Source: an uncultured Anaerolineae bacterium (GTDB taxonomy: Bacteria > Chloroflexota > Anaerolineae > Aggregatilineales > Phototrophicaceae). From it: a stretch of 64,000 bases of DNA. The notes below the pieces were generated by a model. The model had not been told where the DNA came from and made no database searches. It saw only the letters and a list, made by a program, of their open reading frames with translations. The stretch's first letter is position 1. Each line of letters begins with the position of its first letter. Shown in pieces: positions 1 through 64,000 of this stretch. A program made the translations under genes and the position numbers. Location of the stretch: positions 1 through 64,000 of the forward strand of contig CALAJK010000010.1 in assembly GCA_937922795.1 (NCBI GenBank), written 5' to 3'.

Positions 1-53
1 ATAAGTCTGTCCTGCTCCCTCCTTTCTTCAGGATGCTCTGTGCTCGGGCTGAC

Positions 54-1292
54 TCATTCAGCCTGAGCATTCAATTCTACCGGAACAGCCGGATTCTCGC
101 TACCGTCAGCCTGCGTTTCGGCCTCAGCAGCGGCCGCTGCCCCTTCTTCGGCGCGCCGCTGTTCCCAACGCGCGCGCTCCTCTTCGGTCACGTCTTTCAA
201 GCTCAACCCCAGGCGCTGCCGGTCTGGCTCGATGCTGATCACCCGCAGCAGCAGACGCTGGCCTTCGTGCACGATCACGCTGGGATCGGCCGGCGGCGTC
301 TCGGCGAGCTGGCTGGCGTGCAGCAGCGCCTCGATGCCCGGATCCAGGCTGATGAACGCACCAAACTGAGCGACCCGCGATACCACCCCCTCGACGAGCT
401 GGCCAACATGATACAAGTCTTCCGCCGCCGCCCACGGGTTCTTCTGGGTGCGCTTCAGGCTCAGGCCGATGCGCTTGCCTTCGGTGTCCAGCCGCAGGAT
501 GTAGACCTCGACCTCGTCACCGACCTTCAACACTTCGCGCGGATGCTTGACGCGATGCCAGGCTAGTTCCGAAATGTGGATCAGGCCGTCAGCGCCGCCC
601 AGGTCCACGAACGCGCCGAAATCGCGCAGGCCGCTGACCACGCCTTTGCGCACTTCGCCTTCCTTGAGCTGGTCGAGCAGCAGTTCCTTGCGCGCCTCGC
701 GGCTTTCACGCTGGGCATCGCGCTGGCTGAACACCAGGCGGCGGCGCTTGCGGTTGACCTCGATCACCTTCAACAGGATCGGCTTGCCCAGCAGGCCAGA
801 CATGTACGTCTTGCGCTCGTCGTCCGTCAGGCCGCGCGGCAGATCGATCACGTGGCTGGCGGGCACAAAACCGCGTAGATTGCCGAAGGGCACGATCAGG
901 CCGCCCTTGTTGACATCGGCGACGACGCCCTCCCACACTTCATCCGCGGCCATCAGCGCTTCAGCGCGCTTCCAGTCCTCGCTCTGCTGCGCCTGAGACA
1001 CCGAGAGGATCAAATTGCCCTCATCGTCTTCCATGCGCACGATGATGACATCAATCTCGTTGCCCACCTGGTATGCCAGCGGATCCTGGCCCAGGCGCTC
1101 AAGATCTTTGCGCGGCACAATCCCATCGCGCTTCAGGCCGATGTCCACAATCAAGCCCTGATTGTCGACCGCCATGATCACGCCGGTGACGATGTCGCCG
1201 CGCTCCGGCTGCTCAGTCTGGAATGATGCTTCCAGAAGAGCAGCAAAGTCCATGCCGTCAGGCAGCGTTCCAGAAGAACTCACAAGAACCAT
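54..1292 (-). CDS. S1-domain RNA-binding protein (ribosomal protein S1-like), copy A
   Basis: A 412-residue protein with four S1 (OB-fold) repeats at about residues 32-101, 118-190, 212-283 and 298-367. The third has the classic signature [10 protein letters not shown] followed by GLIHISELAW. The C-terminus (about 375-412) is a low-complexity Ala/Glu tail. Four repeats fit the shorter ribosomal protein S1 forms seen outside Proteobacteria, which bind mRNA and help initiation. The ATG at 1292 is preceded by a G-rich ribosome-binding site. It is the second of two tandem S1 genes, but a consensus promoter in the 286-base gap suggests independent transcription. The S1 family is certain; which paralogue is the true ribosomal S1 cannot be decided here. 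Confidence 0.88.
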   Translation of the reverse strand: MVLVSSSGTLPDGMDFAALLEASFQTEQPERGDIVTGVIMAVDNQGLIVDIGLKRDGIVPRKDLERLGQDPLAYQVGNEIDVIIVRMEDDEGNLILSVSQAQQSEDWKRAEALMAADEVWEGVVADVNKGGLIVPFGNLRGFVPASHVIDLPRGLTDDERKTYMSGLLGKPILLKVIEVNRKRRRLVFSQRDAQRESREARKELLLDQLKEGEVRKGVVSGLRDFGAFVDLGGADGLIHISELAWHRVKHPREVLKVGDEVEVYILRLDTEGKRIGLSLKRTQKNPWAAAEDLYHVGQLVEGVVSRVAQFGAFISLDPGIEALLHASQLAETPPADPSVIVHEGQRLLLRVISIEPDRQRLGLSLKDVTEEERARWEQRRAEEGAAAAAEAETQADGSENPAVPVELNAQAE

Positions 1293-1374
1293 GCGTCCAG
1301 CCCCCCAAGGGTATGATAATGTTGATCTCTGGATTGAGGCGCAGTAAAGCCCGGCGAGATCGTGGTCTGCCGAG

Positions 1375-1446
1375 CTAGATGAGGCGATTCGTTTGGCAAA
1401 CGAACACGAGACTCAATAACTGCGTGTCGCGCGCGGAGCGCGCCAC
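1375..1446 (-). other. possible leader mini-ORF (23 codons) upstream of S1 gene A
   Basis: In the untranslated leader of S1 gene A there is a GTG preceded closely by GGGGAGAG, opening 23 codons to a TAG at 1375. A 17-base palindrome (1388-1404) lies in its 3' half. It could be a regulatory leader peptide or chance. Only the reading frame and Shine-Dalgarno-like run are seen. Confidence 0.2.
1388..1404. repeat. 17-bp perfect palindrome in S1-A leader
   Basis: TTCGTTTG-G-CAAACGAA: two perfect 8-base arms around one base, in the transcribed leader of S1 gene A. It may be a dimeric operator or an RNA hairpin. Its CGTTT/AAACG arms resemble those of the inverted repeat at 1507-1535. Confidence 0.55.
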
Positions 1447-1475
1447 GTCTCTCCCCTTTTCAAAGATCGCCGCAG

Positions 1476-1504
1476 ATTATACGGATTCGGAACTCTTCTG
1501 TCAA
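1476..1504 (-). promoter_or_regulatory. consensus sigma-70 promoter for S1 gene A
   Basis: On the minus strand TTGACA (1499-1504) and TATAAT (1476-1481) are separated by exactly 17 bases, a perfect match to the housekeeping consensus. Transcription would start near 1469, giving a leader of about 177 bases. Confidence 0.8.
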
Positions 1505-1506
1505 TA

Positions 1507-1535
1507 TTGTCGTTTAAAATTGGCTCAAACGACAA
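1507..1535. repeat. 9-bp inverted repeat just upstream of the S1-A promoter
   Basis: TTGTCGTTT and AAACGACAA form a perfect 9-base inverted repeat with an 11-base centre, ending 2 bases from the -35 box of the S1-A promoter. Its place suits a regulator-binding site; it could alternatively fold in the 3' region of the upstream S1-B transcript. Confidence 0.5.
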
Positions 1536-1561
1536 CCAGAATCTGGTATAATTTGCAGACC

Positions 1562-1579
1562 GCACGCCCGCAGGCGTGC
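1562..1579 (-). terminator. GC hairpin at the end of S1 gene B, weak terminator candidate
   Basis: GCACGCC-loop-GGCGTGC is a 7-bp stem with a 4-base loop touching the TAG stop of S1 gene B. No convincing T-run follows, so it may be an mRNA-end hairpin rather than an intrinsic terminator. Confidence 0.35.
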
Positions 1580-2811
1580 TAGATCGACTCATCCGGCCCA
1601 ACCGCTTCCGCCGGCGGCTCTGGTTCGGCTTCTGCCGTCGGCGCGGCCGCTTCCGCATCAGCCGCCGGCGAGGCGGCTCCGGCCGCCGCGCCTTCTGCAG
1701 CCGCGTCTGTCCCCCAGCGCTGGGTGAAGCCGACGCGCCGCTTCTCCGGCTCCAGATGGCTGATGCGCAGGCTCAGGCGGTCGCCCTTCTTGACGTAGGA
1801 ATACGGCTCTTTCAACGAGCCGTCGCCCATCTCGCTCAGGTGGAGCAGACCTTCCAGACCGTCGTCCAGAGCGATGAATGCGCCGAAGTCGACCACGTTG
1901 GTCACCATCCCCTCAACCAGTTGGCCCTCGTGATACCGCTTATCGGCGCTCTCCCACGGGTCGCTCAACAGCCGTTTCCGGCTGAGCGCGATGCGGTTCG
2001 AGTCGCGGTCGAGGTTGAGCACGTACACTTCGATCTCTTCGCCGATTTTCAGGACATCGCGAGGGTGATCCACCCGATGCCAGGCCAGCTCGCTGACATG
2101 GATCAGGCCGTCAGCGCCGCCCAGGTCCACAAACGCGCCAAAGTCGCGCAGGCCGGTGACTCTGCCGCGCACCACCGCGCCTTCCTTCAGCTCGGCCAGC
2201 AGACGCGCTTTCTGGTGAGCGCGCCACTCTTTTTGCGCCTCACGCTCGCTGAAGATGAGCCGGCGGCGGTCCTGGTCTACCTCGATGACTTTCACACCCA
2301 ACTGCTTGCCGACGATGTCGCCGCTGGCTTCCCGACGTTCGCCCGACATGCTCACGGATACCAGGTGCGAACTGGGGATGAAACCTTCCAGGCGGTTCCA
2401 GCGCACCAGGATGCCGCCTCGATTCTGGCCGGTGACGGTGACCTCTACCACTTCTTCGGATTTCAGCAGTTCGCGCGCGCGCTCCCAATCGTACTGCTGC
2501 AAACCCATGTTGATCGAGACCACCAAGTTCTCATCCTGCTCGCGCGGATTCAGGATGTAAACCGGCACTTCAGCGCCCACCTTCAGGCTGGCGCGCACAT
2601 CCGGGTCGAGTCGTTCCAAATCCTGGGCGGGCACGATGCCGTCTTGTTTCGTGCCCAGGTCAACGATGATTTCGCGGCTGTCAATCTGCAGAATGACCGC
2701 CTTGCGAATTTCGCCGCGGCGCGGCAGCCGGGCGCTTTGCAGCGATTCTTCCAGTAAACGCTCAAACTCGGACTGCTGGTCTTCCAAACTCCCACTCATC
2801 GGCAAACTCAT
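1579..2811 (-). CDS. S1-domain RNA-binding protein (ribosomal protein S1-like), copy B
   Basis: A 410-residue protein with four S1 repeats (about 33-102, 119-190, 210-281, 297-366) and an Ala/Pro/Glu-rich tail from about 368. The third repeat is nearly identical to that of copy A ([17 protein letters not shown]), showing the genes are tandem paralogues; repeats one, two and four differ more. Probable role: mRNA binding at translation initiation. The ATG at 2811 follows TAGGAGTGGTGG. A leader of about 270 bases precedes it, so autoregulation as known for S1 in other bacteria is possible. Confidence 0.88.
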
Positions 2812-3129
2812 CCACCACTCCTACCGTGCGCGTGACCCACGGGGACAATCCCCGCTGCTCATACCTGCCCGTGCTGCACCTACACTTGCGCGCCGCGCAG
2901 CCCACCCCAACGAACCGTCCTGACTGCTGCCGTGAGCGCTAACGGCGCGGTTTAGCCGCTCATCCTGCCGCTGCCTGATTCGCCCGCCAATTGCCGAAAC
3001 CGGGTTGAGTGCTGGGCACGAATCGCTGGGGGTCCAGACGATGCAGTACAACGGGATGACACACCGTTATAAATTACCAAACACATGTAGATTATAGCAG
3101 AAAAGCTGCCAACCGGTACACAGACTCAT
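2812..3129. other. gene-free leader and promoter region of S1 gene B (318 bases)
   Basis: No convincing gene. Read on the minus strand it is the untranslated leader of S1 gene B downstream of the TGCTATAAT element at 3091-3099. It contains a small GGGGA/TCCCC hairpin near 2847-2859. A 76-codon open frame (2821-3051) lacks protein-like composition and a ribosome-binding site. Confidence 0.5.
3091..3099 (-). promoter_or_regulatory. extended -10 promoter for S1 gene B
   Basis: TGCTATAAT on the minus strand is an extended -10 element (TGnTATAAT). No good -35 box is seen at 17-18 bases, which is common for extended -10 promoters. Confidence 0.5.
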
Positions 3130-3654
3130 TCAGTTCACATCTGGCGCGCTGACGTTGATCCCGCGCAGGCCGCGATCAAGCTCCCAGGGATAGACGATGA
3201 ACGAGTCGGTCACCGCGCCGTAGAAGTCCGGCTCGGCTTTGTTGAACAGCGAGCGGTACGGGTTGTAGTGCAGCACGCAGGTGTAGGGGATGCCGCCCGA
3301 CGACTCGACCCGCCCCTTGACGGCGGTGCTGGTGCGCCCGCTCCCCCACACGTCGTCGACGATCAAAGTGCGCCGGTTCTTCAGCAGTTCCGGGGCAGGA
3401 AACTGTAAAAACTCAGGCCAGGCCATCAGTCCAGCCGACTCGGTCGCCGGGAAGTCTACCGCTGCGATCAGCAGATGCTTGATGTCCAGCGCTTCAGCCA
3501 GCAGCCCGCCCGGTATGATGCCGCCGCGCGTGATCAACACCATCGCGTCGAACGTCCCCACAATACGCAGCGGCGGCAGCAGCACATCCACCAGGCGATC
3601 GACATCCGCCCAAGTGAGGACTTCATGTTTCATCGGGACTTTAGGACTGACCAT
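3130..3654 (-). CDS. phosphoribosyltransferase family protein
   Basis: A 174-residue type I phosphoribosyltransferase. The PRPP-binding loop is TLIVDDVWGSGRTS (about residues 95-108), with two acidic residues before the small-residue loop. An upstream LITRGGIIPGG segment contributes the flexible loop. Length and layout fit the xanthine/hypoxanthine phosphoribosyltransferase-like group, so purine salvage is the most likely role, but the base cannot be read from the sequence. The ATG at 3654 has GAGAGGG 5 bases upstream; an ATG seven codons in is less well supported. Upstream of it lies a TATACT -10-like element, and it is a single-gene unit. Confidence 0.8.
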   Translation of the reverse strand: MVSPKVPMKHEVLTWADVDRLVDVLLPPLRIVGTFDAMVLITRGGIIPGGLLAEALDIKHLLIAAVDFPATESAGLMAWPEFLQFPAPELLKNRRTLIVDDVWGSGRTSTAVKGRVESSGGIPYTCVLHYNPYRSLFNKAEPDFYGAVTDSFIVYPWELDRGLRGINVSAPDVN

Positions 3655-3698
3655 TGCACCCTCTCAACAGCGCCAAACATGACACGAAATGTAAAGCC

Positions 3699-3704
3699 AG
3701 TATA
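3699..3704 (-). promoter_or_regulatory. candidate -10 element for the phosphoribosyltransferase gene
   Basis: TATACT on the minus strand about 45 bases before the start codon. No clear -35 box at the right distance, so support is weak. Confidence 0.3.
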
Positions 3705-3765
3705 GTAGCGTAATCGAACATACGCTCACAAATCCTGTCCAAACTGGAGCAGCCAAATAGAAATA

Positions 3766-3788
3766 GGGCGCAGCCCCACACTGCGCCC
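3766..3788 (-). terminator. intrinsic terminator downstream of pruA
   Basis: GGGCGCAG-loop(7)-CTGCGCCC is an 8-bp perfect GC stem. On the minus strand it is followed by TATTTCTATTT. It lies 30 bases after the pruA stop codon. Confidence 0.7.
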
Positions 3789-3818
3789 CCCCGCATGACC
3801 GGCTTCCACGAACGCCGC

Positions 3819-5381
3819 CTACAGCCGTTCGGCAATGCTCTTGGCCTGCGTGAACAGCAGCAGGTAATCCGGCCCGCCCGCCTTGCTGTCCGTCCCGCTC
3901 ATATTGAACCCGCCAAATGGATGCACGCCCACCAGCGCCCCGGTGCATTTGCGGTTGAAGTACAGGTTGCCGACGTGGAATTCGCGCCGCGCCCGTTCCA
4001 GCCGCATCGGATCCGTGCTGTAAACAGCGCCCGTCAGGCCGAACTCCGTGCCGTTGGCCACGTCGAGGGCGTGATCGTAATCGCGCGCCCGGATGATCGC
4101 CAGCACCGGCCCGAAGATCTCTTCTTGGGCGATGCGGGCATCCGGCGGGACCTCGCCGAAGATGGTCGGCGGGATGAAGTAGCCGCCGGACGGCGTCTCC
4201 AGCGGCTGGCCGCCCACCAGCAGCTTGCCCTCCTGCGTGCCGACCTCGATGTAATCCATGATCGTTTTCATGGCCTTGCTGTCGATCACCGGGCCCATGA
4301 ACACCTCTGGCCCGGTGTCCGGCGCGCCGACGGTGAGCTGCCCTGCCAGCTCAACCACCCGGCTGGTCAGTTGGTCGTAAACGGCATCTACGATGATCGC
4401 CCGCGACCCCGCCGAACATTTTTGTCCCTGGAAACCGAAAGCGCTGACCACAATGCCCTGCGCCGCCGCCTCCAGATTGGCGGTCTCATCGACTAACACG
4501 GCGTCTTTGCCGCCCATCTCCAGGATGGTGCGCTTCAGCCAGATCTGGCCGGGCTGCACTTTGGCGGCGTTTTCATGAATCCACACGCCCACCTCTTTCG
4601 AGCCGGTGAAGCCGATGAAGCGCGTCTTCGGATGCACCACCAGCCGGCCGCCGGTGGTTGAGCCTGGGCCAGTCAGGAAGTTGAGGACATTCTTGGGCAC
4701 GCCCGCTTCCCACAGCAGCTCGGCGATTTTGTAGGCTGTCCACGGGCTTTGACTGGCGGGCTTGAACACCACCGTGTTGCCCGCCGCCAGCGCCGCCGAT
4801 ACCAGCCCCATGGGGATCGCGCCGGGGAAATTCCAGGGCGGGATGATCACCCCCACGCCTAAAGGAATGTTCACGAGCTGCAAATGCTCCGGTGGATACG
4901 GCGTCAGCATGTGGCTGACGTCGCTGATCCGCAGGATCTGACGGGCATAGTATTCCAGGAAATCGATCGTCTCAGCGGTGTCGGCGTCGGCTTCTGCCCA
5001 GCTTTTGCCCACCTCCAGCACCATGGTGGCGCTGAACTCATGTTTGCGCCGCCGCAGCAGCGCCGCCGCCCGCAGCAGCATCCGCGACCGCGCCTCCGGC
5101 GGGACATGCTGCCAGGTCTTGAACGCCTCGTAGGCCGCCTCGACCGCCTGATCGGCGTGCTCAGGCGTCCCATTGACGAAATACCCCAGCACTTCCGCCG
5201 GGCGCGAGGGGTTGATCGAGGGGAACACTTGATCGCTGTGGATCGTCTCGCCGCCGATGACGAGGGGATACGTCCGCCCGATTTCCGCTTTCACCCGCTC
5301 AAGCGCCGCGCGGAAGGCCGCAGCCGGCCCCGGCTGGGCGAAATCGGTGAACGGCTCGTTGACAAACTGCGGCAGCATCAT
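3819..5381 (-). CDS. pruA: L-glutamate gamma-semialdehyde (1-pyrroline-5-carboxylate) dehydrogenase
   Basis: A 520-residue NAD-dependent aldehyde dehydrogenase of the PruA/RocA subfamily. It oxidises glutamate semialdehyde to glutamate in proline (and arginine/ornithine) catabolism. The catalytic cysteine is C322 in GFQGQKCSAGSRA, the general base E288 in LEMGGKDAV, and the oxyanion asparagine N184 in PPWNFPGAIP. It is the stand-alone monofunctional form; no proline dehydrogenase gene is nearby. The start ATG-ATG at 5381 follows GAAGGAG. A TGATACAAT element lies upstream and an intrinsic terminator downstream, so it probably forms its own unit. Confidence 0.93.
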   Translation of the reverse strand: MMLPQFVNEPFTDFAQPGPAAAFRAALERVKAEIGRTYPLVIGGETIHSDQVFPSINPSRPAEVLGYFVNGTPEHADQAVEAAYEAFKTWQHVPPEARSRMLLRAAALLRRRKHEFSATMVLEVGKSWAEADADTAETIDFLEYYARQILRISDVSHMLTPYPPEHLQLVNIPLGVGVIIPPWNFPGAIPMGLVSAALAAGNTVVFKPASQSPWTAYKIAELLWEAGVPKNVLNFLTGPGSTTGGRLVVHPKTRFIGFTGSKEVGVWIHENAAKVQPGQIWLKRTILEMGGKDAVLVDETANLEAAAQGIVVSAFGFQGQKCSAGSRAIIVDAVYDQLTSRVVELAGQLTVGAPDTGPEVFMGPVIDSKAMKTIMDYIEVGTQEGKLLVGGQPLETPSGGYFIPPTIFGEVPPDARIAQEEIFGPVLAIIRARDYDHALDVANGTEFGLTGAVYSTDPMRLERARREFHVGNLYFNRKCTGALVGVHPFGGFNMSGTDSKAGGPDYLLLFTQAKSIAERL

Positions 5382-5420
5382 ATGCGCTCCTTCAAAATAA
5401 TCCTGCCTCCATTTACGCCC

Positions 5421-5429
5421 ATTGTATCA
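5421..5429 (-). promoter_or_regulatory. extended -10 promoter candidate for pruA
   Basis: TGATACAAT on the minus strand (TGn plus TACAAT), about 40 bases before the pruA start codon. No -35 box is needed for this class, but none is seen either. Confidence 0.4.
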
Positions 5430-5477
5430 TGTGGGCGCGATCGTCTGCCGACGCGCACCGCGCCCTCATCACTGTTT

Positions 5478-6656
5478 CTAGCGATCAGTGTCGGCATCGG
5501 CGCAGATGAGCACGATCGGCCGGTTCTGCCAGCGCGTCAGCACCAGGGTGCGCGTCTCGTCGCCGCGCAGCTTCAGCCCGGCGGTCAGCGCCTCCGGCGT
5601 GATGGCCGAGCCGCGCTTCTTGACCGTCACCCGCCCTACGCAGTGCGCGCGCAGGTAAGCGCGCAGCCGCTTGAGCTGGTACGGCATCCAATCCAGAATG
5701 CGCCAGGCGCGCAGCCAGGGCGAATCGGGGCGAGCATCGGTCGTGAAGTAGGCGATGTCGGCGTCTAACTGCCCCCCGCCGCAGGCCGCCGCCGCGGCTC
5801 GCACCAGACCCGCTCGCAGCAGCGCCGGGTCAGGCTCAACCAGCCAGGCGCGAGGCGCTGACAGACACAGCTCCGGCTCCGGACCAGTGTGCTCCCAATG
5901 ATAGGCGGCCGCATCGGTCAGCAGGGTAGCGCGCCGCCCGGCGAACCCCGAACCCAACCACAGCACCGCCTCTTTCAGGTCGCCGCGCACCGAGATGAAC
6001 TCTAACCCGCCGCCGTAGCCGGCCACCTGTTCGAGCGCCACCCCTGGGGACAGCTTGACGACGATCTGCGGGTGCGGCCAGGCGCGGATGATCGACAGCG
6101 GCGGCTGGTAGGCTTCCACATGATGCAGCCGCCGTCCCTGGGCATCGCGCCGGGCCGGGTCAAAAAATGCGCAGTCCGCAGCCGGCAGACCATCGCGCAC
6201 GTCGCCGACCTCAAACCGGGCGTTCACGCCCAGCGCCGCCGCGTTCAGCCGCGCCAAAGCCACCCGCACCGGGTCAATGTCCACACCCAGCGCCTGCGCG
6301 CCGGCGCCGGCAAACGCCAGCGTATCCGCCCCCAGGCCGCAGCCGGCGTCCACCACCGCCTGCCCGGCCATGAACTGCGCCCGGTAGCGCCGCGCCAGCG
6401 GGTCGCTGGCCTGCTCCAGCGCCGCCCGTGTGAACCACAGCCGCGGCGCATCATCGCCAAATTTATCGGCGGCCTGCCGCCGCAGCCGCGCCAGCTCCAG
6501 CGCCGCGCCCGCCTGCTCCGGCGAGGCGTCGCGCCGCAGCATGCCGATCAGATACAGGGTACGGGAGTCATCCAGATCGTCTTGGACCAGCCGCGCCAGC
6601 AGCCGCTCGCCCGCCGGCGATGTCAGGAACGCCAGGGTTTCGAGCGTCAGCGACAA
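5478..6656 (-). CDS. class I SAM-dependent methyltransferase with THUMP-like C-terminal domain
   Basis: A 392-residue protein. An N-terminal helical region (1-90) is followed by a Rossmann methyltransferase domain with motif I VVDAGCGLGADTLAFA (about 125-140), motif II GVDIDP and motif IV FFDPARR. A C-terminal THUMP-like domain ends in a Lys/Arg-rich VTVKKRG segment. Proteins of this build are predicted nucleic-acid methyltransferases, probably acting on RNA, but the target is not established. It is the last gene of a compact run with 7475-7672 and 6663-7478 (6-base gap). Confidence 0.75.
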   Translation of the reverse strand: MSLTLETLAFLTSPAGERLLARLVQDDLDDSRTLYLIGMLRRDASPEQAGAALELARLRRQAADKFGDDAPRLWFTRAALEQASDPLARRYRAQFMAGQAVVDAGCGLGADTLAFAGAGAQALGVDIDPVRVALARLNAAALGVNARFEVGDVRDGLPAADCAFFDPARRDAQGRRLHHVEAYQPPLSIIRAWPHPQIVVKLSPGVALEQVAGYGGGLEFISVRGDLKEAVLWLGSGFAGRRATLLTDAAAYHWEHTGPEPELCLSAPRAWLVEPDPALLRAGLVRAAAAACGGGQLDADIAYFTTDARPDSPWLRAWRILDWMPYQLKRLRAYLRAHCVGRVTVKKRGSAITPEALTAGLKLRGDETRTLVLTRWQNRPIVLICADADTDR

Positions 6657-6662
6657 GCCGGC

Positions 6663-7478
6663 TCACTCGTCAGGGGTTTCAGCCTGTTGGGGATCAACCG
6701 GCAGCCAGATGAGCGCGTTCGTCTGCAGGATGTCATCGGTCGGGTTGAGCAGCACCGGCGTCGGCCAGTCGCGCACCACCTGCCAGCGGAACTTGGCGAC
6801 CTTGTTCACCCCCGACACCCGACCGGCCAGCACCGCCGGCTGCATGAACTCTACCGCTTTAGGCAGGCTGCTGAATGCCAGCAGCACCGTTTCCGCGTCG
6901 CCGGCCACGCCGACCGCTTGCCAGGCGATCACCTCATCAGGCTGCAAAGTCCAGGGGGGCTTGTTCGGCGTTTGCTCGATCAACAAGTAGACGTAGCGGC
7001 TGGCGCGGGCGTCGTCCCGCTCGGCCACCTGCCGCACGCGGTCTATCTTGCGCGCTTCGGTATGGGGCTTTTCGCCGCGCAGCAGCACGCCCACCGGCTC
7101 CGGCATCTGCACGCCCGGCTCAACCAGGATGCGCACGTAGCCGGCGCGCGCCAGCGTCTCCACCTGCGCCGCATCCGGCTGGCCATCCGCTAGGACGAGG
7201 ATCAACCGGCCGCCAGGCCGCAGCGCGGTCAGCGCCGCCCGCAGCAGCGCCGGCTCTGGGGCGCAGGCATAGGCCGCCACCGCATCCACGCTGTCGGGGG
7301 CGACCGGCCAGCTTTGCGGCGAGGCGACGACCGGCTGAATGTCGAGGTCATCGCGCAGACCAGCCAGCGCTGCGCCGGCGCGCCCGCCCACATCCAGCAG
7401 GCGCAGCGACGGCCCGCTGGGCGGTAAGTGCCGCGCCATCGCTTCGATCAAAAGCTGCTCCAGGCGCTGCTCGCTCAT
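6663..7478 (-). CDS. methyltransferase-like protein of unknown function
   Basis: A 271-residue protein starting at the ATG that overlaps the stop of the preceding 65-residue gene (ATGA coupling). Residues 20-125 show a class I methyltransferase-like fold: LLDVGGRAG in place of the glycine-rich motif I and LRPGGRLILVLA matching the motif after strand 5. The rest (130-271) has no recognised domain. The SAM-binding motif is degenerate, so catalysis is doubtful. It sits between a small acidic protein and a THUMP-like methyltransferase. A longer open frame upstream is unlikely because it would run through the neighbouring gene with poor composition. Confidence 0.6.
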   Translation of the reverse strand: MSEQRLEQLLIEAMARHLPPSGPSLRLLDVGGRAGAALAGLRDDLDIQPVVASPQSWPVAPDSVDAVAAYACAPEPALLRAALTALRPGGRLILVLADGQPDAAQVETLARAGYVRILVEPGVQMPEPVGVLLRGEKPHTEARKIDRVRQVAERDDARASRYVYLLIEQTPNKPPWTLQPDEVIAWQAVGVAGDAETVLLAFSSLPKAVEFMQPAVLAGRVSGVNKVAKFRWQVVRDWPTPVLLNPTDDILQTNALIWLPVDPQQAETPDE

Positions 7479-7672
7479 GCGCCGCGTTTCCGCAGCTCCT
7501 CGCGCGCCGCCTCGATCAGCTCCATCAGCTCTTCCCACTCCTCGCGGAATAGGTGCACGGTCACCTGCCCTAACTCCAGATGGAAGACGGTCTCGCCATC
7601 CGGCTCGTGGGATAACCAAGCGGCATAATTCTCAGTGACCACCAGGTTTTCGGTCTGAACTTCATCGGGCAT
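7475..7672 (-). CDS. small acidic protein, 65 residues, unknown function
   Basis: A 65-residue protein with a beta-rich first half (alternating hydrophobics around TVFHLELGQVTVHL) and an acidic amphipathic helix at the end (EEWEELMELIEAAREELRK). It overlaps the AI-2E gene by 11 bases upstream and the methyltransferase-like gene by 4 bases downstream, so translational coupling is likely. No known family recognised; the fold suggests a small cytosolic adaptor, which is only a guess. Confidence 0.6.
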   Translation of the reverse strand: MPDEVQTENLVVTENYAAWLSHEPDGETVFHLELGQVTVHLFREEWEELMELIEAAREELRKRGA

Positions 7673-9002
7673 GATCTGCTTTCCTCCTCAACCGGCTGCG
7701 AAGGGGCTGTCCGAAACGCGCCTCGATCTGCCGAGCAGCCGGGAGCCAGACGCGGCGCATCACCCACCGGGGGGGCGTTGGCCGCGCCCGCGCCGCCCGA
7801 GTAGGCGGAAAAGGCTGGACATCGAACAGTTTACCGTAGATATACTGCCCAAAAACGCGCAGGGTGGCAACCGATGGCGCGGCCAACACGATGCCCAATG
7901 CCCCCGCGAGGTTGGCCCCGATCACCACCGCCACGATGACCGCAACCGGATGCAGGTTCAGGCTGCCGCCCATCACCCGCGGCACCAGGATGATCGCTTC
8001 GATGTTTTGCAGGATCGCCCAGCCGACGATCGCGACCACCATGAACGCCCCGCCCTCCAGGAAGGGGAAGGTGCTGGACTGCGACGCCAGCGCCAGCAGC
8101 GCCGCCGGGAAGATCGCCAGCCCAGAACCGATGCTGGGGATGAATTCCAGCAGGCCGGAGATGATGCCCAGGATGATCGGATTGGGGATGCCCAAGATGG
8201 TGGCCAGCAGGAACGCCGCCGTCCCCATGATCAGGCTCAAGGTGATCTGGCCGCGCAAATACGCATTCCACACCTGCGCCAGCTCGTACAGCAGGCGGCG
8301 CATATCATTCCGGTACAGCGGCGGCGTGAGCTGCACCAGCCGGTCGGCGAACAGCGCGCCGTCGCGGATGAGGTAAAACAGGATGGACAGCAGCAGCAGC
8401 AAATTGACGATCGCCGTCAGCGCCCCGCCCAAAAAGCTGAACGCCGGCACGGTCAGCGAGCTGATGAAGGCTTGGGTCGCGCCAACCAGATTCAAATCTT
8501 GCAGCCGGATGACCGGCTGGTTGCCGGGCGTGCCGGTGATCTGGCGCAGGCGCTCCAGCGGGATCACCGGCTCGCCATCGATCAGGATCGGATCGCCGCC
8601 CAAAGTCAGCGGCTCGTTGAGCGCGCGTTCTATCGAGGCCCCTAGGCTGGTCATCAACTGAGGCAGCCGGCTGCCGAACTCTTCAAACTGTTTGATGATG
8701 ACCGGCAGCACCAGCAGGCTGATGACGATCAGCGCCAGAATGACCAGCGCCAGCGTCAGCAGCACCGCCACCCCGCGCCGGTTGCGCTCCGAGAGCAGGG
8801 TTAAAGGCGCCAGCCGGCGCTCGATGAACATCGCCAGCGGCGACAGCAAATAGGCCAGGATGAGCGCCACCGCCAGCATCGGCAGCGTATCGCTGAAGCG
8901 CACCACCGCCAACCCGGCCACGGCCACCACTAGCAGGGCTACGATGCGCTTGGTGCGCGCCGTCCACAGCGGCGAGTCGATTGACGGAAGCTGATGAGGC
9001 AC
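7662..9002 (-). CDS. AI-2E family transporter / PerM-like polytopic membrane protein
   Basis: A 446-residue integral membrane protein. Two helix pairs at the N-terminus (about 18-50 and 70-105) flank a soluble loop. After a second soluble stretch (115-190) come further membrane segments to about 375, with the family-typical GxxxxLLxFIPxIGS region (ISGLLEFIPSIGSGL). The C-terminus is basic and cytoplasmic. AI-2E family members have been assigned autoinducer or ion export roles; the substrate here is unknown. Start GTG at 9002. A palindrome sits between its -10 element and the start codon, suggesting repression. Confidence 0.82.
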   Translation of the reverse strand: MPHQLPSIDSPLWTARTKRIVALLVVAVAGLAVVRFSDTLPMLAVALILAYLLSPLAMFIERRLAPLTLLSERNRRGVAVLLTLALVILALIVISLLVLPVIIKQFEEFGSRLPQLMTSLGASIERALNEPLTLGGDPILIDGEPVIPLERLRQITGTPGNQPVIRLQDLNLVGATQAFISSLTVPAFSFLGGALTAIVNLLLLLSILFYLIRDGALFADRLVQLTPPLYRNDMRRLLYELAQVWNAYLRGQITLSLIMGTAAFLLATILGIPNPIILGIISGLLEFIPSIGSGLAIFPAALLALASQSSTFPFLEGGAFMVVAIVGWAILQNIEAIILVPRVMGGSLNLHPVAVIVAVVIGANLAGALGIVLAAPSVATLRVFGQYIYGKLFDVQPFPPTRAARARPTPPRWVMRRVWLPAARQIEARFGQPLRSRLRRKADHAR

Positions 9003-9004
9003 AG

Positions 9005-9021
9005 TTCACAACCGTTGTGAA
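9005..9021. promoter_or_regulatory. 17-bp palindrome at the start of the AI-2E gene, operator candidate
   Basis: TTCACAAC-C-GTTGTGAA, 8-base perfect arms about a single base, three bases before the GTG start and about 10-26 bases after the predicted transcription start. Its position suits a repressor site or an RNA hairpin covering the ribosome-binding region. Confidence 0.5.
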
Positions 9022-9037
9022 GAAATCGGATGCTGCT

Positions 9038-9043
9038 ATTATA
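9038..9043 (-). promoter_or_regulatory. -10 element of the AI-2E operon
   Basis: TATAAT on the minus strand, 36 bases before the start codon. The -35 region is poor (CTTCTG-like), so activation or a weak promoter is possible. Confidence 0.45.
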
Positions 9044-9167
9044 CAACCCCCCGCGCCTGCAGAAGGTTACACTTCGAACAGAAATTTAAAGCGACGCCCC
9101 ACGCTTCTAGTAGGACGTCGTCTTGGAACGAAGGAAGGCAAGATCTGTCAAGTGCGGCCAGGCCAGC

Positions 9168-11435
9168 CTAGCGCCGCCCGCTGCCCGGACGCCCGCCGCG
9201 GTCGCCGCCGCCCGGACGCCCGCCGCGATCGCCGCCCCGCCCGCCGCGGTCGCCGCCGCCCGGACGGCCGCCGCCGCCCGGACGCCGGTCGCGCGCGCGC
9301 GCCTCTTCGGGCGTCCAGCCCTCCAGCACCGCCTGGCGGCTCAGCCGGACTTTGCCATCCGAGTCAACGTCCGTCACCATCACCATGATCTCATCGCCCA
9401 GGCTGACCTCGTTCGCCACCGACTCGACGCGGTAGTCCGCTAACTGGGAGATGTGCACCATGCCCTCGCGGCCTGGCAGGAACTCAACAAACGCGCCGTA
9501 GGACTCAATGCGCGTCACCCGGCCGGTGTAGATGCGGCCGATCTGGGCGTCCTCAGTCAGGGCGCGGATCTCCTCCATGGCGGTCGCAGTCGATGGGCCA
9601 TCTACCCCAGACACGAACACTGTGCCGTCCTCTTCGACATCAATCCGCACCCCGGTGCGGTCTTGAATGCTGCGGATGGTCTTGCCGCCCGGCCCGATGA
9701 GCGCGCCGATTTTCGACACATCAATTTTGATGACATGGATGCGCGGCGCGTAGTCGCTCAGCTCAGCGCGCGGCGCTGGCAGCGTCTGCAGGATCACATC
9801 CAGGATCTGCATCCGCGCCGCGCGCGCCTGCTCCAGCGCCTGGCGCATGATCGTATCCGAAACGCCTTTGATCTTGATGTCCATCTGCAGCGCAGTGATG
9901 CCCTTCTCGGTGCCGGCCACCTTGAAGTCCATATCGCCCAGATGGTCTTCCATGCCTTGAATGTCAGTCAGCACCGCCACCCGGTCGCCTTCTTTGATCA
10001 ACCCCATGGCGATGCCCGCCACCGGCCGGATGATCGGCACGCCGGCATCCATCAGCGCCAGGGTGCTGCCGCAGACGCTCGCCATGGACGTGCTGCCGTT
10101 GGAGCTGAGCACTTCGCTCACCAGCCGGATGGTGTAGGGGAACTCATCTTCCGGCGGGATCATGCTGCGCAGCGCGGTCTCGGCCAGCGCGCCATGGCCG
10201 ATCTCGCGGCGTCGCGGCCCGCGCAGCGGCCAGGTCTCGCCGGTGCTGAAAGGCGGGAAGTTGTAATGATGCAGGTAGCGCTTGTTCTCCTCCGGGCTGA
10301 GGCCGTCCAGCTCCTGGGCATCGCGCGGCGTGCCCAGCGTGGCGATGGTCAGCACCTGGGTCTGCCCACGTTTGAACAAGCCCGAACCGTGCACCCGCGG
10401 GATCACGCCGACCTCCGCTGCCAGCGGGCGGATCGTGACATAATCGCGACCATCGGGGCGCACGCCGTCCTCCACGATGCGGCGGCGCACCTCCTGCTTG
10501 ATGACTTCCGCCAGCGCATCGCGCACGTCGCCCAACGCGACTTGGTGATCGGCGTCGGCGGCTTTGTTGCGCTCTTCGTAGATGGCGACCAGTTCATCGC
10601 GCAGCGCTTCGAGCGCTTCGTTCCGTCCGTCGCGGTCAGTCTTTTCGATGATGATCTGGCGCACCCGCTCACGCGACCAGTTCGCCACTTCCTCGCGCAG
10701 CGCCTCGCTGAGCACGCGTGCGGCGTACTCCGCTTTAGGCTTGCCGATCTGTTCGCGCATCTGCTTCTGCAGCGCAATCACCGGCTGGATCGCCTCGTGC
10801 GCCAGCTTCAACGCGCGCAGCATCGTCTCCTCATCCACTTCGGTCGCCCCGCACTCCACCATATTGATGGCATCTTCAGTGCCGGCGACGCGCAGATCGA
10901 GGATGCTGTTCTCCATCTGGGAGATGGTCGGATTAATGACCAGTTCGCCGTCGATCAGGCCGATGCGAACGGCCCCCACTGGCCCGCCCCAGGGGATATC
11001 GGAGATCATGAGGGCCGCGCTGGCGCCGATGATCCCCAAGATGTCCACCTGGTGCTCCTGGTCATGGCTGAACGCCGTCAGCACGACCTGCACTTCGTTG
11101 AGCATATCTTTCGGGAACAGCGGCCGCAGCGGGCGGTCTACCACCCGCCCGACTAGGATCGCCGAATCCGACGGCTTGCCTTCGCGGCGGAAGAAGCTGC
11201 CAGGGATACGCCCGGCGGCGTACAATTTCTCTTCGTAGTCCACGCTCAGCGGGAAGAAATCAATGCCTTCGCGCGGACGTTTGCTCATCGTCGCGGCGGC
11301 GAACACCATGGTCTCGCCCTCAGTGACCGTCACCGCGCCGCCGGCCTGCTCCGCCAGCTTGCCCGTCTCGATGATGATTTCGCTGCTGCCCAGCCGGGCG
11401 CTGAAGCGATGGACTGTGCCCATTCCGTTTGACAT
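9168..11435 (-). CDS. pnp: polyribonucleotide nucleotidyltransferase (PNPase)
   Basis: A 755-residue phosphorolytic 3'-5' exoribonuclease of RNA turnover. It has two RNase PH domains (about 10-145 and 320-545) joined by a helical domain, then a KH domain with GPGGKT (about 570-630) and an S1 domain (about 632-700, [20 protein letters not shown]). The C-terminus (about 707-755) is a Gly/Arg tail built on RPGGGDRGG repeats, which is unusually long. It lies directly downstream of rpsO, the common bacterial order. The ATG at 11435 gives a normal N-terminus. Confidence 0.96.
9170..9290. repeat. GC-rich tandem repeat encoding the Gly/Arg tail of PNPase
   Basis: Near-identical units of about 27-30 bases (core CGCCCGCCGCGGTCGCCGCC on the plus strand) encode RPGGGDRGG-type peptide units. 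The array lies inside pnp at its 3' end and could vary in length between strains. Confidence 0.6.
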
Positions 11436-11562
11436 CGTTCGTCTTTTCCTTCTCCAAAAGTGGAAAAGCCTGGCAGCCAGGGACTGGAAGGTGGCGCTAA
11501 ACGCAGACTCTCAGCGACACATTCCAATTCCTGCCCTGCCAGGCATCGTACCTCATGATGCT

Positions 11563-11587
11563 CCATGCCCCTTTCAGCCGGGCATGG
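11563..11587 (-). other. hairpin in the rpsO-pnp intergenic region
   Basis: CCATGCCC and GGGCATGG form an 8-bp perfect stem with a 9-base loop between rpsO and pnp, with no T-run. In other bacteria this interval carries an RNase III processing site used in PNPase autoregulation; that role is inferred by position only. Confidence 0.45.
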
Positions 11588-11620
11588 GAGTGAAATGCAT
11601 GCGTGAGCCGATGCTGACCG

Positions 11621-11890
11621 CTAACGGCGCAAACCTAAGCGCTGGATCAATTCCCGGTAAGCATCGGGATTGGTCTGGCTCAAATACCGCAGATGCCGTC
11701 GGCGCTGACCCACCAGCTTCAACAAACCGCGCCGCGAATGTTCATCGTGGCGGTGGATTTTCAAGTGTTCGGTCAGTTGGCTGATGCGCGTGGTCAACAG
11801 GGCAATTTGAACTTCTGGTGATCCCGTATCGTTTTCGTGCCGGGCGTAGTCCCGAATTATCGTATTCTTGTCCGTCTTGGCAATCGGCAT
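11621..11890 (-). CDS. rpsO: 30S ribosomal protein S15
   Basis: An 89-residue protein of exactly the usual S15 length. It has the signature region [32 protein letters not shown] (about residues 38-70, the 16S rRNA-binding helices) and the typical C-terminal [12 protein letters not shown]. It binds the central domain of 16S rRNA early in 30S assembly. It has a near-consensus promoter and a leader hairpin, and pnp follows. S15 represses its own translation in several bacteria through leader structures. Confidence 0.97.
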
Positions 11891-11920
11891 GACGACCGTC
11901 CCATCCTTCGGCAGTCACCT

Positions 11921-11944
11921 GGCGCGCCGGACAGTTGGCGCGCC
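11921..11944 (-). promoter_or_regulatory. rpsO leader hairpin, possible S15 autoregulatory element
   Basis: Two GGCGCGCC copies spaced by 8 bases pair as an 8-bp stem in the rpsO mRNA leader, about 30 bases upstream of the start codon. S15-binding leaders exist in several phyla with different structures; this assignment is inference. Confidence 0.35.
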
Positions 11945-11963
11945 GGTCTTGGCTATTGTCGGC

Positions 11964-11992
11964 ATTATAGCGAAAGGCTTAAACGCTGACAA
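11964..11992 (-). promoter_or_regulatory. rpsO promoter
   Basis: TTGTCA (11987-11992) and TATAAT (11964-11969) with a 17-base spacer on the minus strand. Only one mismatch to the sigma-70 consensus. The leader is about 65 bases long. Confidence 0.8.
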
Positions 11993-12057
11993 TCCTGAAG
12001 TACTCCTGCCTACCGCCCCCGGCTTCAGGAGAAACGCCAGCTGGCCAGAGACTAGAG

Positions 12058-14190
12058 TCACTCAGCCCGCATGGACTCCGCCACCAAATTGACGGTGTGA
12101 TGCGTGCGAAACAGGCTGTACTGCCCGACGCGCCCCGGCACGGGATTGAGCACGTTTTCCGTCTCCATGATCGAGAACCACAGGTCGAGATCCCAGTTGG
12201 CGTCCGGGTCTAACGCCCGCACGCTGGCATCCGTGATCAACACGTTACGGTCATACAGCGCCAGCAGCAGCCGAATGAAGGCATCGCGACACGCCAGCAC
12301 CTCTTGCACGACCGGCGATTCGGGGTTGATCGAGATGCCTTTCGTCATGAAGTCGCTCTGCGGATTTGGATATTCGGCGATGACCACCGCCTCGTTTTCT
12401 TTCAGATACTCGACAGCGCGTTGGAAAGCCATCCCCCGGTCAAACGGGCGTAGCCGACGGTGCAAACTGCCCAGCGGACACCAAGTGAAGTTGCGAAAGC
12501 TGGTGAACTGTTCCACGCTCACGATGATGCGCCGCACCATGTTGGCTGTGTCCGAGTTGAACTGATCCAGCTCGGCCAGCGTCATCCCAGCCCAAGACGG
12601 CTCTTCTTCTTGATAGCGCGGCGCCGGCGCGGCGGTGACAGTTTGCGGGTCATACTCCGGCGGCAACTTGATGACCGGCACCAGATCTTCAGGGTTGTGG
12701 CGATGCGGGATCAACTCGCGCACCAGGATACGCTCGCGCACCAGACAGTCAATCCAGTCCGAACGCCATTGATCGCTGTAGTTGCATCCCGGACGATCGA
12801 GATCGCGGTCCATCGCCAGGCCCTTGAGCAGGAAACCGTAGTTCACGTACTCCCAGCCGCGGACGTTCAGAGTATTCATCACCCGCATGACAATCCGGTC
12901 GCGGATCAGCCGCGTCTTTTCGACGATCGGGTGAGCGCTGTTGAGCATCAAATCGCCGTTAGCGGCCACCGCCTTCAAGATGCCCAATGACATGGCCTGC
13001 GACACCAAATCCTCGCCGCGCGACCGCGAGATGACCGCGCCCACCTCCTGGAGCTGGTCGATCAGGCGGTGCACCGACAGCACCTCGCGCCCCAACGCCT
13101 GCGCCAGTCGGTCAAACTGGATGATGACGCTCGACCACTGCGAGGGCGTGAAGCCGGCGCTGTCCGCGCCGCTGGCCAGCGCCGCCGTGCTGAGCGACTG
13201 GTGCGTCTGCAGATTGGTGAAATCCTCGATGTACTCGACGATGATATTGGGGTTATTTTCGAGCTGGCGGCTGGTGCTGCCGCGCACGCCCCATACGATC
13301 ACCGTCTTATTGCGCGCCCGCAGCGCGTTCAGCACCTGGTTGAAATCCCGGTCGCCGCTGGCCATGATGTACACATCGGCGGCGTCCTCATGGCCAGCAT
13401 CGGTGATCACATCGCGGGCGATGCGCATATCGGCGCTGTTCTTGCCCGGCAGATTGAAGACCGGGTCAATGTTGGCCAGCATCAGCCGGCTGGGGGCCTC
13501 GTCGGCGATTTCACGCCCGGCGGAGTCGACCAGCGGCGGCAGGCTGCCGCGCTGGCCCCAGGGAGCGTAAGCGGCGATCTTGACCACCTGGCCGTGCGCC
13601 TTGGCCTGCATGACGAAGCGGTCAATCAGATGATCGAGATTGACGATGAACCCCTGCTCGCTCAGGCTGATGGCGATGTTCTCGAAGTCAATGTACACCG
13701 CCACGTTGCGCGACTGAATGCCCAGCAGCGTGTCTAACGGTTGGAAGATGACTTGGTTCTCGAACTCAGTGCCCTTGAGGATGTTCTCCGAACCCCACAT
13801 GCGCACCCGCGCCCGGCGGGTCGTCTTGACGCGGCGCACCAGCGGGATCAGGTCAGGGCTGCTCGTCGCCAGGATCAGCTCATCCACCGGTTCAGGATCG
13901 AAGGAGAAATAATGTAAGATCAGCGCGTCGGCCAGCGAGTCGCGGCGCGGCATATCGAACACATCATAGCCGGCGGCCTTGAAGATGCGCTGGTAATTCA
14001 TGCTGCTGCCGCCCTGCTGCGACCAGTCGGCGACGACGACCGCCTTCAGGCTGTCAGCGCTCACCAAGCCGGCGGCCAGCGCTGCCCCGCCGCGCAGCCC
14101 CACAGCCAATTCTTGCAGATCAACCGAGATATTCCGGGCGCGAAAACGCTGCAGCAGGTCATCTAGGTCAACAATCAAGTAAGCAGCCAT
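12058..14190 (-). CDS. protein with two tandem NYN (PIN-like) nuclease domains
   Basis: A 710-residue protein. Residues 1-155 resemble a NYN/LabA domain (LIVDLDD, SLADALI, SSPDLIPLV) with partly changed acidic residues. Residues 162-335 are a complete NYN domain: VYIDFEN (D168, E170, N171), SADMRIARD (D254) and MASGDRDF (D280, D282), the metal-binding acids of this RNase-like fold. The remaining half (345-710) looks like winged-helix segments and has no clear family. NYN proteins are predicted or shown endoribonucleases. It follows its own promoter and is not part of a recognisable defence locus. RNA processing or turnover is the likely role, in line with neighbouring pnp. Confidence 0.7.
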   Translation of the reverse strand: MAAYLIVDLDDLLQRFRARNISVDLQELAVGLRGGAALAAGLVSADSLKAVVVADWSQQGGSSMNYQRIFKAAGYDVFDMPRRDSLADALILHYFSFDPEPVDELILATSSPDLIPLVRRVKTTRRARVRMWGSENILKGTEFENQVIFQPLDTLLGIQSRNVAVYIDFENIAISLSEQGFIVNLDHLIDRFVMQAKAHGQVVKIAAYAPWGQRGSLPPLVDSAGREIADEAPSRLMLANIDPVFNLPGKNSADMRIARDVITDAGHEDAADVYIMASGDRDFNQVLNALRARNKTVIVWGVRGSTSRQLENNPNIIVEYIEDFTNLQTHQSLSTAALASGADSAGFTPSQWSSVIIQFDRLAQALGREVLSVHRLIDQLQEVGAVISRSRGEDLVSQAMSLGILKAVAANGDLMLNSAHPIVEKTRLIRDRIVMRVMNTLNVRGWEYVNYGFLLKGLAMDRDLDRPGCNYSDQWRSDWIDCLVRERILVRELIPHRHNPEDLVPVIKLPPEYDPQTVTAAPAPRYQEEEPSWAGMTLAELDQFNSDTANMVRRIIVSVEQFTSFRNFTWCPLGSLHRRLRPFDRGMAFQRAVEYLKENEAVVIAEYPNPQSDFMTKGISINPESPVVQEVLACRDAFIRLLLALYDRNVLITDASVRALDPDANWDLDLWFSIMETENVLNPVPGRVGQYSLFRTHHTVNLVAESMRAE

Positions 14191-14320
14191 TTAGCTATCC
14201 TAAAACGCACCACCCAGGCGCCTCTAACCGGCGGTTTTGACTTTCGCTCAACTTTTGTCAGCGGTGTGGCGCGATGTCCTAAGGTAAACGATATGTTAAT
14301 AAATTTCATTTGATGTGAGG

Positions 14321-14336
14321 GTTAATTTCGATTAAC
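14321..14336. repeat. inverted repeat in the NYN gene leader
   Basis: GTTAAT-TTCG-ATTAAC, a perfect 6-base inverted repeat about 20-35 bases after the predicted transcription start. Operator or small hairpin. Confidence 0.4.
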
Positions 14337-14360
14337 TCATCATCATATCATTTTGAAAGC

Positions 14361-14366
14361 ATTATA
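14361..14366 (-). promoter_or_regulatory. -10 element of the NYN gene promoter
   Basis: TATAAT preceded by TTG on the minus strand. A weak TTCAAG lies 16 bases upstream. The leader would be about 165 bases. Confidence 0.5.
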
Positions 14367-14566
14367 CAACGGGTATTTTCAGCTTGAACTATCTATATTT
14401 TAGATAAACACTGTAAAAACTCCATATAAGATCGCACCGCCATATCCCATCTGTGGTGAACACGACCGGACACGGTGTTATTTCCAAATACAAACTATAA
14501 TCCTCAGTCGTTAAGCCAGTGTGATGAAACTTCAGATGTTGCATTAGAAAATATGAAGAAGGCGAT

Positions 14567-14588
14567 GGCCAGCGGCCAGCCGCCGGCC
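14567..14588 (-). terminator. terminator candidate after the archaeal-type proS
   Basis: GGCCGGC and GCTGGCC form a 7-bp stem with one G-U pair. On the minus strand a T-rich stretch follows (TTCTTCATATTTTC). It lies 12 bases after the stop codon. Confidence 0.45.
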
Positions 14589-14600
14589 AATCTCTACAGC

Positions 14601-16043
14601 TCAATAGGCCTTGGCGAAGATCGCCTGGCGCTGCGCCGGCGCGCCGGTGAACAGGCATCGGCCTGCGCCGTCCGGCTGATCGAAGGGGAAGCAGCGAATG
14701 GTCGCGCCCGTCTCGTCCTTGACGCGCGCCTCATCATCGCCAGACCCAGCCCACCAGCCGCGCGCCCAGCCGCCCGCTTCGATCACCTGACGCAGTTGAT
14801 CATAGGTGGCAACATCATGCGTATTGGCGTCGCGGAACTCGGTCGCCTGGCGCAGCAGGCTGGCCTGCACCTCATCCAGCAGCCGCCTCACCTGTTCGAC
14901 GATGCCCGCCTGGCTGACGAACTGCTTGCCCTCTTTGCCCGGCTGGTCGCGCCGCGCCAGCGCCACCGTCCCTTTTTCCAGATCTTTGGGTCCAATCTCC
15001 AACCGCACCGGCACGCCGCGCATCTCCCAGTCGTTGAACTTGAACCCCGGCGACTGCCCCTCGCGCAGATCGCTGTGGACGCGAATGCCGGCGTCGCTTA
15101 GTTCCGCCCGCAGCCGCTCGGCGGCGGCGATCACCGCTGGCCGTTCATCGTCCGCTTTGAAGATGGGCACGATCACCACCTGGTAGGGCGCTAGTTTCGG
15201 CGGCAGCCGCAGCCCTTTGTCATCGCCGTGCGTCATCACGACCGCGCCGACCATGCGGGTGCTGACGCCCCATGACGTCGTCCAGCAGTACTGGAGCTGG
15301 TTGTTCTCGTCCAGGAACTGGATGCCGAAAGCGCGGGCGAAGTTCTGGCCTAGATTGTGACTGGTCCCGGACTGGAGCGCTTTTTTGTCGCGCATCATGG
15401 CCTCGATGGTGTAGGTGTGCAGCGCGCCGGCGAACTTTTCGCGGTCGCTCTTGCGCCCCTGCACCACCGGGATGGCCGCGTCGTTGATGGCGAAGTCGGC
15501 GTAGACATCCAGCATCTGCCGCGTCTCGCGCTCGGCGTCCTCATAGGTGGCGTGGGCGGTGTGCCCCTCCTGCCACAAAAACTCGGTCGTCCGCAGGAAA
15601 GGCCGGGTGCGCAGCTCCCAGCGCACCACGTTCGCCCACTGGTTGATGAGCAGCGGCAGATCGCGGTACGACTGGATCCAGTTCTTGAACGACTCCATGA
15701 TGATCGTCTCGGAAGTCGGGCGCACCACCAGCGGCTCCTCCAGCGGCTTGCCGCCGGCGATGGTGACGACCGCCAGTTCTGGGCTGAAACCCTCGACGTG
15801 CTCGGCCTCGCGCTTGAGGAAGCTCTCCGGGATGAACAGCGGGAAGTAAGCGTTCTGGTGACCGGTCGCCTTGAAGCGGCGGTCCAGGCCGGCCTTGATC
15901 GCCTCCCACAGCTCATACCCATACGGCTTGATGATCAGGCAGCCGCGTACCGGCGATTGGTCAGCCAGGTCAGCGCGATACACGATCTCGTTGTACCACT
16001 TGGAGAAATCTTGGCTCTGGGGCGTCACCGCCTGCGATGCCAT
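14601..16043 (-). CDS. proS: prolyl-tRNA synthetase, archaeal/eukaryotic type
   Basis: A 480-residue class II aminoacyl-tRNA synthetase charging tRNA-Pro. It has the archaeal-type architecture: no YbaK-like insertion, and a C-terminal domain ending in the hallmark tyrosine (FAKAY). Motif 2 is around RPFLRTTEFLWQEGHTAH, motif 3 around GDDKGLRLPPKLAPYQ, and GTSHNLGQNFARAFGI is intact, so it looks active. It lies 49 bases downstream of a second, bacterial-type ProRS gene and probably shares its transcript. Confidence 0.93.
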   Translation of the reverse strand: MASQAVTPQSQDFSKWYNEIVYRADLADQSPVRGCLIIKPYGYELWEAIKAGLDRRFKATGHQNAYFPLFIPESFLKREAEHVEGFSPELAVVTIAGGKPLEEPLVVRPTSETIIMESFKNWIQSYRDLPLLINQWANVVRWELRTRPFLRTTEFLWQEGHTAHATYEDAERETRQMLDVYADFAINDAAIPVVQGRKSDREKFAGALHTYTIEAMMRDKKALQSGTSHNLGQNFARAFGIQFLDENNQLQYCWTTSWGVSTRMVGAVVMTHGDDKGLRLPPKLAPYQVVIVPIFKADDERPAVIAAAERLRAELSDAGIRVHSDLREGQSPGFKFNDWEMRGVPVRLEIGPKDLEKGTVALARRDQPGKEGKQFVSQAGIVEQVRRLLDEVQASLLRQATEFRDANTHDVATYDQLRQVIEAGGWARGWWAGSGDDEARVKDETGATIRCFPFDQPDGAGRCLFTGAPAQRQAIFAKAY

Positions 16044-16092
16044 GGCGTCATCCTTACATCAAGTCCGGTTATCTAACGAAAACCGCCCGCCA

Positions 16093-17892
16093 TTATAATG
16101 GGACGGTCGAGTCAAGTCTATTGTGATGTTCAGCACGAAGCGCTGCCGCCCGCCCGTCGTGCTCAGCCCACAGCGCCGCCAGGGCGCGCTGTACGGCCGC
16201 CGCGGCGTCGCTGACCGGCGCCGTCCACACTTCAGCCCCGTCGCGCCGCTTCAATTCGACGCTGCCGTTCTCCAGCGAGCGCTTGCTGACGGTGACGCGC
16301 AGCGGCAGGCCAATCAGGTCGGCATCGTTGAACTTCACACCCGGCCGGTCGTCGCGGTCATCCAGCAGCGCCTCCACGCCGCCGGCTTGCAGCTCGGCGT
16401 ACAGCCGATCGGCCACGGCCTGCGGACCGCCCGCGGCGTCATTGAGCATGACCAGATGGACGGCATACGGCGCGACGCTGATCGGCCAGCGCAGGCCATG
16501 CTCATCGTGGTGCGCTTCGGCGATGCACGCCAGCAGCCGCCCGATGCCGATGCCATAAGACCCCATGATGACCGGGCGCGACCGGCCGTCGCGGTCGAGA
16601 TAGACGCAGCCCAGGGCGTCGCTGTAGCGCGTGCCCAGCTTGAAGATGTTGCCGACCTCTACGCCGCGCACCACCCGCAGCGGCGCGCCGCAGTCCGGGC
16701 AGGCGTCGCCCGCGCGGGCAGCCGCCAGGTCCGTCACCATCTGCGCCGTGTAATCGCGCCCGTAGTTGACGTTCAGCAGGTGATACCCAGCTTCATTCGC
16801 CCCAGACACCAGGTTCGGCGACACCAGCACCGCATCGTCCACCGCCACCAGCGCGCCGCGCACGCCAATGGCCGAGCCATAGCCGGGGACAGCGCCCACA
16901 GCCAGGATTTCATCCGCCAGCGCCGGCCGCAGCGCTTTTGCCCCCAGGGCGCGGGAGAGTTTGGCCTCGTTCAAGTCCATATCGCCGCGCACGATCACCA
17001 GCACAAACCGCTGGACATCCGCGCCGTCCTCGACTATCGTCGCCACCATGAACACCGCTTTGGCCGTTTTGGCCGCCGGGATCTCCAGAAAACTGGCCAG
17101 CGCCTCGATGGTCGTAGCGCCCGGCGTCGCCACCTTCGCCAGCGGCAGCGGCACTTCGTGCGGCAGCTCCGGCTTGCGGAAGCGCGCCACCTCACGGTTG
17201 GCGGCATAACCGCAGCCGTCACACACCAAGATGCTGTCCTCGCCGACCGGCGTCAGGTACACGAACTCGTGCGCCTCGCGTCCGCCCATCATGCCTGTGC
17301 CAGACTGCACCGCCATCACCGGCAGCCCGCAGCGGCTGAAGATTCTGAAGTACGCCTCGTAGTGCGCCTGGTACTGAGCATCCAGCCCGTCCCAGTCGGC
17401 GTCCAGGCTGTAGCTGTCCTTCATGGTGAACTCGCGCACGCGGATCAGGCCGGCGCGGGGGCGCGGCTCATCACGCCACTTGGTCTGAATGTGGTACAGC
17501 AGCGCCGGAAGCTGGCGATACGAGCGGATCTCCTTGCGCACCAGATCGCCGACCACCTCCTCATGGGTCATCGCCAGCGCCATATCGCGCCCGCCGCGAT
17601 CCTGGAAGCGTCCCATCTCGGCCCCGATCGCCTGCCACCGCCCGGTCTCCTTCCACAGGTCAGCCGGCTGCACCACCGGCATCGTGATCTCCTGGCCGCC
17701 GATGGCGTCCATCTCCTGGCGCACGATCGTCTCGATCTTGGTCAGCGTCCGCCGGGCCAGCGGCAGATAGCTGAAGATGCCAGCGGCCAGCGGCCGGATG
17801 AAACCCGCCCGCAGCAGCAGCTTATGGCTGGCCACCTCGGCTTCGGCTGGCGCCTCGCGCAGCGTCTGGCTGAACAACCGCGACATCCGCAT
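16093..17892 (-). CDS. proS: prolyl-tRNA synthetase, bacterial type with editing domain
   Basis: A 599-residue ProRS. Motif 2 lies around YHIQTKWRDEPRPR and motif 3 around MGSYGIGIGRLLA. Between them sits a YbaK-like insertion domain (about residues 235-395) that in this family clears Ala-tRNA-Pro; the lysine region AAKTAKAVFMVA is present. Length is slightly above the usual 570. It starts at the ATG at 17892, a short interval after the MazG-like gene, and is followed by the archaeal-type ProRS. Having both forms side by side is uncommon. Confidence 0.93.
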   Translation of the reverse strand: MRMSRLFSQTLREAPAEAEVASHKLLLRAGFIRPLAAGIFSYLPLARRTLTKIETIVRQEMDAIGGQEITMPVVQPADLWKETGRWQAIGAEMGRFQDRGGRDMALAMTHEEVVGDLVRKEIRSYRQLPALLYHIQTKWRDEPRPRAGLIRVREFTMKDSYSLDADWDGLDAQYQAHYEAYFRIFSRCGLPVMAVQSGTGMMGGREAHEFVYLTPVGEDSILVCDGCGYAANREVARFRKPELPHEVPLPLAKVATPGATTIEALASFLEIPAAKTAKAVFMVATIVEDGADVQRFVLVIVRGDMDLNEAKLSRALGAKALRPALADEILAVGAVPGYGSAIGVRGALVAVDDAVLVSPNLVSGANEAGYHLLNVNYGRDYTAQMVTDLAAARAGDACPDCGAPLRVVRGVEVGNIFKLGTRYSDALGCVYLDRDGRSRPVIMGSYGIGIGRLLACIAEAHHDEHGLRWPISVAPYAVHLVMLNDAAGGPQAVADRLYAELQAGGVEALLDDRDDRPGVKFNDADLIGLPLRVTVSKRSLENGSVELKRRDGAEVWTAPVSDAAAAVQRALAALWAEHDGRAAALRAEHHNRLDSTVPL

Positions 17893-17936
17893 CCCACACC
17901 ACCTTTGACGGCTGACGCCGCCAAACCCAGAAACCG

Positions 17937-18239
17937 CTACTTATCCCATTCGCGCCCGTGATTGACCTCAAGTTTGTCCAGCACCGCCTGCCCCAGGTCG
18001 ATCCCGCTCAGGCTGGCAAGCTGCAGCAGATACAGCAGCACGTCCGCCAGCTCGCCCGCCAGCGCTTCGGACGGGGGCGCGGCCTCCGTCCACTGAAAAT
18101 GTTCCAGCACTTCCCCAGCCTCCAGCACCAGCGAAATGGCCAGGTTCTTGAGCGTCTGGGGGTGCGGCGAGTCCGGGCGATACCAGCCTTTCGCCTCGAC
18201 GAAAGCGTGCATCGCGGCTTCCAGGGTTTTCAGATCCAT
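17937..18239 (-). CDS. MazG-like nucleotide pyrophosphohydrolase
   Basis: A 100-residue all-helical protein. It has the MazG-superfamily metal-binding pattern: LVLEAGEVLEHF (EAGE giving the ExxE pair) and ELADVLLYLLQLA (ExxD). Short MazG-like proteins of this kind hydrolyse (d)NTPs to monophosphates, often dCTP or damaged nucleotides; the substrate here is unknown. The ATG at 18239 comes 2 bases after the TGA of the sugar transferase, so translation is probably coupled; an in-frame TTG two codons earlier is an alternative. Confidence 0.85.
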   Translation of the reverse strand: MDLKTLEAAMHAFVEAKGWYRPDSPHPQTLKNLAISLVLEAGEVLEHFQWTEAAPPSEALAGELADVLLYLLQLASLSGIDLGQAVLDKLEVNHGREWDK

Positions 18240-18241
18240 GT

Positions 18242-19717
18242 TCAATAGGCGTTCTTATCGCGCCGGGTGATCGTCTGCCAGATGGTGCGGATGATGATCT
18301 TGAGATCCAACCACAGCGACCAGTTCTCCACATACCACAGATCGTAGGCCGTGCGCTCAGCGATGGAGGTATCGCCGCGCAGCCCATTCACCTGGGCCCA
18401 ACCGGTCATGCCGGCCTTCTCGCGGTGGCGCTCCATGTAACGCGGGATATGCTCGCGGAACTGAAGCACGTAAACCGGCCGCTCCGGACGCGGCCCAACC
18501 AGGCTCATCTCGCCGACCAGCACGTTGATCAACTGCGGGATTTCATCCCAATTGGTCTTGCGCAAGATACGCCCCAACCGCGTCACCCGTGGGTCGTTCT
18601 CGACCGTCCAGCCCGGCCCTTGCGCTTCGGCGTCTTCCCGCATCGTCCGGAACTTGATCATCTGAAACGGCCGGCCGTCCAACCCCATGCGTTCCTGGGT
18701 GTAAAACACCGGCCCCGGCGACTCCAGCCGGATGGCGATCGCGGTCAGCAGCATGAACGGGGACAGGAATACCATCCCGAAAAAGGCGCCGAAGATGTCC
18801 AGGCCGCGCTTCAGGCTCAGCCGCCACCCGCGCAGGGCGATATCGCGCACGGTGAGCAGCGGCGTGCCCCCCAGATCGTCCACATTCAGGTCGCCGGCCA
18901 TGTAGGCGAACAGGTCCGGGTAGATTTTGATGTCCACCCGCCCGCGCTGGCACAGCGTCACCAGCTCCACAATCTCCGCCCGCTGAGCATCCGGCAGGGC
19001 GATGATCACCTGTTCAACCCGCTGGCTGTCAATCAGCCGCGGCAAATCTTGATATGTGCCGATGATGGGGATCCCCATCAGGCTGCCGCGGGTCTTCGTC
19101 TTGCCGTTGACGACCACGCCGACGATGTTGTACCCCAACGACGGGTTATCCTTGATCCGGCGGGCGATATCGCGCGCCACTTTGCCCATACCGACGATCA
19201 ACAGGTTATCGCGATCCAGCCCGCGCCGGCGCAGCCAGTTGCGCGCAATCTGGTAGATTTCGCGCCCGCCGATCACCAGCAGGGCGCTGAAAATCCAGAC
19301 GTAGAAGAACATGCCGCGGGGATAATCCACCTCAAAGATGGTGGTTTTGAACACCAGCTCCTGCATGCCGCTGGCGATCAACGAGCCGATCGTCACGATG
19401 CCCAGGATTTTGCGCGCCTGGTCAATGCGGCTGACGACCCGCGGCAGGTGATACAACCGCGACAAGTAGAACATCACCACGCAGACGCCCACATGCAGCG
19501 CCAGCGTCGGGGCGTACTGCAGCAGCGGCGGCAGCTTATCCGGCACCGCAAACAGCGGCAGCGAGGCGCGGGCGGCGTAGCCCAGCACGAACGCCAAGCT
19601 CAGCAGCGCTACATCCAACAGGATGAGCGCCAGATTGAGCAGCGCGCGAAGGCGGTTGGCCGGGTTGGCGGGCGGGCTCAGGGGGAGGTCGGCATTGGCC
19701 GCCGTATTTCCGGCCAC
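18242..19717 (-). CDS. exopolysaccharide polyprenyl glycosylphosphotransferase (WcaJ/WbaP type)
   Basis: A 491-residue membrane enzyme. It has four N-terminal membrane helices (about residues 25-150), a Rossmann-like CoA-binding domain ([17 protein letters not shown]) and a C-terminal bacterial sugar transferase domain. The hallmarks are [21 protein letters not shown] and [11 protein letters not shown]. It moves the first sugar-phosphate to undecaprenyl phosphate for exopolysaccharide or O-antigen repeat units. I place the start at the GTG at 19717, which has a GGGGGG ribosome-binding run 7 bases upstream. This gives a 40-base overlap with the GT2 gene; the open frame extends further but only through the GT2 gene. 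Confidence 0.9.
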
Positions 19718-20586
19718 AGCGCCGCGCCCCCCTTCAGCAGCAGTCCGGCCATCACCAGACTGTGCAGCCACAGCGGCGTCTGCGCGCGGTAGTGTTTGCG
19801 GTAGAAAATCAGCATCGCTCGCTGAAACTCGAACTGCGCCTTCTTGCTCCGCCGGCTGGCCGCCCGCTTCACATGCCTGACCGTCACCTGCGGGTGATAA
19901 TAGATTTTCCATCCCGCCTGCTTGATTCGGTACGCCCAATCTAAATCCTCTCCATACATGAAGAACGATTCATCGAGCAGCCCAACCTGTTCGATCGCCG
20001 CCCGGCGCACCTGCATATAGGCGCCGACCACCGAGTCGACCTCAATCTCTCGGTCTGGATCCACAAACGTCATATTATAGCGCCCAAAGCGCGGATGTCG
20101 GGGAAATAAACGCGACAGACCCGAAAAGCGATAAAAAGAAACTTCCGGCGTGGGGAAACTCCGGCGGCAGGCCAGGTCCAGGCTGCCGTCGGCCAGCACC
20201 AGCTTTGGCCCAGCCGCGCCCACATCCGGCCGTCCATCCATGAACTGTATCATTCGGCACAGGGCGTCCGGCGGCACTTCGGTATCCGGGTTGAGCAGCA
20301 GCGCATACCGCGGAGCGTCCTCGGCGACATCGCCCGCGCCGCGATAGCCGAGCGCCCGCAAACCGAGGTTGTTGCCGTAAGAGAAGCCGCCGTTGACCGG
20401 GCTGGCGATGACTTCCACCGTCGGGAAGGCGCTGCGCACCATGTCAGCGCTGCCGTCGCTGGAAGCGTTGTCCACCACGATCACCTGATGCGTGAATGGG
20501 CCTTCGCTGACCAGCACCGTCTCCAGGCAGCGCCGGAGCAGGTCGCGGGTATTCCAGTTGACGATGACGATCCCCAGGTCGTGCAT
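19678..20586 (-). CDS. glycosyltransferase family 2 protein
   Basis: A 302-residue GT-A glycosyltransferase of the rhamnosyltransferase-like group. The N-terminus is typical (IVIVNWNTRDLLRRCL), followed by VVDNASSDGS for nucleotide-sugar binding, NPDTEVP as the DxD-type metal site, and SFFMYGEDLDWAYRIKQAG near the acceptor site. A short hydrophobic stretch closes the C-terminus. It is the first gene of a unit with the polyprenyl sugar transferase, so it likely adds a later sugar to the same polysaccharide. The donor cannot be read. Confidence 0.88.
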   Translation of the reverse strand: MHDLGIVIVNWNTRDLLRRCLETVLVSEGPFTHQVIVVDNASSDGSADMVRSAFPTVEVIASPVNGGFSYGNNLGLRALGYRGAGDVAEDAPRYALLLNPDTEVPPDALCRMIQFMDGRPDVGAAGPKLVLADGSLDLACRRSFPTPEVSFYRFSGLSRLFPRHPRFGRYNMTFVDPDREIEVDSVVGAYMQVRRAAIEQVGLLDESFFMYGEDLDWAYRIKQAGWKIYYHPQVTVRHVKRAASRRSKKAQFEFQRAMLIFYRKHYRAQTPLWLHSLVMAGLLLKGGAALWPEIRRPMPTSP

Positions 20587-20673
20587 GGCGGTTCATCTCA
20601 CCGATTCGCCCGGATTGTACCACAGGCCGGGCGATGATGACATGTCGCCCGGCAGGCGCGTCTCAACCGCGGG

Positions 20674-22203
20674 CTAGGCGGACGCCGTCGGCAGCGTCCG
20701 CAGCGGCGCGCCCCGCAGCGCCGCCCGCAGCGCCGCCCGATCATCCCAGGGATACTCGATCGTGCCAAAGCACATGCTCTGCTCGTGCCCCTTGCCGCAC
20801 ACGATCACCAGGTCGCCCGGCCCGGCCATCTGGCAGGCGCGGTAGATCGCCTCGCCCCGATCGGGCACGCGGATGAACGTCTCCCCTTCCACGCCGCCCT
20901 GCGCGGCGCAGCCCGCCGCCATCGCCTCCAGGATGGCATCCAGCGACTCGGTGCGCGGGTCTTCGGCCGTCAGCACGGTGAAATCGGCCTTACGGGCTGA
21001 GACTTCGGCCATCAACCGGCGCTTCTCGCGATCGCGCAGGCCGGCGCTGCCGAACACAGCGATCACCCGGCCGCCGGCCGGGAGCAGCGTGCGCGCCGCC
21101 GTCAGCGCGTTATCCAGCGCATTTGGCGTGTGGGCGAAGTCCACAATGGCCGTGAACGCCTGGCCTTCGTAGATGCGTTCCATCCGGCCCGGCACGCCCT
21201 TGACCGACTCGATCCCCAACCAGATGTTATTCGGGTTGAAATGCAGGCTGTAGCCGACCGCCGCTGCCGCCAGCGCATTGTAGACGTTGAACGCCCCGAC
21301 CAGCGGCGTGACCAGCTCCAGCCCCTGCGCTTCCAGCCGGAAGCGCGTTTCGCCGGGCAGGTGCTGAATGGCGACCGCGCGAAAATCGGCGGCGGCGTGG
21401 ATGCCATACCGAACTACCCGGTCGGCGGCGAAAGCGGCGAAGAAATCCGCGTTGGGATCGTCGGCGTTGACCACCGCCAGTTTAGGCTGGCCGGGCTTGC
21501 GCGCCGACTGGCTCAGCATGGCGAACAGCCGCCCTTTGGCCGCGCGGTAGTTCTCGAACGAGCCGTGATAATCCAGATGTTCGTGGGTGATGTTGGTGAG
21601 GACGGCCACGTCCACATCTACCCCTTGCAGCCGCCCCTGCGCCAGGCCGTGGCTGGTCATCTCCAGCACCGCGTGCGTCAGCCCGTTGGCGACCATCCGC
21701 GCCAGATACGCCTGCACCTGCGGCGCGCCCGGCGTGGTCACGTGCAGGCCGGTATCGGCGGAGACATCGCCCAGCTCAGCGCTCAGCGTGCTGATGAGGC
21801 CGGCGCGGCCGGCGGTCGCCGCTTGCAAGACGCGATGGATCAGGGTGCTGGTGGTCGTTTTGCCATCGGTGCCGGTGACGCCGATGACCACCAGGCGGCG
21901 CGAGGGGAAATCATGGTAGGCCGCCGCCAGCAGGCCGGTGGCCTCCTGCGCGTTGGCCACCTGCACATACGGGATGGGCAGATCGGCCAGGTCGCGCTCG
22001 CCCACCACGGCCGCCGCGCCGCGTTCGATGGCGCGCGAGATGAACTCATGGCCGTCAGACGACAGGCCGCGGCGGGCGACGAACACGCCGCCGGGCTGCA
22101 CCTCCGCGTCCGCCTCGGCCACCGGCGCTGTGATGAGGACGTCCCCGGTCACCCGGCGCACATCCGGCAGCACAGCGATCAGATCGCGCAGCATCTTGGT
22201 CAT
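20674..22203 (-). CDS. murE: UDP-N-acetylmuramoyl-tripeptide synthetase MurE
   Basis: A 509-residue cytoplasmic Mur ligase adding the third, diamino residue of the peptidoglycan stem. ATP loop GTDGKTTT (111-118), TNITHEHLDYH (203-213) and carbamylated lysine K223 are present. At the amino-acid specificity site it has EDPR (414-417) where meso-diaminopimelate enzymes have DNPR; the Asn change suggests a different substrate, such as L-ornithine or L-lysine. It lies outside the division cluster, downstream of the F0 genes and separated by a terminator. Confidence 0.92.
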   Translation of the reverse strand: MTKMLRDLIAVLPDVRRVTGDVLITAPVAEADAEVQPGGVFVARRGLSSDGHEFISRAIERGAAAVVGERDLADLPIPYVQVANAQEATGLLAAAYHDFPSRRLVVIGVTGTDGKTTTSTLIHRVLQAATAGRAGLISTLSAELGDVSADTGLHVTTPGAPQVQAYLARMVANGLTHAVLEMTSHGLAQGRLQGVDVDVAVLTNITHEHLDYHGSFENYRAAKGRLFAMLSQSARKPGQPKLAVVNADDPNADFFAAFAADRVVRYGIHAAADFRAVAIQHLPGETRFRLEAQGLELVTPLVGAFNVYNALAAAAVGYSLHFNPNNIWLGIESVKGVPGRMERIYEGQAFTAIVDFAHTPNALDNALTAARTLLPAGGRVIAVFGSAGLRDREKRRLMAEVSARKADFTVLTAEDPRTESLDAILEAMAAGCAAQGGVEGETFIRVPDRGEAIYRACQMAGPGDLVIVCGKGHEQSMCFGTIEYPWDDRAALRAALRGAPLRTLPTASA

Positions 22204-22247
22204 CGTCTAGCACCCTTCAACCCTGCATACGCCGCACCGGAAACAAA

Positions 22248-22271
22248 CGCGCCGGCGCTGAGGCCGGCACG
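22248..22271 (-). terminator. intrinsic terminator after the F0 genes
   Basis: CGTGCCGGC and GCCGGCGCG form a 9-bp stem with one G-U pair and a 6-base loop. On the minus strand it is followed by TTTGTTT. It separates the atp genes from murE. Confidence 0.7.
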
Positions 22272-22296
22272 CTGTCTCGCTTCCTGCGGCTCGCCG

Positions 22297-23157
22297 CTAC
22301 GCCAGACGGCTGGCCAGCTCGTCCAGGTTCGAACGGACGCTGCCGTCTACCACCCGGTCGCCGGCGCGCACGATCAAGCCGCCCAGAATCCGCGGGTCTA
22401 CCAAGAACGTCACCTCGTCAGCGCCGATCTCTTGCTTCACTTTCTGCTGCTCAGCCTCGCTCAGCGGCATAGCGCTGACCACTTCGACCTGGCCGGAGAG
22501 CTTCCGCGCGGCTTCCGGCACTTTGGCGAAGAAGTCGTCAATCAGCGCCTGCTGACGCTGGGCGTCCAGCGACTCGCCGATCAGACGCTGGGCGACCGCG
22601 ATCGAGATGGCCGCCACCTGCCCGCGCAGGTCAGCCAACTGCTGGTCGCGTTCGGCAGTGGCCGCCGCCCGCGCCTCGGCGCGAATCTTCTCGGCTTCCG
22701 CGCGCGCCTCCGCTTCGATCTGCTTGGCGACCTCATCGGCGCGGCTGCGCGCCTCTTCGATGATCTTGGCCACGTCAGCGCGCGAGCTGGCCAAGATGCG
22801 CTCCGCCTCAGCCTCAGCGTTGCGCCGGGCATTGGCCGCCACCGCTGCGTCTTCCAGCCCTTTTTGAATCTTCGCCGCGCGCGAGTCCAGCAGGTTCACC
22901 AGCGGCCGCCACAAAAACACACCCAACAGCGTGGCGATCAGCAGAAAGTTGATGATCTGCGCGATCAGAAAGCCGGCGTTGATGCCCAGCGGCGTCAGCG
23001 GGCTGACCGCCGCCTCGGCGGCCGCTTCCCCTTCGACGGCCGCCGCTTCAGCCGCGCCCGCTTCGCCCTCCTGCGCCAGCGCCGCCTGGCCGATCAGGAA
23101 GGAAGCCAGCAGCGCCGCCACCAGCAGCAGCCTCCAGAGACTTGACTTGTTCAACAT
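22297..23157 (-). CDS. ATP synthase F0 subunit b fused to the C-terminal part of subunit delta
   Basis: A 286-residue protein. Residues 1-28 look like a cleavable signal or extra membrane segment, followed by an Ala/Glu-rich linker (29-52). Residues 55-90 are the b-subunit membrane helix, and 90-215 a long charged coiled coil (peripheral stalk). Residues 222-286 match only the C-terminal domain of delta/OSCP (VEVVSAMPLSEAEQ then DPRILGGLIVRAGDRVVDGSV). The N-terminal delta domain that binds the top of F1 is absent. It follows atpE in the normal order. Mycobacterial b-delta fusions keep a full delta; this one does not. Confidence 0.85.
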   Translation of the reverse strand: MLNKSSLWRLLLVAALLASFLIGQAALAQEGEAGAAEAAAVEGEAAAEAAVSPLTPLGINAGFLIAQIINFLLIATLLGVFLWRPLVNLLDSRAAKIQKGLEDAAVAANARRNAEAEAERILASSRADVAKIIEEARSRADEVAKQIEAEARAEAEKIRAEARAAATAERDQQLADLRGQVAAISIAVAQRLIGESLDAQRQQALIDDFFAKVPEAARKLSGQVEVVSAMPLSEAEQQKVKQEIGADEVTFLVDPRILGGLIVRAGDRVVDGSVRSNLDELASRLA

Positions 23158-23183
23158 CGTCTCGCTCCTCAGCGGCGCCAGAA

Positions 23184-23420
<237 letters not shown>

Positions 23421-23484
23421 TCACTCCTCTTAAAGACCGATGAGGGGCAGGCTCGCCCGCCCGATGTTCAGGATAGCGAAACGC

Positions 23485-24774
23485 TTAAGCGTGTTCTTCG
23501 TGATGCTCTTCGTCGCCGTGATGGCCTTCCATCGCCTGCGCCGAGAATACGATGGTCAGCACCGCGAACACGAACGCCTGAATGCTGGTGATGATGACCT
23601 CCAGCCCCAGGAAAATCACCGGCAGGATCAGCGAGATCAGGAAGGACATCACCGCCAGCAGGATGCCGCCGGCGAACATGTTGCCGAAAAGACGGAAGGC
23701 CAGGCTGATGATCTTACCCAGTTCCGAGATGATCTCCAGCAAACCGACGATGAAGTCAATCGCCCCCAGCGGCTTCTTGCCCAGGCTGCCCAGCGCCCGC
23801 AGGTTGATGAACTTCTGGAAATAGTTCGGCCCTTGGGCGGCGACGCCGAAAACCTGAATGGCGACGAAGGCCACCAGCGCCAGACCGATCGTCAGGTTCA
23901 GATCAGTAGTCGCGCCGCGCACATACGGCGTGATCACCTGGAGATACGGCACGACGCCCTGCTCCAGCGCGTCGGCTGACAGGCCGATCGGCGCGTGCGG
24001 CCACAGCGCTTCCGTGGCCTCTTTGCGCAGCGCGTTGATCTGGTCGTCGCGCTCGGCGCCGGTGACGCCCTGGGCGTCCATCGCCGCGATCAGCGCCTGC
24101 TCTTCCTCGCGCAGCGTCTTGGCTGCCGCCTTCAGCGCCTCTTTGTCCGGCTTGGCGATCTTGCCCTCTTTGTACTCTTCGCAGTGGTGGTAATCTTCTT
24201 CCGTGGCTGGATAACCAGTGAACAGCGGGCTGGGCACGTAGAGCTGGTTGCCCAGCACCGGGTTGCCCGTGGTGACAGTGATGCCGATTTCCGGCGCGGA
24301 GTGGCCGGCGCAGTGCAGCACGCCGACCGTTTCAACGCCGGGGAACAGCTTCATCCAGTTGGCGACCAGCAGAAACAGGAAGATGCTGGCGGCCAGCGGG
24401 AACAGCCAGTTGCGCGCCAGCGGTTTGGCGCCGGCGAAGTTCTTCGTCTGCCCGTAGATGAAATCGCCGATCAGCTCCAGGAAGGATTGGAACCGGCCGG
24501 GCACTTCTTTCGTCCAGCCCTTGGAGACGCGCCAGCCGACGGCGATCAGGATCAGGACGATGATGCTGGCTAACAGCGTGGCGGTGAAGGTGTTCGTCCA
24601 CATGAAGCTTTCGCTCGGCCAGCCTTCTTTGTAAGGCTCGCCGGGGACGACGATCACCGGCAGCGTGGCCGCTGACCCCGCGCTCGGCAGCACGCCGAAC
24701 GTGATGACGCTGCACACCACCAAAAATCCGATCAGGCCGCCGAAGATGAGTAAACCGCGTGTGGTCGCGTTCAT
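23485..24774 (-). CDS. atpB: ATP synthase F0 subunit a (with large insertion)
   Basis: A 429-residue membrane protein of the proton channel, far above the usual 230-300. The core is standard: ISLAFRLFGNMFAGG holds the essential arginine (R361) facing subunit c. Residues 150-280 form a long soluble insertion between early helices, containing an Ala/Glu/Lys-rich helical stretch (205-255). The C-terminus ends in a His/Glu-rich tail (GHHGDEEHHEEHA). The insertion is in frame with normal codon use, so it is not an assembly error. Confidence 0.93.
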   Translation of the reverse strand: MNATTRGLLIFGGLIGFLVVCSVITFGVLPSAGSAATLPVIVVPGEPYKEGWPSESFMWTNTFTATLLASIIVLILIAVGWRVSKGWTKEVPGRFQSFLELIGDFIYGQTKNFAGAKPLARNWLFPLAASIFLFLLVANWMKLFPGVETVGVLHCAGHSAPEIGITVTTGNPVLGNQLYVPSPLFTGYPATEEDYHHCEEYKEGKIAKPDKEALKAAAKTLREEEQALIAAMDAQGVTGAERDDQINALRKEATEALWPHAPIGLSADALEQGVVPYLQVITPYVRGATTDLNLTIGLALVAFVAIQVFGVAAQGPNYFQKFINLRALGSLGKKPLGAIDFIVGLLEIISELGKIISLAFRLFGNMFAGGILLAVMSFLISLILPVIFLGLEVIITSIQAFVFAVLTIVFSAQAMEGHHGDEEHHEEHA

Positions 24775-24822
24775 AGCGGCGCTCCTCTACTGCAACACAT
24801 CCACAAACGACGTATCAAAGGT

Positions 24823-25107
24823 TCATCCCTCCTTTGCTGCCGACGTATCCGGGCGCGACACTGTTCGCGCTGCGGGGACGATGCGGCTCACCAGCTTGAC
24901 CGCCACCCGCACCATAACCCACAAACTCACTGGAACGCTGGCCAGCAGCAGGATGATGGTGAACAGCCCGCGCACACCCAACCGCGCATCCAGCCACAAT
25001 CCGATCAGCAGCGCGGCGATGACCAGCAAGATCGTCGCGCAGCCGGTCAATCCGGCCGTCGCCGCGTAGGATAGGTTGCGCACGCGCGGCGGGATGCCCC
25101 CGGCCAT
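24823..25107 (-). CDS. AtpI/AtpZ-like F0 assembly protein
   Basis: A 94-residue membrane protein with two hydrophobic helices (about residues 17-40 and 48-72) separated by a short loop, GLWLDARLGVRG. The WLD-GxxG pattern is typical of small AtpI/AtpZ proteins placed first in atp operons and thought to assist c-ring assembly or magnesium supply. The start is the ATG at 25107, about 20 bases after the predicted transcription start; a TTG one codon earlier is possible. Confidence 0.75.
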   Translation of the reverse strand: MAGGIPPRVRNLSYAATAGLTGCATILLVIAALLIGLWLDARLGVRGLFTIILLLASVPVSLWVMVRVAVKLVSRIVPAARTVSRPDTSAAKEG

Positions 25108-25132
25108 CAAACGGCCGCCCCAGCGTTGGCGA

Positions 25133-25162
25133 ATTCTATCACAAGCGCGCGGCGATTGCCAA
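25133..25162 (-). promoter_or_regulatory. promoter of the F0 gene cluster
   Basis: TTGGCA (25157-25162), an 18-base spacer, TAGAAT (25133-25138) on the minus strand, in the 60-base gap between nuoN and atpI. It allows the atp genes to be transcribed apart from the nuo genes. Confidence 0.6.
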
Positions 25163-25170
25163 ACGAAAAA

Positions 25171-26691
25171 TTACAGGAATAACGATCCAGCGCTGCGCAC
25201 CGCCCAGTCAAACACGGTCTGCGCGCCGATCGTGCCCAACACGATGACCACAATCGACGTGATCGCCAGCACCCAGGCGTATGGGCGCGATACCGGGATC
25301 GGCTTGTCTTCGTCCTCACTGCGATCCACGTACATCACCTTGACGACGACCAGGTAATAGTACAGCCCGATGATCGCGTTCAGCACGCCCACCACCGCCA
25401 GCCAGGTCAGGTCGGCCTGCACGGCGGCGTTGAACACGAAGAACTTGCCGAAGAACCCGGCCGTCGGCGGCACGCCGGCCAGCGACAGCAGCCCGATCGT
25501 CATCATCAGCGCCAACCAAGGGCTGCGCCGGCTCAGCCCAGCCAGGTCGGCGATGGTCTCGCTGCCGGTCGCCTCGCTGAACAGGATGACCACCGCGAAC
25601 GACAGCAGGTTGGTGAACACATACATGAACATGTAGAAGCCCACCGACGCCACCGCCTGCGCCTGCACCACGTCGCTGGCGGACTGAAGCGCCGCCACGC
25701 CGATGAGCGTATAGCCGGCCTGGGCGATGGACGAGTAGGCCAGCAGGCGCTTGATGTTGCGCTGCGCCAGCGCCACCACGTTGCCGAGCGTCATCGAGAC
25801 GACCGCCGAAGCCGCCATCAACTGCACCCAGAAGTTATGAATGGATGCGTCGCCGATCACTAGCGACAGCGGGAACACCGCCACCAAGAAGCGCACCAGC
25901 AGCGCGAAGCTGGCCGCCTTGCTCGCCACGCTTAGGAAGGCCGTCACCGGCGTCGGCGCGCCTTCATAGACATCCGGCGTCCAGAAATGGAACGGCACGG
26001 CGCTGATCTTGAAGCCGAAGCCGACGATGATCATCACCAGCGCTGCCAGCACCGGGATCGGGTTATTGGCGAACGCTTCGCTCGTCAACTGCGCGGCGAT
26101 CAGATACAGGTTGGTCTGGCCGGTGAAACCGTACAGCAGGCTCAGGCCGTAGAGCATGATCGCCGACGCAAACGCGCCGAACAGGAAATACTTGACGCCG
26201 CTCTCGACAGATTTTTGATCGCTCCGTTTGAACGCTGCCAGCAGGTACAGGGGGATCGACGTGGTCTCCAACGCCAGGAAGGCCATGATCAGGTCGGCCG
26301 AGCTGGCCAGCAGCGTCATGCCCAGCGTCGAGACGATGACGATCAGGTAAAACTCGCCTCGATGTCCCACACCCTTGACATCCACCGACATCAGGCAGGT
26401 GATCGCCGCCGCCAGCAGCACCATCACCTTGAAGATCTGCGACAGCACATCATGGCGGATCATGCCGCCCCAGTACAGCCCTTCCGGCGTGGCCGGCGAC
26501 CCTGGCCAGACGATCAGCGGCAGCGCGGCGATCAACCCCAGACCAACCCCAGCCACGTAGGCCACGGTGCGCACCTGGCTCTTCGGCAGATACAGGTCAA
26601 GCCCCAGCACCAGGATGGCAAGGACAGTCAGGGCGATCTCCGGCAGGATCGCCAACAGGCTCGTCGCCAGATCAAACTCGGTAGCGCCCAT
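25171..26691 (-). CDS. nuoN: NADH-quinone oxidoreductase subunit N
   Basis: A 506-residue antiporter-like membrane subunit of complex I with about 14 helices. The family pattern FKISAVPFHFWTPDVYEGAPTPVTAFLSVASKAASFA carries the lysines of the proton channel. It is the last gene of the nuo cluster, 2 bases after the preceding nuoM and 60 bases before atpI. The subunit sits between NuoM and NuoK in the membrane arm and translocates protons. Confidence 0.96.
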   Translation of the reverse strand: MGATEFDLATSLLAILPEIALTVLAILVLGLDLYLPKSQVRTVAYVAGVGLGLIAALPLIVWPGSPATPEGLYWGGMIRHDVLSQIFKVMVLLAAAITCLMSVDVKGVGHRGEFYLIVIVSTLGMTLLASSADLIMAFLALETTSIPLYLLAAFKRSDQKSVESGVKYFLFGAFASAIMLYGLSLLYGFTGQTNLYLIAAQLTSEAFANNPIPVLAALVMIIVGFGFKISAVPFHFWTPDVYEGAPTPVTAFLSVASKAASFALLVRFLVAVFPLSLVIGDASIHNFWVQLMAASAVVSMTLGNVVALAQRNIKRLLAYSSIAQAGYTLIGVAALQSASDVVQAQAVASVGFYMFMYVFTNLLSFAVVILFSEATGSETIADLAGLSRRSPWLALMMTIGLLSLAGVPPTAGFFGKFFVFNAAVQADLTWLAVVGVLNAIIGLYYYLVVVKVMYVDRSEDEDKPIPVSRPYAWVLAITSIVVIVLGTIGAQTVFDWAVRSAGSLFL

Positions 26692-26693
26692 GC

Positions 26694-28415
26694 TTAAGCA
26701 CCCCCTCCCAGAATGGCGATGACCGGTCGCAGGCCGGCCTCAATCATCGGCGCCATGATGATGGGGTAGACCCCCAGGATGATGAGCGGCGCCCCCAGCA
26801 GGAACAAAATGATGCGGTCGGTGATGGTGATATCGGTCACGTCGCTGTAACGCTGCTCGTTGAACTCCCCGAAGAACACCTGGCTGGTGACGCGCAGCAC
26901 GTAAGCGGCAGTGATGACGATGCCCAGCGCCGCCAGCACCACGATGATCGAGTAGTAGTTGGTCAGCGTGAAACCGCCGATCTGCAGCGCCACGTTGGGC
27001 GAGGCGTTCCACATGCCGACGAAGATCGGGAACTCGGCGATGAACCCGCTGAGGCCGGGCATGCCCATGCTGGTGAGGCCGCCGATGATGAAAGCCACCG
27101 CGACCCAGGGCATCCGTTTGACGAACCCGCCCAGGCTGGGGATGTCGCGGGTATGCGCCCGGTCATACACCATGCCGACGCAGCCGAAGAACAGCGCCGT
27201 CATCGCGCCGTGGCTGAACATTTGCAGGCCGGCCCCGGTCATGCCGATGATGTTCATCGAAGCCCAACCCATGCTCACCAGCCCCATATGGCTGACCGAC
27301 GAGAAGCCGATGACGTACTTGAAATCGCGCTGACGGAAGGCGATGAACGCCCCGTAAACTACATTGATGAGCGTCAGGAATACGATCCAGGGCAGATGCG
27401 TCTGCGCCCCCTCCGGCATGAGCTGCACGCCCGCCCGCAGCGCTGCATACGCGCCCAGCTTCATCAGCACGCCGGCGTGGATCATGGAGACGGCCGTCGG
27501 CGCAGCCACGTGGCCATCCGGCGACCAGTTGTGGAACGGGAACACGCCCGCCAGCACACCGAAGCCGATGAACACGAACGGGAACCACAGCTTGGCGAAG
27601 GTGAGCGTCTCGACGCCGGCGTAGCCCGCCACGTCGAAAGCGCCGTTCTCCGCCGCCAGCATCAACTGCGTCATATCAAAGCTGAAGGGGCGGGCGTTCT
27701 CCGCCAGCAGCCCGGACGCTTTGGCCGCCTCAAATACGGCTGCGCCCTCGTTGGTGAAGTAATTGCTGGCCACCAGCACCATAGCGATCACGCCGACCAG
27801 GGCGATGACCGAGCCGATGAGGATGTACAGCGTCAGCTTCATCGCCGCGTATTCGCGCAGCTTCACCCATCCCCAGGTGGCGATGAGCAGATACATCGGG
27901 AAGATGGCGAGTTCGTAGAAGAAGAACAGCACGAACATGTCAATGGCCACGAACACGCCGTAGACGCCGGCCACCAGCAGCATGAAGAACGCCATGAATT
28001 CGCGGGTGCGGTCTTCGATGCGCCACGAGATCAGCACGCCGGCCACCGCCACCATGCCGGTCAGCAGCACCATCGGCGCGTTCAAGCCGTCTACGCCCAG
28101 GTGGTAGCTGATGCCCAAGCTGTCCAGCCAGGGCACTTTCTCTTCGAACGCCAGCCCATCCTTGAACATCTGGGTGGCCGGGTTGGCCAAGCCGGCGGCG
28201 TCGATCGCGGCTTGGTTGGTGTTCACCTGGCCGACCAAGTTGTTGTAGCCGAAGTACACCGCCCCCGACAGCACTAGCACGATCACCGCGGCAGTGATCG
28301 AGATGCCCCGAATCAGGTCGCGCTTGTCGCTGTCGATCAGCAGCAGGATGACGGCCGCTGCGATGGGCGTGAAGATGATGACGCTCAGGATTGGGAACAT
28401 AAATGGTTCGGTCAT
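26694..28415 (-). CDS. nuoM: NADH-quinone oxidoreductase subunit M, divergent second copy
   Basis: A 573-residue antiporter-like subunit. E168 in FFYELAIFPMYLL matches the conserved helix-5 glutamate, and K319 in GVLMKLGAYA is kept. In the region FGVLAGVFPFHNWSPDGH the position of the helix-7 channel lysine is L288. Residues 60-95 and 215-265 form longer loops than in the other copy. It belongs to the NuoM clade with the WSPDGH signature, not to a recent duplicate of 28491-30068. It follows that gene by 75 bases and precedes nuoN. Confidence 0.93.
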   Translation of the reverse strand: MTEPFMFPILSVIIFTPIAAAVILLLIDSDKRDLIRGISITAAVIVLVLSGAVYFGYNNLVGQVNTNQAAIDAAGLANPATQMFKDGLAFEEKVPWLDSLGISYHLGVDGLNAPMVLLTGMVAVAGVLISWRIEDRTREFMAFFMLLVAGVYGVFVAIDMFVLFFFYELAIFPMYLLIATWGWVKLREYAAMKLTLYILIGSVIALVGVIAMVLVASNYFTNEGAAVFEAAKASGLLAENARPFSFDMTQLMLAAENGAFDVAGYAGVETLTFAKLWFPFVFIGFGVLAGVFPFHNWSPDGHVAAPTAVSMIHAGVLMKLGAYAALRAGVQLMPEGAQTHLPWIVFLTLINVVYGAFIAFRQRDFKYVIGFSSVSHMGLVSMGWASMNIIGMTGAGLQMFSHGAMTALFFGCVGMVYDRAHTRDIPSLGGFVKRMPWVAVAFIIGGLTSMGMPGLSGFIAEFPIFVGMWNASPNVALQIGGFTLTNYYSIIVVLAALGIVITAAYVLRVTSQVFFGEFNEQRYSDVTDITITDRIILFLLGAPLIILGVYPIIMAPMIEAGLRPVIAILGGGA

Positions 28416-28490
28416 AGCGTTTTCCTTATGCCCTTCCTCGTCCGACCGGCAGCCCTACGCCTCGGCCAGACCGGGCCAGGGAGAGAAGGT

Positions 28491-30068
28491 CTACCCACCC
28501 AAAATCCGCAGCACCGTATCATTGATGACCGGCAGGATCCAGTTCGGCACCACGCCGGTGATCAGCATCAGCACCAGCAGCGGCGCGATCGCCACCACCT
28601 CGCGCACCTCGATCTCTAGGTGGTAATCGCGCCACTTCAGGTTGAACGGCCCGTGCAGCACGGCGCGGATGCCCTTCAGGATGTAGCCGCCGGTGAACAG
28701 CAGGCCGAGCATGGCGATGACCGTCAACCCAGTGAACACCGGCCACGACCCGCGCACCACCAAAAACTCGCTGATGAACCCGTTCAGCCCCGGCAGCCCC
28801 AGGCTGGCCATGCTGGTGAACACGAAGATCGTGCCGTAGATCGGCGCTTTCACCCAGAACCCGCCGTACTCGCGCAGATCGCGGGTGTGGGTTTTGTGGT
28901 AGATCGCGCCGGCGAGCAAGAACATAGCCGCCGAACTGAGGCCGTGGTTGAACATCTGCAGCACCGCGCCGTTGGTCGCCAGGATGGCGCTCTCCAGGTG
29001 TTGGCCGGTCGCGTCCAGCCAGTTCTGGCCGTAGGCCAGCGCCGCCACCGCCAACCCCATGGCCACGAAGCCCATGTGGTTGACCGAACTGTAGGCCACC
29101 AGCCGCTTGATGTCGTTCTGTCCCAACGCGGCGAAAGCCCCCAGCACGATGCCCAGCATCGCCAGGAAGGCGAAGATGCCGGCCCAATTGGTCTGGATCA
29201 CGCCCAGGATGTTGACATCCGCGATCCACACGTCGGGAAAGAAGGGGATCACCAGCCGCAGGAAGCCATACGCGCCCAGCTTGAGCATGACGCCGGCCAG
29301 CAGCATCGAGCCGGCCGTCGGGGCTTCGCCGTGGGCGTCCGGCAGCCAGGTGTGGAACGGCCACACCGGCACTTTGATGCAGAAGGCGACGAAGAAGCCG
29401 ATGAACGCCCAGGCTTTCACCGCTTCGATGCCAATGCCCAGGAATGTGCCGTTTTCGCCGGTGAAGGTCGGCCAGATCTGGGTGAGCATCTGGATGTCGA
29501 ACGTCCCGGCCGTCCAGCCGATCAACTGGGTGGCCAGCAGCATGCCCAGCGAGCCGCCGATCGAGTAGATCATGAACTTGGTGGCGGCGTACTTGCGGTT
29601 CGGCCCGCCCCACTGGTCAATGATGAAGTACATCGGCACCAGGCTGAGCTCGTAGAACAGGAAGAAGATCATCAAGTCGAGCGCCACGAACACGCCCAGC
29701 AGGCCGGTCTCGAAGAACAGCAGCAGCGCCATGTGCATGTTGATGCGCTCTTCGATCTCAAAGCTGATCAGGATGGCCAGCGGCGTCAGGATGCCGGTCA
29801 GCAGCACCATCGTCGCGCTGACGCCGTCAATCCCCACGTGCCACGAGGCGCCGATCAGCGGGAACCAGGGCGTGTTCACCACCATCTGATAGCCAGCCGC
29901 CGCCCGGTCGTAGCTGAAGAAGACGGCGATGCACAGCGCGCCGATGATCGTGGCCAGCGCCAGCGCCCCCCAGCGCGCCACGGCGCGGGGCAGCAGCAGC
30001 ACGATGACCGCGCTGAGCGCCGGGGCGATCACCAGAAACGTCAGGATGTCTATGCCGAAGATTGCCAT
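28491..30068 (-). CDS. nuoM: NADH-quinone oxidoreductase subunit M, canonical copy
   Basis: A 525-residue antiporter-like subunit with the standard channel residues: E140 in FFLFYELSLVPMYF and K232 in FCIKVPVWPFHTWLPDAHGEAPTAGS, plus the helix-8 lysine in GVMLKLGAYG. It lies between nuoL (21-base gap) and the divergent nuoM. It probably forms the usual M position; the order of the two M subunits in the assembled arm cannot be read from the sequence. Confidence 0.96.
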   Translation of the reverse strand: MAIFGIDILTFLVIAPALSAVIVLLLPRAVARWGALALATIIGALCIAVFFSYDRAAAGYQMVVNTPWFPLIGASWHVGIDGVSATMVLLTGILTPLAILISFEIEERINMHMALLLFFETGLLGVFVALDLMIFFLFYELSLVPMYFIIDQWGGPNRKYAATKFMIYSIGGSLGMLLATQLIGWTAGTFDIQMLTQIWPTFTGENGTFLGIGIEAVKAWAFIGFFVAFCIKVPVWPFHTWLPDAHGEAPTAGSMLLAGVMLKLGAYGFLRLVIPFFPDVWIADVNILGVIQTNWAGIFAFLAMLGIVLGAFAALGQNDIKRLVAYSSVNHMGFVAMGLAVAALAYGQNWLDATGQHLESAILATNGAVLQMFNHGLSSAAMFLLAGAIYHKTHTRDLREYGGFWVKAPIYGTIFVFTSMASLGLPGLNGFISEFLVVRGSWPVFTGLTVIAMLGLLFTGGYILKGIRAVLHGPFNLKWRDYHLEIEVREVVAIAPLLVLMLITGVVPNWILPVINDTVLRILGG

Positions 30069-30089
30069 AACCTCTGTTCTCCCCCGCGC

Positions 30090-32426
30090 CTAGCCGGCGG
30101 CCTGTACCAGCACGCCCGATGAGGCGACGAAGACGAGCGCGATCACGATGGCGGCGATGATGATGAGCAGCAGATACTGCTGGACGCGCCCAGTCTGTAT
30201 GCGCCGGAACCACGCGCCAAACAGGGCGACCAGTTCGGGGATACCGTCGCCGACGCCGTCAATCAGCCAGGTGTTGAGCAGCTTCAGGAAGTCGCCGATC
30301 CAGGTGGCGATCCGCGCGATCCAGTGCAGGATGCCGTCGATGATGCCCCGATCGAGAAACTGCGATACGGCGACCCGCGCCAACCACTGCGACGGGTTGA
30401 TGAACACGGCCGTGTACAGCTCGTCGAAGTAGTACTTGTGCTTCAGCACCGTATGCACTGGCCCCAGGAAGCCGACCAGCGGGTCTTCCTGCCCGGCTTG
30501 CAGCGGCTTGCGCCAGTACACCAGATAGCCGACCGCGATGCCGCCGAGCGCCACCGCAAACGAAGTCAGCACCGGGATCCAGTTGAACGGCGGCTTCTCC
30601 GGTTGGATCTCCGGCAGCAACGTGTACTTGACGAACTCGAAGAACGGGTTGACCTCCGGCGAGAAGATCGGCCCCAGCACCGGGAAGGCCGGCGGCACGC
30701 CAACGAAGCCGGCGGTGATGGCGAAGAACGCCAGGATGATGAGCGGCAGCGTCATGGTGAAGCTGACCACGCCGCGCCCCAGATTGGCGTGGCGGGCGGC
30801 CTCGGTGCGCGGCTCGCCCCAGAAGGTCAGCCCAAGCTGGCGCATGGTGTAGAAGGCCGTCAGGAAGGCCGCCACCGCCAGCAGGATGAAGACCAGCGCG
30901 TGCGGCCCAAAACCCTTGCTGGCCCCCAGCCAGGCGTCGGCCAGGATTTCATCTTTCGACCAGAAACCGGCGGTGATCAGCGGCAGGCCGGCCAGCGACA
31001 GGCCGCCGATGAGGAAGGTGTAGAAAGTCACCGGCATCGTCTGGCGCAGCCCGCCCATGTTCATCATGTCCTGTGGGTCAAAGTGCGCGTGGGCATGGGC
31101 GTCGTGGTGCGCCTCATGCTCATCGTGCGCCGCGTGGTGATCATCATGGTGGGCGTGGGCTCTCGCGTGCGCTTCGCCATGCTCCATGCCGTGGATGACC
31201 GCGCCCGACGCCATGAACAGCAGCGCTTTGAAGAATGCGTGGGTGATCAGGTGGAAGGCGGCGGCGATGTACGCGCCGATGCCCAGCGCCGCCATCATGA
31301 ACCCAAGCTGCGAGATGGTCGAGTAGGCCAGCACCCGCTTGACGTCGTTCTGGGCGACGGCGATGGTGGCGGAGAACAGCGCCGTGAACGCGCCGATCAC
31401 GGCCATCAGCATCATCGGCGCCAGCAGTTGGCCTTCGTGCGGGTGGCTGCCGGCCTCCAGCAGCGGGTACATGCGCACGATGGCGTAGATGCCGGCGGAG
31501 ACCATGGCCGCCGCATGGATCATGGCGCTGACCGGCGTGGGACCTTCCATCGCGTCCGGCAGCCAGACGTGCAGCGGGAACTGCGCCGACTTGCCGATAG
31601 TGCCGATGATCAGGAAGATGCCGATCAGCCCCGCCGCGCTCAGCCCGCCGAAGATGATGGCCGGCGTGGTCGCCAGATGCTCCAGCACTTCATGGTTGTA
31701 CAGGATTTCGCGGAAGCTGAGCGTGCCGGTCTCAGCGTACAGATAAGCGATGCCCAGCAGCATGATCACGTCGGCTACGCGGGTGGTGGTGAACGCCTTG
31801 ATGGCCGCCTCATAGGCGCTGCGCTTCTCGAACCAGAAGCCGATGAGCAAATACGAACACAAGCCCATCACTTCCCAACCGACGAACAGCAGCAGCAGAT
31901 TGTCGGCCACCACTAACGTCAGCATCGCCCCGGCGAACAGGGCGATGAGGGCGAAAAACCGTGACTGGCGGGCGTCGTGCGCCATGTAGCCGATCGAGTA
32001 GATGAAGATCATGGCGCAGGCCAGCGGCACCATGACCAGCATGACCACCGTCAGCGGATCAACCAGCACCCCCATGCTGAACGAGCCGACGCCGGTCGCC
32101 ATCCAGGGCAGGCTGCTCTCGAACACCTTCTTGCCCAGCTTCTCAACCCCCAGCCCCTGCCCCACCACGATCAGGCTGAGGATCCACGCCAGGCCAATGC
32201 CGATCATCGCCACCACAATGCTGACGACGCGGCTGGGGAAACTGACGACGGGCACGATCATGCCGTCGTAATCGGGGTGATTATGGTCGTGGTAGCTGTG
32301 ATCCGTGGCCGGCACCAGCCGCGCCCGGTTGGTGAACAGCATGATGATGAAAAACGCCACCAGCGGCCCGACCGGGATCAACCAGGGCAGCAAATTAGGG
32401 TCGCTCAAAAAATCATTCGGGTTCAT
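30090..32426 (-). CDS. nuoL: NADH-quinone oxidoreductase subunit L (long form)
   Basis: A 778-residue distal antiporter-like subunit, longer than the usual 610-680. Core motifs are present: VGWEVMGLCSYLLIGFW with E186, and GKSAQFPLHVWLPDAMEGPTPVSA with K279. Two additions stand out. Residues 412-448 form a His-rich loop (15 His). The lateral-helix region between DRGIIDG (692-698) and RRIQTGRVQ (741-749) spans 42 residues, where I would expect roughly 16-18. The latter fits a longer arm that must bridge an extra NuoM. The N-terminus starts at the ATG at 32426. Confidence 0.95.
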   Translation of the reverse strand: MNPNDFLSDPNLLPWLIPVGPLVAFFIIMLFTNRARLVPATDHSYHDHNHPDYDGMIVPVVSFPSRVVSIVVAMIGIGLAWILSLIVVGQGLGVEKLGKKVFESSLPWMATGVGSFSMGVLVDPLTVVMLVMVPLACAMIFIYSIGYMAHDARQSRFFALIALFAGAMLTLVVADNLLLLFVGWEVMGLCSYLLIGFWFEKRSAYEAAIKAFTTTRVADVIMLLGIAYLYAETGTLSFREILYNHEVLEHLATTPAIIFGGLSAAGLIGIFLIIGTIGKSAQFPLHVWLPDAMEGPTPVSAMIHAAAMVSAGIYAIVRMYPLLEAGSHPHEGQLLAPMMLMAVIGAFTALFSATIAVAQNDVKRVLAYSTISQLGFMMAALGIGAYIAAAFHLITHAFFKALLFMASGAVIHGMEHGEAHARAHAHHDDHHAAHDEHEAHHDAHAHAHFDPQDMMNMGGLRQTMPVTFYTFLIGGLSLAGLPLITAGFWSKDEILADAWLGASKGFGPHALVFILLAVAAFLTAFYTMRQLGLTFWGEPRTEAARHANLGRGVVSFTMTLPLIILAFFAITAGFVGVPPAFPVLGPIFSPEVNPFFEFVKYTLLPEIQPEKPPFNWIPVLTSFAVALGGIAVGYLVYWRKPLQAGQEDPLVGFLGPVHTVLKHKYYFDELYTAVFINPSQWLARVAVSQFLDRGIIDGILHWIARIATWIGDFLKLLNTWLIDGVGDGIPELVALFGAWFRRIQTGRVQQYLLLIIIAAIVIALVFVASSGVLVQAAG

Positions 32427-32444
32427 ACGCCTTGGACCTTTGCG

Positions 32445-32753
32445 CTACCACTTCAGCAGATCAACGTCTTCGACGATGACCGACCGGCGATTGCGGTAGA
32501 CCGAGATGATGATCGCCAGGCCGACGGCCGCCTCGGCCGCAGCGACGACGAAGACGAACGCCGTGAAAGCCTGTCCCGCCATGTTCAGCGGCGACACATA
32601 CCGCCAAAAGGCGATGAGATTGATGTTGACCGCATTCAACATCAGCTCGACGCCCATCAATACCGCCACCGCATTCCGCCGCGACAGCACCCCGTAGGCG
32701 CCGATGCAGAACAGGCCGGCGGCGACCGCTAGATACATCCACAAGGGAACCAT
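32445..32753 (-). CDS. nuoK: NADH-quinone oxidoreductase subunit K
   Basis: A 102-residue three-helix membrane subunit. Conserved glutamates lie in GVELMLNAVNINLIAF and in AAEAAVGLAIII, the E-channel residues of NuoK. The ATG at 32753 has GGAG 9 bases upstream; an upstream GTG overlapping nuoJ is less likely. It sits between nuoJ and nuoL in the normal order. Confidence 0.95.
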   Translation of the reverse strand: MVPLWMYLAVAAGLFCIGAYGVLSRRNAVAVLMGVELMLNAVNINLIAFWRYVSPLNMAGQAFTAFVFVVAAAEAAVGLAIIISVYRNRRSVIVEDVDLLKW

Positions 32754-32768
32754 AGCTCTCGACTCCAC

Positions 32769-33293
32769 CTATTCGTCATCGCGGGCGATGACAATCGCGC
32801 CGATCATCGCCGCCGTCAGCAGCAGCGACGCCACCTCAAACGGCAGCACGAACTGGTTGGGGCTGACGAGCGCTGTGCCCAGTTCAGCCGTGCTGGCCAC
32901 CACTTCCGAAACCTCCCGGCCGGCCTGTGCGCCGCCCACGCCCCACACCGGCAGGATGACGCCCACCATCAGCAGCACGAACAGCAGCCCGGCGGCGATG
33001 GCGCTCATCACCCACTGTCGGTTATAGATATCGCGCAGACGGGTCATGCTGCGGGTGAGCATCACCGCGAAGACGATGAGGATGGCAATCGCGCCGATGT
33101 AGACCAGCACCTGCACCGCCGCCATGAACGGCGCGCTCAGCAGCACGAAAAACCCGGCTGCGCCGAACAAACTCAGCACCAGATACAGCGTCGCGTGGAT
33201 GAGGTTGCGCGTGGTCACAACGCCCAGCGCGCCGCCCAGAATACAGGCGGCGAAAATCAGGAAGGCAATCGTCTGCACATTCAGTTCGATCAT
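32769..33293 (-). CDS. nuoJ: NADH-quinone oxidoreductase subunit J
   Basis: A 174-residue membrane subunit with five predicted helices. It has the typical LIHATLYLVLSLFGAAGFFVLL segment (helix 3 region, with the pi-bulge tyrosine area) and VLVYIGAIAILIVFAVML. It is part of the E-channel link between the quinone site and the antiporter subunits. nuoI, which commonly separates nuoH and nuoJ, is missing here. Confidence 0.95.
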   Translation of the reverse strand: MIELNVQTIAFLIFAACILGGALGVVTTRNLIHATLYLVLSLFGAAGFFVLLSAPFMAAVQVLVYIGAIAILIVFAVMLTRSMTRLRDIYNRQWVMSAIAAGLLFVLLMVGVILPVWGVGGAQAGREVSEVVASTAELGTALVSPNQFVLPFEVASLLLTAAMIGAIVIARDDE

Positions 33294-33369
33294 AAGTCTA
33301 CCCCGGAGTCGCGTCGGAAGGGGCGGGATTGCGCCCCGCCCCTCAATCGCTGAGAACCGATCATCGAAT

Positions 33370-34617
33370 TTAATCCCCGGCGGGGGCGCTCACTCGTTCG
33401 AGTTCGCGTTCCAGCGCGGCGGCGTGGCGCGCTTCATCTTCCAGCCGCTGCCGGCGGCCCGTGTTGCGGATCATCGTCAGCACGATCCCGATCACCACCA
33501 GGTTGCCCAGCAGCAAGATCACCGCCTGCGGCAAATTCGCCACGAAATCGGTCGCCTGCGCCGGATCGGGAGCCAGTCCCAGCGCCCGCACCACCTGGAG
33601 CAGGAAGGCAGTCATCAGCACGTTAATGATCGAGATGGGCACCAGGAATTTCCAGTTGAAGGCCATCAACTGGTCAATGCGCACGCGGGGCACAGTGCTG
33701 CGCAGCACCAGCGAGAACAGGTAGATGATGAACGTCTTGATGCCCAGGTAGATGAACCCCAAAACCGGCACTTCATGGACGAACGGCCCTGACCAGCCCC
33801 CCAGGAAGATGACCGCCGCCAGCACCGCTATAGTGAAGGCGTGAATGAACTCGGCCGCCATGAACATGCCGAACTTGAAGCCTGAGTACTCAATATTGTA
33901 GCCGGCGATGATCTCCGATTCGGCTTCGATCAGGTCGAACGGCGCGCGTCCGGCCTCGGCCAAGTTGGCGATGAAGAAGATCACCGCCGCCACCGGCGCC
34001 ATGACGATGAACCACATCCCCTGCTGAGCGATGGTGATGCCCTGCATGCTCATCGTGCCGGCCAGCATCACCGGTATCAGCAGCGCCAGCACCAGCGGCA
34101 CTTCATAGCTCAGCAGTTGGGCGATGGTGCGAAACGCGCCCAACAGCGCGTACTTGTTGTTGCTCGACCAACCGGCCACCACCACCTTGACTGTGCCGAT
34201 CGACGACACTGCCATGAAATACAGGACGCCGATGCTCAGATCGGCGCCCACGTGCAGCGGCGTGAACGGGATGACCGCCCAGACCAGAATGACCGAGGCG
34301 AAGGCGATGATCGGGGCCAGGTTGTAGATGAACTTGTCAGCGCCCAACGGCGTGATGTCCTCTTTCGTCAGCAGCTTGACCGCGTCGGCCACCGACTGGA
34401 GCAGGCCATACGGACCGACGCGGTTCGGGCCGATGCGATCCTGAACTCGCGCCGCGACCTTGCGTTCGATGTAGATGAGCATGATCACCGTCACCAGCGG
34501 GACGATCGCCACCAGCACCACACCCAACAGGATGTTGATGAACTGTGCCAGATCTGGCGCGATGCCCAGGTTCAGCAAGCACTGAACGAAGTTATTGATG
34601 CTGCACACAGATTCCAT
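33370..34617 (-). CDS. nuoH: NADH-quinone oxidoreductase subunit H
   Basis: A 415-residue membrane subunit lining the quinone chamber. The hallmark YIERKVAARVQDRIGPNRVGPYGLLQ (about 49-75) and EAGRAPFDLIEAESEIIAGYNIEY (about 225-248) carry the acidic and basic residues of the quinone tunnel. The C-terminal 35 residues are a charged cytoplasmic tail longer than usual. It lies between nuoA and nuoJ; nuoB, C, D, E, F and G, normally between A and H, are absent. Confidence 0.96.
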   Translation of the reverse strand: MESVCSINNFVQCLLNLGIAPDLAQFINILLGVVLVAIVPLVTVIMLIYIERKVAARVQDRIGPNRVGPYGLLQSVADAVKLLTKEDITPLGADKFIYNLAPIIAFASVILVWAVIPFTPLHVGADLSIGVLYFMAVSSIGTVKVVVAGWSSNNKYALLGAFRTIAQLLSYEVPLVLALLIPVMLAGTMSMQGITIAQQGMWFIVMAPVAAVIFFIANLAEAGRAPFDLIEAESEIIAGYNIEYSGFKFGMFMAAEFIHAFTIAVLAAVIFLGGWSGPFVHEVPVLGFIYLGIKTFIIYLFSLVLRSTVPRVRIDQLMAFNWKFLVPISIINVLMTAFLLQVVRALGLAPDPAQATDFVANLPQAVILLLGNLVVIGIVLTMIRNTGRRQRLEDEARHAAALERELERVSAPAGD

Positions 34618-34658
34618 AGATCAGTCCTCAGCGCTCCGTTCTGCTCTGAACACGCGTC

Positions 34659-35021
34659 CTAAACCCATTCCAGCGCGCCCTTGCGCCAGGCGTAGATCAG
34701 CGCGTCCGCCAACAGGAAAATGAACAGGAAGCCCGCCATGAACCCAAAGAAGTCCAGTTGATTATAGGCCAGCGCCCAGGGGAACAGCAGGACGATCTCC
34801 ACGTCGAACACCAGGAAGATCAGCCCATAGATGTAGTACTGCACTTTGAACTGCACCCACGTATCGCCCACCGTCTCCACGCCGCATTCGTAAGTGGACT
34901 GCTTGAGGGGATTGGGTTTGCGCGGCGCGAACAGCCGCGCGCCGACGATCGGCAGCACCGGGACCACCCATGCGATCGCGAAGAAAACGCCGATGAAAGC
35001 CCACTCGTTCAATACCGCCAT
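34659..35021 (-). CDS. nuoA: NADH-quinone oxidoreductase subunit A
   Basis: A 120-residue three-helix membrane subunit. It has the conserved KQSTYECGVETVGDTWVQFKVQYYIYGLIFLVFDVEIVLLFPWAL region, whose cysteine loop contacts the quinone site. It is first in the nuo cluster behind a near-consensus promoter. Confidence 0.96.
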   Translation of the reverse strand: MAVLNEWAFIGVFFAIAWVVPVLPIVGARLFAPRKPNPLKQSTYECGVETVGDTWVQFKVQYYIYGLIFLVFDVEIVLLFPWALAYNQLDFFGFMAGFLFIFLLADALIYAWRKGALEWV

Positions 35022-35360
35022 CGGAGGTTCACTCCCCTACACCTTAGCCTGCACGCCGGGCGTGGCCAGATGATCGCCGCCCCGGTGGGTCTCAAACCAT
35101 TTCAGTTATCAGATAATTGTGACAAACGGCACGAGTATATCATCCGCATGTCACATCTGCCAAGACTTTTGCGCCCGGCCTGCGCCCTCAAGAGGGACTG
35201 AAAGATCGCGCGCCTGGCCCAGTTTGGCCGGTCTACAAGCGCCGCCCCCACAGCGCCGGGCATTGTAACATACGGCCGGCGGCCTGCCAAAAGCTATTTT
35301 ACACGCCGGCGGCCTGCTGCGCCTTGCTTTTCGCCGGATGATGCTCTACAACAAAGGCCT
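35022..35360. other. 339-base divergent intergenic region (nuo / femAB-like)
   Basis: No gene. It carries the nuo promoter (35134-35163) and a leader of about 105 bases for nuoA. A GCCGGCGGCCTGC element occurs twice (near 35274 and 35306). Upstream of the plus-strand gene a TTGCTT, 17 bases, TACAAC pair ends so close to its ATG that a leaderless transcript is possible, but the match is weak. Confidence 0.5.
35134..35163 (-). promoter_or_regulatory. promoter of the nuo cluster
   Basis: TTGGCA (35158-35163), 18 bases, TATACT (35134-35139) on the minus strand. It is close to the sigma-70 consensus and has the same -35 hexamer as the atp promoter at 25133-25162. Confidence 0.6.
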
Positions 35361-36389
35361 ATGCAGCCCCAAAATACGACACCCGATGACCAATGGGATG
35401 CCTTCGTCGCCGCCCAACCTCGCGCCCATGTCCTGCAGCTCTCCGGCTGGGGAGCGCTCAAGGGGGAGTTCGGCTGGCAGGCTGAGCGCGTCGTGCTCAG
35501 CGATGCGGCCGGCATCGCCGGCGGGGCGCAGCTCCTGTTTCGGCGTCTGCCGTTCCGCCTGGGGACGATGGCCTATTTGGCGATGGGGCCGTATCTGCGC
35601 CCGGACGCCAACCCCGCGGCGCTGTGGCGGGCGATCCACCAGGCGGCGCGGCGGCGGCGCGCCGCCTTCTTGAAGTGGGAACCCGGCATCTTCATCCCGC
35701 CAGAGCTTCCGCCGGATTTCGCCGCCCTGGGCTTCCGCCCCTCGCCGCAGACTATCCAGCCGCCGCGCACCATCTTGCTCGACATCGGCGCTGACGACGA
35801 GACGATCCTGGCGCGGATGAACCAGGGCACACGCCGCAAAATCCGCCAGAGCCAGAAACATGGTGTCCGCTGTTACGTGGCGGCGCCGGGCGACGTCAGC
35901 GTCTTCAACGCGCTGATGCAGGCCACCGGCGCGCGCAACGCTTTCGGCGTCCACCAACCGCGTTACTACGAACGCGCCTACGCGCTGTTCGCGCCTCAGC
36001 AGGCGGCGCTCATCCTGGCCGAACATGAGGGCGACCCGCTGGCGGGCGTAATGGTGTTCGCGCTGGGGCGCACCGCCTGGTATTTCTACGGCGCGTCCGC
36101 CGACCTCAAGCGCAACTTGATGGCGACCTACGGCGTCCAGTGGGCGGCCATCCAGTGGGCGAAGGCGCGCGGCTGCCAGATCTATGACCTGTGGGGCATC
36201 CCCGACGCCGATGAAGCGCAGCTAGAGGCCGAGTTCGAGCGCCGGTCAGACGGCTTGTGGGGCGTCTACGGCTTCAAGCGCGGCTGGGGCGGCCAGATCG
36301 TGCGCGCCGCCGCCGCTTGGGATTACGTGTACAACCCGGCTGTGTACACGGCTTATCAAATCGCGTTACAGGTGCGATCCCGTGGCTGA
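35361..36389 (+). CDS. FemAB/FemX-family aminoacyltransferase, copy 1
   Basis: A 342-residue protein with two tandem GNAT-like folds of the FemABX family. Recognisable parts are HVLQLSGWGALKGEFGW at the start, the basic MNQGTRRKIRQSQKHGV segment in the middle, and the closing LWGVYGFKRGWGGQIV. The family uses aminoacyl-tRNA to attach amino acids to lipid-linked peptidoglycan precursors; some members act on other acceptors. It overlaps the next FemAB-like gene by 8 bases. The ATG at 35361 follows AAAGG. Confidence 0.88.
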   Translation: MQPQNTTPDDQWDAFVAAQPRAHVLQLSGWGALKGEFGWQAERVVLSDAAGIAGGAQLLFRRLPFRLGTMAYLAMGPYLRPDANPAALWRAIHQAARRRRAAFLKWEPGIFIPPELPPDFAALGFRPSPQTIQPPRTILLDIGADDETILARMNQGTRRKIRQSQKHGVRCYVAAPGDVSVFNALMQATGARNAFGVHQPRYYERAYALFAPQQAALILAEHEGDPLAGVMVFALGRTAWYFYGASADLKRNLMATYGVQWAAIQWAKARGCQIYDLWGIPDADEAQLEAEFERRSDGLWGVYGFKRGWGGQIVRAAAAWDYVYNPAVYTAYQIALQVRSRG

Positions 36390-37470
36390 GCTGACGCTGA
36401 CCACCCTACCCACCCGCGACGCCTGGAATGACGCCCTGCGCCCCCTACCCTATGCCCACGTGCTGCAAACCTGGGAATGGGGCGAATTCAAGCGCGCCAC
36501 TACCGGCTGGGAACCGCTGCGGCTGGCCTTCCAGCGCGGCGGGCAGACGGTGGCGCTGGCGTCCGTCGGCGTGCGGCGGGTCGGCCCGCTGAAGGCGCTC
36601 TACGTCGCCAAAGGCCCGGCGCTGGACTACCGCGACCCGGCGCTGGTGGCTGGCGTCCTGAGCCAGCTCGAAGCGCTGGCGCGCCGGCAGGGCGCGGTGT
36701 GGCTGAAGCTCGATCCCGACGTCGTCGCCGCGACCGGTGTCCCCGGCGAGCCGGATGATGTCATCAACCCAGTTGGAGACGCCGTGCAGGCGGCGCTGAC
36801 CGCCCGCGGCTGGCGTTTCTCTGGCGATCAGGTGCAGTTCCGCAACACCATCTGCCTCGACCTCAGCCGGAGCGAAGACGAACTGCTGGCCGCCATGAGC
36901 CAGAACACCCGCCGCAAGGTGCGCGCTGCCGAGAAAAAAGGTGTCACCGTCCGGGCGGCCGGGCTGGCCGATCTGCCGGCGCTGTATGATCTGTACCGCA
37001 TCACCAGCGCGCGCGACGGCTTCCTCATCCGGCCGCCGGCCTACTACGAACGCGCCTGGAGCGACTTCCTGCGGGCGGGGTTGGCGCACGCCCTGATCGC
37101 CGAGTTTGAAGGCCGGGCGATCGCCCACGTCATCCTGTTCCACTTCGGGCGCAAATGCTGGTACTTCTACGGCGCCTCGGCCAATGAAGCCCGCGAGCGG
37201 ATGCCGAACTATCTGCTGCAGTGGGAGGCGATACGCTGGGCCAAAGCCCAGGGATACGCCGTCTACGACTTCTGGGGCGCGCCTGACCGCTTCGACCAAT
37301 CTGACCCGCTGTGGGGCGTGTACGAGTTCAAACGCGGCTTCCGGGGCGTCGTCACTCGCCACATCGGCGCTTGGGACTACGCCCCGTTGCCGCCGCTGTA
37401 CCAGGCGTACATCCGGCTGCGGCCGCAGCTCCTCAAACTGCTGCGCCGCCGACGGCCATCAGGGATATAA
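36382..37470 (+). CDS. FemAB/FemX-family aminoacyltransferase, copy 2
   Basis: A 362-residue paralogue of the preceding gene. It shares HVLQTWEWGEFKRATTGWEP, the basic MSQNTRRKVRAAEKKGV segment, KCWYFYGASANEARERMPNYLLQW and the closing LWGVYEFKRGFRGVV. Start GTG at 36382, inside the end of copy 1, so the two are translated together and may add successive residues. It probably builds the interpeptide bridge of peptidoglycan; acceptor and amino acids are unknown. Confidence 0.88.
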   Translation: MAELTLTTLPTRDAWNDALRPLPYAHVLQTWEWGEFKRATTGWEPLRLAFQRGGQTVALASVGVRRVGPLKALYVAKGPALDYRDPALVAGVLSQLEALARRQGAVWLKLDPDVVAATGVPGEPDDVINPVGDAVQAALTARGWRFSGDQVQFRNTICLDLSRSEDELLAAMSQNTRRKVRAAEKKGVTVRAAGLADLPALYDLYRITSARDGFLIRPPAYYERAWSDFLRAGLAHALIAEFEGRAIAHVILFHFGRKCWYFYGASANEARERMPNYLLQWEAIRWAKAQGYAVYDFWGAPDRFDQSDPLWGVYEFKRGFRGVVTRHIGAWDYAPLPPLYQAYIRLRPQLLKLLRRRRPSGI

Positions 37471-37510
37471 TTAGGAAACGCCCGCCGCGTATACAGAAAG
37501 GCGCTCAATC

Positions 37511-38410
37511 ATGGCCGCATTCTCGCTCGACAATCTGGAACACCGGTTGATCAAGACCAACGGCGTGACGCTGCACACTGTGCTGGCCGGGCCGGAGGCC
37601 GGCGCGCCGGTGCTGCTGCTGCACGGCTTTCCAGAGTTCTGGTACGGCTGGCGGCATCAGATCGGCTTTTTGGCCGAGCGCGGCTTCCGGGTGATCGCCC
37701 CCGACCAGCGCGGCTACAACCTGAGCGACAAGCCGCGCGATGTGCAGGCTTACCGCATCGGCGAGCTGGCGCGGGATGCGGTCGGGCTGGCGGACGCGCT
37801 GGGCTGTGACCAGATCAACCTGGTCGGCCACGACTGGGGCGCGGCGGTGTCATGGTGGGTCGCTACGCTGTTCCCGGAACGGCTGCGACGGCTGGTCATC
37901 CTCAACGTGCCCTACCCGACGCTGATGGCCAAGGCCTATCGTTCCGGCAATCTAGAACAGCTTCTGAAGAGCTGGTACATCTATTATTTTCAGATTCCCT
38001 GGCTGCCGGAGATGGCGTTGAGCGCCCTGAACTACCAGGGACTGGAACAGGCGCTGCGGCGCAGCGGCCGCCCTGATACTTTCACCGCCGAAGATTTCGC
38101 CCGTTACAAAGCGGCGTGGTCGCAGCCGGGCGCGGTGACCGCCATGCTCAACTGGTATCGCGCCGCCGCCCGCGGCGGGCTCTTCGCGGCGCGCCCGGCG
38201 AGCGGCGAGCGCCAGCCAACGCGCATCGTCACGCCCACGCTCATCCTGTGGGGCGAGCGCGATATCGCCCTCAGCAAGTCGCTGGTGCAGCCCAGCCTGG
38301 ATCTGTGCGAGGACGGCCGGGCGGTGTTCTTCCCCCACGCCACCCACTGGGTGCAGCACGATGAGGCCGAGGCCGTGAACGCGCACCTGGCGGAGTTTCT
38401 GGCCACCTAA
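37511..38410 (+). CDS. alpha/beta hydrolase, epoxide-hydrolase-like
   Basis: A 299-residue alpha/beta hydrolase. HGFPEFWYGWRHQ (38-50) supplies the oxyanion hole, D108 in GHDWGAAVSW is the nucleophile, and H279 in HATHWVQHDE is the base. The HGFPExW and HDWG pattern is that of soluble epoxide hydrolases, with haloalkane dehalogenases as the close alternative. Cap-domain tyrosines that would favour epoxide hydrolysis are plausible but not certain. A TATAAT overlaps the end of the preceding gene, so it may have its own promoter. Confidence 0.82.
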   Translation: MAAFSLDNLEHRLIKTNGVTLHTVLAGPEAGAPVLLLHGFPEFWYGWRHQIGFLAERGFRVIAPDQRGYNLSDKPRDVQAYRIGELARDAVGLADALGCDQINLVGHDWGAAVSWWVATLFPERLRRLVILNVPYPTLMAKAYRSGNLEQLLKSWYIYYFQIPWLPEMALSALNYQGLEQALRRSGRPDTFTAEDFARYKAAWSQPGAVTAMLNWYRAAARGGLFAARPASGERQPTRIVTPTLILWGERDIALSKSLVQPSLDLCEDGRAVFFPHATHWVQHDEAEAVNAHLAEFLAT

Positions 38411-38521
38411 ACCTGCGCTCAAAACGTCTGCGCGGCGATGCGCCCCGCCCCCAGCCTGGCGACCACCTGGTAATGGCCGAAACGCCTGCCGCCAGCAGCC
38501 TCCGCCGCGGCCTGTCCTTGC

Positions 38522-39658
38522 TCACTCCGGCAGATTCAACCCCAACGCCCTGGCCACTGCTTTGTTCACGCGCACAGACTGGCCGTCGCGCTGCACCAGC
38601 CCGAACCCTTCATCATATTCCCACATCGCCCAGGGGATGCCATACCCTTCGAGCGCTGTCCGCACATCCTCGATCCACCGGGCTCGGTCAACCGGCGGCG
38701 CGTAAACGCTGTAGACGCCGAACTCGTTGCACATCAGCCGGACGCGATGCCGCGCCGCCCAATCGACCGCCTGGCCGATGCGTTGGGCGATGTCATCGGC
38801 GTCCCAACGCTCCTCGCCATACTGACGCAGCAGCGCCTGCACCTGGGGATCGCGCTGGCGGGCGACGGCCGGCTCAACCGCCGCCGGGCTGGACGGGTAC
38901 GGCACACCGCGCATGGGCTCGACGTCGTCAGATGACCACCCGGCACCCTGATGAGTGAAGTAGAACGGCTCGTAGAAATGGAAGTTGTAGATGATGTTCG
39001 GGTCGTCCAGCGGCTCCAGCGCCGTCAGCGTATCCAGTCCCGACCAGCGCGCGCCGGTGGCGATCAGCGTGTGCTCAGGCGCTGCCTCGCGAATGGCGGC
39101 CAGCAGGCGCGCCTGGATCGGCGGCCAGGCGTCAGGATCATCGTAGAACACCGGCTCGTTCATCGGCTCCAGGATCACGCGCTCCGGGTCGCGGACGCTC
39201 AGGTGGGCAGCGAACGCCCGCCAGAAGGCGATGAAGATCTCGACGAAGGCCGGGTCTTCCAGCTTGCCGGAGTAGTTAGAGGCGTCAGAGTCCGCCAGCG
39301 AAGTGCTGTGCACGTCAATCACCACCGCCAGGTCGTGCGCCAACAGGCGATCCAACCCCCGGTCAAGGTGCGCCAGCCCTTCGGAGCGCAGCAGGTCGAG
39401 CGCGCCCGCGTCCATGACGAACTCTAGATCAATCGGCACACGCACGAACGTGAACCCCAGATCGCGGATCAGCGCGAAGTCGTCGTCGCTGAACCGGCCA
39501 TCAATCGTTTCGGATGTCTCTGGCGCGTACCAGAACCAGAACGGCAAATTGATGCCCCGCGCCAGCCGCTCAAAGCGGGAGTCGGGGGCGGCGGTCAGGG
39601 CGCTCGAACTCATAACCCACCACAATATCAACAGCGTTCCTCGAACGATCCAGCGCAT
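38522..39658 (-). CDS. secreted glycoside hydrolase family 5-like enzyme
   Basis: A 378-residue protein with an N-terminal signal peptide (about 1-23). The (beta/alpha)8 fold of clan GH-A follows. RVPIDLEF, DVHSTSL, the acid/base glutamate in ILEPMNEPVF and the nucleophile glutamate in MCNEFGVYS are all present, as expected for GH5 cellulase-like enzymes. The substrate (beta-glucan, mannan or another) cannot be told. It follows the broken DUF4173-type gene by 12 bases on the same strand. Confidence 0.85.
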   Translation of the reverse strand: MRWIVRGTLLILWWVMSSSALTAAPDSRFERLARGINLPFWFWYAPETSETIDGRFSDDDFALIRDLGFTFVRVPIDLEFVMDAGALDLLRSEGLAHLDRGLDRLLAHDLAVVIDVHSTSLADSDASNYSGKLEDPAFVEIFIAFWRAFAAHLSVRDPERVILEPMNEPVFYDDPDAWPPIQARLLAAIREAAPEHTLIATGARWSGLDTLTALEPLDDPNIIYNFHFYEPFYFTHQGAGWSSDDVEPMRGVPYPSSPAAVEPAVARQRDPQVQALLRQYGEERWDADDIAQRIGQAVDWAARHRVRLMCNEFGVYSVYAPPVDRARWIEDVRTALEGYGIPWAMWEYDEGFGLVQRDGQSVRVNKAVARALGLNLPE

Positions 39659-39670
39659 GGTTACCTCTCC

Positions 39671-40096
39671 TCAATCCTCGCCTGCGATCAAATTGTGATC
39701 CCCCGCCCCGCCTCCGTCGCTGTCGCTAAATGCCCTTTCGAACGCCGGCAGCCCTGGCCGGGCCGCGTCAAGCTGCGCCCAGGCTGTATCGCGCCCCCAA
39801 TGCCAAGAGAGCGGCGAGGTCGCCGTAGTCGCGCGCTCGCGATCCAGGATCCACAGCTCGCGCGCCAGCCACTGCCCTACCTCCTGGTGAACATCCGGGT
39901 CGTCCGCCGACGACCGGTACAGCGTCAGCATGAACGGCGTTGCGTCCGCTGACAGCGCGTACAGATACCCGACATCCAGCTCGCGGCCTTCACGGTAGCG
40001 CGCAATGTTGCGCTCAGCGATGTAGGCGTCCACATTCAGCAGGTTGAGCGTGACCAGATAGCCGATGATGACCAGCAGCGTTCCCAGCGAGAACAA
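39671..40096 (-). pseudogene. remnant of a DUF4173-type membrane protein (C-terminal part only)
   Basis: The 141-residue frame begins with one membrane helix (TLLVIIGYLVTLNLL) and the segment NVDAYIAERNIARYREGRELDVGYLYALSADATP. I recognise this as the C-terminal end of DUF4173/DUF4153 polytopic proteins, which usually have over 400 residues. In this frame a TAG lies a few codons upstream, the only possible start is TTG, and there is no ribosome-binding site. The N-terminal membrane domain is therefore lost. It could be a decayed gene or, less likely, a short functional derivative. Confidence 0.55.
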
Positions 40097-40200
40097 CGAT
40101 CCATTCTATCATACTATCATTCACCCACTAGCAGACGCCGGATTGCTCACCGGCGTGCCAACGCATCCCCCAAGTCATCCGAGCGCCCCCGGAAATGCAA

Positions 40201-40224
40201 CAGGGCGCCCCCTCTGGCGCCCTG
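40201..40224 (-). terminator. hairpin terminator candidate after the alpha-2-macroglobulin gene
   Basis: CAGGGCGCC and GGCGCCCTG form a 9-bp perfect stem with a 6-base loop, 25 bases after the stop codon. Only a modest T-run (TTGCATTT) follows on the minus strand. Confidence 0.55.
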
Positions 40225-40248
40225 ATGCAAACTGGCCGCTCGCAGCGG

Positions 40249-43200
40249 CTACTCCGCCGGCAGCACAGTGAAAGTACTGCCCGCGCCGCGCCCGTACACC
40301 TCCGGGAAGTAGAACTCCTGGCCGGTGGGCGGGATGACGTTGTACACGCCCGGCAGGCCGGCACGGATGGTATAGACGTACTCATACGTCCCGGCGGGCA
40401 GGTAGGTGCTGTACAGCACCACTTTCTCGTCGCGGAACTCGATGTTGCTGAACCACCACCAGCCCCAGCCCCGGCTTAGCGGATCGTCCAGGTCCAGCCC
40501 AGGCCGTGTGCCGATCTGCTGTTCGGTCTGGAGTTCAGGGTTGACGCCCTCCGTGCCGGCCGGGATCGGGTCTTCGATCACCACGTAGTGCAGCGCCGTC
40601 GGCGCGATGACCGTCAGCCGCACCTGCACCAGGTCGCCCACGCGGGCTTCGGTCACCGGCGTATCCTTGCCCGGCATCACATAGCGCCGTTCTACGATCA
40701 GGCCGCGGTTCAGCGGCTCGATCGCCGACACTGGCAGAAATGCGCGCAGGTGGGCCGTGTAGTACAGCACGCCCGGCCCATCCGTACGCCCGATGACCAG
40801 CGCGTTGGCCTGGTCGGCCAGGAGCTGCGCCACCTGCACCTTCAGCACCTGGGCATCGCGCACGGTGTCCGGCGTCGCCTGACCTTCAGCCAGCTTCTGG
40901 CCGTTGAGCGCCGCCGAGTAGGCGTAGGCCGGCTGAAGCTCGCCGGTGGTGACCATCCAGTCGGTCAGCGCCATCACCGCCCAGGCCGTCTCCTGCGTCG
41001 TCTCCCAGGCGTCAGCCGTGCGCGCGACCATCAGCCAGCGCACCACGTTCGGCAGCAGGTCGCTCTGCGGCCGCAGCGTCACCAGCGCGTCCAAGATGAT
41101 GGCGGTGGTGCGAGTGTCGGTGTTCCAGTTCCACCAGTCGCGCTCATCCTCCTCCCAGTGCGCGCCGGTAGCGCTCAAGCTGGCACGGTTGATCAGGTCG
41201 GACACCAGCACGTCGGTGCGGCTGGTATCATTCGGATTGATACGGTGCAGCGCCAGCGCCAGGAAGGCTTTGGCGTACAAATCCAGCCGCGCGCGGCTGT
41301 CGAACAGCGCCGCCGTGCGCGCCACATCGCCCGCGCCCGACCGCGCCAGCGCGTACAGCACGAACGCCTGCCGGTTCAGCCGCCAGGTGTCCACGCTCGG
41401 CGCCGGCGTCACGAACGTCGTCCGCAGGTAGTTCTGCGCCCGGTTGATCACATTCTCGCTGACGGCGAAACCGGCGTCGCGAGCCTCGGTCAGACCGATC
41501 AGTGCGTAGGCCGTGGTCAGCGGGTTGCTGCGGTCCTGCACGAACCAGCCCCAACCGCCATCCGCCTTCTGCTGGGCGTACAGCCGCTGCAGCGCGAAGT
41601 TGACGGCCGTGTCCAAGTTAGCTTTCAACTCGGCATTGGCCACGCCTAACCGCTCCAGCGCCCGGTAGGTCATGATGTTCGGCAGGAAGCGGCTGACGGT
41701 CTGCTCGATGCACTGGTGCGGGTAGTTGCGCAGATAGTCCAGCCCGTCCAGCGTGGCGGACGCCAGCGACGGATTGAGCCGAACGGTCAGATCGCCCTGT
41801 GTGACATCGAACCGGCGGGGCAGGACGATCGCCTCGGTGCGGGAGCCGCCCGCGCGCAGGACGCCGCCTGTGCCGACCGTCTCTGGCGCTTCGTACTTGT
41901 AGACCGGCAGCAGCCGGCTGTCGCCCCGCCCAAGCGGCGGCTTGCTGGCGTCGGTGAAAGCGCCGCGGTTCCCGTTCGCGAAGAACGTCAGATCCACGTT
42001 CGGCACATCCTGGACGGTGACGGGCCACTCCACCCGCTGCCGCCCGCCGGACGGGATGGTGAAGGTCTGCGTCGAACTGCCGACCGGCGTCACCCCCACG
42101 CCCTGAAGCGTCACCTCGACCGGCATCTCCTGGCCGGTGTTGTTGTTGACGACGGCCGCCAGCGTCACCTGGTCGCCCACCACCAGGAAGCGCGGCGTCA
42201 CTGGGCGGATGAGCAGCGGCTTGGTGCTGATGAGATCGAAGGTGGTCTGGCCCACCAGCGTCAGCCCGTCGTCGCCGCGGGTGACGGCGCGGGCGTCCAG
42301 CCGCCAGGTGGTCAGGTTGTCGGGCAGCGTCACCTGGAAGGTGGCTTGGCCATCAGCGCCGGTCACCAGCGCCGCATTCCAGTAGGCCGTATCGACGAAG
42401 TCCTGGCGGATGTCGAAGATGCCGCCCTCGCCGCCGCCGCCGCCGCCGCCCTTGATGGTGTCCAGCACCGTCTGCGTGAGCTGGTCGACGTTGATCGTCA
42501 GCGGCGTGGTGGTGCGCACGCTCAACCCCTGCTGGCCGTAGAAGAAGCGCAGCAGCGGGGGGCTGTTCGGCTCGGCGATGGACAGCGACGCCAGATCGGT
42601 CAAGCCGACGCCGACTTCGGCTTGCACTGGCCGGCCAGTGTAATCGGTCGTCCGCACGGTGTAGGTCACCGTCTCGCGCGGGCCGGCCTGTTCGCGGTCA
42701 GGCGTGATGGCGATGGTGATCTCCTTGCGCGTGGTCTCCACGCCGAGCTGCACTATGCCCATGCGGAACGCCGCCACCGGGTTGTTCTCATCCACGCCCT
42801 TCACCAGCATCGCGCTGACGAATACGTTGGGGGCGAAGTCTTCGGTGATCGGCAGGCGGTACACGTAAGAATTGCTGTCCAGCGTCACCCGTTCGGCCTT
42901 CAGCACGTCGCCGCGCTCGACGGTGATGAGCGCCTCGGCCGTGCCCTGCCAGGGCGAGGTGATGAGGATCTCGGCGGTCTCCCCGATGCGGTAATCTTGC
43001 TGGCTGGCGATCAGATCAATGCGGTTGCTGTTCTGCTGCCGCCAGCTAACGTATTCCTCGCTGGCAACCCACAGCGTGGTCGAGGCGACCACCTGGTTGC
43101 CGCGGGCGTCGCGGCTGGAGACTTTCAGTTTGAAGATGCCGCCGTTAGGCGGTGTGAAGCTGAACGTCGTTTTGCCGTCGGCTCCCGTCGTGGCCTGCCC

Positions 43201-46200
43201 GGACGCGACCGGGATCTCCTCCACTTCCCAAGTCCAAGTGGTACGGCCGGCCTCATCTTCTTCCTGCACGCTCGACCAGCGGCGCTCCACGACTTCTAGG
43301 TCGAGCGTCTGGCCGGCGACGCCCTGGCTGTCCCAATCCACGGCGATCAGGTCAAAGCTGACTTCCTGGCCGGCCGTGCCGACATACGTTTGCGGGCGCG
43401 CGCCGACGTAGATCAACCCTTTGTGAACGACGACGTCGGCGCGTCCGGCCACTACCTGCTGGCTTTCATCGGTGACCACCGCCTCCACTGTGAAGACCTG
43501 ACTTTCGGTCGAGTCTTTCAGCTCCGCCGGTATTTCGATCACGAGCTTGCCCTGGCCGTCGGTCGTGCCGGAGCCGCTGGCGATCTCCTGGCCGCCGCCG
43601 CCGTAGAACTCGCTGGGACCGCCGTCGTAGTCGTAGTCGGCGAAGTCATAATAGCCGGGGCCTTTGAAGTCGAAGCTGTAGGGGTTGGCGACGACGTTGT
43701 AGTTCACCTCAGCATTCGACACCGCGCCGCCGAAGAAGTAGCGGCTTTCGAGCGTCAGCCGTATCGTATCTCCCTGCGCCACCGCGCTGGCTTCTGGCGT
43801 CAGGTTCACCTGAAACTCCGGCAGGCGGAATTCAGCCACGCCGAAGCCGACTGAGCCGTAGGTGCGGCCGTAATCCATCATATCATCATCGGCCGTGGTC
43901 GCCTCGATGCGGTAATAGCCCAACGGCACGTCGTCGCCCAGCGTGAGCTGACCGCTGAACGTGCCGAAGGGCGACAGCGGCAGCATGTCCTCAAAGACGA
44001 TGTCGCCATTGGCGTCGTAAATGCTGACCGGCACGGCGTCGAACTCAGGCGGCGTGTACGTCACGTCGTCGCGCGCCCGCACCACGCCGCGGAAGTAGAC
44101 CGGCTGGCCCGGCCGGTAGATCGGCCGGTCGGTATACACGTAAATGCGGTGCGTTTCCGGGTAGAAATCGTAGTTCTGGCCGAACTGGTAAGGCTCGATG
44201 CCGTTCGACCACTCGCTGAACCCCATACCGAAATCGGTCTCGGTGCGCAGCACCGCCAGCACCGGCTGGTACAGGTTGTCCACGCGCGGGATGGTCACAC
44301 GCGCCAAGCCGTTGGCGTCGGTGCGGGCGCTGGCGAGCGGCCTGTAGCTGGAGTCATAGATCTGAATCGGAGCCCCAGCGATGGGCTGGCCGGTCTGCGC
44401 GTCGGTGGCCCAGATCAGCACGCCGTCAATCATGTACTTCATCGTCAGGTTGGCCGTTGAGACCAGCATGAAGTGCGAATAGGGCTCGCCACGGCTCACC
44501 TCCGGCGACGCTACGCGCAGCAGGTACACCCCCGGCGGCAGCGGCCCGCCATCTTCGCTCGGCACAGTGACGGGCGTCTCGTCGCTCCGCAGCAGCAGGT
44601 CGAGGAAGTACTCGTCGCCCACGCCTTCGGCCACCCAGGCCTGGCGGTCATCGCGCAGGCGGACTTCCCACCACAGCACGCCGTCCACACAGGCTGGCCC
44701 GCCCACCACCGGCAGCCGGTAGGTGCGGTACAGCAGCGCCAAGACTTCGCCATTCGGCGGCGCTGAGCGCGCGCGCACTGGGTCGGGGTCGGTGATGACC
44801 ACCGCCGTGTCGCCCACCTTCAGCCGGCTGGGGAGCGCGCCGGGGCATTCGGGCGCAGAAGCTGCGATCCGCCCCAGGTCGAGCAGTTCATAGCGGCGCT
44901 GGTTGAGCGGGCTTTCCACGTCCATTCGCCAGCGGCGCAGCAGCCCGGCCTCATCTGGGACGAACCGGTACGTCGGACTGTAAGTATTTCGCGCCAGCGC
45001 TTGAGAAAACGCATCCAGCGAGACCGAATACAATTCCAGATTCAGGGTGTTCAGGTTGCGATGCCGCAGGAACACCTGGGTCGCGGCATTGCGGGCGTTG
45101 TAGAAACCCACTTCGCCCGGCGTCTCCAGGATGATCTCCGGGTCGTAAGCGCGGGTGGTGTAGGTGACCACCCGCCGTTCCTGGATGACGTTACCGTAGA
45201 CATCCGCCATGCCGGGCACGATGGTGATGGTATAGGTCGTGCTCGGCTCCACCGGGAAGTTCAGGTAGTAGCTGTAGTCCCAACTGCTGTAGTAAGCGTC
45301 CGGATCGCGCCAGGGTTTGGGCTCAATGGTGACTTTATCCGCCAGCGTCTTGATATCCATCGGCGAGGCGAAGTAGATGGTGAAACTGCCCCACGGGTAG
45401 ACATCGCTGGCGCCGTCCGCCGGATCTGTGCCGATGATGGCCGGCAGCGGCACGGTGGCGAATCGCCAGTTCGTGAAGCCCGTCAGCGGCGCGCCGCCGC
45501 CCGCCGACATCACGCCCGCGTCGAAGCCCGCCTCATAGACTGAGGCGATCTGTAAATTAGCGTCAGGCTTAAACCGGAAACCCGCCCCATCCTCAGCCCA
45601 CTCAAAGCGCCCTGGCACGCTGGCGGTTTCGCCCTGGAGGCGCAGATAGAAGTTCGCCTCGACGCTGGCGCGATCCATCGGCTGATTGAAGCGCACCTGG
45701 ACAGCGGCATCCAGCCTCACCGAGTCAGACTGAGGCTCCGGAAAGGTCTCGCTTACTGCTGGCTCCACCGTCGTGAACGACCACCGGACTGGCTCAGCCA
45801 GCACCGCGCCGTCCAGCGCTTCCAGTCCCGCGTTCACTGTGACCGTGTAGGTCGTGCCGCCGGCCAGCGCCGGCTGGGGACGGAACAGATAGATAGAGGT
45901 GTTGAGCCACTCGCCCCGCCCCGCCACAGCCGGCTCCAAGGTGATGGGCGAGGGCAGCGACGCCCCTTCTTCAACTGTCACCAGCGGCACGACTGGCCGG
46001 TTGAAGATGACGGTGATGACCGCGTCCGTCTCTATCCCCCTGGAGCCGTCAGCCGGCAGCACATCCGAGACGCCGAGATAGCCGACCGTCTGAAATTGCA
46101 GCGTCAGCGGCTCCAGCAGGCCGCCGCCGTCCTGGCTGCGCAGCCCCGCTCCCAACGCAAGCGTATAAGCCGTCCCACGCTGGTAGAGTTCGCCTGGCTT

Positions 46201-46464
46201 AAAACTCAGGGACCGCTCTGCCGCGTCACATACGACTTCGCCGGCCACCGGCGGCGTGATCGCCAGGCTGCTGATCGCCGTGCCGCAGTCCACTGGCCGG
46301 TCAAAATACAGGGTGATCGCCTCTTGCAGCCCTAGTTCTTGGCCGACAAAAGGCATCGTATCGACCAATTGCAGCGGCAGCCCCGTGGGCTGCGCCGCAT
46401 CCTGGGCAGCCAAACCCGACGCGCTGAGCAGCAGCGTCAGCGCAATGAGCATCAAACGACGCAT
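40249..46464 (-). CDS. secreted alpha-2-macroglobulin family protein
   Basis: A 2071-residue protein with a signal peptide (LMLIALTLLLSASGLAAQ). Bacterial Ig-like repeats (about 30-430) are followed by macroglobulin domains (about 600-1300). A Gly-rich linker (GGGGGGEGG) then leads into the ANATO-free alpha-2-macroglobulin domain, the thioester domain and receptor-binding-like domain. The thioester CIEQ is intact at C1585-Q1588 (41701-41712), so it can trap proteases covalently. The usual partner penicillin-binding protein 1C is absent. The frame extends to 47016 but the ATG at 46464, with GGAGG 10 bases upstream and the signal peptide, is clearly the start. Confidence 0.93.
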   Translation of the reverse strand: MRRLMLIALTLLLSASGLAAQDAAQPTGLPLQLVDTMPFVGQELGLQEAITLYFDRPVDCGTAISSLAITPPVAGEVVCDAAERSLSFKPGELYQRGTAYTLALGAGLRSQDGGGLLEPLTLQFQTVGYLGVSDVLPADGSRGIETDAVITVIFNRPVVPLVTVEEGASLPSPITLEPAVAGRGEWLNTSIYLFRPQPALAGGTTYTVTVNAGLEALDGAVLAEPVRWSFTTVEPAVSETFPEPQSDSVRLDAAVQVRFNQPMDRASVEANFYLRLQGETASVPGRFEWAEDGAGFRFKPDANLQIASVYEAGFDAGVMSAGGGAPLTGFTNWRFATVPLPAIIGTDPADGASDVYPWGSFTIYFASPMDIKTLADKVTIEPKPWRDPDAYYSSWDYSYYLNFPVEPSTTYTITIVPGMADVYGNVIQERRVVTYTTRAYDPEIILETPGEVGFYNARNAATQVFLRHRNLNTLNLELYSVSLDAFSQALARNTYSPTYRFVPDEAGLLRRWRMDVESPLNQRRYELLDLGRIAASAPECPGALPSRLKVGDTAVVITDPDPVRARSAPPNGEVLALLYRTYRLPVVGGPACVDGVLWWEVRLRDDRQAWVAEGVGDEYFLDLLLRSDETPVTVPSEDGGPLPPGVYLLRVASPEVSRGEPYSHFMLVSTANLTMKYMIDGVLIWATDAQTGQPIAGAPIQIYDSSYRPLASARTDANGLARVTIPRVDNLYQPVLAVLRTETDFGMGFSEWSNGIEPYQFGQNYDFYPETHRIYVYTDRPIYRPGQPVYFRGVVRARDDVTYTPPEFDAVPVSIYDANGDIVFEDMLPLSPFGTFSGQLTLGDDVPLGYYRIEATTADDDMMDYGRTYGSVGFGVAEFRLPEFQVNLTPEASAVAQGDTIRLTLESRYFFGGAVSNAEVNYNVVANPYSFDFKGPGYYDFADYDYDGGPSEFYGGGGQEIASGSGTTDGQGKLVIEIPAELKDSTESQVFTVEAVVTDESQQVVAGRADVVVHKGLIYVGARPQTYVGTAGQEVSFDLIAVDWDSQGVAGQTLDLEVVERRWSSVQEEDEAGRTTWTWEVEEIPVASGQATTGADGKTTFSFTPPNGGIFKLKVSSRDARGNQVVASTTLWVASEEYVSWRQQNSNRIDLIASQQDYRIGETAEILITSPWQGTAEALITVERGDVLKAERVTLDSNSYVYRLPITEDFAPNVFVSAMLVKGVDENNPVAAFRMGIVQLGVETTRKEITIAITPDREQAGPRETVTYTVRTTDYTGRPVQAEVGVGLTDLASLSIAEPNSPPLLRFFYGQQGLSVRTTTPLTINVDQLTQTVLDTIKGGGGGGGEGGIFDIRQDFVDTAYWNAALVTGADGQATFQVTLPDNLTTWRLDARAVTRGDDGLTLVGQTTFDLISTKPLLIRPVTPRFLVVGDQVTLAAVVNNNTGQEMPVEVTLQGVGVTPVGSSTQTFTIPSGGRQRVEWPVTVQDVPNVDLTFFANGNRGAFTDASKPPLGRGDSRLLPVYKYEAPETVGTGGVLRAGGSRTEAIVLPRRFDVTQGDLTVRLNPSLASATLDGLDYLRNYPHQCIEQTVSRFLPNIMTYRALERLGVANAELKANLDTAVNFALQRLYAQQKADGGWGWFVQDRSNPLTTAYALIGLTEARDAGFAVSENVINRAQNYLRTTFVTPAPSVDTWRLNRQAFVLYALARSGAGDVARTAALFDSRARLDLYAKAFLALALHRINPNDTSRTDVLVSDLINRASLSATGAHWEEDERDWWNWNTDTRTTAIILDALVTLRPQSDLLPNVVRWLMVARTADAWETTQETAWAVMALTDWMVTTGELQPAYAYSAALNGQKLAEGQATPDTVRDAQVLKVQVAQLLADQANALVIGRTDGPGVLYYTAHLRAFLPVSAIEPLNRGLIVERRYVMPGKDTPVTEARVGDLVQVRLTVIAPTALHYVVIEDPIPAGTEGVNPELQTEQQIGTRPGLDLDDPLSRGWGWWWFSNIEFRDEKVVLYSTYLPAGTYEYVYTIRAGLPGVYNVIPPTGQEFYFPEVYGRGAGSTFTVLPAE

Positions 46465-46521
46465 ATTCCACGTCCTCCTTGAACGTAGCAAACCGCCTGT
46501 GGCGTAGTTCTGGTTACACTC

Positions 46522-46527
46522 ATTATA
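46522..46527 (-). promoter_or_regulatory. -10 element of the alpha-2-macroglobulin gene
   Basis: TATAAT on the minus strand about 58 bases before the start codon. The -35 region is T-rich (TTTCGC-like) at 17 bases, a weak match. Confidence 0.5.
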
Positions 46528-46601
46528 GAGCAGGCGGCAGTCTGGCGAAAACCGCTTGATCAGCGCTCGCCTGACGGGCGCCTTACGCTGCCGTGGGCGG
46601 C

Positions 46602-47234
46602 TCAGAAGAACCGGATGTGGGTGATGGACAGGCCGAAGAAATCTTTGAAGACCTGCCAGTGCAGCGCCGCCAGTTCTCGCAGGACGGCGATGCTCAATTC
46701 CAGGATGCCGGGCGACATCTCCCGCGCCGGGCTGGGGTAGACGCGCAGCCCACGGCTTTCGAAGATCCAGTTCGCGCGGAACAGATGAAACGTATCGGTG
46801 ACCAGGACGGCCGTCTGCCAGCCGTTCTGCCGCATGACCTCCCGCGCCTCTAGGGCGTTTTCTTCGGTGCTGCGGCTCTGATCTTCCTGTACGATGGCCG
46901 CTTCCGGCACGCCCTGGCCGCGCAGGATTTCGGCGCAGGCGTCGGCCTCGGTGCGCGTCGCCCGGCCCGGCAGCCCGCCGGTGCACAGAATCACGGCGGC
47001 CATCCCCTGCCGCCACAGGTTGGCGGCGTGTGTCGCCCGCCGGACGAGCGCCGGGCCGGGCTGGTTATCCGGCGGCAGCCCCGCCCCCAGCACGATGATC
47101 ACATCCGCCGGCTGCGCCCGATCCTGCTGGCCATACCCCAGGATGACGATCGCCAGCGCCGCCAGCGCGATCGTCCATGCCGCCAGCGCGATCCGCACCC
47201 AGCGCAGCCGGCGGCAGCGCCTCATCACGTTCAA
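46602..47234 (-). CDS. YdcF/ElyC/SanA-type DUF218 membrane protein
   Basis: A 210-residue protein with one N-terminal membrane helix (about 14-34) and a DUF218 domain. It has DVIIVLGAGLPPDNQPGPALVRR, ILCTGGL, SRSTEENALEA and VLVTDTFHLFRANWIF. E. coli relatives ElyC and SanA act in envelope integrity and cell-wall precursor handling. It overlaps the preceding gene by 4 bases (ATGA). An envelope role suits the neighbouring protease-trapping alpha-2-macroglobulin. Confidence 0.88.
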   Translation of the reverse strand: MNVMRRCRRLRWVRIALAAWTIALAALAIVILGYGQQDRAQPADVIIVLGAGLPPDNQPGPALVRRATHAANLWRQGMAAVILCTGGLPGRATRTEADACAEILRGQGVPEAAIVQEDQSRSTEENALEAREVMRQNGWQTAVLVTDTFHLFRANWIFESRGLRVYPSPAREMSPGILELSIAVLRELAALHWQVFKDFFGLSITHIRFF

Positions 47235-47773
47235 TGCCGGATATCATCCGGCGAGGGCGAGAAATCATCCAGCGCATCCTCTACCGTCACCTTGCCCACC
47301 ATCCAGCCGTCAATCGCCCCCAGGCGGATGCGCATGATTGGGAATTGGCTGGCGGCGAAGCTGGTGGTCGGCTGCGGCTGGAGCACCATCGGGTCTTTGA
47401 GATGCAGATGCCGCACTAGCAGATAGGGTGGCTCGGTCGATTCCTGCTGTTCTTCCCCCTCAGCCTCATTCGCCAGGCCGTCGTCCTCGACCAAGCCGGT
47501 GAAATCGAAAAGCTCCTCAGCCATTCGCAGGTCTTCGGCTGTGGGATTGGCGAACGATTTGCGCGCCTGCTGCTTGAACAGCCGGCTCAAGGATTGTAGA
47601 TATTCCTGTTCGCTCACCAGCGTGCCAGTGATGACCAGGCCGTGCAGGAACAGGGTGATGCCTAGGTGCATCCCGCCGCGGTTCACCAGGCCGGACACCA
47701 GGTCAGCCAGCAGGAAGTCCGGCTCTAACCAATAACTGCTCTCACTCCCCATCAAGCCATCATCACCCAACAT
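47231..47773 (-). CDS. small protein resembling gas vesicle accessory protein GvpU
   Basis: A 180-residue soluble protein. The region FLLADLVSGLVNRGGMHLGITLFLHGLVITGTLVSEQEYL (about 20-60) resembles GvpU-like proteins, which share a short beta sheet and the ITGTLVS pattern. An acidic stretch (EEQQ region, about 105-112) and a beta-rich C-terminal half follow. No gas vesicle structural gene (gvpA) is in the window, so a vesicle role is not supported; unknown function is the safest label. The start ATG at 47773 follows AAGGA. Confidence 0.55.
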   Translation of the reverse strand: MLGDDGLMGSESSYWLEPDFLLADLVSGLVNRGGMHLGITLFLHGLVITGTLVSEQEYLQSLSRLFKQQARKSFANPTAEDLRMAEELFDFTGLVEDDGLANEAEGEEQQESTEPPYLLVRHLHLKDPMVLQPQPTTSFAASQFPIMRIRLGAIDGWMVGKVTVEDALDDFSPSPDDIRH

Positions 47774-48091
47774 GCTGACCGATCCTTTTCCGCAGTACGC
47801 TGTCTATCTCCAGCCTCAAGCTGAGCGACGGTATTATAACGGCGCAGCCAGTGCGAGGGTAGCGCCGGCTGGCGCAAGGGCAAACACATCCGCATCAACG
47901 AAAAGATCGTCGGGGCGTATTGGCGGTGTGCGCCCGACGCAGCGTGGATGTGATATTTGTGATATTTCTGGACAGCTCCGAGCGGCCGGGCGCAAGATAG
48001 CCAACCTTAATCAAAAGGCAGCGGGTTTTTCATCCCGCTGCCTCCGATCGCTTATCGCGGCGATGCCGCCGCTCAGACAGCGCCCGCCGCC
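47774..48091. other. 318-base gap downstream of nrdJ
   Basis: No gene. It holds the nrdJ terminator (48017-48042) and a minus-strand TATAAT (47833-47838) that is the likely -10 of the GvpU-like operon, with no good -35 box. The rest shows nothing recognisable. Confidence 0.5.
48017..48042 (-). terminator. intrinsic terminator of nrdJ
   Basis: GGCAGCGGG and CCCGCTGCC form a 9-bp perfect stem with an 8-base loop. On the minus strand TTTTGATT follows. Confidence 0.8.
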
Positions 48092-51000
48092 TCAGCACTC
48101 GCTGTAGCCGCAGGTCAGGCATTTGCGGCAGCCCTCCACCCGCACCAACGACACCGTGCCGCACGCGGGGCACATGTCAGCGCCGGAGATCGGCCCAGCA
48201 TCCAGGGCTGGCGATGGCGAAGCGTGTGTCTGCCCATTGCCCAGCGGCAGCCCCAACTGCTGCGCCTGATTCTGGGGGAAGTACTGCTCCAGCAGCGCGC
48301 CGGCCACGGCATCCGGCAGCGACGTGACCCGCGACGCCCCCATGCCGACCGAGCGCGTGCCGCCGATGCCTTGAAGCTGATCGATGATCAGTTTGAGCAT
48401 CTCCATGCGGTTCTGGGGCGCTGTCGTGCGCAGCTGCAATGACAGCATCCGCCCCAAACCTTCCGCGTCGGCCTGCAGGTCGCTGCCCGCCTTGCCCACT
48501 GTGATGAACACCTCGAACGGGTTGCCGTGCTCGTCGCTGTTCATGGTGATGTAGGCGGTTCCGAACGGCGTCTTGCGGCTGACCGTGACCCCGGCCAACC
48601 GTTTGGGCCGCGGGTACACTCGGTGCGGCGTCGCCACCTGCTCCACCGACTGGCTGGCGGTCAGATCGCCGTTGGCGCTGGTCTTCGCGCCCGCGTCCTT
48701 GCTTTCGGCGGGCGCGTCCGTCTTCAACATCAGCACCTGCTCGTCGCGGCTGCCATCGCGGTAGATCGTGCCGCCTTTGCAGCCCAGCTCGTACATGTAC
48801 TCGTAGAGCGCGCGCACCTGCTCCACCGTGTAGTGGCGAGGCACATTACAGGTTTTGGAGATGCTCGAATCGACCCAACGCTGGATGGCCGCCTGCACCC
48901 GCACGTGCTCCTCAGGCGATAGATCCATGGCCGTCACGAAGTAATCGGGCAGTTGGGTCGCGCCCGGATGCGCCTCAAACCACTCTTTGACCAGCGGCAC
49001 TTGTTCTTCATGCAAGCCCAAGCGGCTCTTACGGTAGTACACCCACGAGAAGAACGGTTCGATGCCAGTGGAGGTGTTGACCATCGTGCCGGTGGTCCCC
49101 GTCGGGGCCTGCGTCGTCAGCGTAACGTTGCGGATGCCGTACTGCCGCACCTTCTCCCGGATATCTTCCGGCATCGTCCGCATGAAGCCGCTGTTCAGGA
49201 ACTTCTCGGCGTCGAATTTGGGGAACGGCCCCTTTTCGCGCGCCAGCTCGATCGAGGTCTCGTAGATGGCGCGCGCCAGAAAGCCGTACAGCTTATCGAT
49301 GAACTGCACCGACTCCTCGCTGCCGTAGCGAATGCCGAGGCGGATCATCAGCTCCGCCAGCCCCATGTTGTTCAAGCCGACGCGCCGTTCGCTCAACTGC
49401 TGCTTGCGGTTTTCCTCGAAGAAGTACAGCGTGCTGTCGATCACGTTGTCCAAGAAACGGGTCGCATAGCGCGCCGTCCGGTCGAGCGTCTCCCAGTCCA
49501 CATCGTGCTTTTCGGCGTCGTAGAAACGCGCCAGGTTGATCGCGCCCAGGTTGCAGACCCCGAACGCCGGCAGACCCTGCTCGCCGCAGTTGTGAACCAC
49601 GAGGCTGTTGGCGACGAACGAATGCGTCAGCGGCTCGGTCAGATCAAACACGTCCTCAAAGCCGTCTTCGGTGACAGCTTCCACCGTCGCCAGGAAATCT
49701 TCGCCGTGGGAACCGCCTTCGCCGCGCGCGACGTAATCCGCCAGCGCCGCCTGTTTATAGTCCGCCAGGAATCCGATTTCATCGGCAAAGGCGGCCAGGT
49801 TGGCTTGGCCGATCACCAGTTCATGCTGCGCCTGGCGCCAATCCTCCTGAGGGCTGCGTTCGGCATCGGGCAACTGCCGACAGTCGGCCTGGCTGCGACA
49901 GATCCGGCTGGCAATGCCGAAATTAGCCAGAAGCTGCTGCACGCCTTCCAGCAGCTCGACGACATCCGCCGTCAGACGGATGCTGCCGCCCTCCTGGAAA
50001 CTGCCATCTGCCGTGAACAAGGCCTGCAGGAAGCCGCGCTGCATCGCTTCCGATCCCCGGAAAACCGCCTCAGGCACCCGGCGCCTGCTGTCGGCCAGGC
50101 CATAGTCAGCGGCGATCTGGAATGACTGGGCTGAATTGACGCGCGCTTCATCAAGGGTGGCGACCCGGCCAACGCCGGCCGCGTAGGCGCGTTGGGTGGC
50201 CGTGAGCGGCGCGACCCGCGCGTTCACATGCTCGGCGAACGCCGAAGCCAGCGCCTGGTTCGCCTCGCCGGAGGATGGCAGCGCGACCGCATCCCGCTCA
50301 ACCGCACGGCCGGATGCCAGCCAGCCCAGCGCCCGCCCCAGTTCAAGCGAACCCTCGACGCCAAAACCGCCCTTGCGGTTCAGGACGTGAACCTTATCGC
50401 CGGGCCGCAGGTCGCTCAGCGCCACCCAACCGTTCGGCGTCATGAAGCGGTGATCGGCCGTGGCGCGGACGTAGTAGCCTTCTTGGGTCTGCAGGCGATA
50501 AACCGGCTTCCTGCCGGTCATGAACACGCGGCTGGAGGGCGCTGTCGCGGCGGGCAGGCCGAAGCGGCGGTCAACCGTCACCTCAAAGGCAGTTTCATCC
50601 TCAAACAATTCGCGGGCGGTGACCAACCCCTTGTCGGTGTAGATGCGGGTATCGCCCGTGACGCACGGGTTGGTGCAGATGATGGGCGCATAGTACCAAC
50701 TGTTGGACATCTTGTTGTAGCGCTCGCGGAAGAACACGCCCGGCTCGGCGCTGGCCCAGGCGCTCTCGATGATGGCATCCCACACCTGCCGCGCCTTGAC
50801 CGTGCGGTAGTGAATCACCCGCCGGCCATCGGCCATCCACTTGTCCAGATCGCCGTCCCACACATCGTCATAATCCGGATAGCTGGTGTCGGGGAACATC
50901 AACTCCCAGTCGCCGTCCGCCTTGACGGCCTCCATAAACCGGTCCGAGACGCCGACGCTGATGTTGGCGTTGGTGATCTGGCCCATGCGGCGCTTGCTGT

Positions 51001-53005
51001 TGATGAAGTCGAACACATCCGGATGCCAGTCGTTGAGGATGAGCATCAACGCGCCGCGGCGCGAATTGCTGGTGTAGATGCCGTCGCCGCTCAACAGGTG
51101 GACGTCCTCGACCTCGAAATCGAAGGTCTCGGCGGCGTCCAGCGGCGCGATGCTGGCGATCGTGTCCGGCATGACGCGCATGAGGTCATCCATCTGCGCC
51201 GCCGTCTCGACCTGGTCATCCTCCAGCAGCCGCTCACGAATGGCGGTGAGCTGGTTGTAAGATACGCGCTGCGAGACGCCGTCGTCGATGCGCTGGCGAT
51301 ATTTCGTCCGGGCGCCCAACGCTGACCAGACCGACGCCGGATAGGTATTGAGCATGTCCCGCTTCTGGCCGCCGGATTTGAGCTTCTCGGCCGGCGCAAA
51401 AGCGGCGAAGCGCTGGCGGAACTGCGCGCCCGTCACGACCAGGCGATGAAGCGTACGCCAGCCAGAACCGCTGCGATCCTGGCTGTGAATGTGCGTGACG
51501 ATCCCATTGGCGCTCAGCAGCGTTTGCACGTCTTGGAGCATGGCGTAGCTGACGCTGTCAATGCCATAGCCTCCCTTTTCGCCGCGGTCGATGCCATCCG
51601 CATCGAAATAGCCGGCGATGAACGCCCCGACCACCGTAGACGGCGAGCGGAAGATGACCTCCGGCACGCGCACCGAGCCGGCCTTGGGCTTGAGCAGGCC
51701 GTTCTCATTCAGCCATTCGATGATCAACCGAGAATGCACGGCGATCGTCTTGCAGGCGCCGTCGCCTTCCACCAGGGTCGGTCTGACGCCGAACACCTGC
51801 TCAATCGTGGTCATCAGGCGCTCACGGATTTCAGGGTAATCATCGGCCGTCGCCAGCTTGAAGGCCTTCGGCGCGCGCCAGTTGACCTTCTTCCCCGTGT
51901 GAATGTAGCCGTCGCCGTACAGGTAGCCGATGAGATAGGCCAGCTTCTCATCCAGCACTTCGGGCAGGCGCACCGCGGTGTTGAGCGCGGCGCTCATCAC
52001 CGAACGGTGATAGCGCACCGGCCGCAGACGTTGATATTCGCCCTGCACCCCCTCGCCCAACATGAGCAGGATTTCGTCGCCTGGGCGCAGATACCTGAGC
52101 GCCATCGTGGTCACTTGGCCGTCCATCAAGACCGCGATCTTGTGATCTTCGGTCACCTGAACCCGGTAGCCGCGTTTCGTCCTCACCTCAAACAGCGGCT
52201 TCACCCCATTGCGGAAGCGCGCGGTGATTCGGCGCAGGCCTTTATGCGTCTGGGCGTAGAACGTCTCGCCCTGCTCCAGGCGCTCAGCCAATTCCTGCGC
52301 GGGTATCAGGCCCTTCTCGGTGAGAATGCGCGTCGTCGGGCTGAAGCAGCCGCCCTGCTCGATCAGGCCGGTGACGAAGCTGTACAGCGCCCCCCAGGAC
52401 ACCGCGCCGCTGGAGCGCCCGTTCACGCCCTTCACATACGCATGGCGCGGGCGCAAGCTGGAGATATTGATGCCCACGCCGCCGCCCCGCGACATGATCT
52501 CGGTCATCTGGCGCAGCGTCTCGATGATCCCGCTGCGCGAATCGCGCGGGCTGGGGATGACATAGCAGTTGTAGAACGTCAGCTCCTGATCTGTGCCCGC
52601 CGCCGCCAGGATGCGCCCGCCGGGGACGAACTTCCAGTCATCTAGCAGCCACCGGAAGCGCTCCGTCCACAGGGCGCGCAGCTCTGGCGTCGCCTCGACC
52701 GCGGCGATGCCTGCCGCCACCCGATCCATCATCTGGCTGGGGTCGGTCTCCAGCGGTTTATCAACATGCTCGACATCGCGCTCGACGACCTCGCCGTCCA
52801 GCAGCTCAACCTGCACGCGCGGCAGCCGCAGCGCTTTGACCGTGCCGATCTCTCGCTGTCCCGTCTTGGGGTCCACCACCACGATCACCGTATCGCCGAC
52901 GGCCAGCGTGGCGCGCGTCATGTCTTTCTGGGCATACCGGTCTAGGAAAATCTTGTACCCCAGCTCGTGCAGGGCATTGCGCGATGGCGCATCAGATCGA
53001 ACCAT
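48092..53005 (-). CDS. nrdJ: adenosylcobalamin-dependent (class II) ribonucleotide reductase with two inteins
   Basis: A 1637-residue precursor; after removal of two inteins the enzyme is about 850 residues. It reduces ribonucleotides to deoxyribonucleotides. The N-terminal redox cysteine is in FYNCYVIPSP (C147). The thiyl-radical cysteine is in NPCGE, where the Cys (C1140) follows intein 2, and the second redox cysteine is in FGVCNLGAINL (C1151). The C-terminus CPACG...CRKCLTCGYSEC holds paired cysteines for electron transfer or zinc. I choose the ATG at 53005, which has GGAAGG 9 bases upstream; a GTG at 53077 overlaps its own ribosome-binding site. No cobalamin riboswitch was recognised. 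Confidence 0.95.
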   Translation of the reverse strand: MVRSDAPSRNALHELGYKIFLDRYAQKDMTRATLAVGDTVIVVVDPKTGQREIGTVKALRLPRVQVELLDGEVVERDVEHVDKPLETDPSQMMDRVAAGIAAVEATPELRALWTERFRWLLDDWKFVPGGRILAAAGTDQELTFYNCYVIPSPRDSRSGIIETLRQMTEIMSRGGGVGINISSLRPRHAYVKGVNGRSSGAVSWGALYSFVTGLIEQGGCFSPTTRILTEKGLIPAQELAERLEQGETFYAQTHKGLRRITARFRNGVKPLFEVRTKRGYRVQVTEDHKIAVLMDGQVTTMALRYLRPGDEILLMLGEGVQGEYQRLRPVRYHRSVMSAALNTAVRLPEVLDEKLAYLIGYLYGDGYIHTGKKVNWRAPKAFKLATADDYPEIRERLMTTIEQVFGVRPTLVEGDGACKTIAVHSRLIIEWLNENGLLKPKAGSVRVPEVIFRSPSTVVGAFIAGYFDADGIDRGEKGGYGIDSVSYAMLQDVQTLLSANGIVTHIHSQDRSGSGWRTLHRLVVTGAQFRQRFAAFAPAEKLKSGGQKRDMLNTYPASVWSALGARTKYRQRIDDGVSQRVSYNQLTAIRERLLEDDQVETAAQMDDLMRVMPDTIASIAPLDAAETFDFEVEDVHLLSGDGIYTSNSRRGALMLILNDWHPDVFDFINSKRRMGQITNANISVGVSDRFMEAVKADGDWELMFPDTSYPDYDDVWDGDLDKWMADGRRVIHYRTVKARQVWDAIIESAWASAEPGVFFRERYNKMSNSWYYAPIICTNPCVTGDTRIYTDKGLVTARELFEDETAFEVTVDRRFGLPAATAPSSRVFMTGRKPVYRLQTQEGYYVRATADHRFMTPNGWVALSDLRPGDKVHVLNRKGGFGVEGSLELGRALGWLASGRAVERDAVALPSSGEANQALASAFAEHVNARVAPLTATQRAYAAGVGRVATLDEARVNSAQSFQIAADYGLADSRRRVPEAVFRGSEAMQRGFLQALFTADGSFQEGGSIRLTADVVELLEGVQQLLANFGIASRICRSQADCRQLPDAERSPQEDWRQAQHELVIGQANLAAFADEIGFLADYKQAALADYVARGEGGSHGEDFLATVEAVTEDGFEDVFDLTEPLTHSFVANSLVVHNCGEQGLPAFGVCNLGAINLARFYDAEKHDVDWETLDRTARYATRFLDNVIDSTLYFFEENRKQQLSERRVGLNNMGLAELMIRLGIRYGSEESVQFIDKLYGFLARAIYETSIELAREKGPFPKFDAEKFLNSGFMRTMPEDIREKVRQYGIRNVTLTTQAPTGTTGTMVNTSTGIEPFFSWVYYRKSRLGLHEEQVPLVKEWFEAHPGATQLPDYFVTAMDLSPEEHVRVQAAIQRWVDSSISKTCNVPRHYTVEQVRALYEYMYELGCKGGTIYRDGSRDEQVLMLKTDAPAESKDAGAKTSANGDLTASQSVEQVATPHRVYPRPKRLAGVTVSRKTPFGTAYITMNSDEHGNPFEVFITVGKAGSDLQADAEGLGRMLSLQLRTTAPQNRMEMLKLIIDQLQGIGGTRSVGMGASRVTSLPDAVAGALLEQYFPQNQAQQLGLPLGNGQTHASPSPALDAGPISGADMCPACGTVSLVRVEGCRKCLTCGYSEC
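49589..50665 (-). other. intein 2 in NrdJ (359 residues)
   Basis: Begins with Cys (CVTGDTRIYTDKG) and ends VVHN before Cys, the standard splicing junctions, with block B VRATADHRFMTP. It interrupts the active-site loop between NP and CGE. A LAGLIDADG-type endonuclease is decayed: the first motif reads ALGWLASGRAV with the Asp lost, while the second (LQALFTADGS) is kept. Confidence 0.9.
51065..52348 (-). other. intein 1 in NrdJ (428 residues)
   Basis: Begins with Cys (CFSPTTRILTEKG), with block B VTEDHKIAV, and ends GIYTSN before Ser. The penultimate residue is Ser in place of the usual His. Both LAGLIDADG motifs look intact (LIGYLYGDGYI and FIAGYFDADGI), so it may encode an active homing endonuclease. 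It lies between EQGG and SRRGALM of the host. Confidence 0.9.
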
Positions 53006-53080
53006 CTTGCTCATCCTTCCGAACGGAATTGACCCAAACATATGTTCTTTGGCAGTAGCCAAAAAAGAAGACCACACCTC

Positions 53081-53102
53081 CCCTCATTAAATTTAATGAG
53101 GG
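53081..53102. promoter_or_regulatory. 22-bp perfect palindrome upstream of nrdJ
   Basis: Two perfect 11-base arms (CCCTCATTAAA and its complement) with no spacer, in the nrdJ leader. It is not the known NrdR box. It may be a dimeric regulator site or an mRNA hairpin that partly covers the GAGGGGAGG run next to it. Confidence 0.65.
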
Positions 53103-53106
53103 TTAG

Positions 53107-53123
53107 ACTTAACATTTTTAAGT
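53107..53123. repeat. second inverted repeat upstream of nrdJ
   Basis: ACTTAA-5-TTAAGT, perfect 6-base arms, 4 bases from the larger palindrome. Together they make a two-element AT-rich control region. Confidence 0.45.
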
Positions 53124-53150
53124 TGATTTTCATGTCTGCATCATGGGTAC

Positions 53151-53178
53151 TGTATCATGCCACAGCCGCCTTTGTCCA
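53151..53178 (-). promoter_or_regulatory. nrdJ promoter candidate
   Basis: TGGACA (53173-53178), 16 bases, GATACA (53151-53156) on the minus strand. It is a moderate sigma-70 match that places both palindromes inside the transcribed leader. Confidence 0.45.
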
Positions 53179-53280
53179 CTGAATGATCGGTTGGGAATGG
53201 TTAGAAAATCGTCTGTGACTGTAACATTTTTCCCACATAAACCACATATCCCACAGACAGCGCGCGCGCGTCAACTGACC

Positions 53281-53286
53281 TATAAT
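53281..53286 (+). promoter_or_regulatory. -10 element for the YfhO-like gene
   Basis: TATAAT on the plus strand, 33 bases before the GTG start at 53319. The -35 region is GC-rich with an alternating GC tract (53260-53270) and no good hexamer. Confidence 0.5.
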
Positions 53287-53318
53287 CTAGGCTTGAGATC
53301 ATCGTTCAGGAAGCTCAA

Positions 53319-55784
53319 GTGACAAGCATTTTGCGACCAGCCAACCGGATGCTACGCGCCCTGCGGCGATCACCGGCACGGGAATGGGCGGCGCTGATCC
53401 TGATATGGATGCTGTACATCGCCCAATTCGAAATGCTGGGACCCGCTCCGACGGCGGACGGACTGAACTTGAGTGAACGTGCCCAAGCATGGCTCGATCC
53501 GGATATCCGCCCCGCCTCGCTGGAATTCGAGCGGCTGGCCGGGGTGCTGCTGCCGGCGCACATCACGCTGCGCCAGGAGGGGCGCATCCCCGCCTGGAAT
53601 CCCTTCATAGGCGTCGGTCAGCCGGTGTTCAACGACCCCTTCAGCTACCTGTTCAACCCGTTCTACAGCCTGCCGGTGCTGCTGCTGGGCGGCCCGCAGG
53701 GCAGCAAACTGGCGGCGCTGCTGGCGCTGCTCATCGCCGGCTTCAGCATGTGGGCGCTGGCGCGCGCGGTCGGTCTGGGCGCGGCGGCGCGCGTGCTGTG
53801 CGGCGGGCTGTACCTGATGAGCGGCGGCCTCATCGCCAAATTCGCCGTCGAGTTCTATTCCGGGCATTTTCAACTCGGCTTGAGCCTGGCTTGGCCGCCG
53901 CTGGTGCTGGCCGGGCTGTGGTGGACGCTGCAAAGCCGCGACCGCCGCGCGCCGACGCTGATGGCCGCCGCCTTCGCCCTACTGTTCTTCTCCGGCAACA
54001 TCTACTACAGCTTGCACACGCTGGTCTGCTGCGCCGTCGTGGCCGCGGCGCACCTGGTCGAGCGCGCGCCGGGCGGCTGGCGCTGGCGCGGCGACCGACT
54101 GCGGCGCGTGGGGTTAGGCGCAGCTTTCGCCTTCGGCCTGTCAGCCGTCCAGTTCCTGCCGGTGTGGGTGGTGCGCGACTACATCGTGCACAGTGGCGAC
54201 CCGCTCCTACAGACGCGCCACAGCTTGGGCCAGGCCGCCGCCAACCTCGTGCTGCCCTACGAAGTCTGGAAAACGCTGGAGACGCCCGAACTCGGCCTGT
54301 TCACCGTCGTGGACTACGCCTACATCGGCCCGGCCGTTTTCCTGCTGGTCGCGCTGGCGCTGGTCGTGGGGATGTGGCGCGGTTTCAGCTTCCACCGCTT
54401 CTCCCCCTATGGTATGGCCCCCGGGCTGGCGCTGTTCCTGGCGCTGGCGATGATGGCTTGGGGCGCTGGCCAAACGCCGATCGTGCAGGAACTGTACGCG
54501 CGCATCCCGCTGCTGGCGCAGTTCCGCTTCGTCGGCCGCGCCCACAGCATTGCGGCGCTGTGGTGGATCCTGCTGGCCGGCATCGCGTTCGACGCGCTGT
54601 GGAGGCGCACCGCCAGCCCCGCCGACGAGCGGGCGCGGCTGATGCGCGCGCTGCTGGCCGCCGTGATCGTATGGGGAGCATGGGTGGCCTACAGCGCCGC
54701 TGACCGCCCAACCCGGCTGGCGCTGGGCAGCTATGCCGCGCTCAACCAGTTGGACGGCGCGCGCCTCGCCAGCGCGGCTGAGGCCGCGTCCCTGCTGCCG
54801 GCGTTGGGGCTGGCCGCCGTCGGGCTGGACACTCTGCTGCTGGCGGCGCGGCGGGCGAGCTGGCCGGCGCTGCCGGGGCGGCTAGGTCGGTGGGCGCTGC
54901 TGGCCATCGCGGGCGCGGCGCTGCTGGATGTCATGCTGGTCAACGGCCCGGTTTTCATGTTCAAACGCGCGCTCCCCGACTTTCGCCCCTTGTATGCCGC
55001 CGCCCGCGCCCTGGACGCCGATCCTTTCCCATCGATCAACGAGCCGATGACGCCGCTGGCCTTCGCCGGTTATGAGGCTCGCATCCGCAGTTGGGGACTG
55101 TCTGAGGGGTGGCGGCCTGGCGCGCCGCCGGGGATCATCCGGCCCGAAGCTGGCGGGCTGCGCCTGCTGCCCCGCTGGGCTATCGCCGCCAATACGTTCG
55201 GCGGGGCGGCGCGGAGGCTGGCGCAAGATTTCGCCCAGCAGAATAGCTACCAGCGGCGCGAGTGCTCGATCCTGGGCGAGATGCTAGTGCCGATCGACCC
55301 ATGCGATCTGGAGCAGGAAGTCCAGCCCGCGGCCATCCTGTATGAGCTGCCGCAGGCGCTGCCCTACGCGTTTTTGGTCAGCCAGCGCGCGCTGGCCGCC
55401 GCCCCCGGCGCGCTGGGCCGGGAAGACACACTGCCCGTCCAGGCTGTGCGCCATCAGCAGGACGTCATCGCCATCCGCGCCGAACTGCCGCCAGTTGACG
55501 AGCCGTATTACCTGATCGTGCAGGAGGCGCACTTCCCCGGCTGGCGCGCGGTAATCGACGCGACGCCGGCGGACATCCTCACTGCCGAGATCGACCAGAC
55601 GCCGAACGAACGCCAGGGGCTGATCGCCATCCCCGTCCGGACGGGGCTGCACACCTACACCCTGACCTACGAGCCGCCGGGGCTGACTGTCGGGGCGCTG
55701 CTGTCGCTGGCGACGCTGGCGGCGGTCGGGATTGATCTGTTCCGCAGCCGCAAACACAAGGCCGTGGCAGCCCGCGTCCCTTGA
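53319..55784 (+). CDS. YfhO-like polytopic membrane protein
   Basis: An 821-residue protein with one N-terminal membrane helix (about 22-40) and a loop with LNPFIGVGQPVFNDPFSYLFNP-like residues (about 100-115). About eleven further helices run to residue 550, with a soluble C-terminal domain (600-800) and a final helix. The build matches YfhO-type GT-C-like membrane proteins, often linked to glycosylation of teichoic or lipid-linked polymers; the activity here is unproven. The start is the GTG at 53319 with AGGA 8 bases upstream; an ATG at 53349 is possible. It converges on ftsZ. Confidence 0.75.
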   Translation: MTSILRPANRMLRALRRSPAREWAALILIWMLYIAQFEMLGPAPTADGLNLSERAQAWLDPDIRPASLEFERLAGVLLPAHITLRQEGRIPAWNPFIGVGQPVFNDPFSYLFNPFYSLPVLLLGGPQGSKLAALLALLIAGFSMWALARAVGLGAAARVLCGGLYLMSGGLIAKFAVEFYSGHFQLGLSLAWPPLVLAGLWWTLQSRDRRAPTLMAAAFALLFFSGNIYYSLHTLVCCAVVAAAHLVERAPGGWRWRGDRLRRVGLGAAFAFGLSAVQFLPVWVVRDYIVHSGDPLLQTRHSLGQAAANLVLPYEVWKTLETPELGLFTVVDYAYIGPAVFLLVALALVVGMWRGFSFHRFSPYGMAPGLALFLALAMMAWGAGQTPIVQELYARIPLLAQFRFVGRAHSIAALWWILLAGIAFDALWRRTASPADERARLMRALLAAVIVWGAWVAYSAADRPTRLALGSYAALNQLDGARLASAAEAASLLPALGLAAVGLDTLLLAARRASWPALPGRLGRWALLAIAGAALLDVMLVNGPVFMFKRALPDFRPLYAAARALDADPFPSINEPMTPLAFAGYEARIRSWGLSEGWRPGAPPGIIRPEAGGLRLLPRWAIAANTFGGAARRLAQDFAQQNSYQRRECSILGEMLVPIDPCDLEQEVQPAAILYELPQALPYAFLVSQRALAAAPGALGREDTLPVQAVRHQQDVIAIRAELPPVDEPYYLIVQEAHFPGWRAVIDATPADILTAEIDQTPNERQGLIAIPVRTGLHTYTLTYEPPGLTVGALLSLATLAAVGIDLFRSRKHKAVAARVP

Positions 55785-55808
55785 GCAGTCATGCATTTGA
55801 ACAGGCTT

Positions 55809-55828
55809 CGGCAGCGCGTGGGCTGCCG
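55809..55828. terminator. short hairpin between convergent YfhO-like gene and ftsZ
   Basis: CGGCAGC and GCTGCCG form a 7-bp stem with a 6-base loop in the 56-base convergent gap. There is no T-run on either strand, so it is only a candidate. Confidence 0.35.
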
Positions 55829-55840
55829 TCGGTCAGCGCC

Positions 55841-57031
55841 CTATTTGCGCTTGCGCAGGAAGGTGGGGATGTCAATATCCTCGTCTTCATAGACGCGCGC
55901 CGACGGCTCTTCCGGCGGCGGCACCGGCGCTGCCGGGCGCGGCGGGTAATACTGCGGCGGCTGCGGCGCTGCCGGCGGCTGCTCTTGCGGCGGCTGGACG
56001 GGCACGGCTGGGCGCTGCATCGGCTGCGGCCGCTGCGCCATCTGCGGGCGCACCGCTTCCACTTTGCGGGCCGCGCGGCTGGTTTCGAAGCCGGTGGCGA
56101 TGACCGTGATCCGGATCTCATCGCCCATGTTCTCATCGATTTGCGCGCCGAAGATCAGGTTGACTTCCGGATGCGCGCTCTCCTTGATGATGGCGGCGGC
56201 CTCGTTGACTTCGAACAGGCTCAAACTCGGCCCGCCGGTGATGTTGAACAAGATGCCGCGCGCGCCGTCGATGGTGACATCGAGCAGGCCGCTGCTGATC
56301 GCGTCCTCCGCCGCCCGCCGAGCGCGGTCATCGCCGGACGCCCGCCCGACCGCCATCAGCGCCGCGCCGCCTTCCGACATGATCGTCCGCACATCGGCGA
56401 AATCGAGGTTGATCAGCGCCGGCACGGTGATCAGCTCTGAGATGCCCTGGATGCCCTGCCGCAGCACATCGTCCGCCAGCGAGAACGCCTGCTGCAAGCT
56501 GGCGCGCTTATCCGCAATTTGCAGCAGCCGGTCATTGGGGATCACGATCAGCGTGTCAACTTGGCTCTTGAGCGCCTCGATGCCGGCTTCCGCCGCCTGG
56601 GCGCGCCGCGCGCCCTCGAAGCTGAACGGCCGGGTGACCACGCCGATGGTCAACGCGCCCAGCTCTTTGGCGATCTGGGCGATCACCGGCGACGCCCCTG
56701 TGCCGGTTCCGCCGCCCATGCCGCTGGCGATGAAGACCATATCGGCGCCGCGAATGACTTCGTACAGCTCATCGGAGCTTTCCTCGGCCGCTTTCCGGCC
56801 GATTTCGGGGTTGCCCCCCGCTCCTAGGCCGCGCGTCAGTTTGTCGCCAATCCGCACCCGCGTCTTGGCTTTGGACATCATCAGCGCCTGGTTATCGGTG
56901 TTGACTGAGATGAACTCAACGCCTCCCAGCCCCTCGTTAATCATCCGGTTGACGGCGTTGCCGCCGCCCCCCCCCACGCCGATCACTTTGATCTGGGCAA
57001 AGCTTTCCCCAGGCGTCAACTCATCCATCAT
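55841..57031 (-). CDS. ftsZ: cell division protein FtsZ
   Basis: A 396-residue tubulin-like GTPase that forms the division ring. The tubulin signature GGGTGTG is at 106-112 and [12 protein letters not shown] at the N-terminus; the T7 synergy loop follows [11 protein letters not shown] (about 205-215). A Pro/Gln-rich linker (about 318-375) leads to the C-terminal conserved peptide [11 protein letters not shown] that binds FtsA. It is last in the division cluster and has its own promoter. Confidence 0.98.
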
Positions 57032-57099
57032 CCCCTGGCCTTCCTCATCTTGTGAGCGAATTCATAAGCAGTGCTTGCGTAAACCGTCGTCATGCTTCC

Positions 57100-57128
57100 A
57101 TTGTACGCAGGGGCAGAGCCGGCGCAAA
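57100..57128 (-). promoter_or_regulatory. ftsZ promoter candidate
   Basis: TTTGCG (57123-57128), 17 bases, TACAAT (57100-57105) on the minus strand in the ftsA-ftsZ gap. A dedicated ftsZ promoter is common in bacteria. Confidence 0.45.
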
Positions 57129-57132
57129 TCGC

Positions 57133-58377
57133 CTATCTGTCCTGATCCGCTGGAAGCAGCCGGCGGAATAATCCCCCCAGAATGCTGCCGATCTTGAGCG
57201 CGGGCAGCGCCGCGCCGGTCCCGGCGGTCGTCCGCGCCGCCACATCCATCTGCAAGCCCAATCGAAGCAGGCCGACGCTGGTGCTGAAAGCTGGGCTGCG
57301 CAGCGCATCGGCCATGCCCGTCAGCCGCTCCGGCCTGGCCAACCGCACCGGGAAGTTCAACTCCCGCGCCGCCACCTCGCGCAGCCCCTCAAGCTGCGAT
57401 GAGCCGCCTGTGATGACCGCCCCGGCGCGCAGCAACCCATCATACCCAGAACGCTTGATCTCCTTGCGCACCAGATCAAACAGCTCCGACACGCGCAGTT
57501 CGATGATCTCGGCCAGGGCGCTGCGCTGCACCTCGATCGGCATCCCCTCGCCGAACGGCTCGACCAGGAACTTTTCCAGCGGGTCGACCGCCCGCTGCAG
57601 GGCGTGGCCGTAGTGTATCTTCACCGCCTCGGCCACGTCAAAGGGGACGCGCATCCAATGGGTGATGTCATTGGTGATCAAGTCCCCGCCCACCGGGATG
57701 ACCGATGTGTGCCACACCGTGCCCTCGATGTAGATCGCCAGGTCGGTCGTGCCGCCGCCGATGTCAATCACGACCACCCCCATCTCGCGCTCTTGCTCGG
57801 TCAGCACCGCCTCGCCAGAAGCCAGCGGGTTCAGGATGAAGCGGTCTACCGAGACGCCCGCCCCCTCCACCGACTGCTCCAGATTGGCGATGTTGGTCGA
57901 AGACGCGGTGATGATATGCGCCTCAACTTCCAACCGGAAGCCGTGCATGCCCAACGGGCTGCGCACTCGCTCCTGACCATCGAGCGAATAGCTGCGCGGC
58001 ACGATGTGCAGCACTTCCCGGTTATGGGGGATCGCAATCGCCCGCGCCGCTTCCAGCGCGCGCTCCAAGTCATCCAGATTGACGCCGCGCTGGCCGGTGA
58101 TGCCGACGACGCCGCGGCTGTTCACCGACGCGATGTGGCTGCCCGCAACGCTCACGAAGGCGCGGGCGATGTCGAAACCGCTGCTCTTTTCAGCTTTGTG
58201 CACGGAAGCCGAGATCGCCGCCGTGAGCTGCGCCATATCGCTGACGACGCCTTTTCTCATGCCTGCGCTCGGCTCAATCCCCACACCGACGACGAAGATA
58301 TCGTCCGGTCGCACCTCCGCCACAATGGTGCAGATCTTCCGAGTGCCCACATCCAACGCAACGGCCAGATCACGCAT
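57133..58377 (-). CDS. ftsA: cell division protein FtsA
   Basis: A 414-residue actin-like protein that anchors FtsZ to the membrane. Phosphate loop ALDVGTRKICTIVAE at the start, DIGGGTTDLAIY (around residue 205) and GAVITGGSSQLEGL near 335 are the ATP-binding motifs. The C-terminus (GGLFRRLLP) fits the amphipathic membrane anchor. I use the ATG at 58377, 8 bases after the ftsQ stop; a GTG at 58398 would overlap ftsQ. Confidence 0.96.
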   Translation of the reverse strand: MRDLAVALDVGTRKICTIVAEVRPDDIFVVGVGIEPSAGMRKGVVSDMAQLTAAISASVHKAEKSSGFDIARAFVSVAGSHIASVNSRGVVGITGQRGVNLDDLERALEAARAIAIPHNREVLHIVPRSYSLDGQERVRSPLGMHGFRLEVEAHIITASSTNIANLEQSVEGAGVSVDRFILNPLASGEAVLTEQEREMGVVVIDIGGGTTDLAIYIEGTVWHTSVIPVGGDLITNDITHWMRVPFDVAEAVKIHYGHALQRAVDPLEKFLVEPFGEGMPIEVQRSALAEIIELRVSELFDLVRKEIKRSGYDGLLRAGAVITGGSSQLEGLREVAARELNFPVRLARPERLTGMADALRSPAFSTSVGLLRLGLQMDVAARTTAGTGAALPALKIGSILGGLFRRLLPADQDR

Positions 58378-58385
58378 ACCGTCGT

Positions 58386-59210
58386 TCAACGCCCCCACAG
58401 CACGGAATAGAACGGCGCATTAGGATCCACTACGTTGATTTCGCCCGGCTGAATGCCCCGCGCCAACAGGTTATCTACCAGCGCATTGTAGACCAGAATC
58501 TTGTTCGGCATATCGGTGCCGGTCCCGAACCAGACGGCCCAGCCGCGCCCATCCTGATAACCCAGCCCTTTATACGGGTTATAGCGCAAAACTTCAATAT
58601 TCGGGTACATCGCCTTCAGCTGCAGCGCGCCCGCCACCGCATCTTGGGGGATGGCGACATTCGGCCCGACCGGCCCCTCGACCGAGCCATCCACCACCAC
58701 GCGCAGCAGATCCGGGCGGTCTTCGCGCTGGCGCATCACCCGGCCCTGGACGTCCACCCAGGCCGCCACGCCCGCCTGTTCCCATACCAGCGCTGGCTGG
58801 CGTTCCTCCACGATGATCTGCACCATGTTCGGCGGCCAGCCCACCTGCACCCGCGCGTCCGCAATCGTCGGCGACCGCAGCACCGCCTGGCGGATTGCTT
58901 GCGGGTCGAGCCAGAAAACGTGCATGTTGGCGATGCCCGTCAGCGCAAACAGCTCCTCTTTTGACGTGTAGCGCAGCCCGCCAACCGCGATGCTCCGCAC
59001 ATAAAAAACGTCCAGATTGAAGAAGAGAAACAAGATGACGGTCAGGCTGACGACGATCAACCCGCTGATGATCCGCGCGCCGCCCACCCCGCGGCTGCGC
59101 ACGCCATGCTGCACCGGGGGGCGTTCGACCGTCGGGGCGGAGACCGCCCCGCGCAAGATTCCCGGCGCGCGCACTGTCGCCCGCCGCCGCTCGCGCACAC
59201 GTGACGTCAT
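58386..59210 (-). CDS. ftsQ: cell division protein FtsQ
   Basis: A 274-residue single-pass membrane protein: basic cytoplasmic N-terminus, one helix (about 47-66), then a POTRA domain (VRSIAVGGLRYTSKEELFALTG) and an FtsQ beta domain. It links early and late divisome parts. The ATG at 59210 has GGAAGAG 4 bases upstream; an in-frame TTG at 59279 would add 23 residues and cannot be excluded. Position between murB and ftsA supports the call. Confidence 0.92.
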   Translation of the reverse strand: MTSRVRERRRATVRAPGILRGAVSAPTVERPPVQHGVRSRGVGGARIISGLIVVSLTVILFLFFNLDVFYVRSIAVGGLRYTSKEELFALTGIANMHVFWLDPQAIRQAVLRSPTIADARVQVGWPPNMVQIIVEERQPALVWEQAGVAAWVDVQGRVMRQREDRPDLLRVVVDGSVEGPVGPNVAIPQDAVAGALQLKAMYPNIEVLRYNPYKGLGYQDGRGWAVWFGTGTDMPNKILVYNALVDNLLARGIQPGEINVVDPNAPFYSVLWGR

Positions 59211-59287
59211 GGTCTCTTCCGCATCTCCGGATGACCGCAGTTTTCCCGCATTATCCCACACCTTGCGGCGGCGCGCCAACGTGACTG

Positions 59288-60199
59288 TCAGCTTTCATAC
59301 CATTCTCCTACGAGTTCGATCTCCATCTCCAGCAGCACGCCGCTGTGCTGGTAGACCGCTTCGCGCACATGCTGGATGAGCCGGTAATAGTCGGCGGCGG
59401 TCGCGCCGCCCAGGTTGACGAAAAAATTGGCGTGCACAGGCGACACCTGCACCTGGCCGATCTGGAAACCCTTCAGCCCGGCCGCTTCGATCAAACGGCC
59501 GGCGTAGTCACCCGGCGGGTTCTTGAAGATGCTGCCCAGGCTGGCCCCTGGCGGCTGCGTGCCTTTGCGATAGGCGATGTGCGCTTCCATCCGCGCCTGG
59601 ATCGCCTGCGGGTCGTCGGGAACCAGGCCGAAAGTGGCCAGCAGCACCAGAAAGCGGCGGTCAGGGCGGGCTTTCAAGCTGGATGTGCGGTAGCCGTACT
59701 CCAGCTCGGCGCGGGACAGCAGCCGCGCGCCGGCGGCGTCCAGCAGCACCACATCGCGCAGGTTGGCTGCCATGTCGCTGCCGTGCGCGCCCGCGTTGTT
59801 GACCACCGCGCCGCCGACCGTCCCCGGCACGCTCACTGCCCATTCCAACCCCGACAGCCCGCGCGCCTGGCATTTGCGCGCCAGCACGGCCAGCCCCGTC
59901 CCGGCGGTGGCGGCTGCGTTGCGGCCACCGTGCCAGTCGCCGAACGTGACCTCGGTCACATCATTGATGACGACCAGCCCCGGCACACCCCGGTCTGATA
60001 CCAGGACGTTGGCCCCGCCGCCCAGGATGCGCACCGGCAGCCCCGCCGCCCAGGCCGCCGTGACGACCCCGACCAGCTCGTCGGTCGACTCGCGCGCCAC
60101 GTACAGCCATTCCGCCGGGCCGCCCAGCCGGGCAGCGGTATACCGCGCCAGCGGCTCATCGGACAGCAGGCGAGAGGTCAGATGAGGCGGAAGGCGCAT
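59288..60199 (-). CDS. murB: UDP-N-acetylenolpyruvoylglucosamine reductase
   Basis: A 303-residue FAD/NADPH enzyme making UDP-MurNAc. The FAD-binding part has [17 protein letters not shown], and [24 protein letters not shown] is the family signature. The serine proton donor lies in [17 protein letters not shown]. It is a type II-like length. The ATG at 60199 is 58 bases after murC. Confidence 0.96.
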
Positions 60200-60257
60200 G
60201 CCACAGTTCTACCGGTAGGGTACGACGCCGGCAGCAGCCAGCATGGGGCGGGGGCGC

Positions 60258-61652
60258 TCACGCCTGCTGCTCCAGCAAACGGACGAAGTCGATCCCAATT
60301 TGCGGCGCGTCCCCGGCGCTCATGATGATCACCGCGGCTGGCGGCCGCACACCAGCCGCCAGCGCCTGCACCACCGCGTCGAACGTCGGCAGATGGCGCG
60401 CGTCCGGGTGCGGCATCCCCGCGACCAAGTCGGCGCTGGTCACGCCCGGCAGCGGCTGCTCGCGCGCCGCATAGATGTCGGTCACCAGCACATGATCGGC
60501 GTCGGCGAATGCCCGCCGATATTCGTCCAGCAGCGCCCGCGTCCGGGTATAGGTATGCGGCTGCCATACCGCCCAGATGGCGCGGCCGGGATAGCGGCTG
60601 CGGGCGGCGGCCAGCGTGGCGCGGATGGCCGTGGGGTGATGCGCGTAATCATCGATCACTGCCACGCCGCCCACCTCCGCCCGCAGATCGAAGCGGCGGC
60701 CGGTGGGCTTGAACGTCGCCAGGCCGGCCAGCGCGCACGACCAGTCAGCCGCGCCGGCAGCTTGCACTGCCGCCAGCGCCCCCAATGCATTGATCACATT
60801 GTGCGCGCCGGGCAGCGGCAGGCGTCCGCAGGCGCGCTGGCCGTCAGGCGCGAGCGCCTCAAAGGCGCTGCCGTCTCCAGGCTCCGGCTGCCAAGCGACC
60901 AACCGCCAGTCAGCGTCCGCAGCCAGACCATAAGTCACCACTTGCCCGCCTGCCGCCCGCCGCTCAGCCGCCAGCTGCCGCGCCCCGGCGTCGTCCGCGC
61001 AGGCGACCAGCGTCCCGCCCGTCTCGTCCAACTGCTCCACGAACGTCCGGAAAGCGGCCAGCAGCGCCGCCGGCGACGGGAAGAAATCCGGGTGATCGTA
61101 TTCGATGTTGGTCACCACGGCGACGTCTGGTCGCACGCCGTGAAACATGTTGTCATATTCGTCGGCCTCGATGACGAACGGCGCGCCGCTGCCCACGGCG
61201 GCATTCAGGCCGGTGTTTCCCATGACGCCGCCCACGATGTAGCCGGGGTTGCCGCCGCAGCCCTGCAGCAGGTGCGCGACCAGGCTGGTGGTGGTAGTTT
61301 TGCCGTGCGTCCCAGCCACGGCGATCACCTGCCGCCCTGCCATCAGTTCGGCGATGATGTCCTGGCGCTTGTATACCGGGATGCCGGCCGCCCGCGCCGC
61401 CGCCACCTCGACGTGATCCGCGCTGACCGCCGACGTGACGATGAGGGCGTCCGCGCCGGCGATATAGCTGGGGTCATGCCCGTTGAAGATCTGCGCCCCG
61501 ACCTGAGCTAGGGCTTCGGTCAGCGCGTTGGCGCTCCGGTCAGAACCGGACACGCGGTAGCCCAAGCCCAGCAGCACCCGTGCGATCGCGGACAGCCCCG
61601 CGCCGCCGATGCCCACCAGGTGAATATGCTGGCCGGGAGTCAATCGCGCCAT
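60258..61652 (-). CDS. murC: UDP-N-acetylmuramate--L-alanine ligase
   Basis: A 464-residue Mur ligase adding the first stem-peptide residue. N-terminal UDP-binding HLVGIGGAGLSAIARVLL, ATP loop GTHGKTTTTS, EADEYDNMF and DDYAHHPTAIRATL are all as expected. The substrate is presumably L-alanine. It follows the CvpA pair by 22 bases and precedes murB. Confidence 0.96.
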   Translation of the reverse strand: MARLTPGQHIHLVGIGGAGLSAIARVLLGLGYRVSGSDRSANALTEALAQVGAQIFNGHDPSYIAGADALIVTSAVSADHVEVAAARAAGIPVYKRQDIIAELMAGRQVIAVAGTHGKTTTTSLVAHLLQGCGGNPGYIVGGVMGNTGLNAAVGSGAPFVIEADEYDNMFHGVRPDVAVVTNIEYDHPDFFPSPAALLAAFRTFVEQLDETGGTLVACADDAGARQLAAERRAAGGQVVTYGLAADADWRLVAWQPEPGDGSAFEALAPDGQRACGRLPLPGAHNVINALGALAAVQAAGAADWSCALAGLATFKPTGRRFDLRAEVGGVAVIDDYAHHPTAIRATLAAARSRYPGRAIWAVWQPHTYTRTRALLDEYRRAFADADHVLVTDIYAAREQPLPGVTSADLVAGMPHPDARHLPTFDAVVQALAAGVRPPAAVIIMSAGDAPQIGIDFVRLLEQQA

Positions 61653-61674
61653 GTGGGTTCTTTCTCATTTCAGA

Positions 61675-62208
61675 TCAGATGATGAACAGGATGATCAGGA
61701 ACAGGAAGACGAGGGTGATGATGAACAATTCGCCGCCGCCACCCGCGCCGCCGCCCAGCAGCACCAGCGGGATCGCGTTCAGCAGTTGGTCGGTCACCGA
61801 GCCAGGCTGAGGCGCGATCACTAGCGGCGCCAGCGGATATTCATTGACATCCAGGAAATACCAGACAGCGCCCCACATCAGGTAGCCGTTGAGCGCGCCG
61901 ATGAGCGCCCCCAACGCGGCGTTTTGCAGGCGCGACGGCCGCGCCTGGGCGCGTTCCTCAACCAACGTGCGCGAACGATACGCTAGGTAGATGATGGCGG
62001 CGAAAATCGCCATCTGGACGATGAACGCCTGATCGCGCGAGATGCGCGACAGCAGCAGGCCGCGCAGCAGGGCGTCGGACTGGAACAGCACAAACGTCGC
62101 CAGCATGATCCCCGCCGTGGAGACGATCTCCTTCGTCCAGCCGCGCATCAAGCCGACGATGCCGAAGAAGATCGCCGAGACCCACAGCATCGCAAACAGC
62201 GAAATCAT
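61675..62208 (-). CDS. CvpA-like membrane protein, copy 2
   Basis: A 177-residue protein with four predicted helices. It has FGIVGLMRGWTKEIVSTAGIMLATFVLF and the glycine-rich ALIGALNGYLMWGAVWYF pattern of the CvpA family, whose members affect envelope stress and secretion. It shares clear similarity with the gene at 62218-62754 (ALNGYLxWGxxWYFL...YPLxP), so the two are tandem paralogues. The function in the division cluster is unknown. Confidence 0.75.
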   Translation of the reverse strand: MISLFAMLWVSAIFFGIVGLMRGWTKEIVSTAGIMLATFVLFQSDALLRGLLLSRISRDQAFIVQMAIFAAIIYLAYRSRTLVEERAQARPSRLQNAALGALIGALNGYLMWGAVWYFLDVNEYPLAPLVIAPQPGSVTDQLLNAIPLVLLGGGAGGGGELFIITLVFLFLIILFII

Positions 62209-62217
62209 AGCGCACCG

Positions 62218-62754
62218 CTAGATCAGGATGAGGACGAAGATGAACAGCAAGATCACCGCCAGCGCCAGCAGGTTGCCGTCGCCCCCTGGCCCGGTCAGCA
62301 CGAACATCGGCAGCACGCTGATGGTCTCCGCGCTGAGCGAACCCGGCGTAGGCCGCACGACGAACGGGCTGAGCGGATAATCATTGATGTGCAGAAAATA
62401 CCACAGCGACCCCCAGATCAAGTAGCCGTTGAGGAAACCGATCAGCCCGCCCAGGACGCTGGCCTGAAGTTTATCACGCCCCTCGCCGCGGTCTGGGCCG
62501 CGCCGGGGGACTGTGCGGGTCTGGTAGGCGAAGTAGACGATGACGATGAAGATCAACGACTGGACGATGAAACGCTGATCGTTCGGCACATTCGCCAGCA
62601 GCACGCCGCGCAGCACATCATCGAACTGGAACAGCGCGAACAGCCCGAGGATGATGCCGGCCGTAGCGATCAGCTCGCGGTTCAAGCCGCGGGCGAAACC
62701 GATGCCGGCGAAGACCAGCGCCATCCCCCACATCAACCCCGAAAGCTGGATCAT
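62218..62754 (-). CDS. CvpA-like membrane protein, copy 1
   Basis: A 178-residue four-helix protein. GFARGLNRELIATAGIILGLFALF starts it, then a charged loop (PRRGPDRGEGRDKLQ, about 82-97) and GGLIGFLNGYLIWGSLWYFL. It overlaps the murG stop by 4 bases, so it is translated with murG. It is a paralogue of the following gene. Possible role: membrane-bound helper of peptidoglycan precursor synthesis; this is inference from position. Confidence 0.75.
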   Translation of the reverse strand: MIQLSGLMWGMALVFAGIGFARGLNRELIATAGIILGLFALFQFDDVLRGVLLANVPNDQRFIVQSLIFIVIVYFAYQTRTVPRRGPDRGEGRDKLQASVLGGLIGFLNGYLIWGSLWYFLHINDYPLSPFVVRPTPGSLSAETISVLPMFVLTGPGGDGNLLALAVILLFIFVLILI

Positions 62755-63857
62755 GCGCCCTCCCCCGCCAGCCGTGCCAATTCGAGCGCCACCCGCGCCG
62801 CCGCATCGGGGACGGCCAGCGCCGCCGCGGCGGCGCGCATCGCCGCCAGCCGCGCCGGGTCGCCCAGAAGCTCCCGAATTGTGGGCAGCAGGCGGTTCAC
62901 CATATCCGGCTCGTCCAGCCGCACCGCTGCGCCGCGGCGCGCCAGATAGTCGGCGTTCACCTGCTGGTAGCGCCAGGCGTGCGGGTAGGGGATGAGGATC
63001 GCAGCCAGCCCGAACAGCGGAAACTCGCCCAACACGCTGGCGCCGGCCCGGCTCACGACCAAATCGGCGGCGGCCAGCGCCAACCCCATCTCGTCGTGCA
63101 GATAGTCAAATAGATGATAGCGCGCCGGCGCGCCCAAAGCCTGCCAGCGCGCCTGCAAGTCCGGCCAATCGAGCGTCCCGGTGATGTGCATGATCTGCAC
63201 ACCGTCGTCCAGCAGCGCCGGCGCGATCGTCATCAGCGCATAATTGATCGCCCGCGCGCCGCGGCTGCCGCCGAAGACCAGCAGCGTCTGGCGGTCGGGG
63301 TCGAGGCCGAAGTGAGCGATGGCGGCCTCGCGGCTGGCGCGGCGCAGGGCAGACCGCAGCGGATACCCCGTGACGACCGCCTGCCCCGGGCGAAAATACC
63401 TGCACGATGCCTCGGCCGTCACCGCCGCCCGCCGGGCGAACCACCGCAGCGCCCGGATCGTCAGCCCCGGCTCAATGTCCGGCAGGTAGATCAACACCGG
63501 TACGCGCCGCAGCCAGGCCGCCAGCGTCGTCGGCAGCGATACCCAGCCGCCGGTCAGCAGCAGCGCCTGCGGCCGGCGCCGGGCGACCAGACGCAGCGCC
63601 TGGAATATGCCCACGATCAAGCTGGCGCTGCTGCGAACTGCCCGCCCAACGCCGACGCCATGCAGCGGCCCGGCGGATACCTCATCATAATGAGCGAAGC
63701 TGACGCTCGCAGCCGCCACCAGCGGGCGCTCAAACCCGCCGGCGCTGCCGACGAACGTCAGCTCAACGCCCGGATACTGGTTGCTCAGCGCTTCGGCCAC
63801 TGCCAGCGCGGGATACACGTGACCGCCGGTCCCGCCAGCCGTAATCATAATTCGCAA
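62751..63857 (-). CDS. murG: UDP-GlcNAc:lipid I N-acetylglucosaminyltransferase MurG
   Basis: A 368-residue GT-B enzyme making lipid II on the inner membrane face. ITAGGTGGHVYPALA is the first glycine loop, LLVFGGSRGARAIN the second, and VVSRAGASVLGEFPLFGLAAILIPYPHA the UDP-GlcNAc site. I prefer the TTG at 63857, which gives the usual (M)RIMITAGG start with GGAG 8 bases upstream; the ATG at 63848 is the alternative. Either start lies inside ftsW. Confidence 0.95.
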   Translation of the reverse strand: MRIMITAGGTGGHVYPALAVAEALSNQYPGVELTFVGSAGGFERPLVAAASVSFAHYDEVSAGPLHGVGVGRAVRSSASLIVGIFQALRLVARRRPQALLLTGGWVSLPTTLAAWLRRVPVLIYLPDIEPGLTIRALRWFARRAAVTAEASCRYFRPGQAVVTGYPLRSALRRASREAAIAHFGLDPDRQTLLVFGGSRGARAINYALMTIAPALLDDGVQIMHITGTLDWPDLQARWQALGAPARYHLFDYLHDEMGLALAAADLVVSRAGASVLGEFPLFGLAAILIPYPHAWRYQQVNADYLARRGAAVRLDEPDMVNRLLPTIRELLGDPARLAAMRAAAAALAVPDAAARVALELARLAGEGA

Positions 63858-64000
63858 CCGTTTTGCTCCGTTCCGCCGCCGGCACACGCTTGGTGAGCTG
63901 AGCGACCGCCCGCACGCGCGCCACACTCAACAGCAGCCCCATCCCAATCAAGAGCACCACCAGTGACGAGCCGCCGAAACTGATGAAGGGCAGCGGTGCG
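63763..64000 (-). CDS. ftsW: FtsW (C-terminal part, cut by the window end)
   Basis: The visible 79 codons begin APLPFISFGGSSLVVLLIGMGLLLSV, the last loop and helix of the SEDS glycosyltransferases FtsW/RodA. A basic cytoplasmic tail of about 45 residues follows. Position directly before murG points to FtsW. The tail runs 95 bases into murG in another frame. The rest of the gene is outside the window. Confidence 0.88.
   Translation of the reverse strand, partial: APLPFISFGGSSLVVLLIGMGLLLSVARVRAVAQLTKRVPAAERSKTVANYDYGWRDRRSRVSRAGSGRSAEQPVSGR

Follow-up and report, generated by a model that had tools for sequence, protein, structure and literature searches.

F-type ATP synthases have long been taken to possess one peripheral stalk, one subunit a and a delta subunit that caps F1. 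The window analysed here, a stretch of 64,000 nucleotides from an uncultured Anaerolineae bacterium, contains an F0 gene cluster in which subunit b runs straight into the C-terminal piece of delta only. This fusion protein, referred to below as b-deltaC, raises the question of how such a stalk is attached to F1 and whether anything takes the place of the rest of delta.

The b-deltaC gene and the F0 cluster

The reading frame of b-deltaC is intact from ATG to stop on the minus strand, and its 286 aa product matches two Pfam families above their curated cut-offs: ATP-synt_B (PF00430) at residues 64-193 (E 2.2e-22) and OSCP, the delta family (PF00213), at residues 222-285, which correspond to positions 103-172 of the 172 in the profile (E 1.4e-13). 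An AlphaFold2 model built on an input alignment of 81 sequences (mean pLDDT 81) predicts a long b helix (61-194) and a short helix (199-211), followed at residues 223-285 by strand-helix-strand-strand-strand-helix, which is the order of a delta C-domain. The C-terminal fragment modelled alone (mean pLDDT 83) fits solved delta/OSCP C-domains with Z of 8-10 (maximum 10.2) and rmsd mostly of 1.3-1.8 A over 65-70 residues; against FliH and V-ATPase subunit E the Z is about 6.5, in a range where chance likeness is possible, with the FliH/SctL entry 5b0o giving a middling score (Z 6.5, rmsd 3.2, 83 residues). The initial annotation, which had described b fused to the C-terminal piece of delta alone, is therefore borne out by both profiles and by the fold, and the delta match on which it hinged is present.

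The same annotation remarked on a signal-like segment before the b helix, and this too is recovered: residues 4-29 are predicted to be helical and end as signal peptides typically do, and a hydrophobic stretch ahead of the b membrane helix occurs in 17 of the 81 aligned homologues, chiefly the nearest relatives (16 without L173, whose short segment is doubtful). Judging from the sequence the signal peptide may be cleaved, and the Ala/Glu-rich linker behind it is expected to lie outside the membrane.

The gene order in the window is nuo genes, a putative AtpI-like gene labelled by resemblance, a, c, b-deltaC and a Mur-ligase-like gene, the last of these standing next past b-deltaC with no F1 gene there (Table 1). 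Subunit a has an apparent long insert after its LFPGVET region, and is 429-475 aa long in the close relatives L083-L086. The nuo cluster that adjoins the F0 genes has, in translations read by eye, two consecutive NuoM-like genes (26694-28415 and 28491-30068).

Table 1. Features of the F0 cluster in the window
Feature	Position	Strand	Basis
b-deltaC fusion protein (AtpF + AtpH C-terminal domain), 286 aa	22297..23157	-	PF00430, PF00213, AlphaFold2
Predicted signal peptide, residues about 1-29	23071..23157	-	predicted helix 4-29 and hydrophobic stretch in close homologues
Ala/Glu-rich low-confidence linker, residues 30-56	22990..23070	-	pLDDT <50 at residues 30-51; composition
b membrane helix and coiled coil, residues 57-212	22522..22989	-	PF00430 64-193; helices 61-194, 199-211
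delta C-terminal domain, residues 222-285	22303..22494	-	PF00213 match and fold match to delta/OSCP C-domains
Subunit c (atpE), 76 aa	23184..23414	-	ORF; reference finding c in related operons
Subunit a (atpB), 429 aa, unusually long	23485..24774	-	ORF; reference finding a in related operons
Small putative AtpI-like membrane protein, first in F0 cluster	24823..25110	-	ORF; same place in L083, L086

Distribution of the fusion in the Chloroflexota

As the window belongs to a fragmented MAG (G000; 85% complete, 127 contigs), a chimeric contig, a frame error or a spurious delta match might be thought to lie behind b-deltaC. This is extremely improbable, given that the same fusion, 233-325 aa in length, is present at every one of the 80 loci, all from other assemblies, recovered by a scan of named genomes. 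Their titles are nearly all Chloroflexota and mostly Anaerolineae, and they include an isolate, Longilinea arvoryzae KOME-1 (locus L182), whose genome (G363) has one OSCP match, confined to the C-domain. Within the order of the window, moreover, a weak C-terminal delta match above cut-off is found in 56 of 61 genomes, none of them exceeding 71.5 bits.

The b-deltaC fusion is part of a class-wide pattern. In a sample of 120 genomes of the class an OSCP match was found in 114 and no match in six. The matches in 54 of the 114 span the whole profile, scoring at least 94.6 bits and starting at position 18 or earlier; the other 60 are weaker (at most 75.7 bits) and lie in the C-terminal part, a set that consists partly of N-ATPase operons and that includes nominal starts at 12-18 in three genomes (G003, G073, G030) and at 32-60 in five more. 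Such early nominal starts (G003, G073, G035, G037, G067, G094, G114; G310, G324 and others) were attributed to the profile extending into the b coiled coil, because the reading frames lack the length to hold both b and a full delta; a profile of the delta N-domain, described below, gave no match below E 0.6 in the first seven of these genomes. In G030 the OSCP match (18-172) contains two internal TGA. Outside the class, in a phylum sample of 201 genomes (196 with a match), deltas are nearly all full length among the matches listed, and Chloroflexia-like deltas have a shorter N-domain.

Three states can be distinguished within the class. Where delta is full length, b, delta and alpha are adjacent in all 20 loci, within an operon a-c-b-delta-alpha-gamma-beta-epsilon that in some cases is ended by a contig edge, and they are likewise adjacent in the outgroup loci, gene order aside in L232. 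In ten genomes a C-domain-only delta stands as a gene of its own, 81-123 aa long in nine and 167 aa in one (L090), with alpha directly next in eight of the ten (not in G018 and G116); the nine loci with an unfused delta C-domain of 81-123 aa in the place of delta show that the C-domain alone is viable. Where the C-domain is fused to b, the F1 cluster is separate from a-c-b/deltaC in 17 of the 17 genomes in which both loci were examined, although in L190 the two are less than 12 kb apart, on opposite strands.

The window's closest relatives belong to this third state. Its genus mate G330 (94% complete) has a, c and b-deltaC at one site and alpha, gamma, beta and epsilon at another with a delta gene in neither, and the same split of F0 and F1 without a delta gene is found in G019, G055 and G083 of the same family and in G107 of the same order. 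Main-type alpha, gamma, beta and epsilon are thus encoded in the genus mate and in relatives from the family. In the G000 assembly itself F1 genes are absent, there being no match for gamma and a sole PF00006 match that is Rho.

The fate of the delta N-domain

A genome-wide profile search of G000 gave no second OSCP match at E<=10, so that the full-length delta elsewhere that would have spoken against the initial annotation did not appear, in line with the maximum of 71.5 bits for the order. Since G000 is 85% complete and its assembly is without F1 genes, the stronger evidence for absence of the N-domain comes from relatives. Eighteen full-length deltas from the class supplied their N-domains for a profile that was run on 63 genomes. 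This profile recovered all 21 full-delta genomes at E 1.5e-16 or better, none of the 21 having been used in the profile, and found no match below E 0.04 in any of the 42 C-domain-only genomes, G000 included; chance matches in control genomes reach E 0.01. Nor was an extra gene found in the F1 or F0 clusters of close relatives. The best reading is that the cap, the N-terminal domain of delta, has been lost and that the clamp, its C-domain, has become joined to b.

The interpretation first placed on the locus therefore survives in part. That the N-terminal bundle is missing is confirmed by the contrast between 0 of 42 and 21 of 21 genomes, and that the stalk must attach to F1 in an altered way is judged right, the N-domain being missing, whereas the suggested alternative of a separate gene supplying the N-domain finds no support in the profile search of 42 genomes or in the clusters of close relatives.

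A single b gene above cut-off is present in 40 of the 42 C-domain-only genomes, G000 among them, the exceptions being G073 with two fusions and G057 with a gene split by a contig end over two contigs. Because the b gene is single in these genomes, b-deltaC most likely pairs with itself. The two genes of G073 (L201, L202) lie on different contigs, and L201 is almost identical to its counterpart in G003; contamination or mixed strains may explain the pair.

An extension of alpha was considered as a substitute cap and rejected as a general replacement, as the extra length is an internal insert that is absent in the window's family. Roughly 47-53 residues long and placed behind alpha residue 308 (numbered as in L219), the insert occurs in 11 of the 17 fusion genomes and in 1 of the 19 with a full delta; its carriers are L067, L069, L071-L074, L076, L077, L081, L082 and L190, and also L203.

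Relationship to the N-ATPases

A protein with the layout of b-deltaC is known from another source, as the b subunit of N-ATPases (TIGR03321) likewise consists of a b coiled coil and a delta-like C-domain, with a separate delta absent. N-ATPases are described as having no delta and a longer b that resembles subunit E (PMC5706428; Dibrova 2010 cited there). It could be supposed, then, that the fusion derives from a laterally acquired N-ATPase. The N-ATPase b model of NCBIfam does match b-deltaC over residues 64-282 (E 4e-19), yet below cut-off (69.4 of 224.7 bits); the N-ATPase b proteins of the class also have a delta C-domain, the two that were tested matching PF00213 at E 5.9e-16 and 1.4e-15 (Pfam); and all seven N-type operons carry the label of b with a delta C-domain. 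Against such an origin, in the tree of b plus the delta C-domain the seven N-type proteins form one clade (100/100) that lies outside the clade of 27 fusions (98/99), and whole gammas score about 260-320 bits in main-type operons against about 120-205 in N-type or similar ones, apart from G115, which is intermediate at 236 bits, and some fragments that score lower. The fusion genomes are of the main F-type in gene order, c subunit and gamma, and the window differs from the N-ATPase operons of the class, which run beta, epsilon, small proteins, a, c, b, alpha, gamma. With a different operon order, a different c subunit and a separate clade in the tree, an N-ATPase ancestry for b-deltaC is very unlikely.

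N-ATPases are said always to accompany a main ATP synthase (PMC5706428). Contrary to this, the sole gamma and OSCP matches in four Anaerolineae genomes (G106, G082, G017 and G053, at L098, L099, L100 and L236) are of the N-ATPase type. In G027 two adjacent fragments of a second gamma gene (G027:C1:2348998-2349539) are possibly a decayed copy.

How many losses and fusions

The F1 tree (56 rows, LG+G4 without mixture) places the fusion genome G074 apart from the other 16, beside two stand-alone genomes, and its starred branches force two changes; fusions fall in two places on this tree and C-domain-only genes in four. In the tree of b plus the delta C-domain (76 rows but 231 columns only, LG+G4 without mixture), all 27 fusions, those of G074 and G048 included, fall in one starred clade (98/99). 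Either two fusion events, or one fusion plus a transfer of the F0 cluster, would account for this conflict between the trees. Loss of the N-domain requires four changes on the F1 tree, fewer if weaker forks are relaxed. Neither tree infers a root, and loss is the likely direction because a full delta is present in the outgroups and in roughly half of the class. Within the class, then, the step from a full delta to a joined b-delta protein seems to have happened.

Proposed docking of the stalk on F1

In the classical enzyme one alpha N-terminus contacts the C-region of delta and two contact its N-domain (PMC12229609). With the N-domain gone, docking must fall to the C-domain. We consider it probable that the cell's main F-type ATP synthase lacks the delta N-domain and uses b-deltaC as its peripheral stalk, the C-domain docking on the N-terminal helix of alpha. 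About 20 residues long, this helix is conserved in all three states, whether delta is full length, stands alone as a C-domain or is fused to b. A homodimer of b-deltaC would bring two delta C-domains to each stalk, and by analogy these may clamp the conserved alpha helix at the side of the F1 head rather than attach through a cap in the central dimple, much as FliH holds FliI and subunit E holds V1.

FliH/SctL and subunit E of V/A-ATPases resemble b-deltaC in combining a coiled coil and a delta-C-like domain in one chain. They are distant in sequence and belong to other machines; the likeness is one of layout and not of membership. V/A-ATPase subunit E pairs with G. FliH is a homodimer gripping the N-terminal helix of its ATPase subunit, as is proposed for b-deltaC, with one C-domain of the dimer binding the FliI N-terminal helix (2-21) and the other binding FliI-N (PMC9114704); its partner is a FliI-type homohexamer, whereas relatives of the window encode F-type alpha and beta instead.

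Mycobacteria have another b-delta fusion, which works with a second, separate b (PMC5709465), whereas genomes with b-deltaC are without a second b. Like b-deltaC it unites b and delta in a single chain of an F-type enzyme, although at about 445 aa it retains a full delta, whereas b-deltaC, at 233-325 aa, is without the N-domain, its match beginning at profile position 103.

Gamma tails and the central dimple

The end of gamma lies near the top of F1, and in place of the cap an unrelated element could fill the dimple; in the window's family the gamma C-terminal tail is the leading candidate. In five genomes of the family, the genus mate G330 among them, this tail is 126-154 residues long and contains a helix-hairpin-helix domain. 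Tails of more than 15 residues past the conserved end motif occur, in raw counts uncorrected for relatedness, in 7 of 17 fusion genomes and in 3 of the 8 with a stand-alone C-domain, against 0 of 23 gammas from full-delta or outgroup genomes, this last figure leaving out eight more such gammas without the motif, which by eye end within a few residues. Gamma is nevertheless part of the rotor and hence unable to replace a stator cap, in ten of the 17 fusion genomes the tail is short, at 6-14 residues, and a long tail may merely use the space freed by loss of the cap. Replacement of the cap in this manner is accordingly improbable; the tails fit an open dimple, and we take them as a hint of one.

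Every helix-hairpin-helix tail seen comes from a genome that lacks the delta N-domain. The tail matches PF14520 at E 3.9e-8 in L063 (above cut-off) and 3.6e-5 in L064 (just below), and the long-tailed gammas are L063 5689-7038, L064 6360-7643, L065 2226-3494, L265 2138-3409 and L267 5115-6440.

The number of stalks

Chloroflexus aurantiacus belongs to the same phylum as the window's source, and its delta is the closest solved sequence to the delta domain of b-deltaC. Its F-ATP synthase (PDB 9itj-9itu) is reportedly the work of Zhang et al. in PNAS in 2025. The PDB entries contain 12 chains of delta in six entries, 72 of b in 18, 36 of a in 18 and six of gamma in six, and by these chain counts, the measure of stalk number used here, there are two delta, four b and two a per gamma, which amounts to two stalks. 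This delta is a separate protein of 157 aa with a short N-domain, and its relatives (L228-L230) carry the genes in one operon. The N-domain is modelled in chain S of 9itj (147 residues) but not in the two chains of 9itk (69-70 residues). As the short N-domain is kept, two stalks do not strictly require its loss, and that loss may not be what brings them about.

A link between the N-domain and stalk number has been drawn in an engineered enzyme. The delta N-domain occupies the central dimple and so restricts the stalks to one, and removal of delta residues 2-104 in Bacillus PS3, with the C-domain tied to alpha, gave up to three stalks together with three a subunits (PMC12229609; PDB 9jc1), with an H+/ATP of 5.8 against 3.0 and about half the proton motive force (pmf) needed (PMC12229609). 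As in b-deltaC the N-domain is gone and the C-domain is kept and fused to a neighbour, and the b stalk docks via the C-domain, as is proposed for b-deltaC. In PS3 the C-domain was placed on alpha by design, owing to the authors' concern that it might otherwise fail to hold F1 (PMC12229609), whereas in b-deltaC it is found naturally on b; the available text of PMC12229609 names fusions to alpha, not to b. Its authors regard natural deltaDeltaN-alpha fusions, as in Acidaminococcus fermentans, as likely multi-stalk enzymes.

The b-deltaC enzyme is known from genes alone, and sequence cannot count stalks. It comes close to an even chance that there is a single stalk, in which the N-domain has been lost, a b-deltaC dimer sits on one alpha with one a, and the fusion serves as a covalent link between b and delta. 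This would be the simplest change, FliH-like docking requires nothing more, and b is single copy, as in many bacteria; set against it, the lost domain is the named limiter of stalk number in PMC12229609, and the solved enzyme of the same phylum has, by chain count, two stalks. We hold it to be possible, somewhat short of an even chance, that the main ATP synthase in a large share of the Anaerolineae has two or three stalks, with a separate subunit a for each. A threefold axis freed of the cap would present three equal docking sites on F1, which could receive two or three stalks, and the extra a subunits would make each ATP cost more protons and permit synthesis at low proton motive force. Under this proposal, loss of the delta cap in several lineages would have made several stalks possible, and fusion of the delta clamp to b would have stabilised the arrangement. 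A shift of a-c-b away from the F1 genes would have done so too, by allowing more stalk and subunit a to be made per F1, and the split of F0 and F1 genes fits such unequal production, although it is only suggestive.

Implications for the Anaerolineae

What is new here is a main F-type synthase in which a delta without its N-domain is fused to b, and which is conserved across much of the class; no published description of a b-deltaC fusion in Chloroflexota or Anaerolineae was found in the literature covered, mostly papers outside subscription. It has been proposed that b and delta stem from the splitting of one peripheral stalk protein (PMC5706428), and the apparent passage in this class from a full delta to a joined b-delta would be the reverse of that step.

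The Chloroflexus entries, like the engineered PS3 enzyme, already break the rule of one stalk. The Anaerolineae add a natural, class-wide series, from a full delta, through a C-domain alone in the place of delta, to a C-domain fused to b, and the link of b-deltaC to stalk number is a strong and testable one. Through this series, what determines stalk number, and with it how many protons an ATP costs, can be tested directly in living bacteria, one of them in culture. If the extra a subunits are real, the H+/ATP of a large bacterial group would not be set by the c-ring alone, and if these enzymes do have several stalks, they would be natural enzymes with a raised H+/ATP for low proton motive force, akin to the kind recently engineered.

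Follow-up and report, generated by a model that had tools for sequence, protein, structure and literature searches.

A 2M-type complex I membrane arm with a lysine-less second NuoM and a lengthened NuoL lateral helix in an uncultured Anaerolineae bacterium

Complex I with two NuoM subunits (2M complex I) is a known type. For the Chloroflexi, passages of PMC7117926 that quote Chadwick et al. 2018 describe 2M complexes with the order nuoL-M-M-N, nuoBCDI set apart and nuoCD fused. The second nuoM adjoins nuoN in Chloroflexus aggregans (PMC8004040), and nuoM is duplicated in C. aurantiacus (PMC3150298). Insertions of 26 residues in NuoL have been reported, including those of Complex_I_1 and Complex_I_2 in the Manganitrophaceae (PMC9040806). 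For the Paracoccus enzyme it is reported that catalysis requires the Glu-Lys pair of TM5 and TM7 in NuoM, and that the role of the transverse helix is purely structural (PMC9802314). The electrostatic-wave model includes the E144/K234 pair of E. coli (PMC9271201), and His254 of NuoL is a proposed switch (PMC13358369). Our literature searches turned up neither a structure nor proteomics or pumping measurements for any Chloroflexota complex I, and sequence searches of the PDB returned no match labelled Chloroflexota or 2M complex I.

We analyzed a 64,000-nucleotide stretch (the window) from an Anaerolineae metagenome-assembled genome (G000; 3.6 Mb, 127 contigs, 85% complete). The open reading frames and NCBIfam profiles identify nuoA-H-J-K-L-M1-M2-N on the minus strand, from 35021 down to 25171, with ATP-synthase genes adjoining the block (Table 1). 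A second nuoM thus sits between nuoL and nuoN, the arrangement by which 2M complex I is recognized. The two nuoM genes are clearly different, as the initial annotation had stated: phmmer scores M1 against M2 at ~210 bits and each against itself at ~1150-1240 bits. That annotation placed known two-M forms in other phyla; the type had already been described in the Chloroflexi themselves, so this arm is not new in kind. The relevant passages on 2M complex I (PMC7117926, PMC8004040, PMC6606698, PMC9040806) share with it the L-M-M-N order, the longer NuoL and ~26 added residues, and reveal no difference in kind.

Table 1. Complex I features on the minus strand of the window
Feature	Coordinates	Strand	Evidence
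nuoA	34659..35021	-	NCBIfam NuoA models, top 109.6 bits, below equivalog cut-off
nuoH	33370..34617	-	NCBIfam NuoH, 352.5 bits, above cut-off
nuoJ	32769..33293	-	NCBIfam NuoJ models, top 117.7 bits, below equivalog cut-off
nuoK	32445..32768	-	NCBIfam NuoK, 137.5 bits, above cut-off
nuoL, 778 aa, longer lateral helix	30090..32426	-	NCBIfam NuoL, 593 bits, above cut-off
Lateral-helix module 1, FLDRGIIDGILHWIARIATWIGDFLK, NuoL residues 690-715	30282..30359	-	Alignment; IDG spacing of 26; AF2
Lateral-helix module 2, NuoL residues 716-741	30204..30281	-	Alignment
nuoM1, 525 aa, L-proximal, classical NuoM with TM7 Lys K232	28491..30068	-	TIGR01972, 472 bits
nuoM2, 573 aa, N-proximal, lysine-less NuoM type	26694..28415	-	TIGR01972, 418 bits; AF2; trees
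M2 Leu288, TM7 Lys site (E. coli NuoM K234)	27552..27554	-	Alignment to PDB 3rko_M
M2 His313 in TM8, at NuoL His254 place	27477..27479	-	Residue alignment
nuoN, key residues present	25171..26691	-	TIGR01770, 416 bits, above cut-off

Elsewhere in the genome, contig C127 (row L018) encodes NuoB, a fused NuoCD of 619 aa and NuoI. A nuoBCDI set separate from the arm and with fused nuoCD is the layout reported for Anaerolinea and other Chloroflexi 2M complexes. Because this layout matches the one excerpted in PMC7117926, we infer that the C127 genes supply the quinone-side module of the arm, a partner assigned by layout rather than by linkage. Two further loci carry antiporter-like subunits: a single-M complex I on contig C110, where nuoJ, L, M and N stand among other nuo genes, and a hydrogenase-like complex on contig C55. 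The nuoABCDHJKLMMN clusters of Chloroflexus aggregans and C. aurantiacus likewise have the extra nuoM beside nuoN, and the genomes that hold them also encode an ordinary complex I; these clusters keep B, C and D, however, whereas here A, H, J, K, L, M, M and N stand alone.

We measured the C-terminal lateral helix of NuoL from KYYFDELY to QTGxxxxY. By this measure it is 90 residues long here, compared to 62-64 in 66/102 single-M operons. The initial annotation had reported 42 residues between DRGIIDG and RRIQTG against an ordinary spacing of about 16-18, and had proposed a lateral helix longer by about 26 residues. Each of these points agrees with our measurements. DRGIIDG spans residues 692-698 and RRIQTG begins at 741, leaving 42 residues (699-740; exactly 30207-30332), the ordinary single-M spacing is ~16 (IVDG-16-RRIQTG in the C110 NuoL and most single-M rows), and the stretch from KYYFDELY to QTGxxxxY is 26-28 residues longer than in those 66 operons. 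NuoL contains two IDG motifs 26 residues apart, the second of which (WLIDG) stands 16 residues before RRIQTG; the count of 42 starts from the first. Relative to a 63-residue NuoL, module 1 is the addition, and module 2 matches the single module of ordinary NuoL. In the AF2 model (mean pLDDT 80.5, lower in the helix region), one long helix is predicted at 665-726 and a second at 728-740, and the close match to E. coli NuoL stops near residue 684-690. Like ordinary NuoL, the protein has the TM7 Lys, the TM8 His and the remaining key residues.

The spacing between DG and QTG is an incomplete guide to helix length. In the C110 NuoL it is short (16), yet a 29-residue insertion lies just upstream, so the spacing alone would miss this long helix. 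We therefore discarded the short C110 spacing as support for a match between helix and NuoM number, since the full alignment gives a total of 92 residues.

From many Chloroflexota genomes we gathered NuoL loci, and we scored 69 L-M-M-N and 102 L-M-N operons; the sample is uneven, and numerous 2M rows are closely related to one another. The helix measures 88-92 residues in all 69 L-M-M-N operons. In the L-M-N operons it measures 62-64 residues in 66, 88-93 in 32, 115 in three and 143 in one; lengths are thus stepwise (63, 88-93, 115, 143), with none in between. Contrary to a strict match of helix and subunits, 36/102 single-M operons, about one third and including that of C110, have a total helix as long as that of the 2M operons or longer, so a long helix is no proof of a second M. 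The initial annotation had named such a likeness in single-M Chloroflexota as what would refute it, and for this third of the single-M operons its own check goes against it. The Complex_I_1 and Complex_I_2 of Ca. Manganitrophaceae, which belong to another phylum (Nitrospirota), resemble these 36 operons in having a long-helix NuoL without extra pump subunits (PMC9040806). An additional M acting in trans was rejected, because no surplus NuoM above the family cut-off was found in 15 genomes with long-helix single-M operons. Incomplete assembly may conceal genes in G000, a problem that single-contig genomes do not share. In three such genomes (G003, G005 and G025) every NuoM gene that passes the cut-off belongs to the operons, which means that a spare M is absent there. 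The genome with the 143-residue helix (G166) yielded L, M, N and one weak antiporter-domain match, and nothing more.

The extra length consists of tandem repeats of ~26-27 residues. IDG motifs are spaced by 27/26 residues in L197, 27/27/26 in L262 and 26/26 in L266, and self-alignment reveals a clear repeat in L184, L197, L255 and L256. The NuoL described here shows a weak repeat (p ~0.008, best lag 30), and lags of 30 and 26 stand out across the 2M set.

These observations raise the possibility, which we hold tentatively, that the helix lengthens independently, through module duplications that are tolerated or that reach past NuoN, and that M2 joined later. This concerns the cause of the long helix and is compatible with the explanation we favor below. 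With the helix region left out of the NuoL tree, helix length changed at least three times, compared to at least two changes for the 2M state; three- and four-module helices occur with one M, and C110 places a long helix with a single M in this same genome. On the other hand, there is no short-helix 2M operon, and the separate lengthenings each add a similar 26-31 residues, as would be expected if steps the size of a subunit mattered. The weight of the 69/69 co-occurrence is limited in turn: as M2 forms one clade and the 2M state takes just two changes, it appears close to a single evolutionary event and would not count as independent evidence. One row (L232, genome G142) is placed differently on the NuoL and NuoM trees, which bears on whether the long-helix single-M sister group lost M2 or M2 was gained late; all trees are quick searches with SH-aLRT support only.

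The second NuoM itself departs from the classical subunit in TM7. The TM7 Lys is present in 101/102 single M and 70/70 M1 proteins and in 0/70 M2, where Leu (67), Thr (2) or Met (1) takes its place. Alignment to the PDB NuoM 3rko_M confirmed this result, pairing Leu288 with K234. Passages of the reports that cite the 2018 2M description, the original aside, carry no mention of the missing lysine. M2 retains the TM5 Glu (70/70), the TM8 Lys (67/70) and the TM12 Glu (70/70), and the conserved His residues of the axis are present. Additionally, a TM8 His at the place of NuoL His254 occurs in 68/70 M2, compared to at most 1/102 single M and 0/70 M1. In the 2M operons, the TM7 Lys is kept in NuoL (69/69) and NuoN (67/67), as are the other key residues.

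M2 does not appear to be a relic. Its dN/dS of 0.025-0.18 is similar to that of the other subunits and indicates purifying selection, and Leu288 is invariant among 26 M2 sequences; the lysine-less state is therefore kept rather than a sign of decay, which rules out a decaying duplicate. The AF2 model (mean pLDDT 86), with mycobacterial NuoM as its best PDB match (Z 47.5), predicts that M2 is intact and folded as a NuoM. A tandem duplication of M1 is ruled out by the NuoM tree, in which M1 has the long-helix single-M group as its sister and the M2 clade lies elsewhere (SH-aLRT 100%).

Relatives of M2 extend beyond 2M operons. A search of a plasmid collection uncovered NuoM proteins of Phocaeicola and Prevotella (L279, L280) that share with M2 the Leu at the TM7 Lys site, the TM8 His and an SPDGH motif. 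In a quick tree, all M2, both Bacteroidota proteins and one Chloroflexota single M (L244) form one clade (SH-aLRT 100%), and the latter three are lysine-less as well. Unlike M2, the Bacteroidota proteins are the only NuoM in their operons, and the Phocaeicola NuoL has a helix of ordinary length. Although this sample comprises two records, it suggests that such a NuoM type can serve alone; a complex with a lysine-less NuoM as its only NuoM may work, and perhaps pump. The proposal that M2 is dead for want of the lysine is weakened by this.

According to the published hypothesis, M2 acts as a complete fourth pump, held in place by the long helix, so that five protons would be moved for every two electrons; in a variant, the five protons drive uphill electron transfer. 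The constant presence of the long helix in 2M operons, the key residues that M2 retains and the service of its Bacteroidota relatives as sole NuoM all favor this idea. We nevertheless consider it unlikely from the residue pattern, as no M2 has the lysine of a pair reported essential in NuoM (PMC9802314) and 36/102 single-M operons have the long helix as well. The initial annotation's suggestion of a real longer pump thus holds in part: an L, M, M, N arm is the best reading, with the long helix in every 2M operon and an M2 that is intact, NuoM-folded and under selection, but the lysine is missing throughout M2, one third of single-M operons have the long helix, and the perfect co-occurrence amounts to roughly one event. 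That M1 and M2 are instead condition-dependent isoforms for one slot, never present together, is highly improbable: although M2 is not an M1 duplicate, its nearest relatives serve as the only M and a long helix without a second M does not need both M at once, the two genes are adjacent on one strand in 70/70 operons, and isoforms would need no longer helix, yet the 63-residue helix occurs in no L-M-M-N operon.

Taken together, our analysis favors a 2M-type arm in which M2 is probably an integral subunit with altered chemistry that contributes no fifth proton by the standard mechanism. With A, H, J, K, L, M1, M2 and N, the window encodes the greater part of the membrane arm. Its antiporter-like subunits are most likely arranged L-M1-M2-N, as the gene order suggests, and the lateral helix of NuoL, extended by one 26-residue module, would strap all four together. 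M1 is a classical NuoM. M2 represents an old, separate NuoM type in which Leu replaced the TM7 Lys and a NuoL-like TM8 His was gained. Since M2 lacks the lysine of the pair reported essential, we read it as an integral subunit whose relay along the polar axis would depend on chemistry of a non-standard kind; judged by the same residue, absent from 70/70 M2, the complex is unlikely to gain a fifth proton through the standard Glu-Lys mechanism.

A more speculative idea, to which we attach only a small probability, is that the lateral helix is a modular ruler, with one repeat of 26-27 residues per antiporter-like subunit, that sets the number of subunits in the arm, the slots being taken up either by the product of another gene or by repeated use of one NuoM. 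If this were true, the lysine-less M2 would fill the slot here, whereas a complex with one nuoM gene but two, three or four modules, that of C110 among them, would hold additional copies of its NuoM, and complex I could vary its arm length from an ordinary gene set. For bioenergetics, 2M complexes are a natural test of whether added pump subunits can gear up complex I. Two sequence facts make the question testable: M2 lacks the TM7 Lys that is critical in current models, and helix length is not tied to the number of NuoM genes. A 2M complex set beside a four-module complex I that has one M would separate the role of the helix from that of the added subunit.

The C-terminal lateral helix of NuoL is built of three or four tandem modules, each 26-27 residues long, in loci L197, L259, L261, L262 (G166:C78) and L266. 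Helices with three modules span 114-115 residues and those with four span 143, and each operon of this set that was read to its full extent contains one nuoM.

The remaining features of the window and of other antiporter-bearing loci in its genome are collected below. Because the Pfam match to the ATP synthase a subunit falls in two separate stretches, this protein contains a long insertion. The hydrogenase-like locus also encodes 49-kDa-like and maturation-protease-like proteins.

Additional features of the window and of the same genome
Feature	Position	Evidence or remark
ATP synthase b subunit with a fused delta/OSCP domain	window 22297-23157	PF00430 and PF00213
ATP synthase a subunit, 429 aa	window 23485-24774	Pfam match in two stretches
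NuoL loop, histidine-rich, variable (AHARAHAHHDDHH...)	window 31071-31175	low model confidence
NuoJ of second complex I (C110), DUF4397 domain inserted mid-protein	L016:10597-11904	PF14344, 71 bits
Group-4-hydrogenase-like locus	L017 (G000:C55:22001-42000)	L- and N/M-like antiporter subunits

Elsewhere, Chloroflexota nuo genes (L092) occur in a genome record titled Pleurocapsa minor, a cyanobacterium name that is probably wrong, and approximately 830 bases separate the two nuoM genes in the two-M operons L160 and L162.

In Phocaeicola and Prevotella (L279 and L280), the sole NuoM of the operon is without the TM7 lysine and carries the TM8 histidine; the Phocaeicola "plasmid" on which nuo genes lie is possibly a piece of chromosome. 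The N-proximal NuoM of the window resembles these two proteins in both residues.
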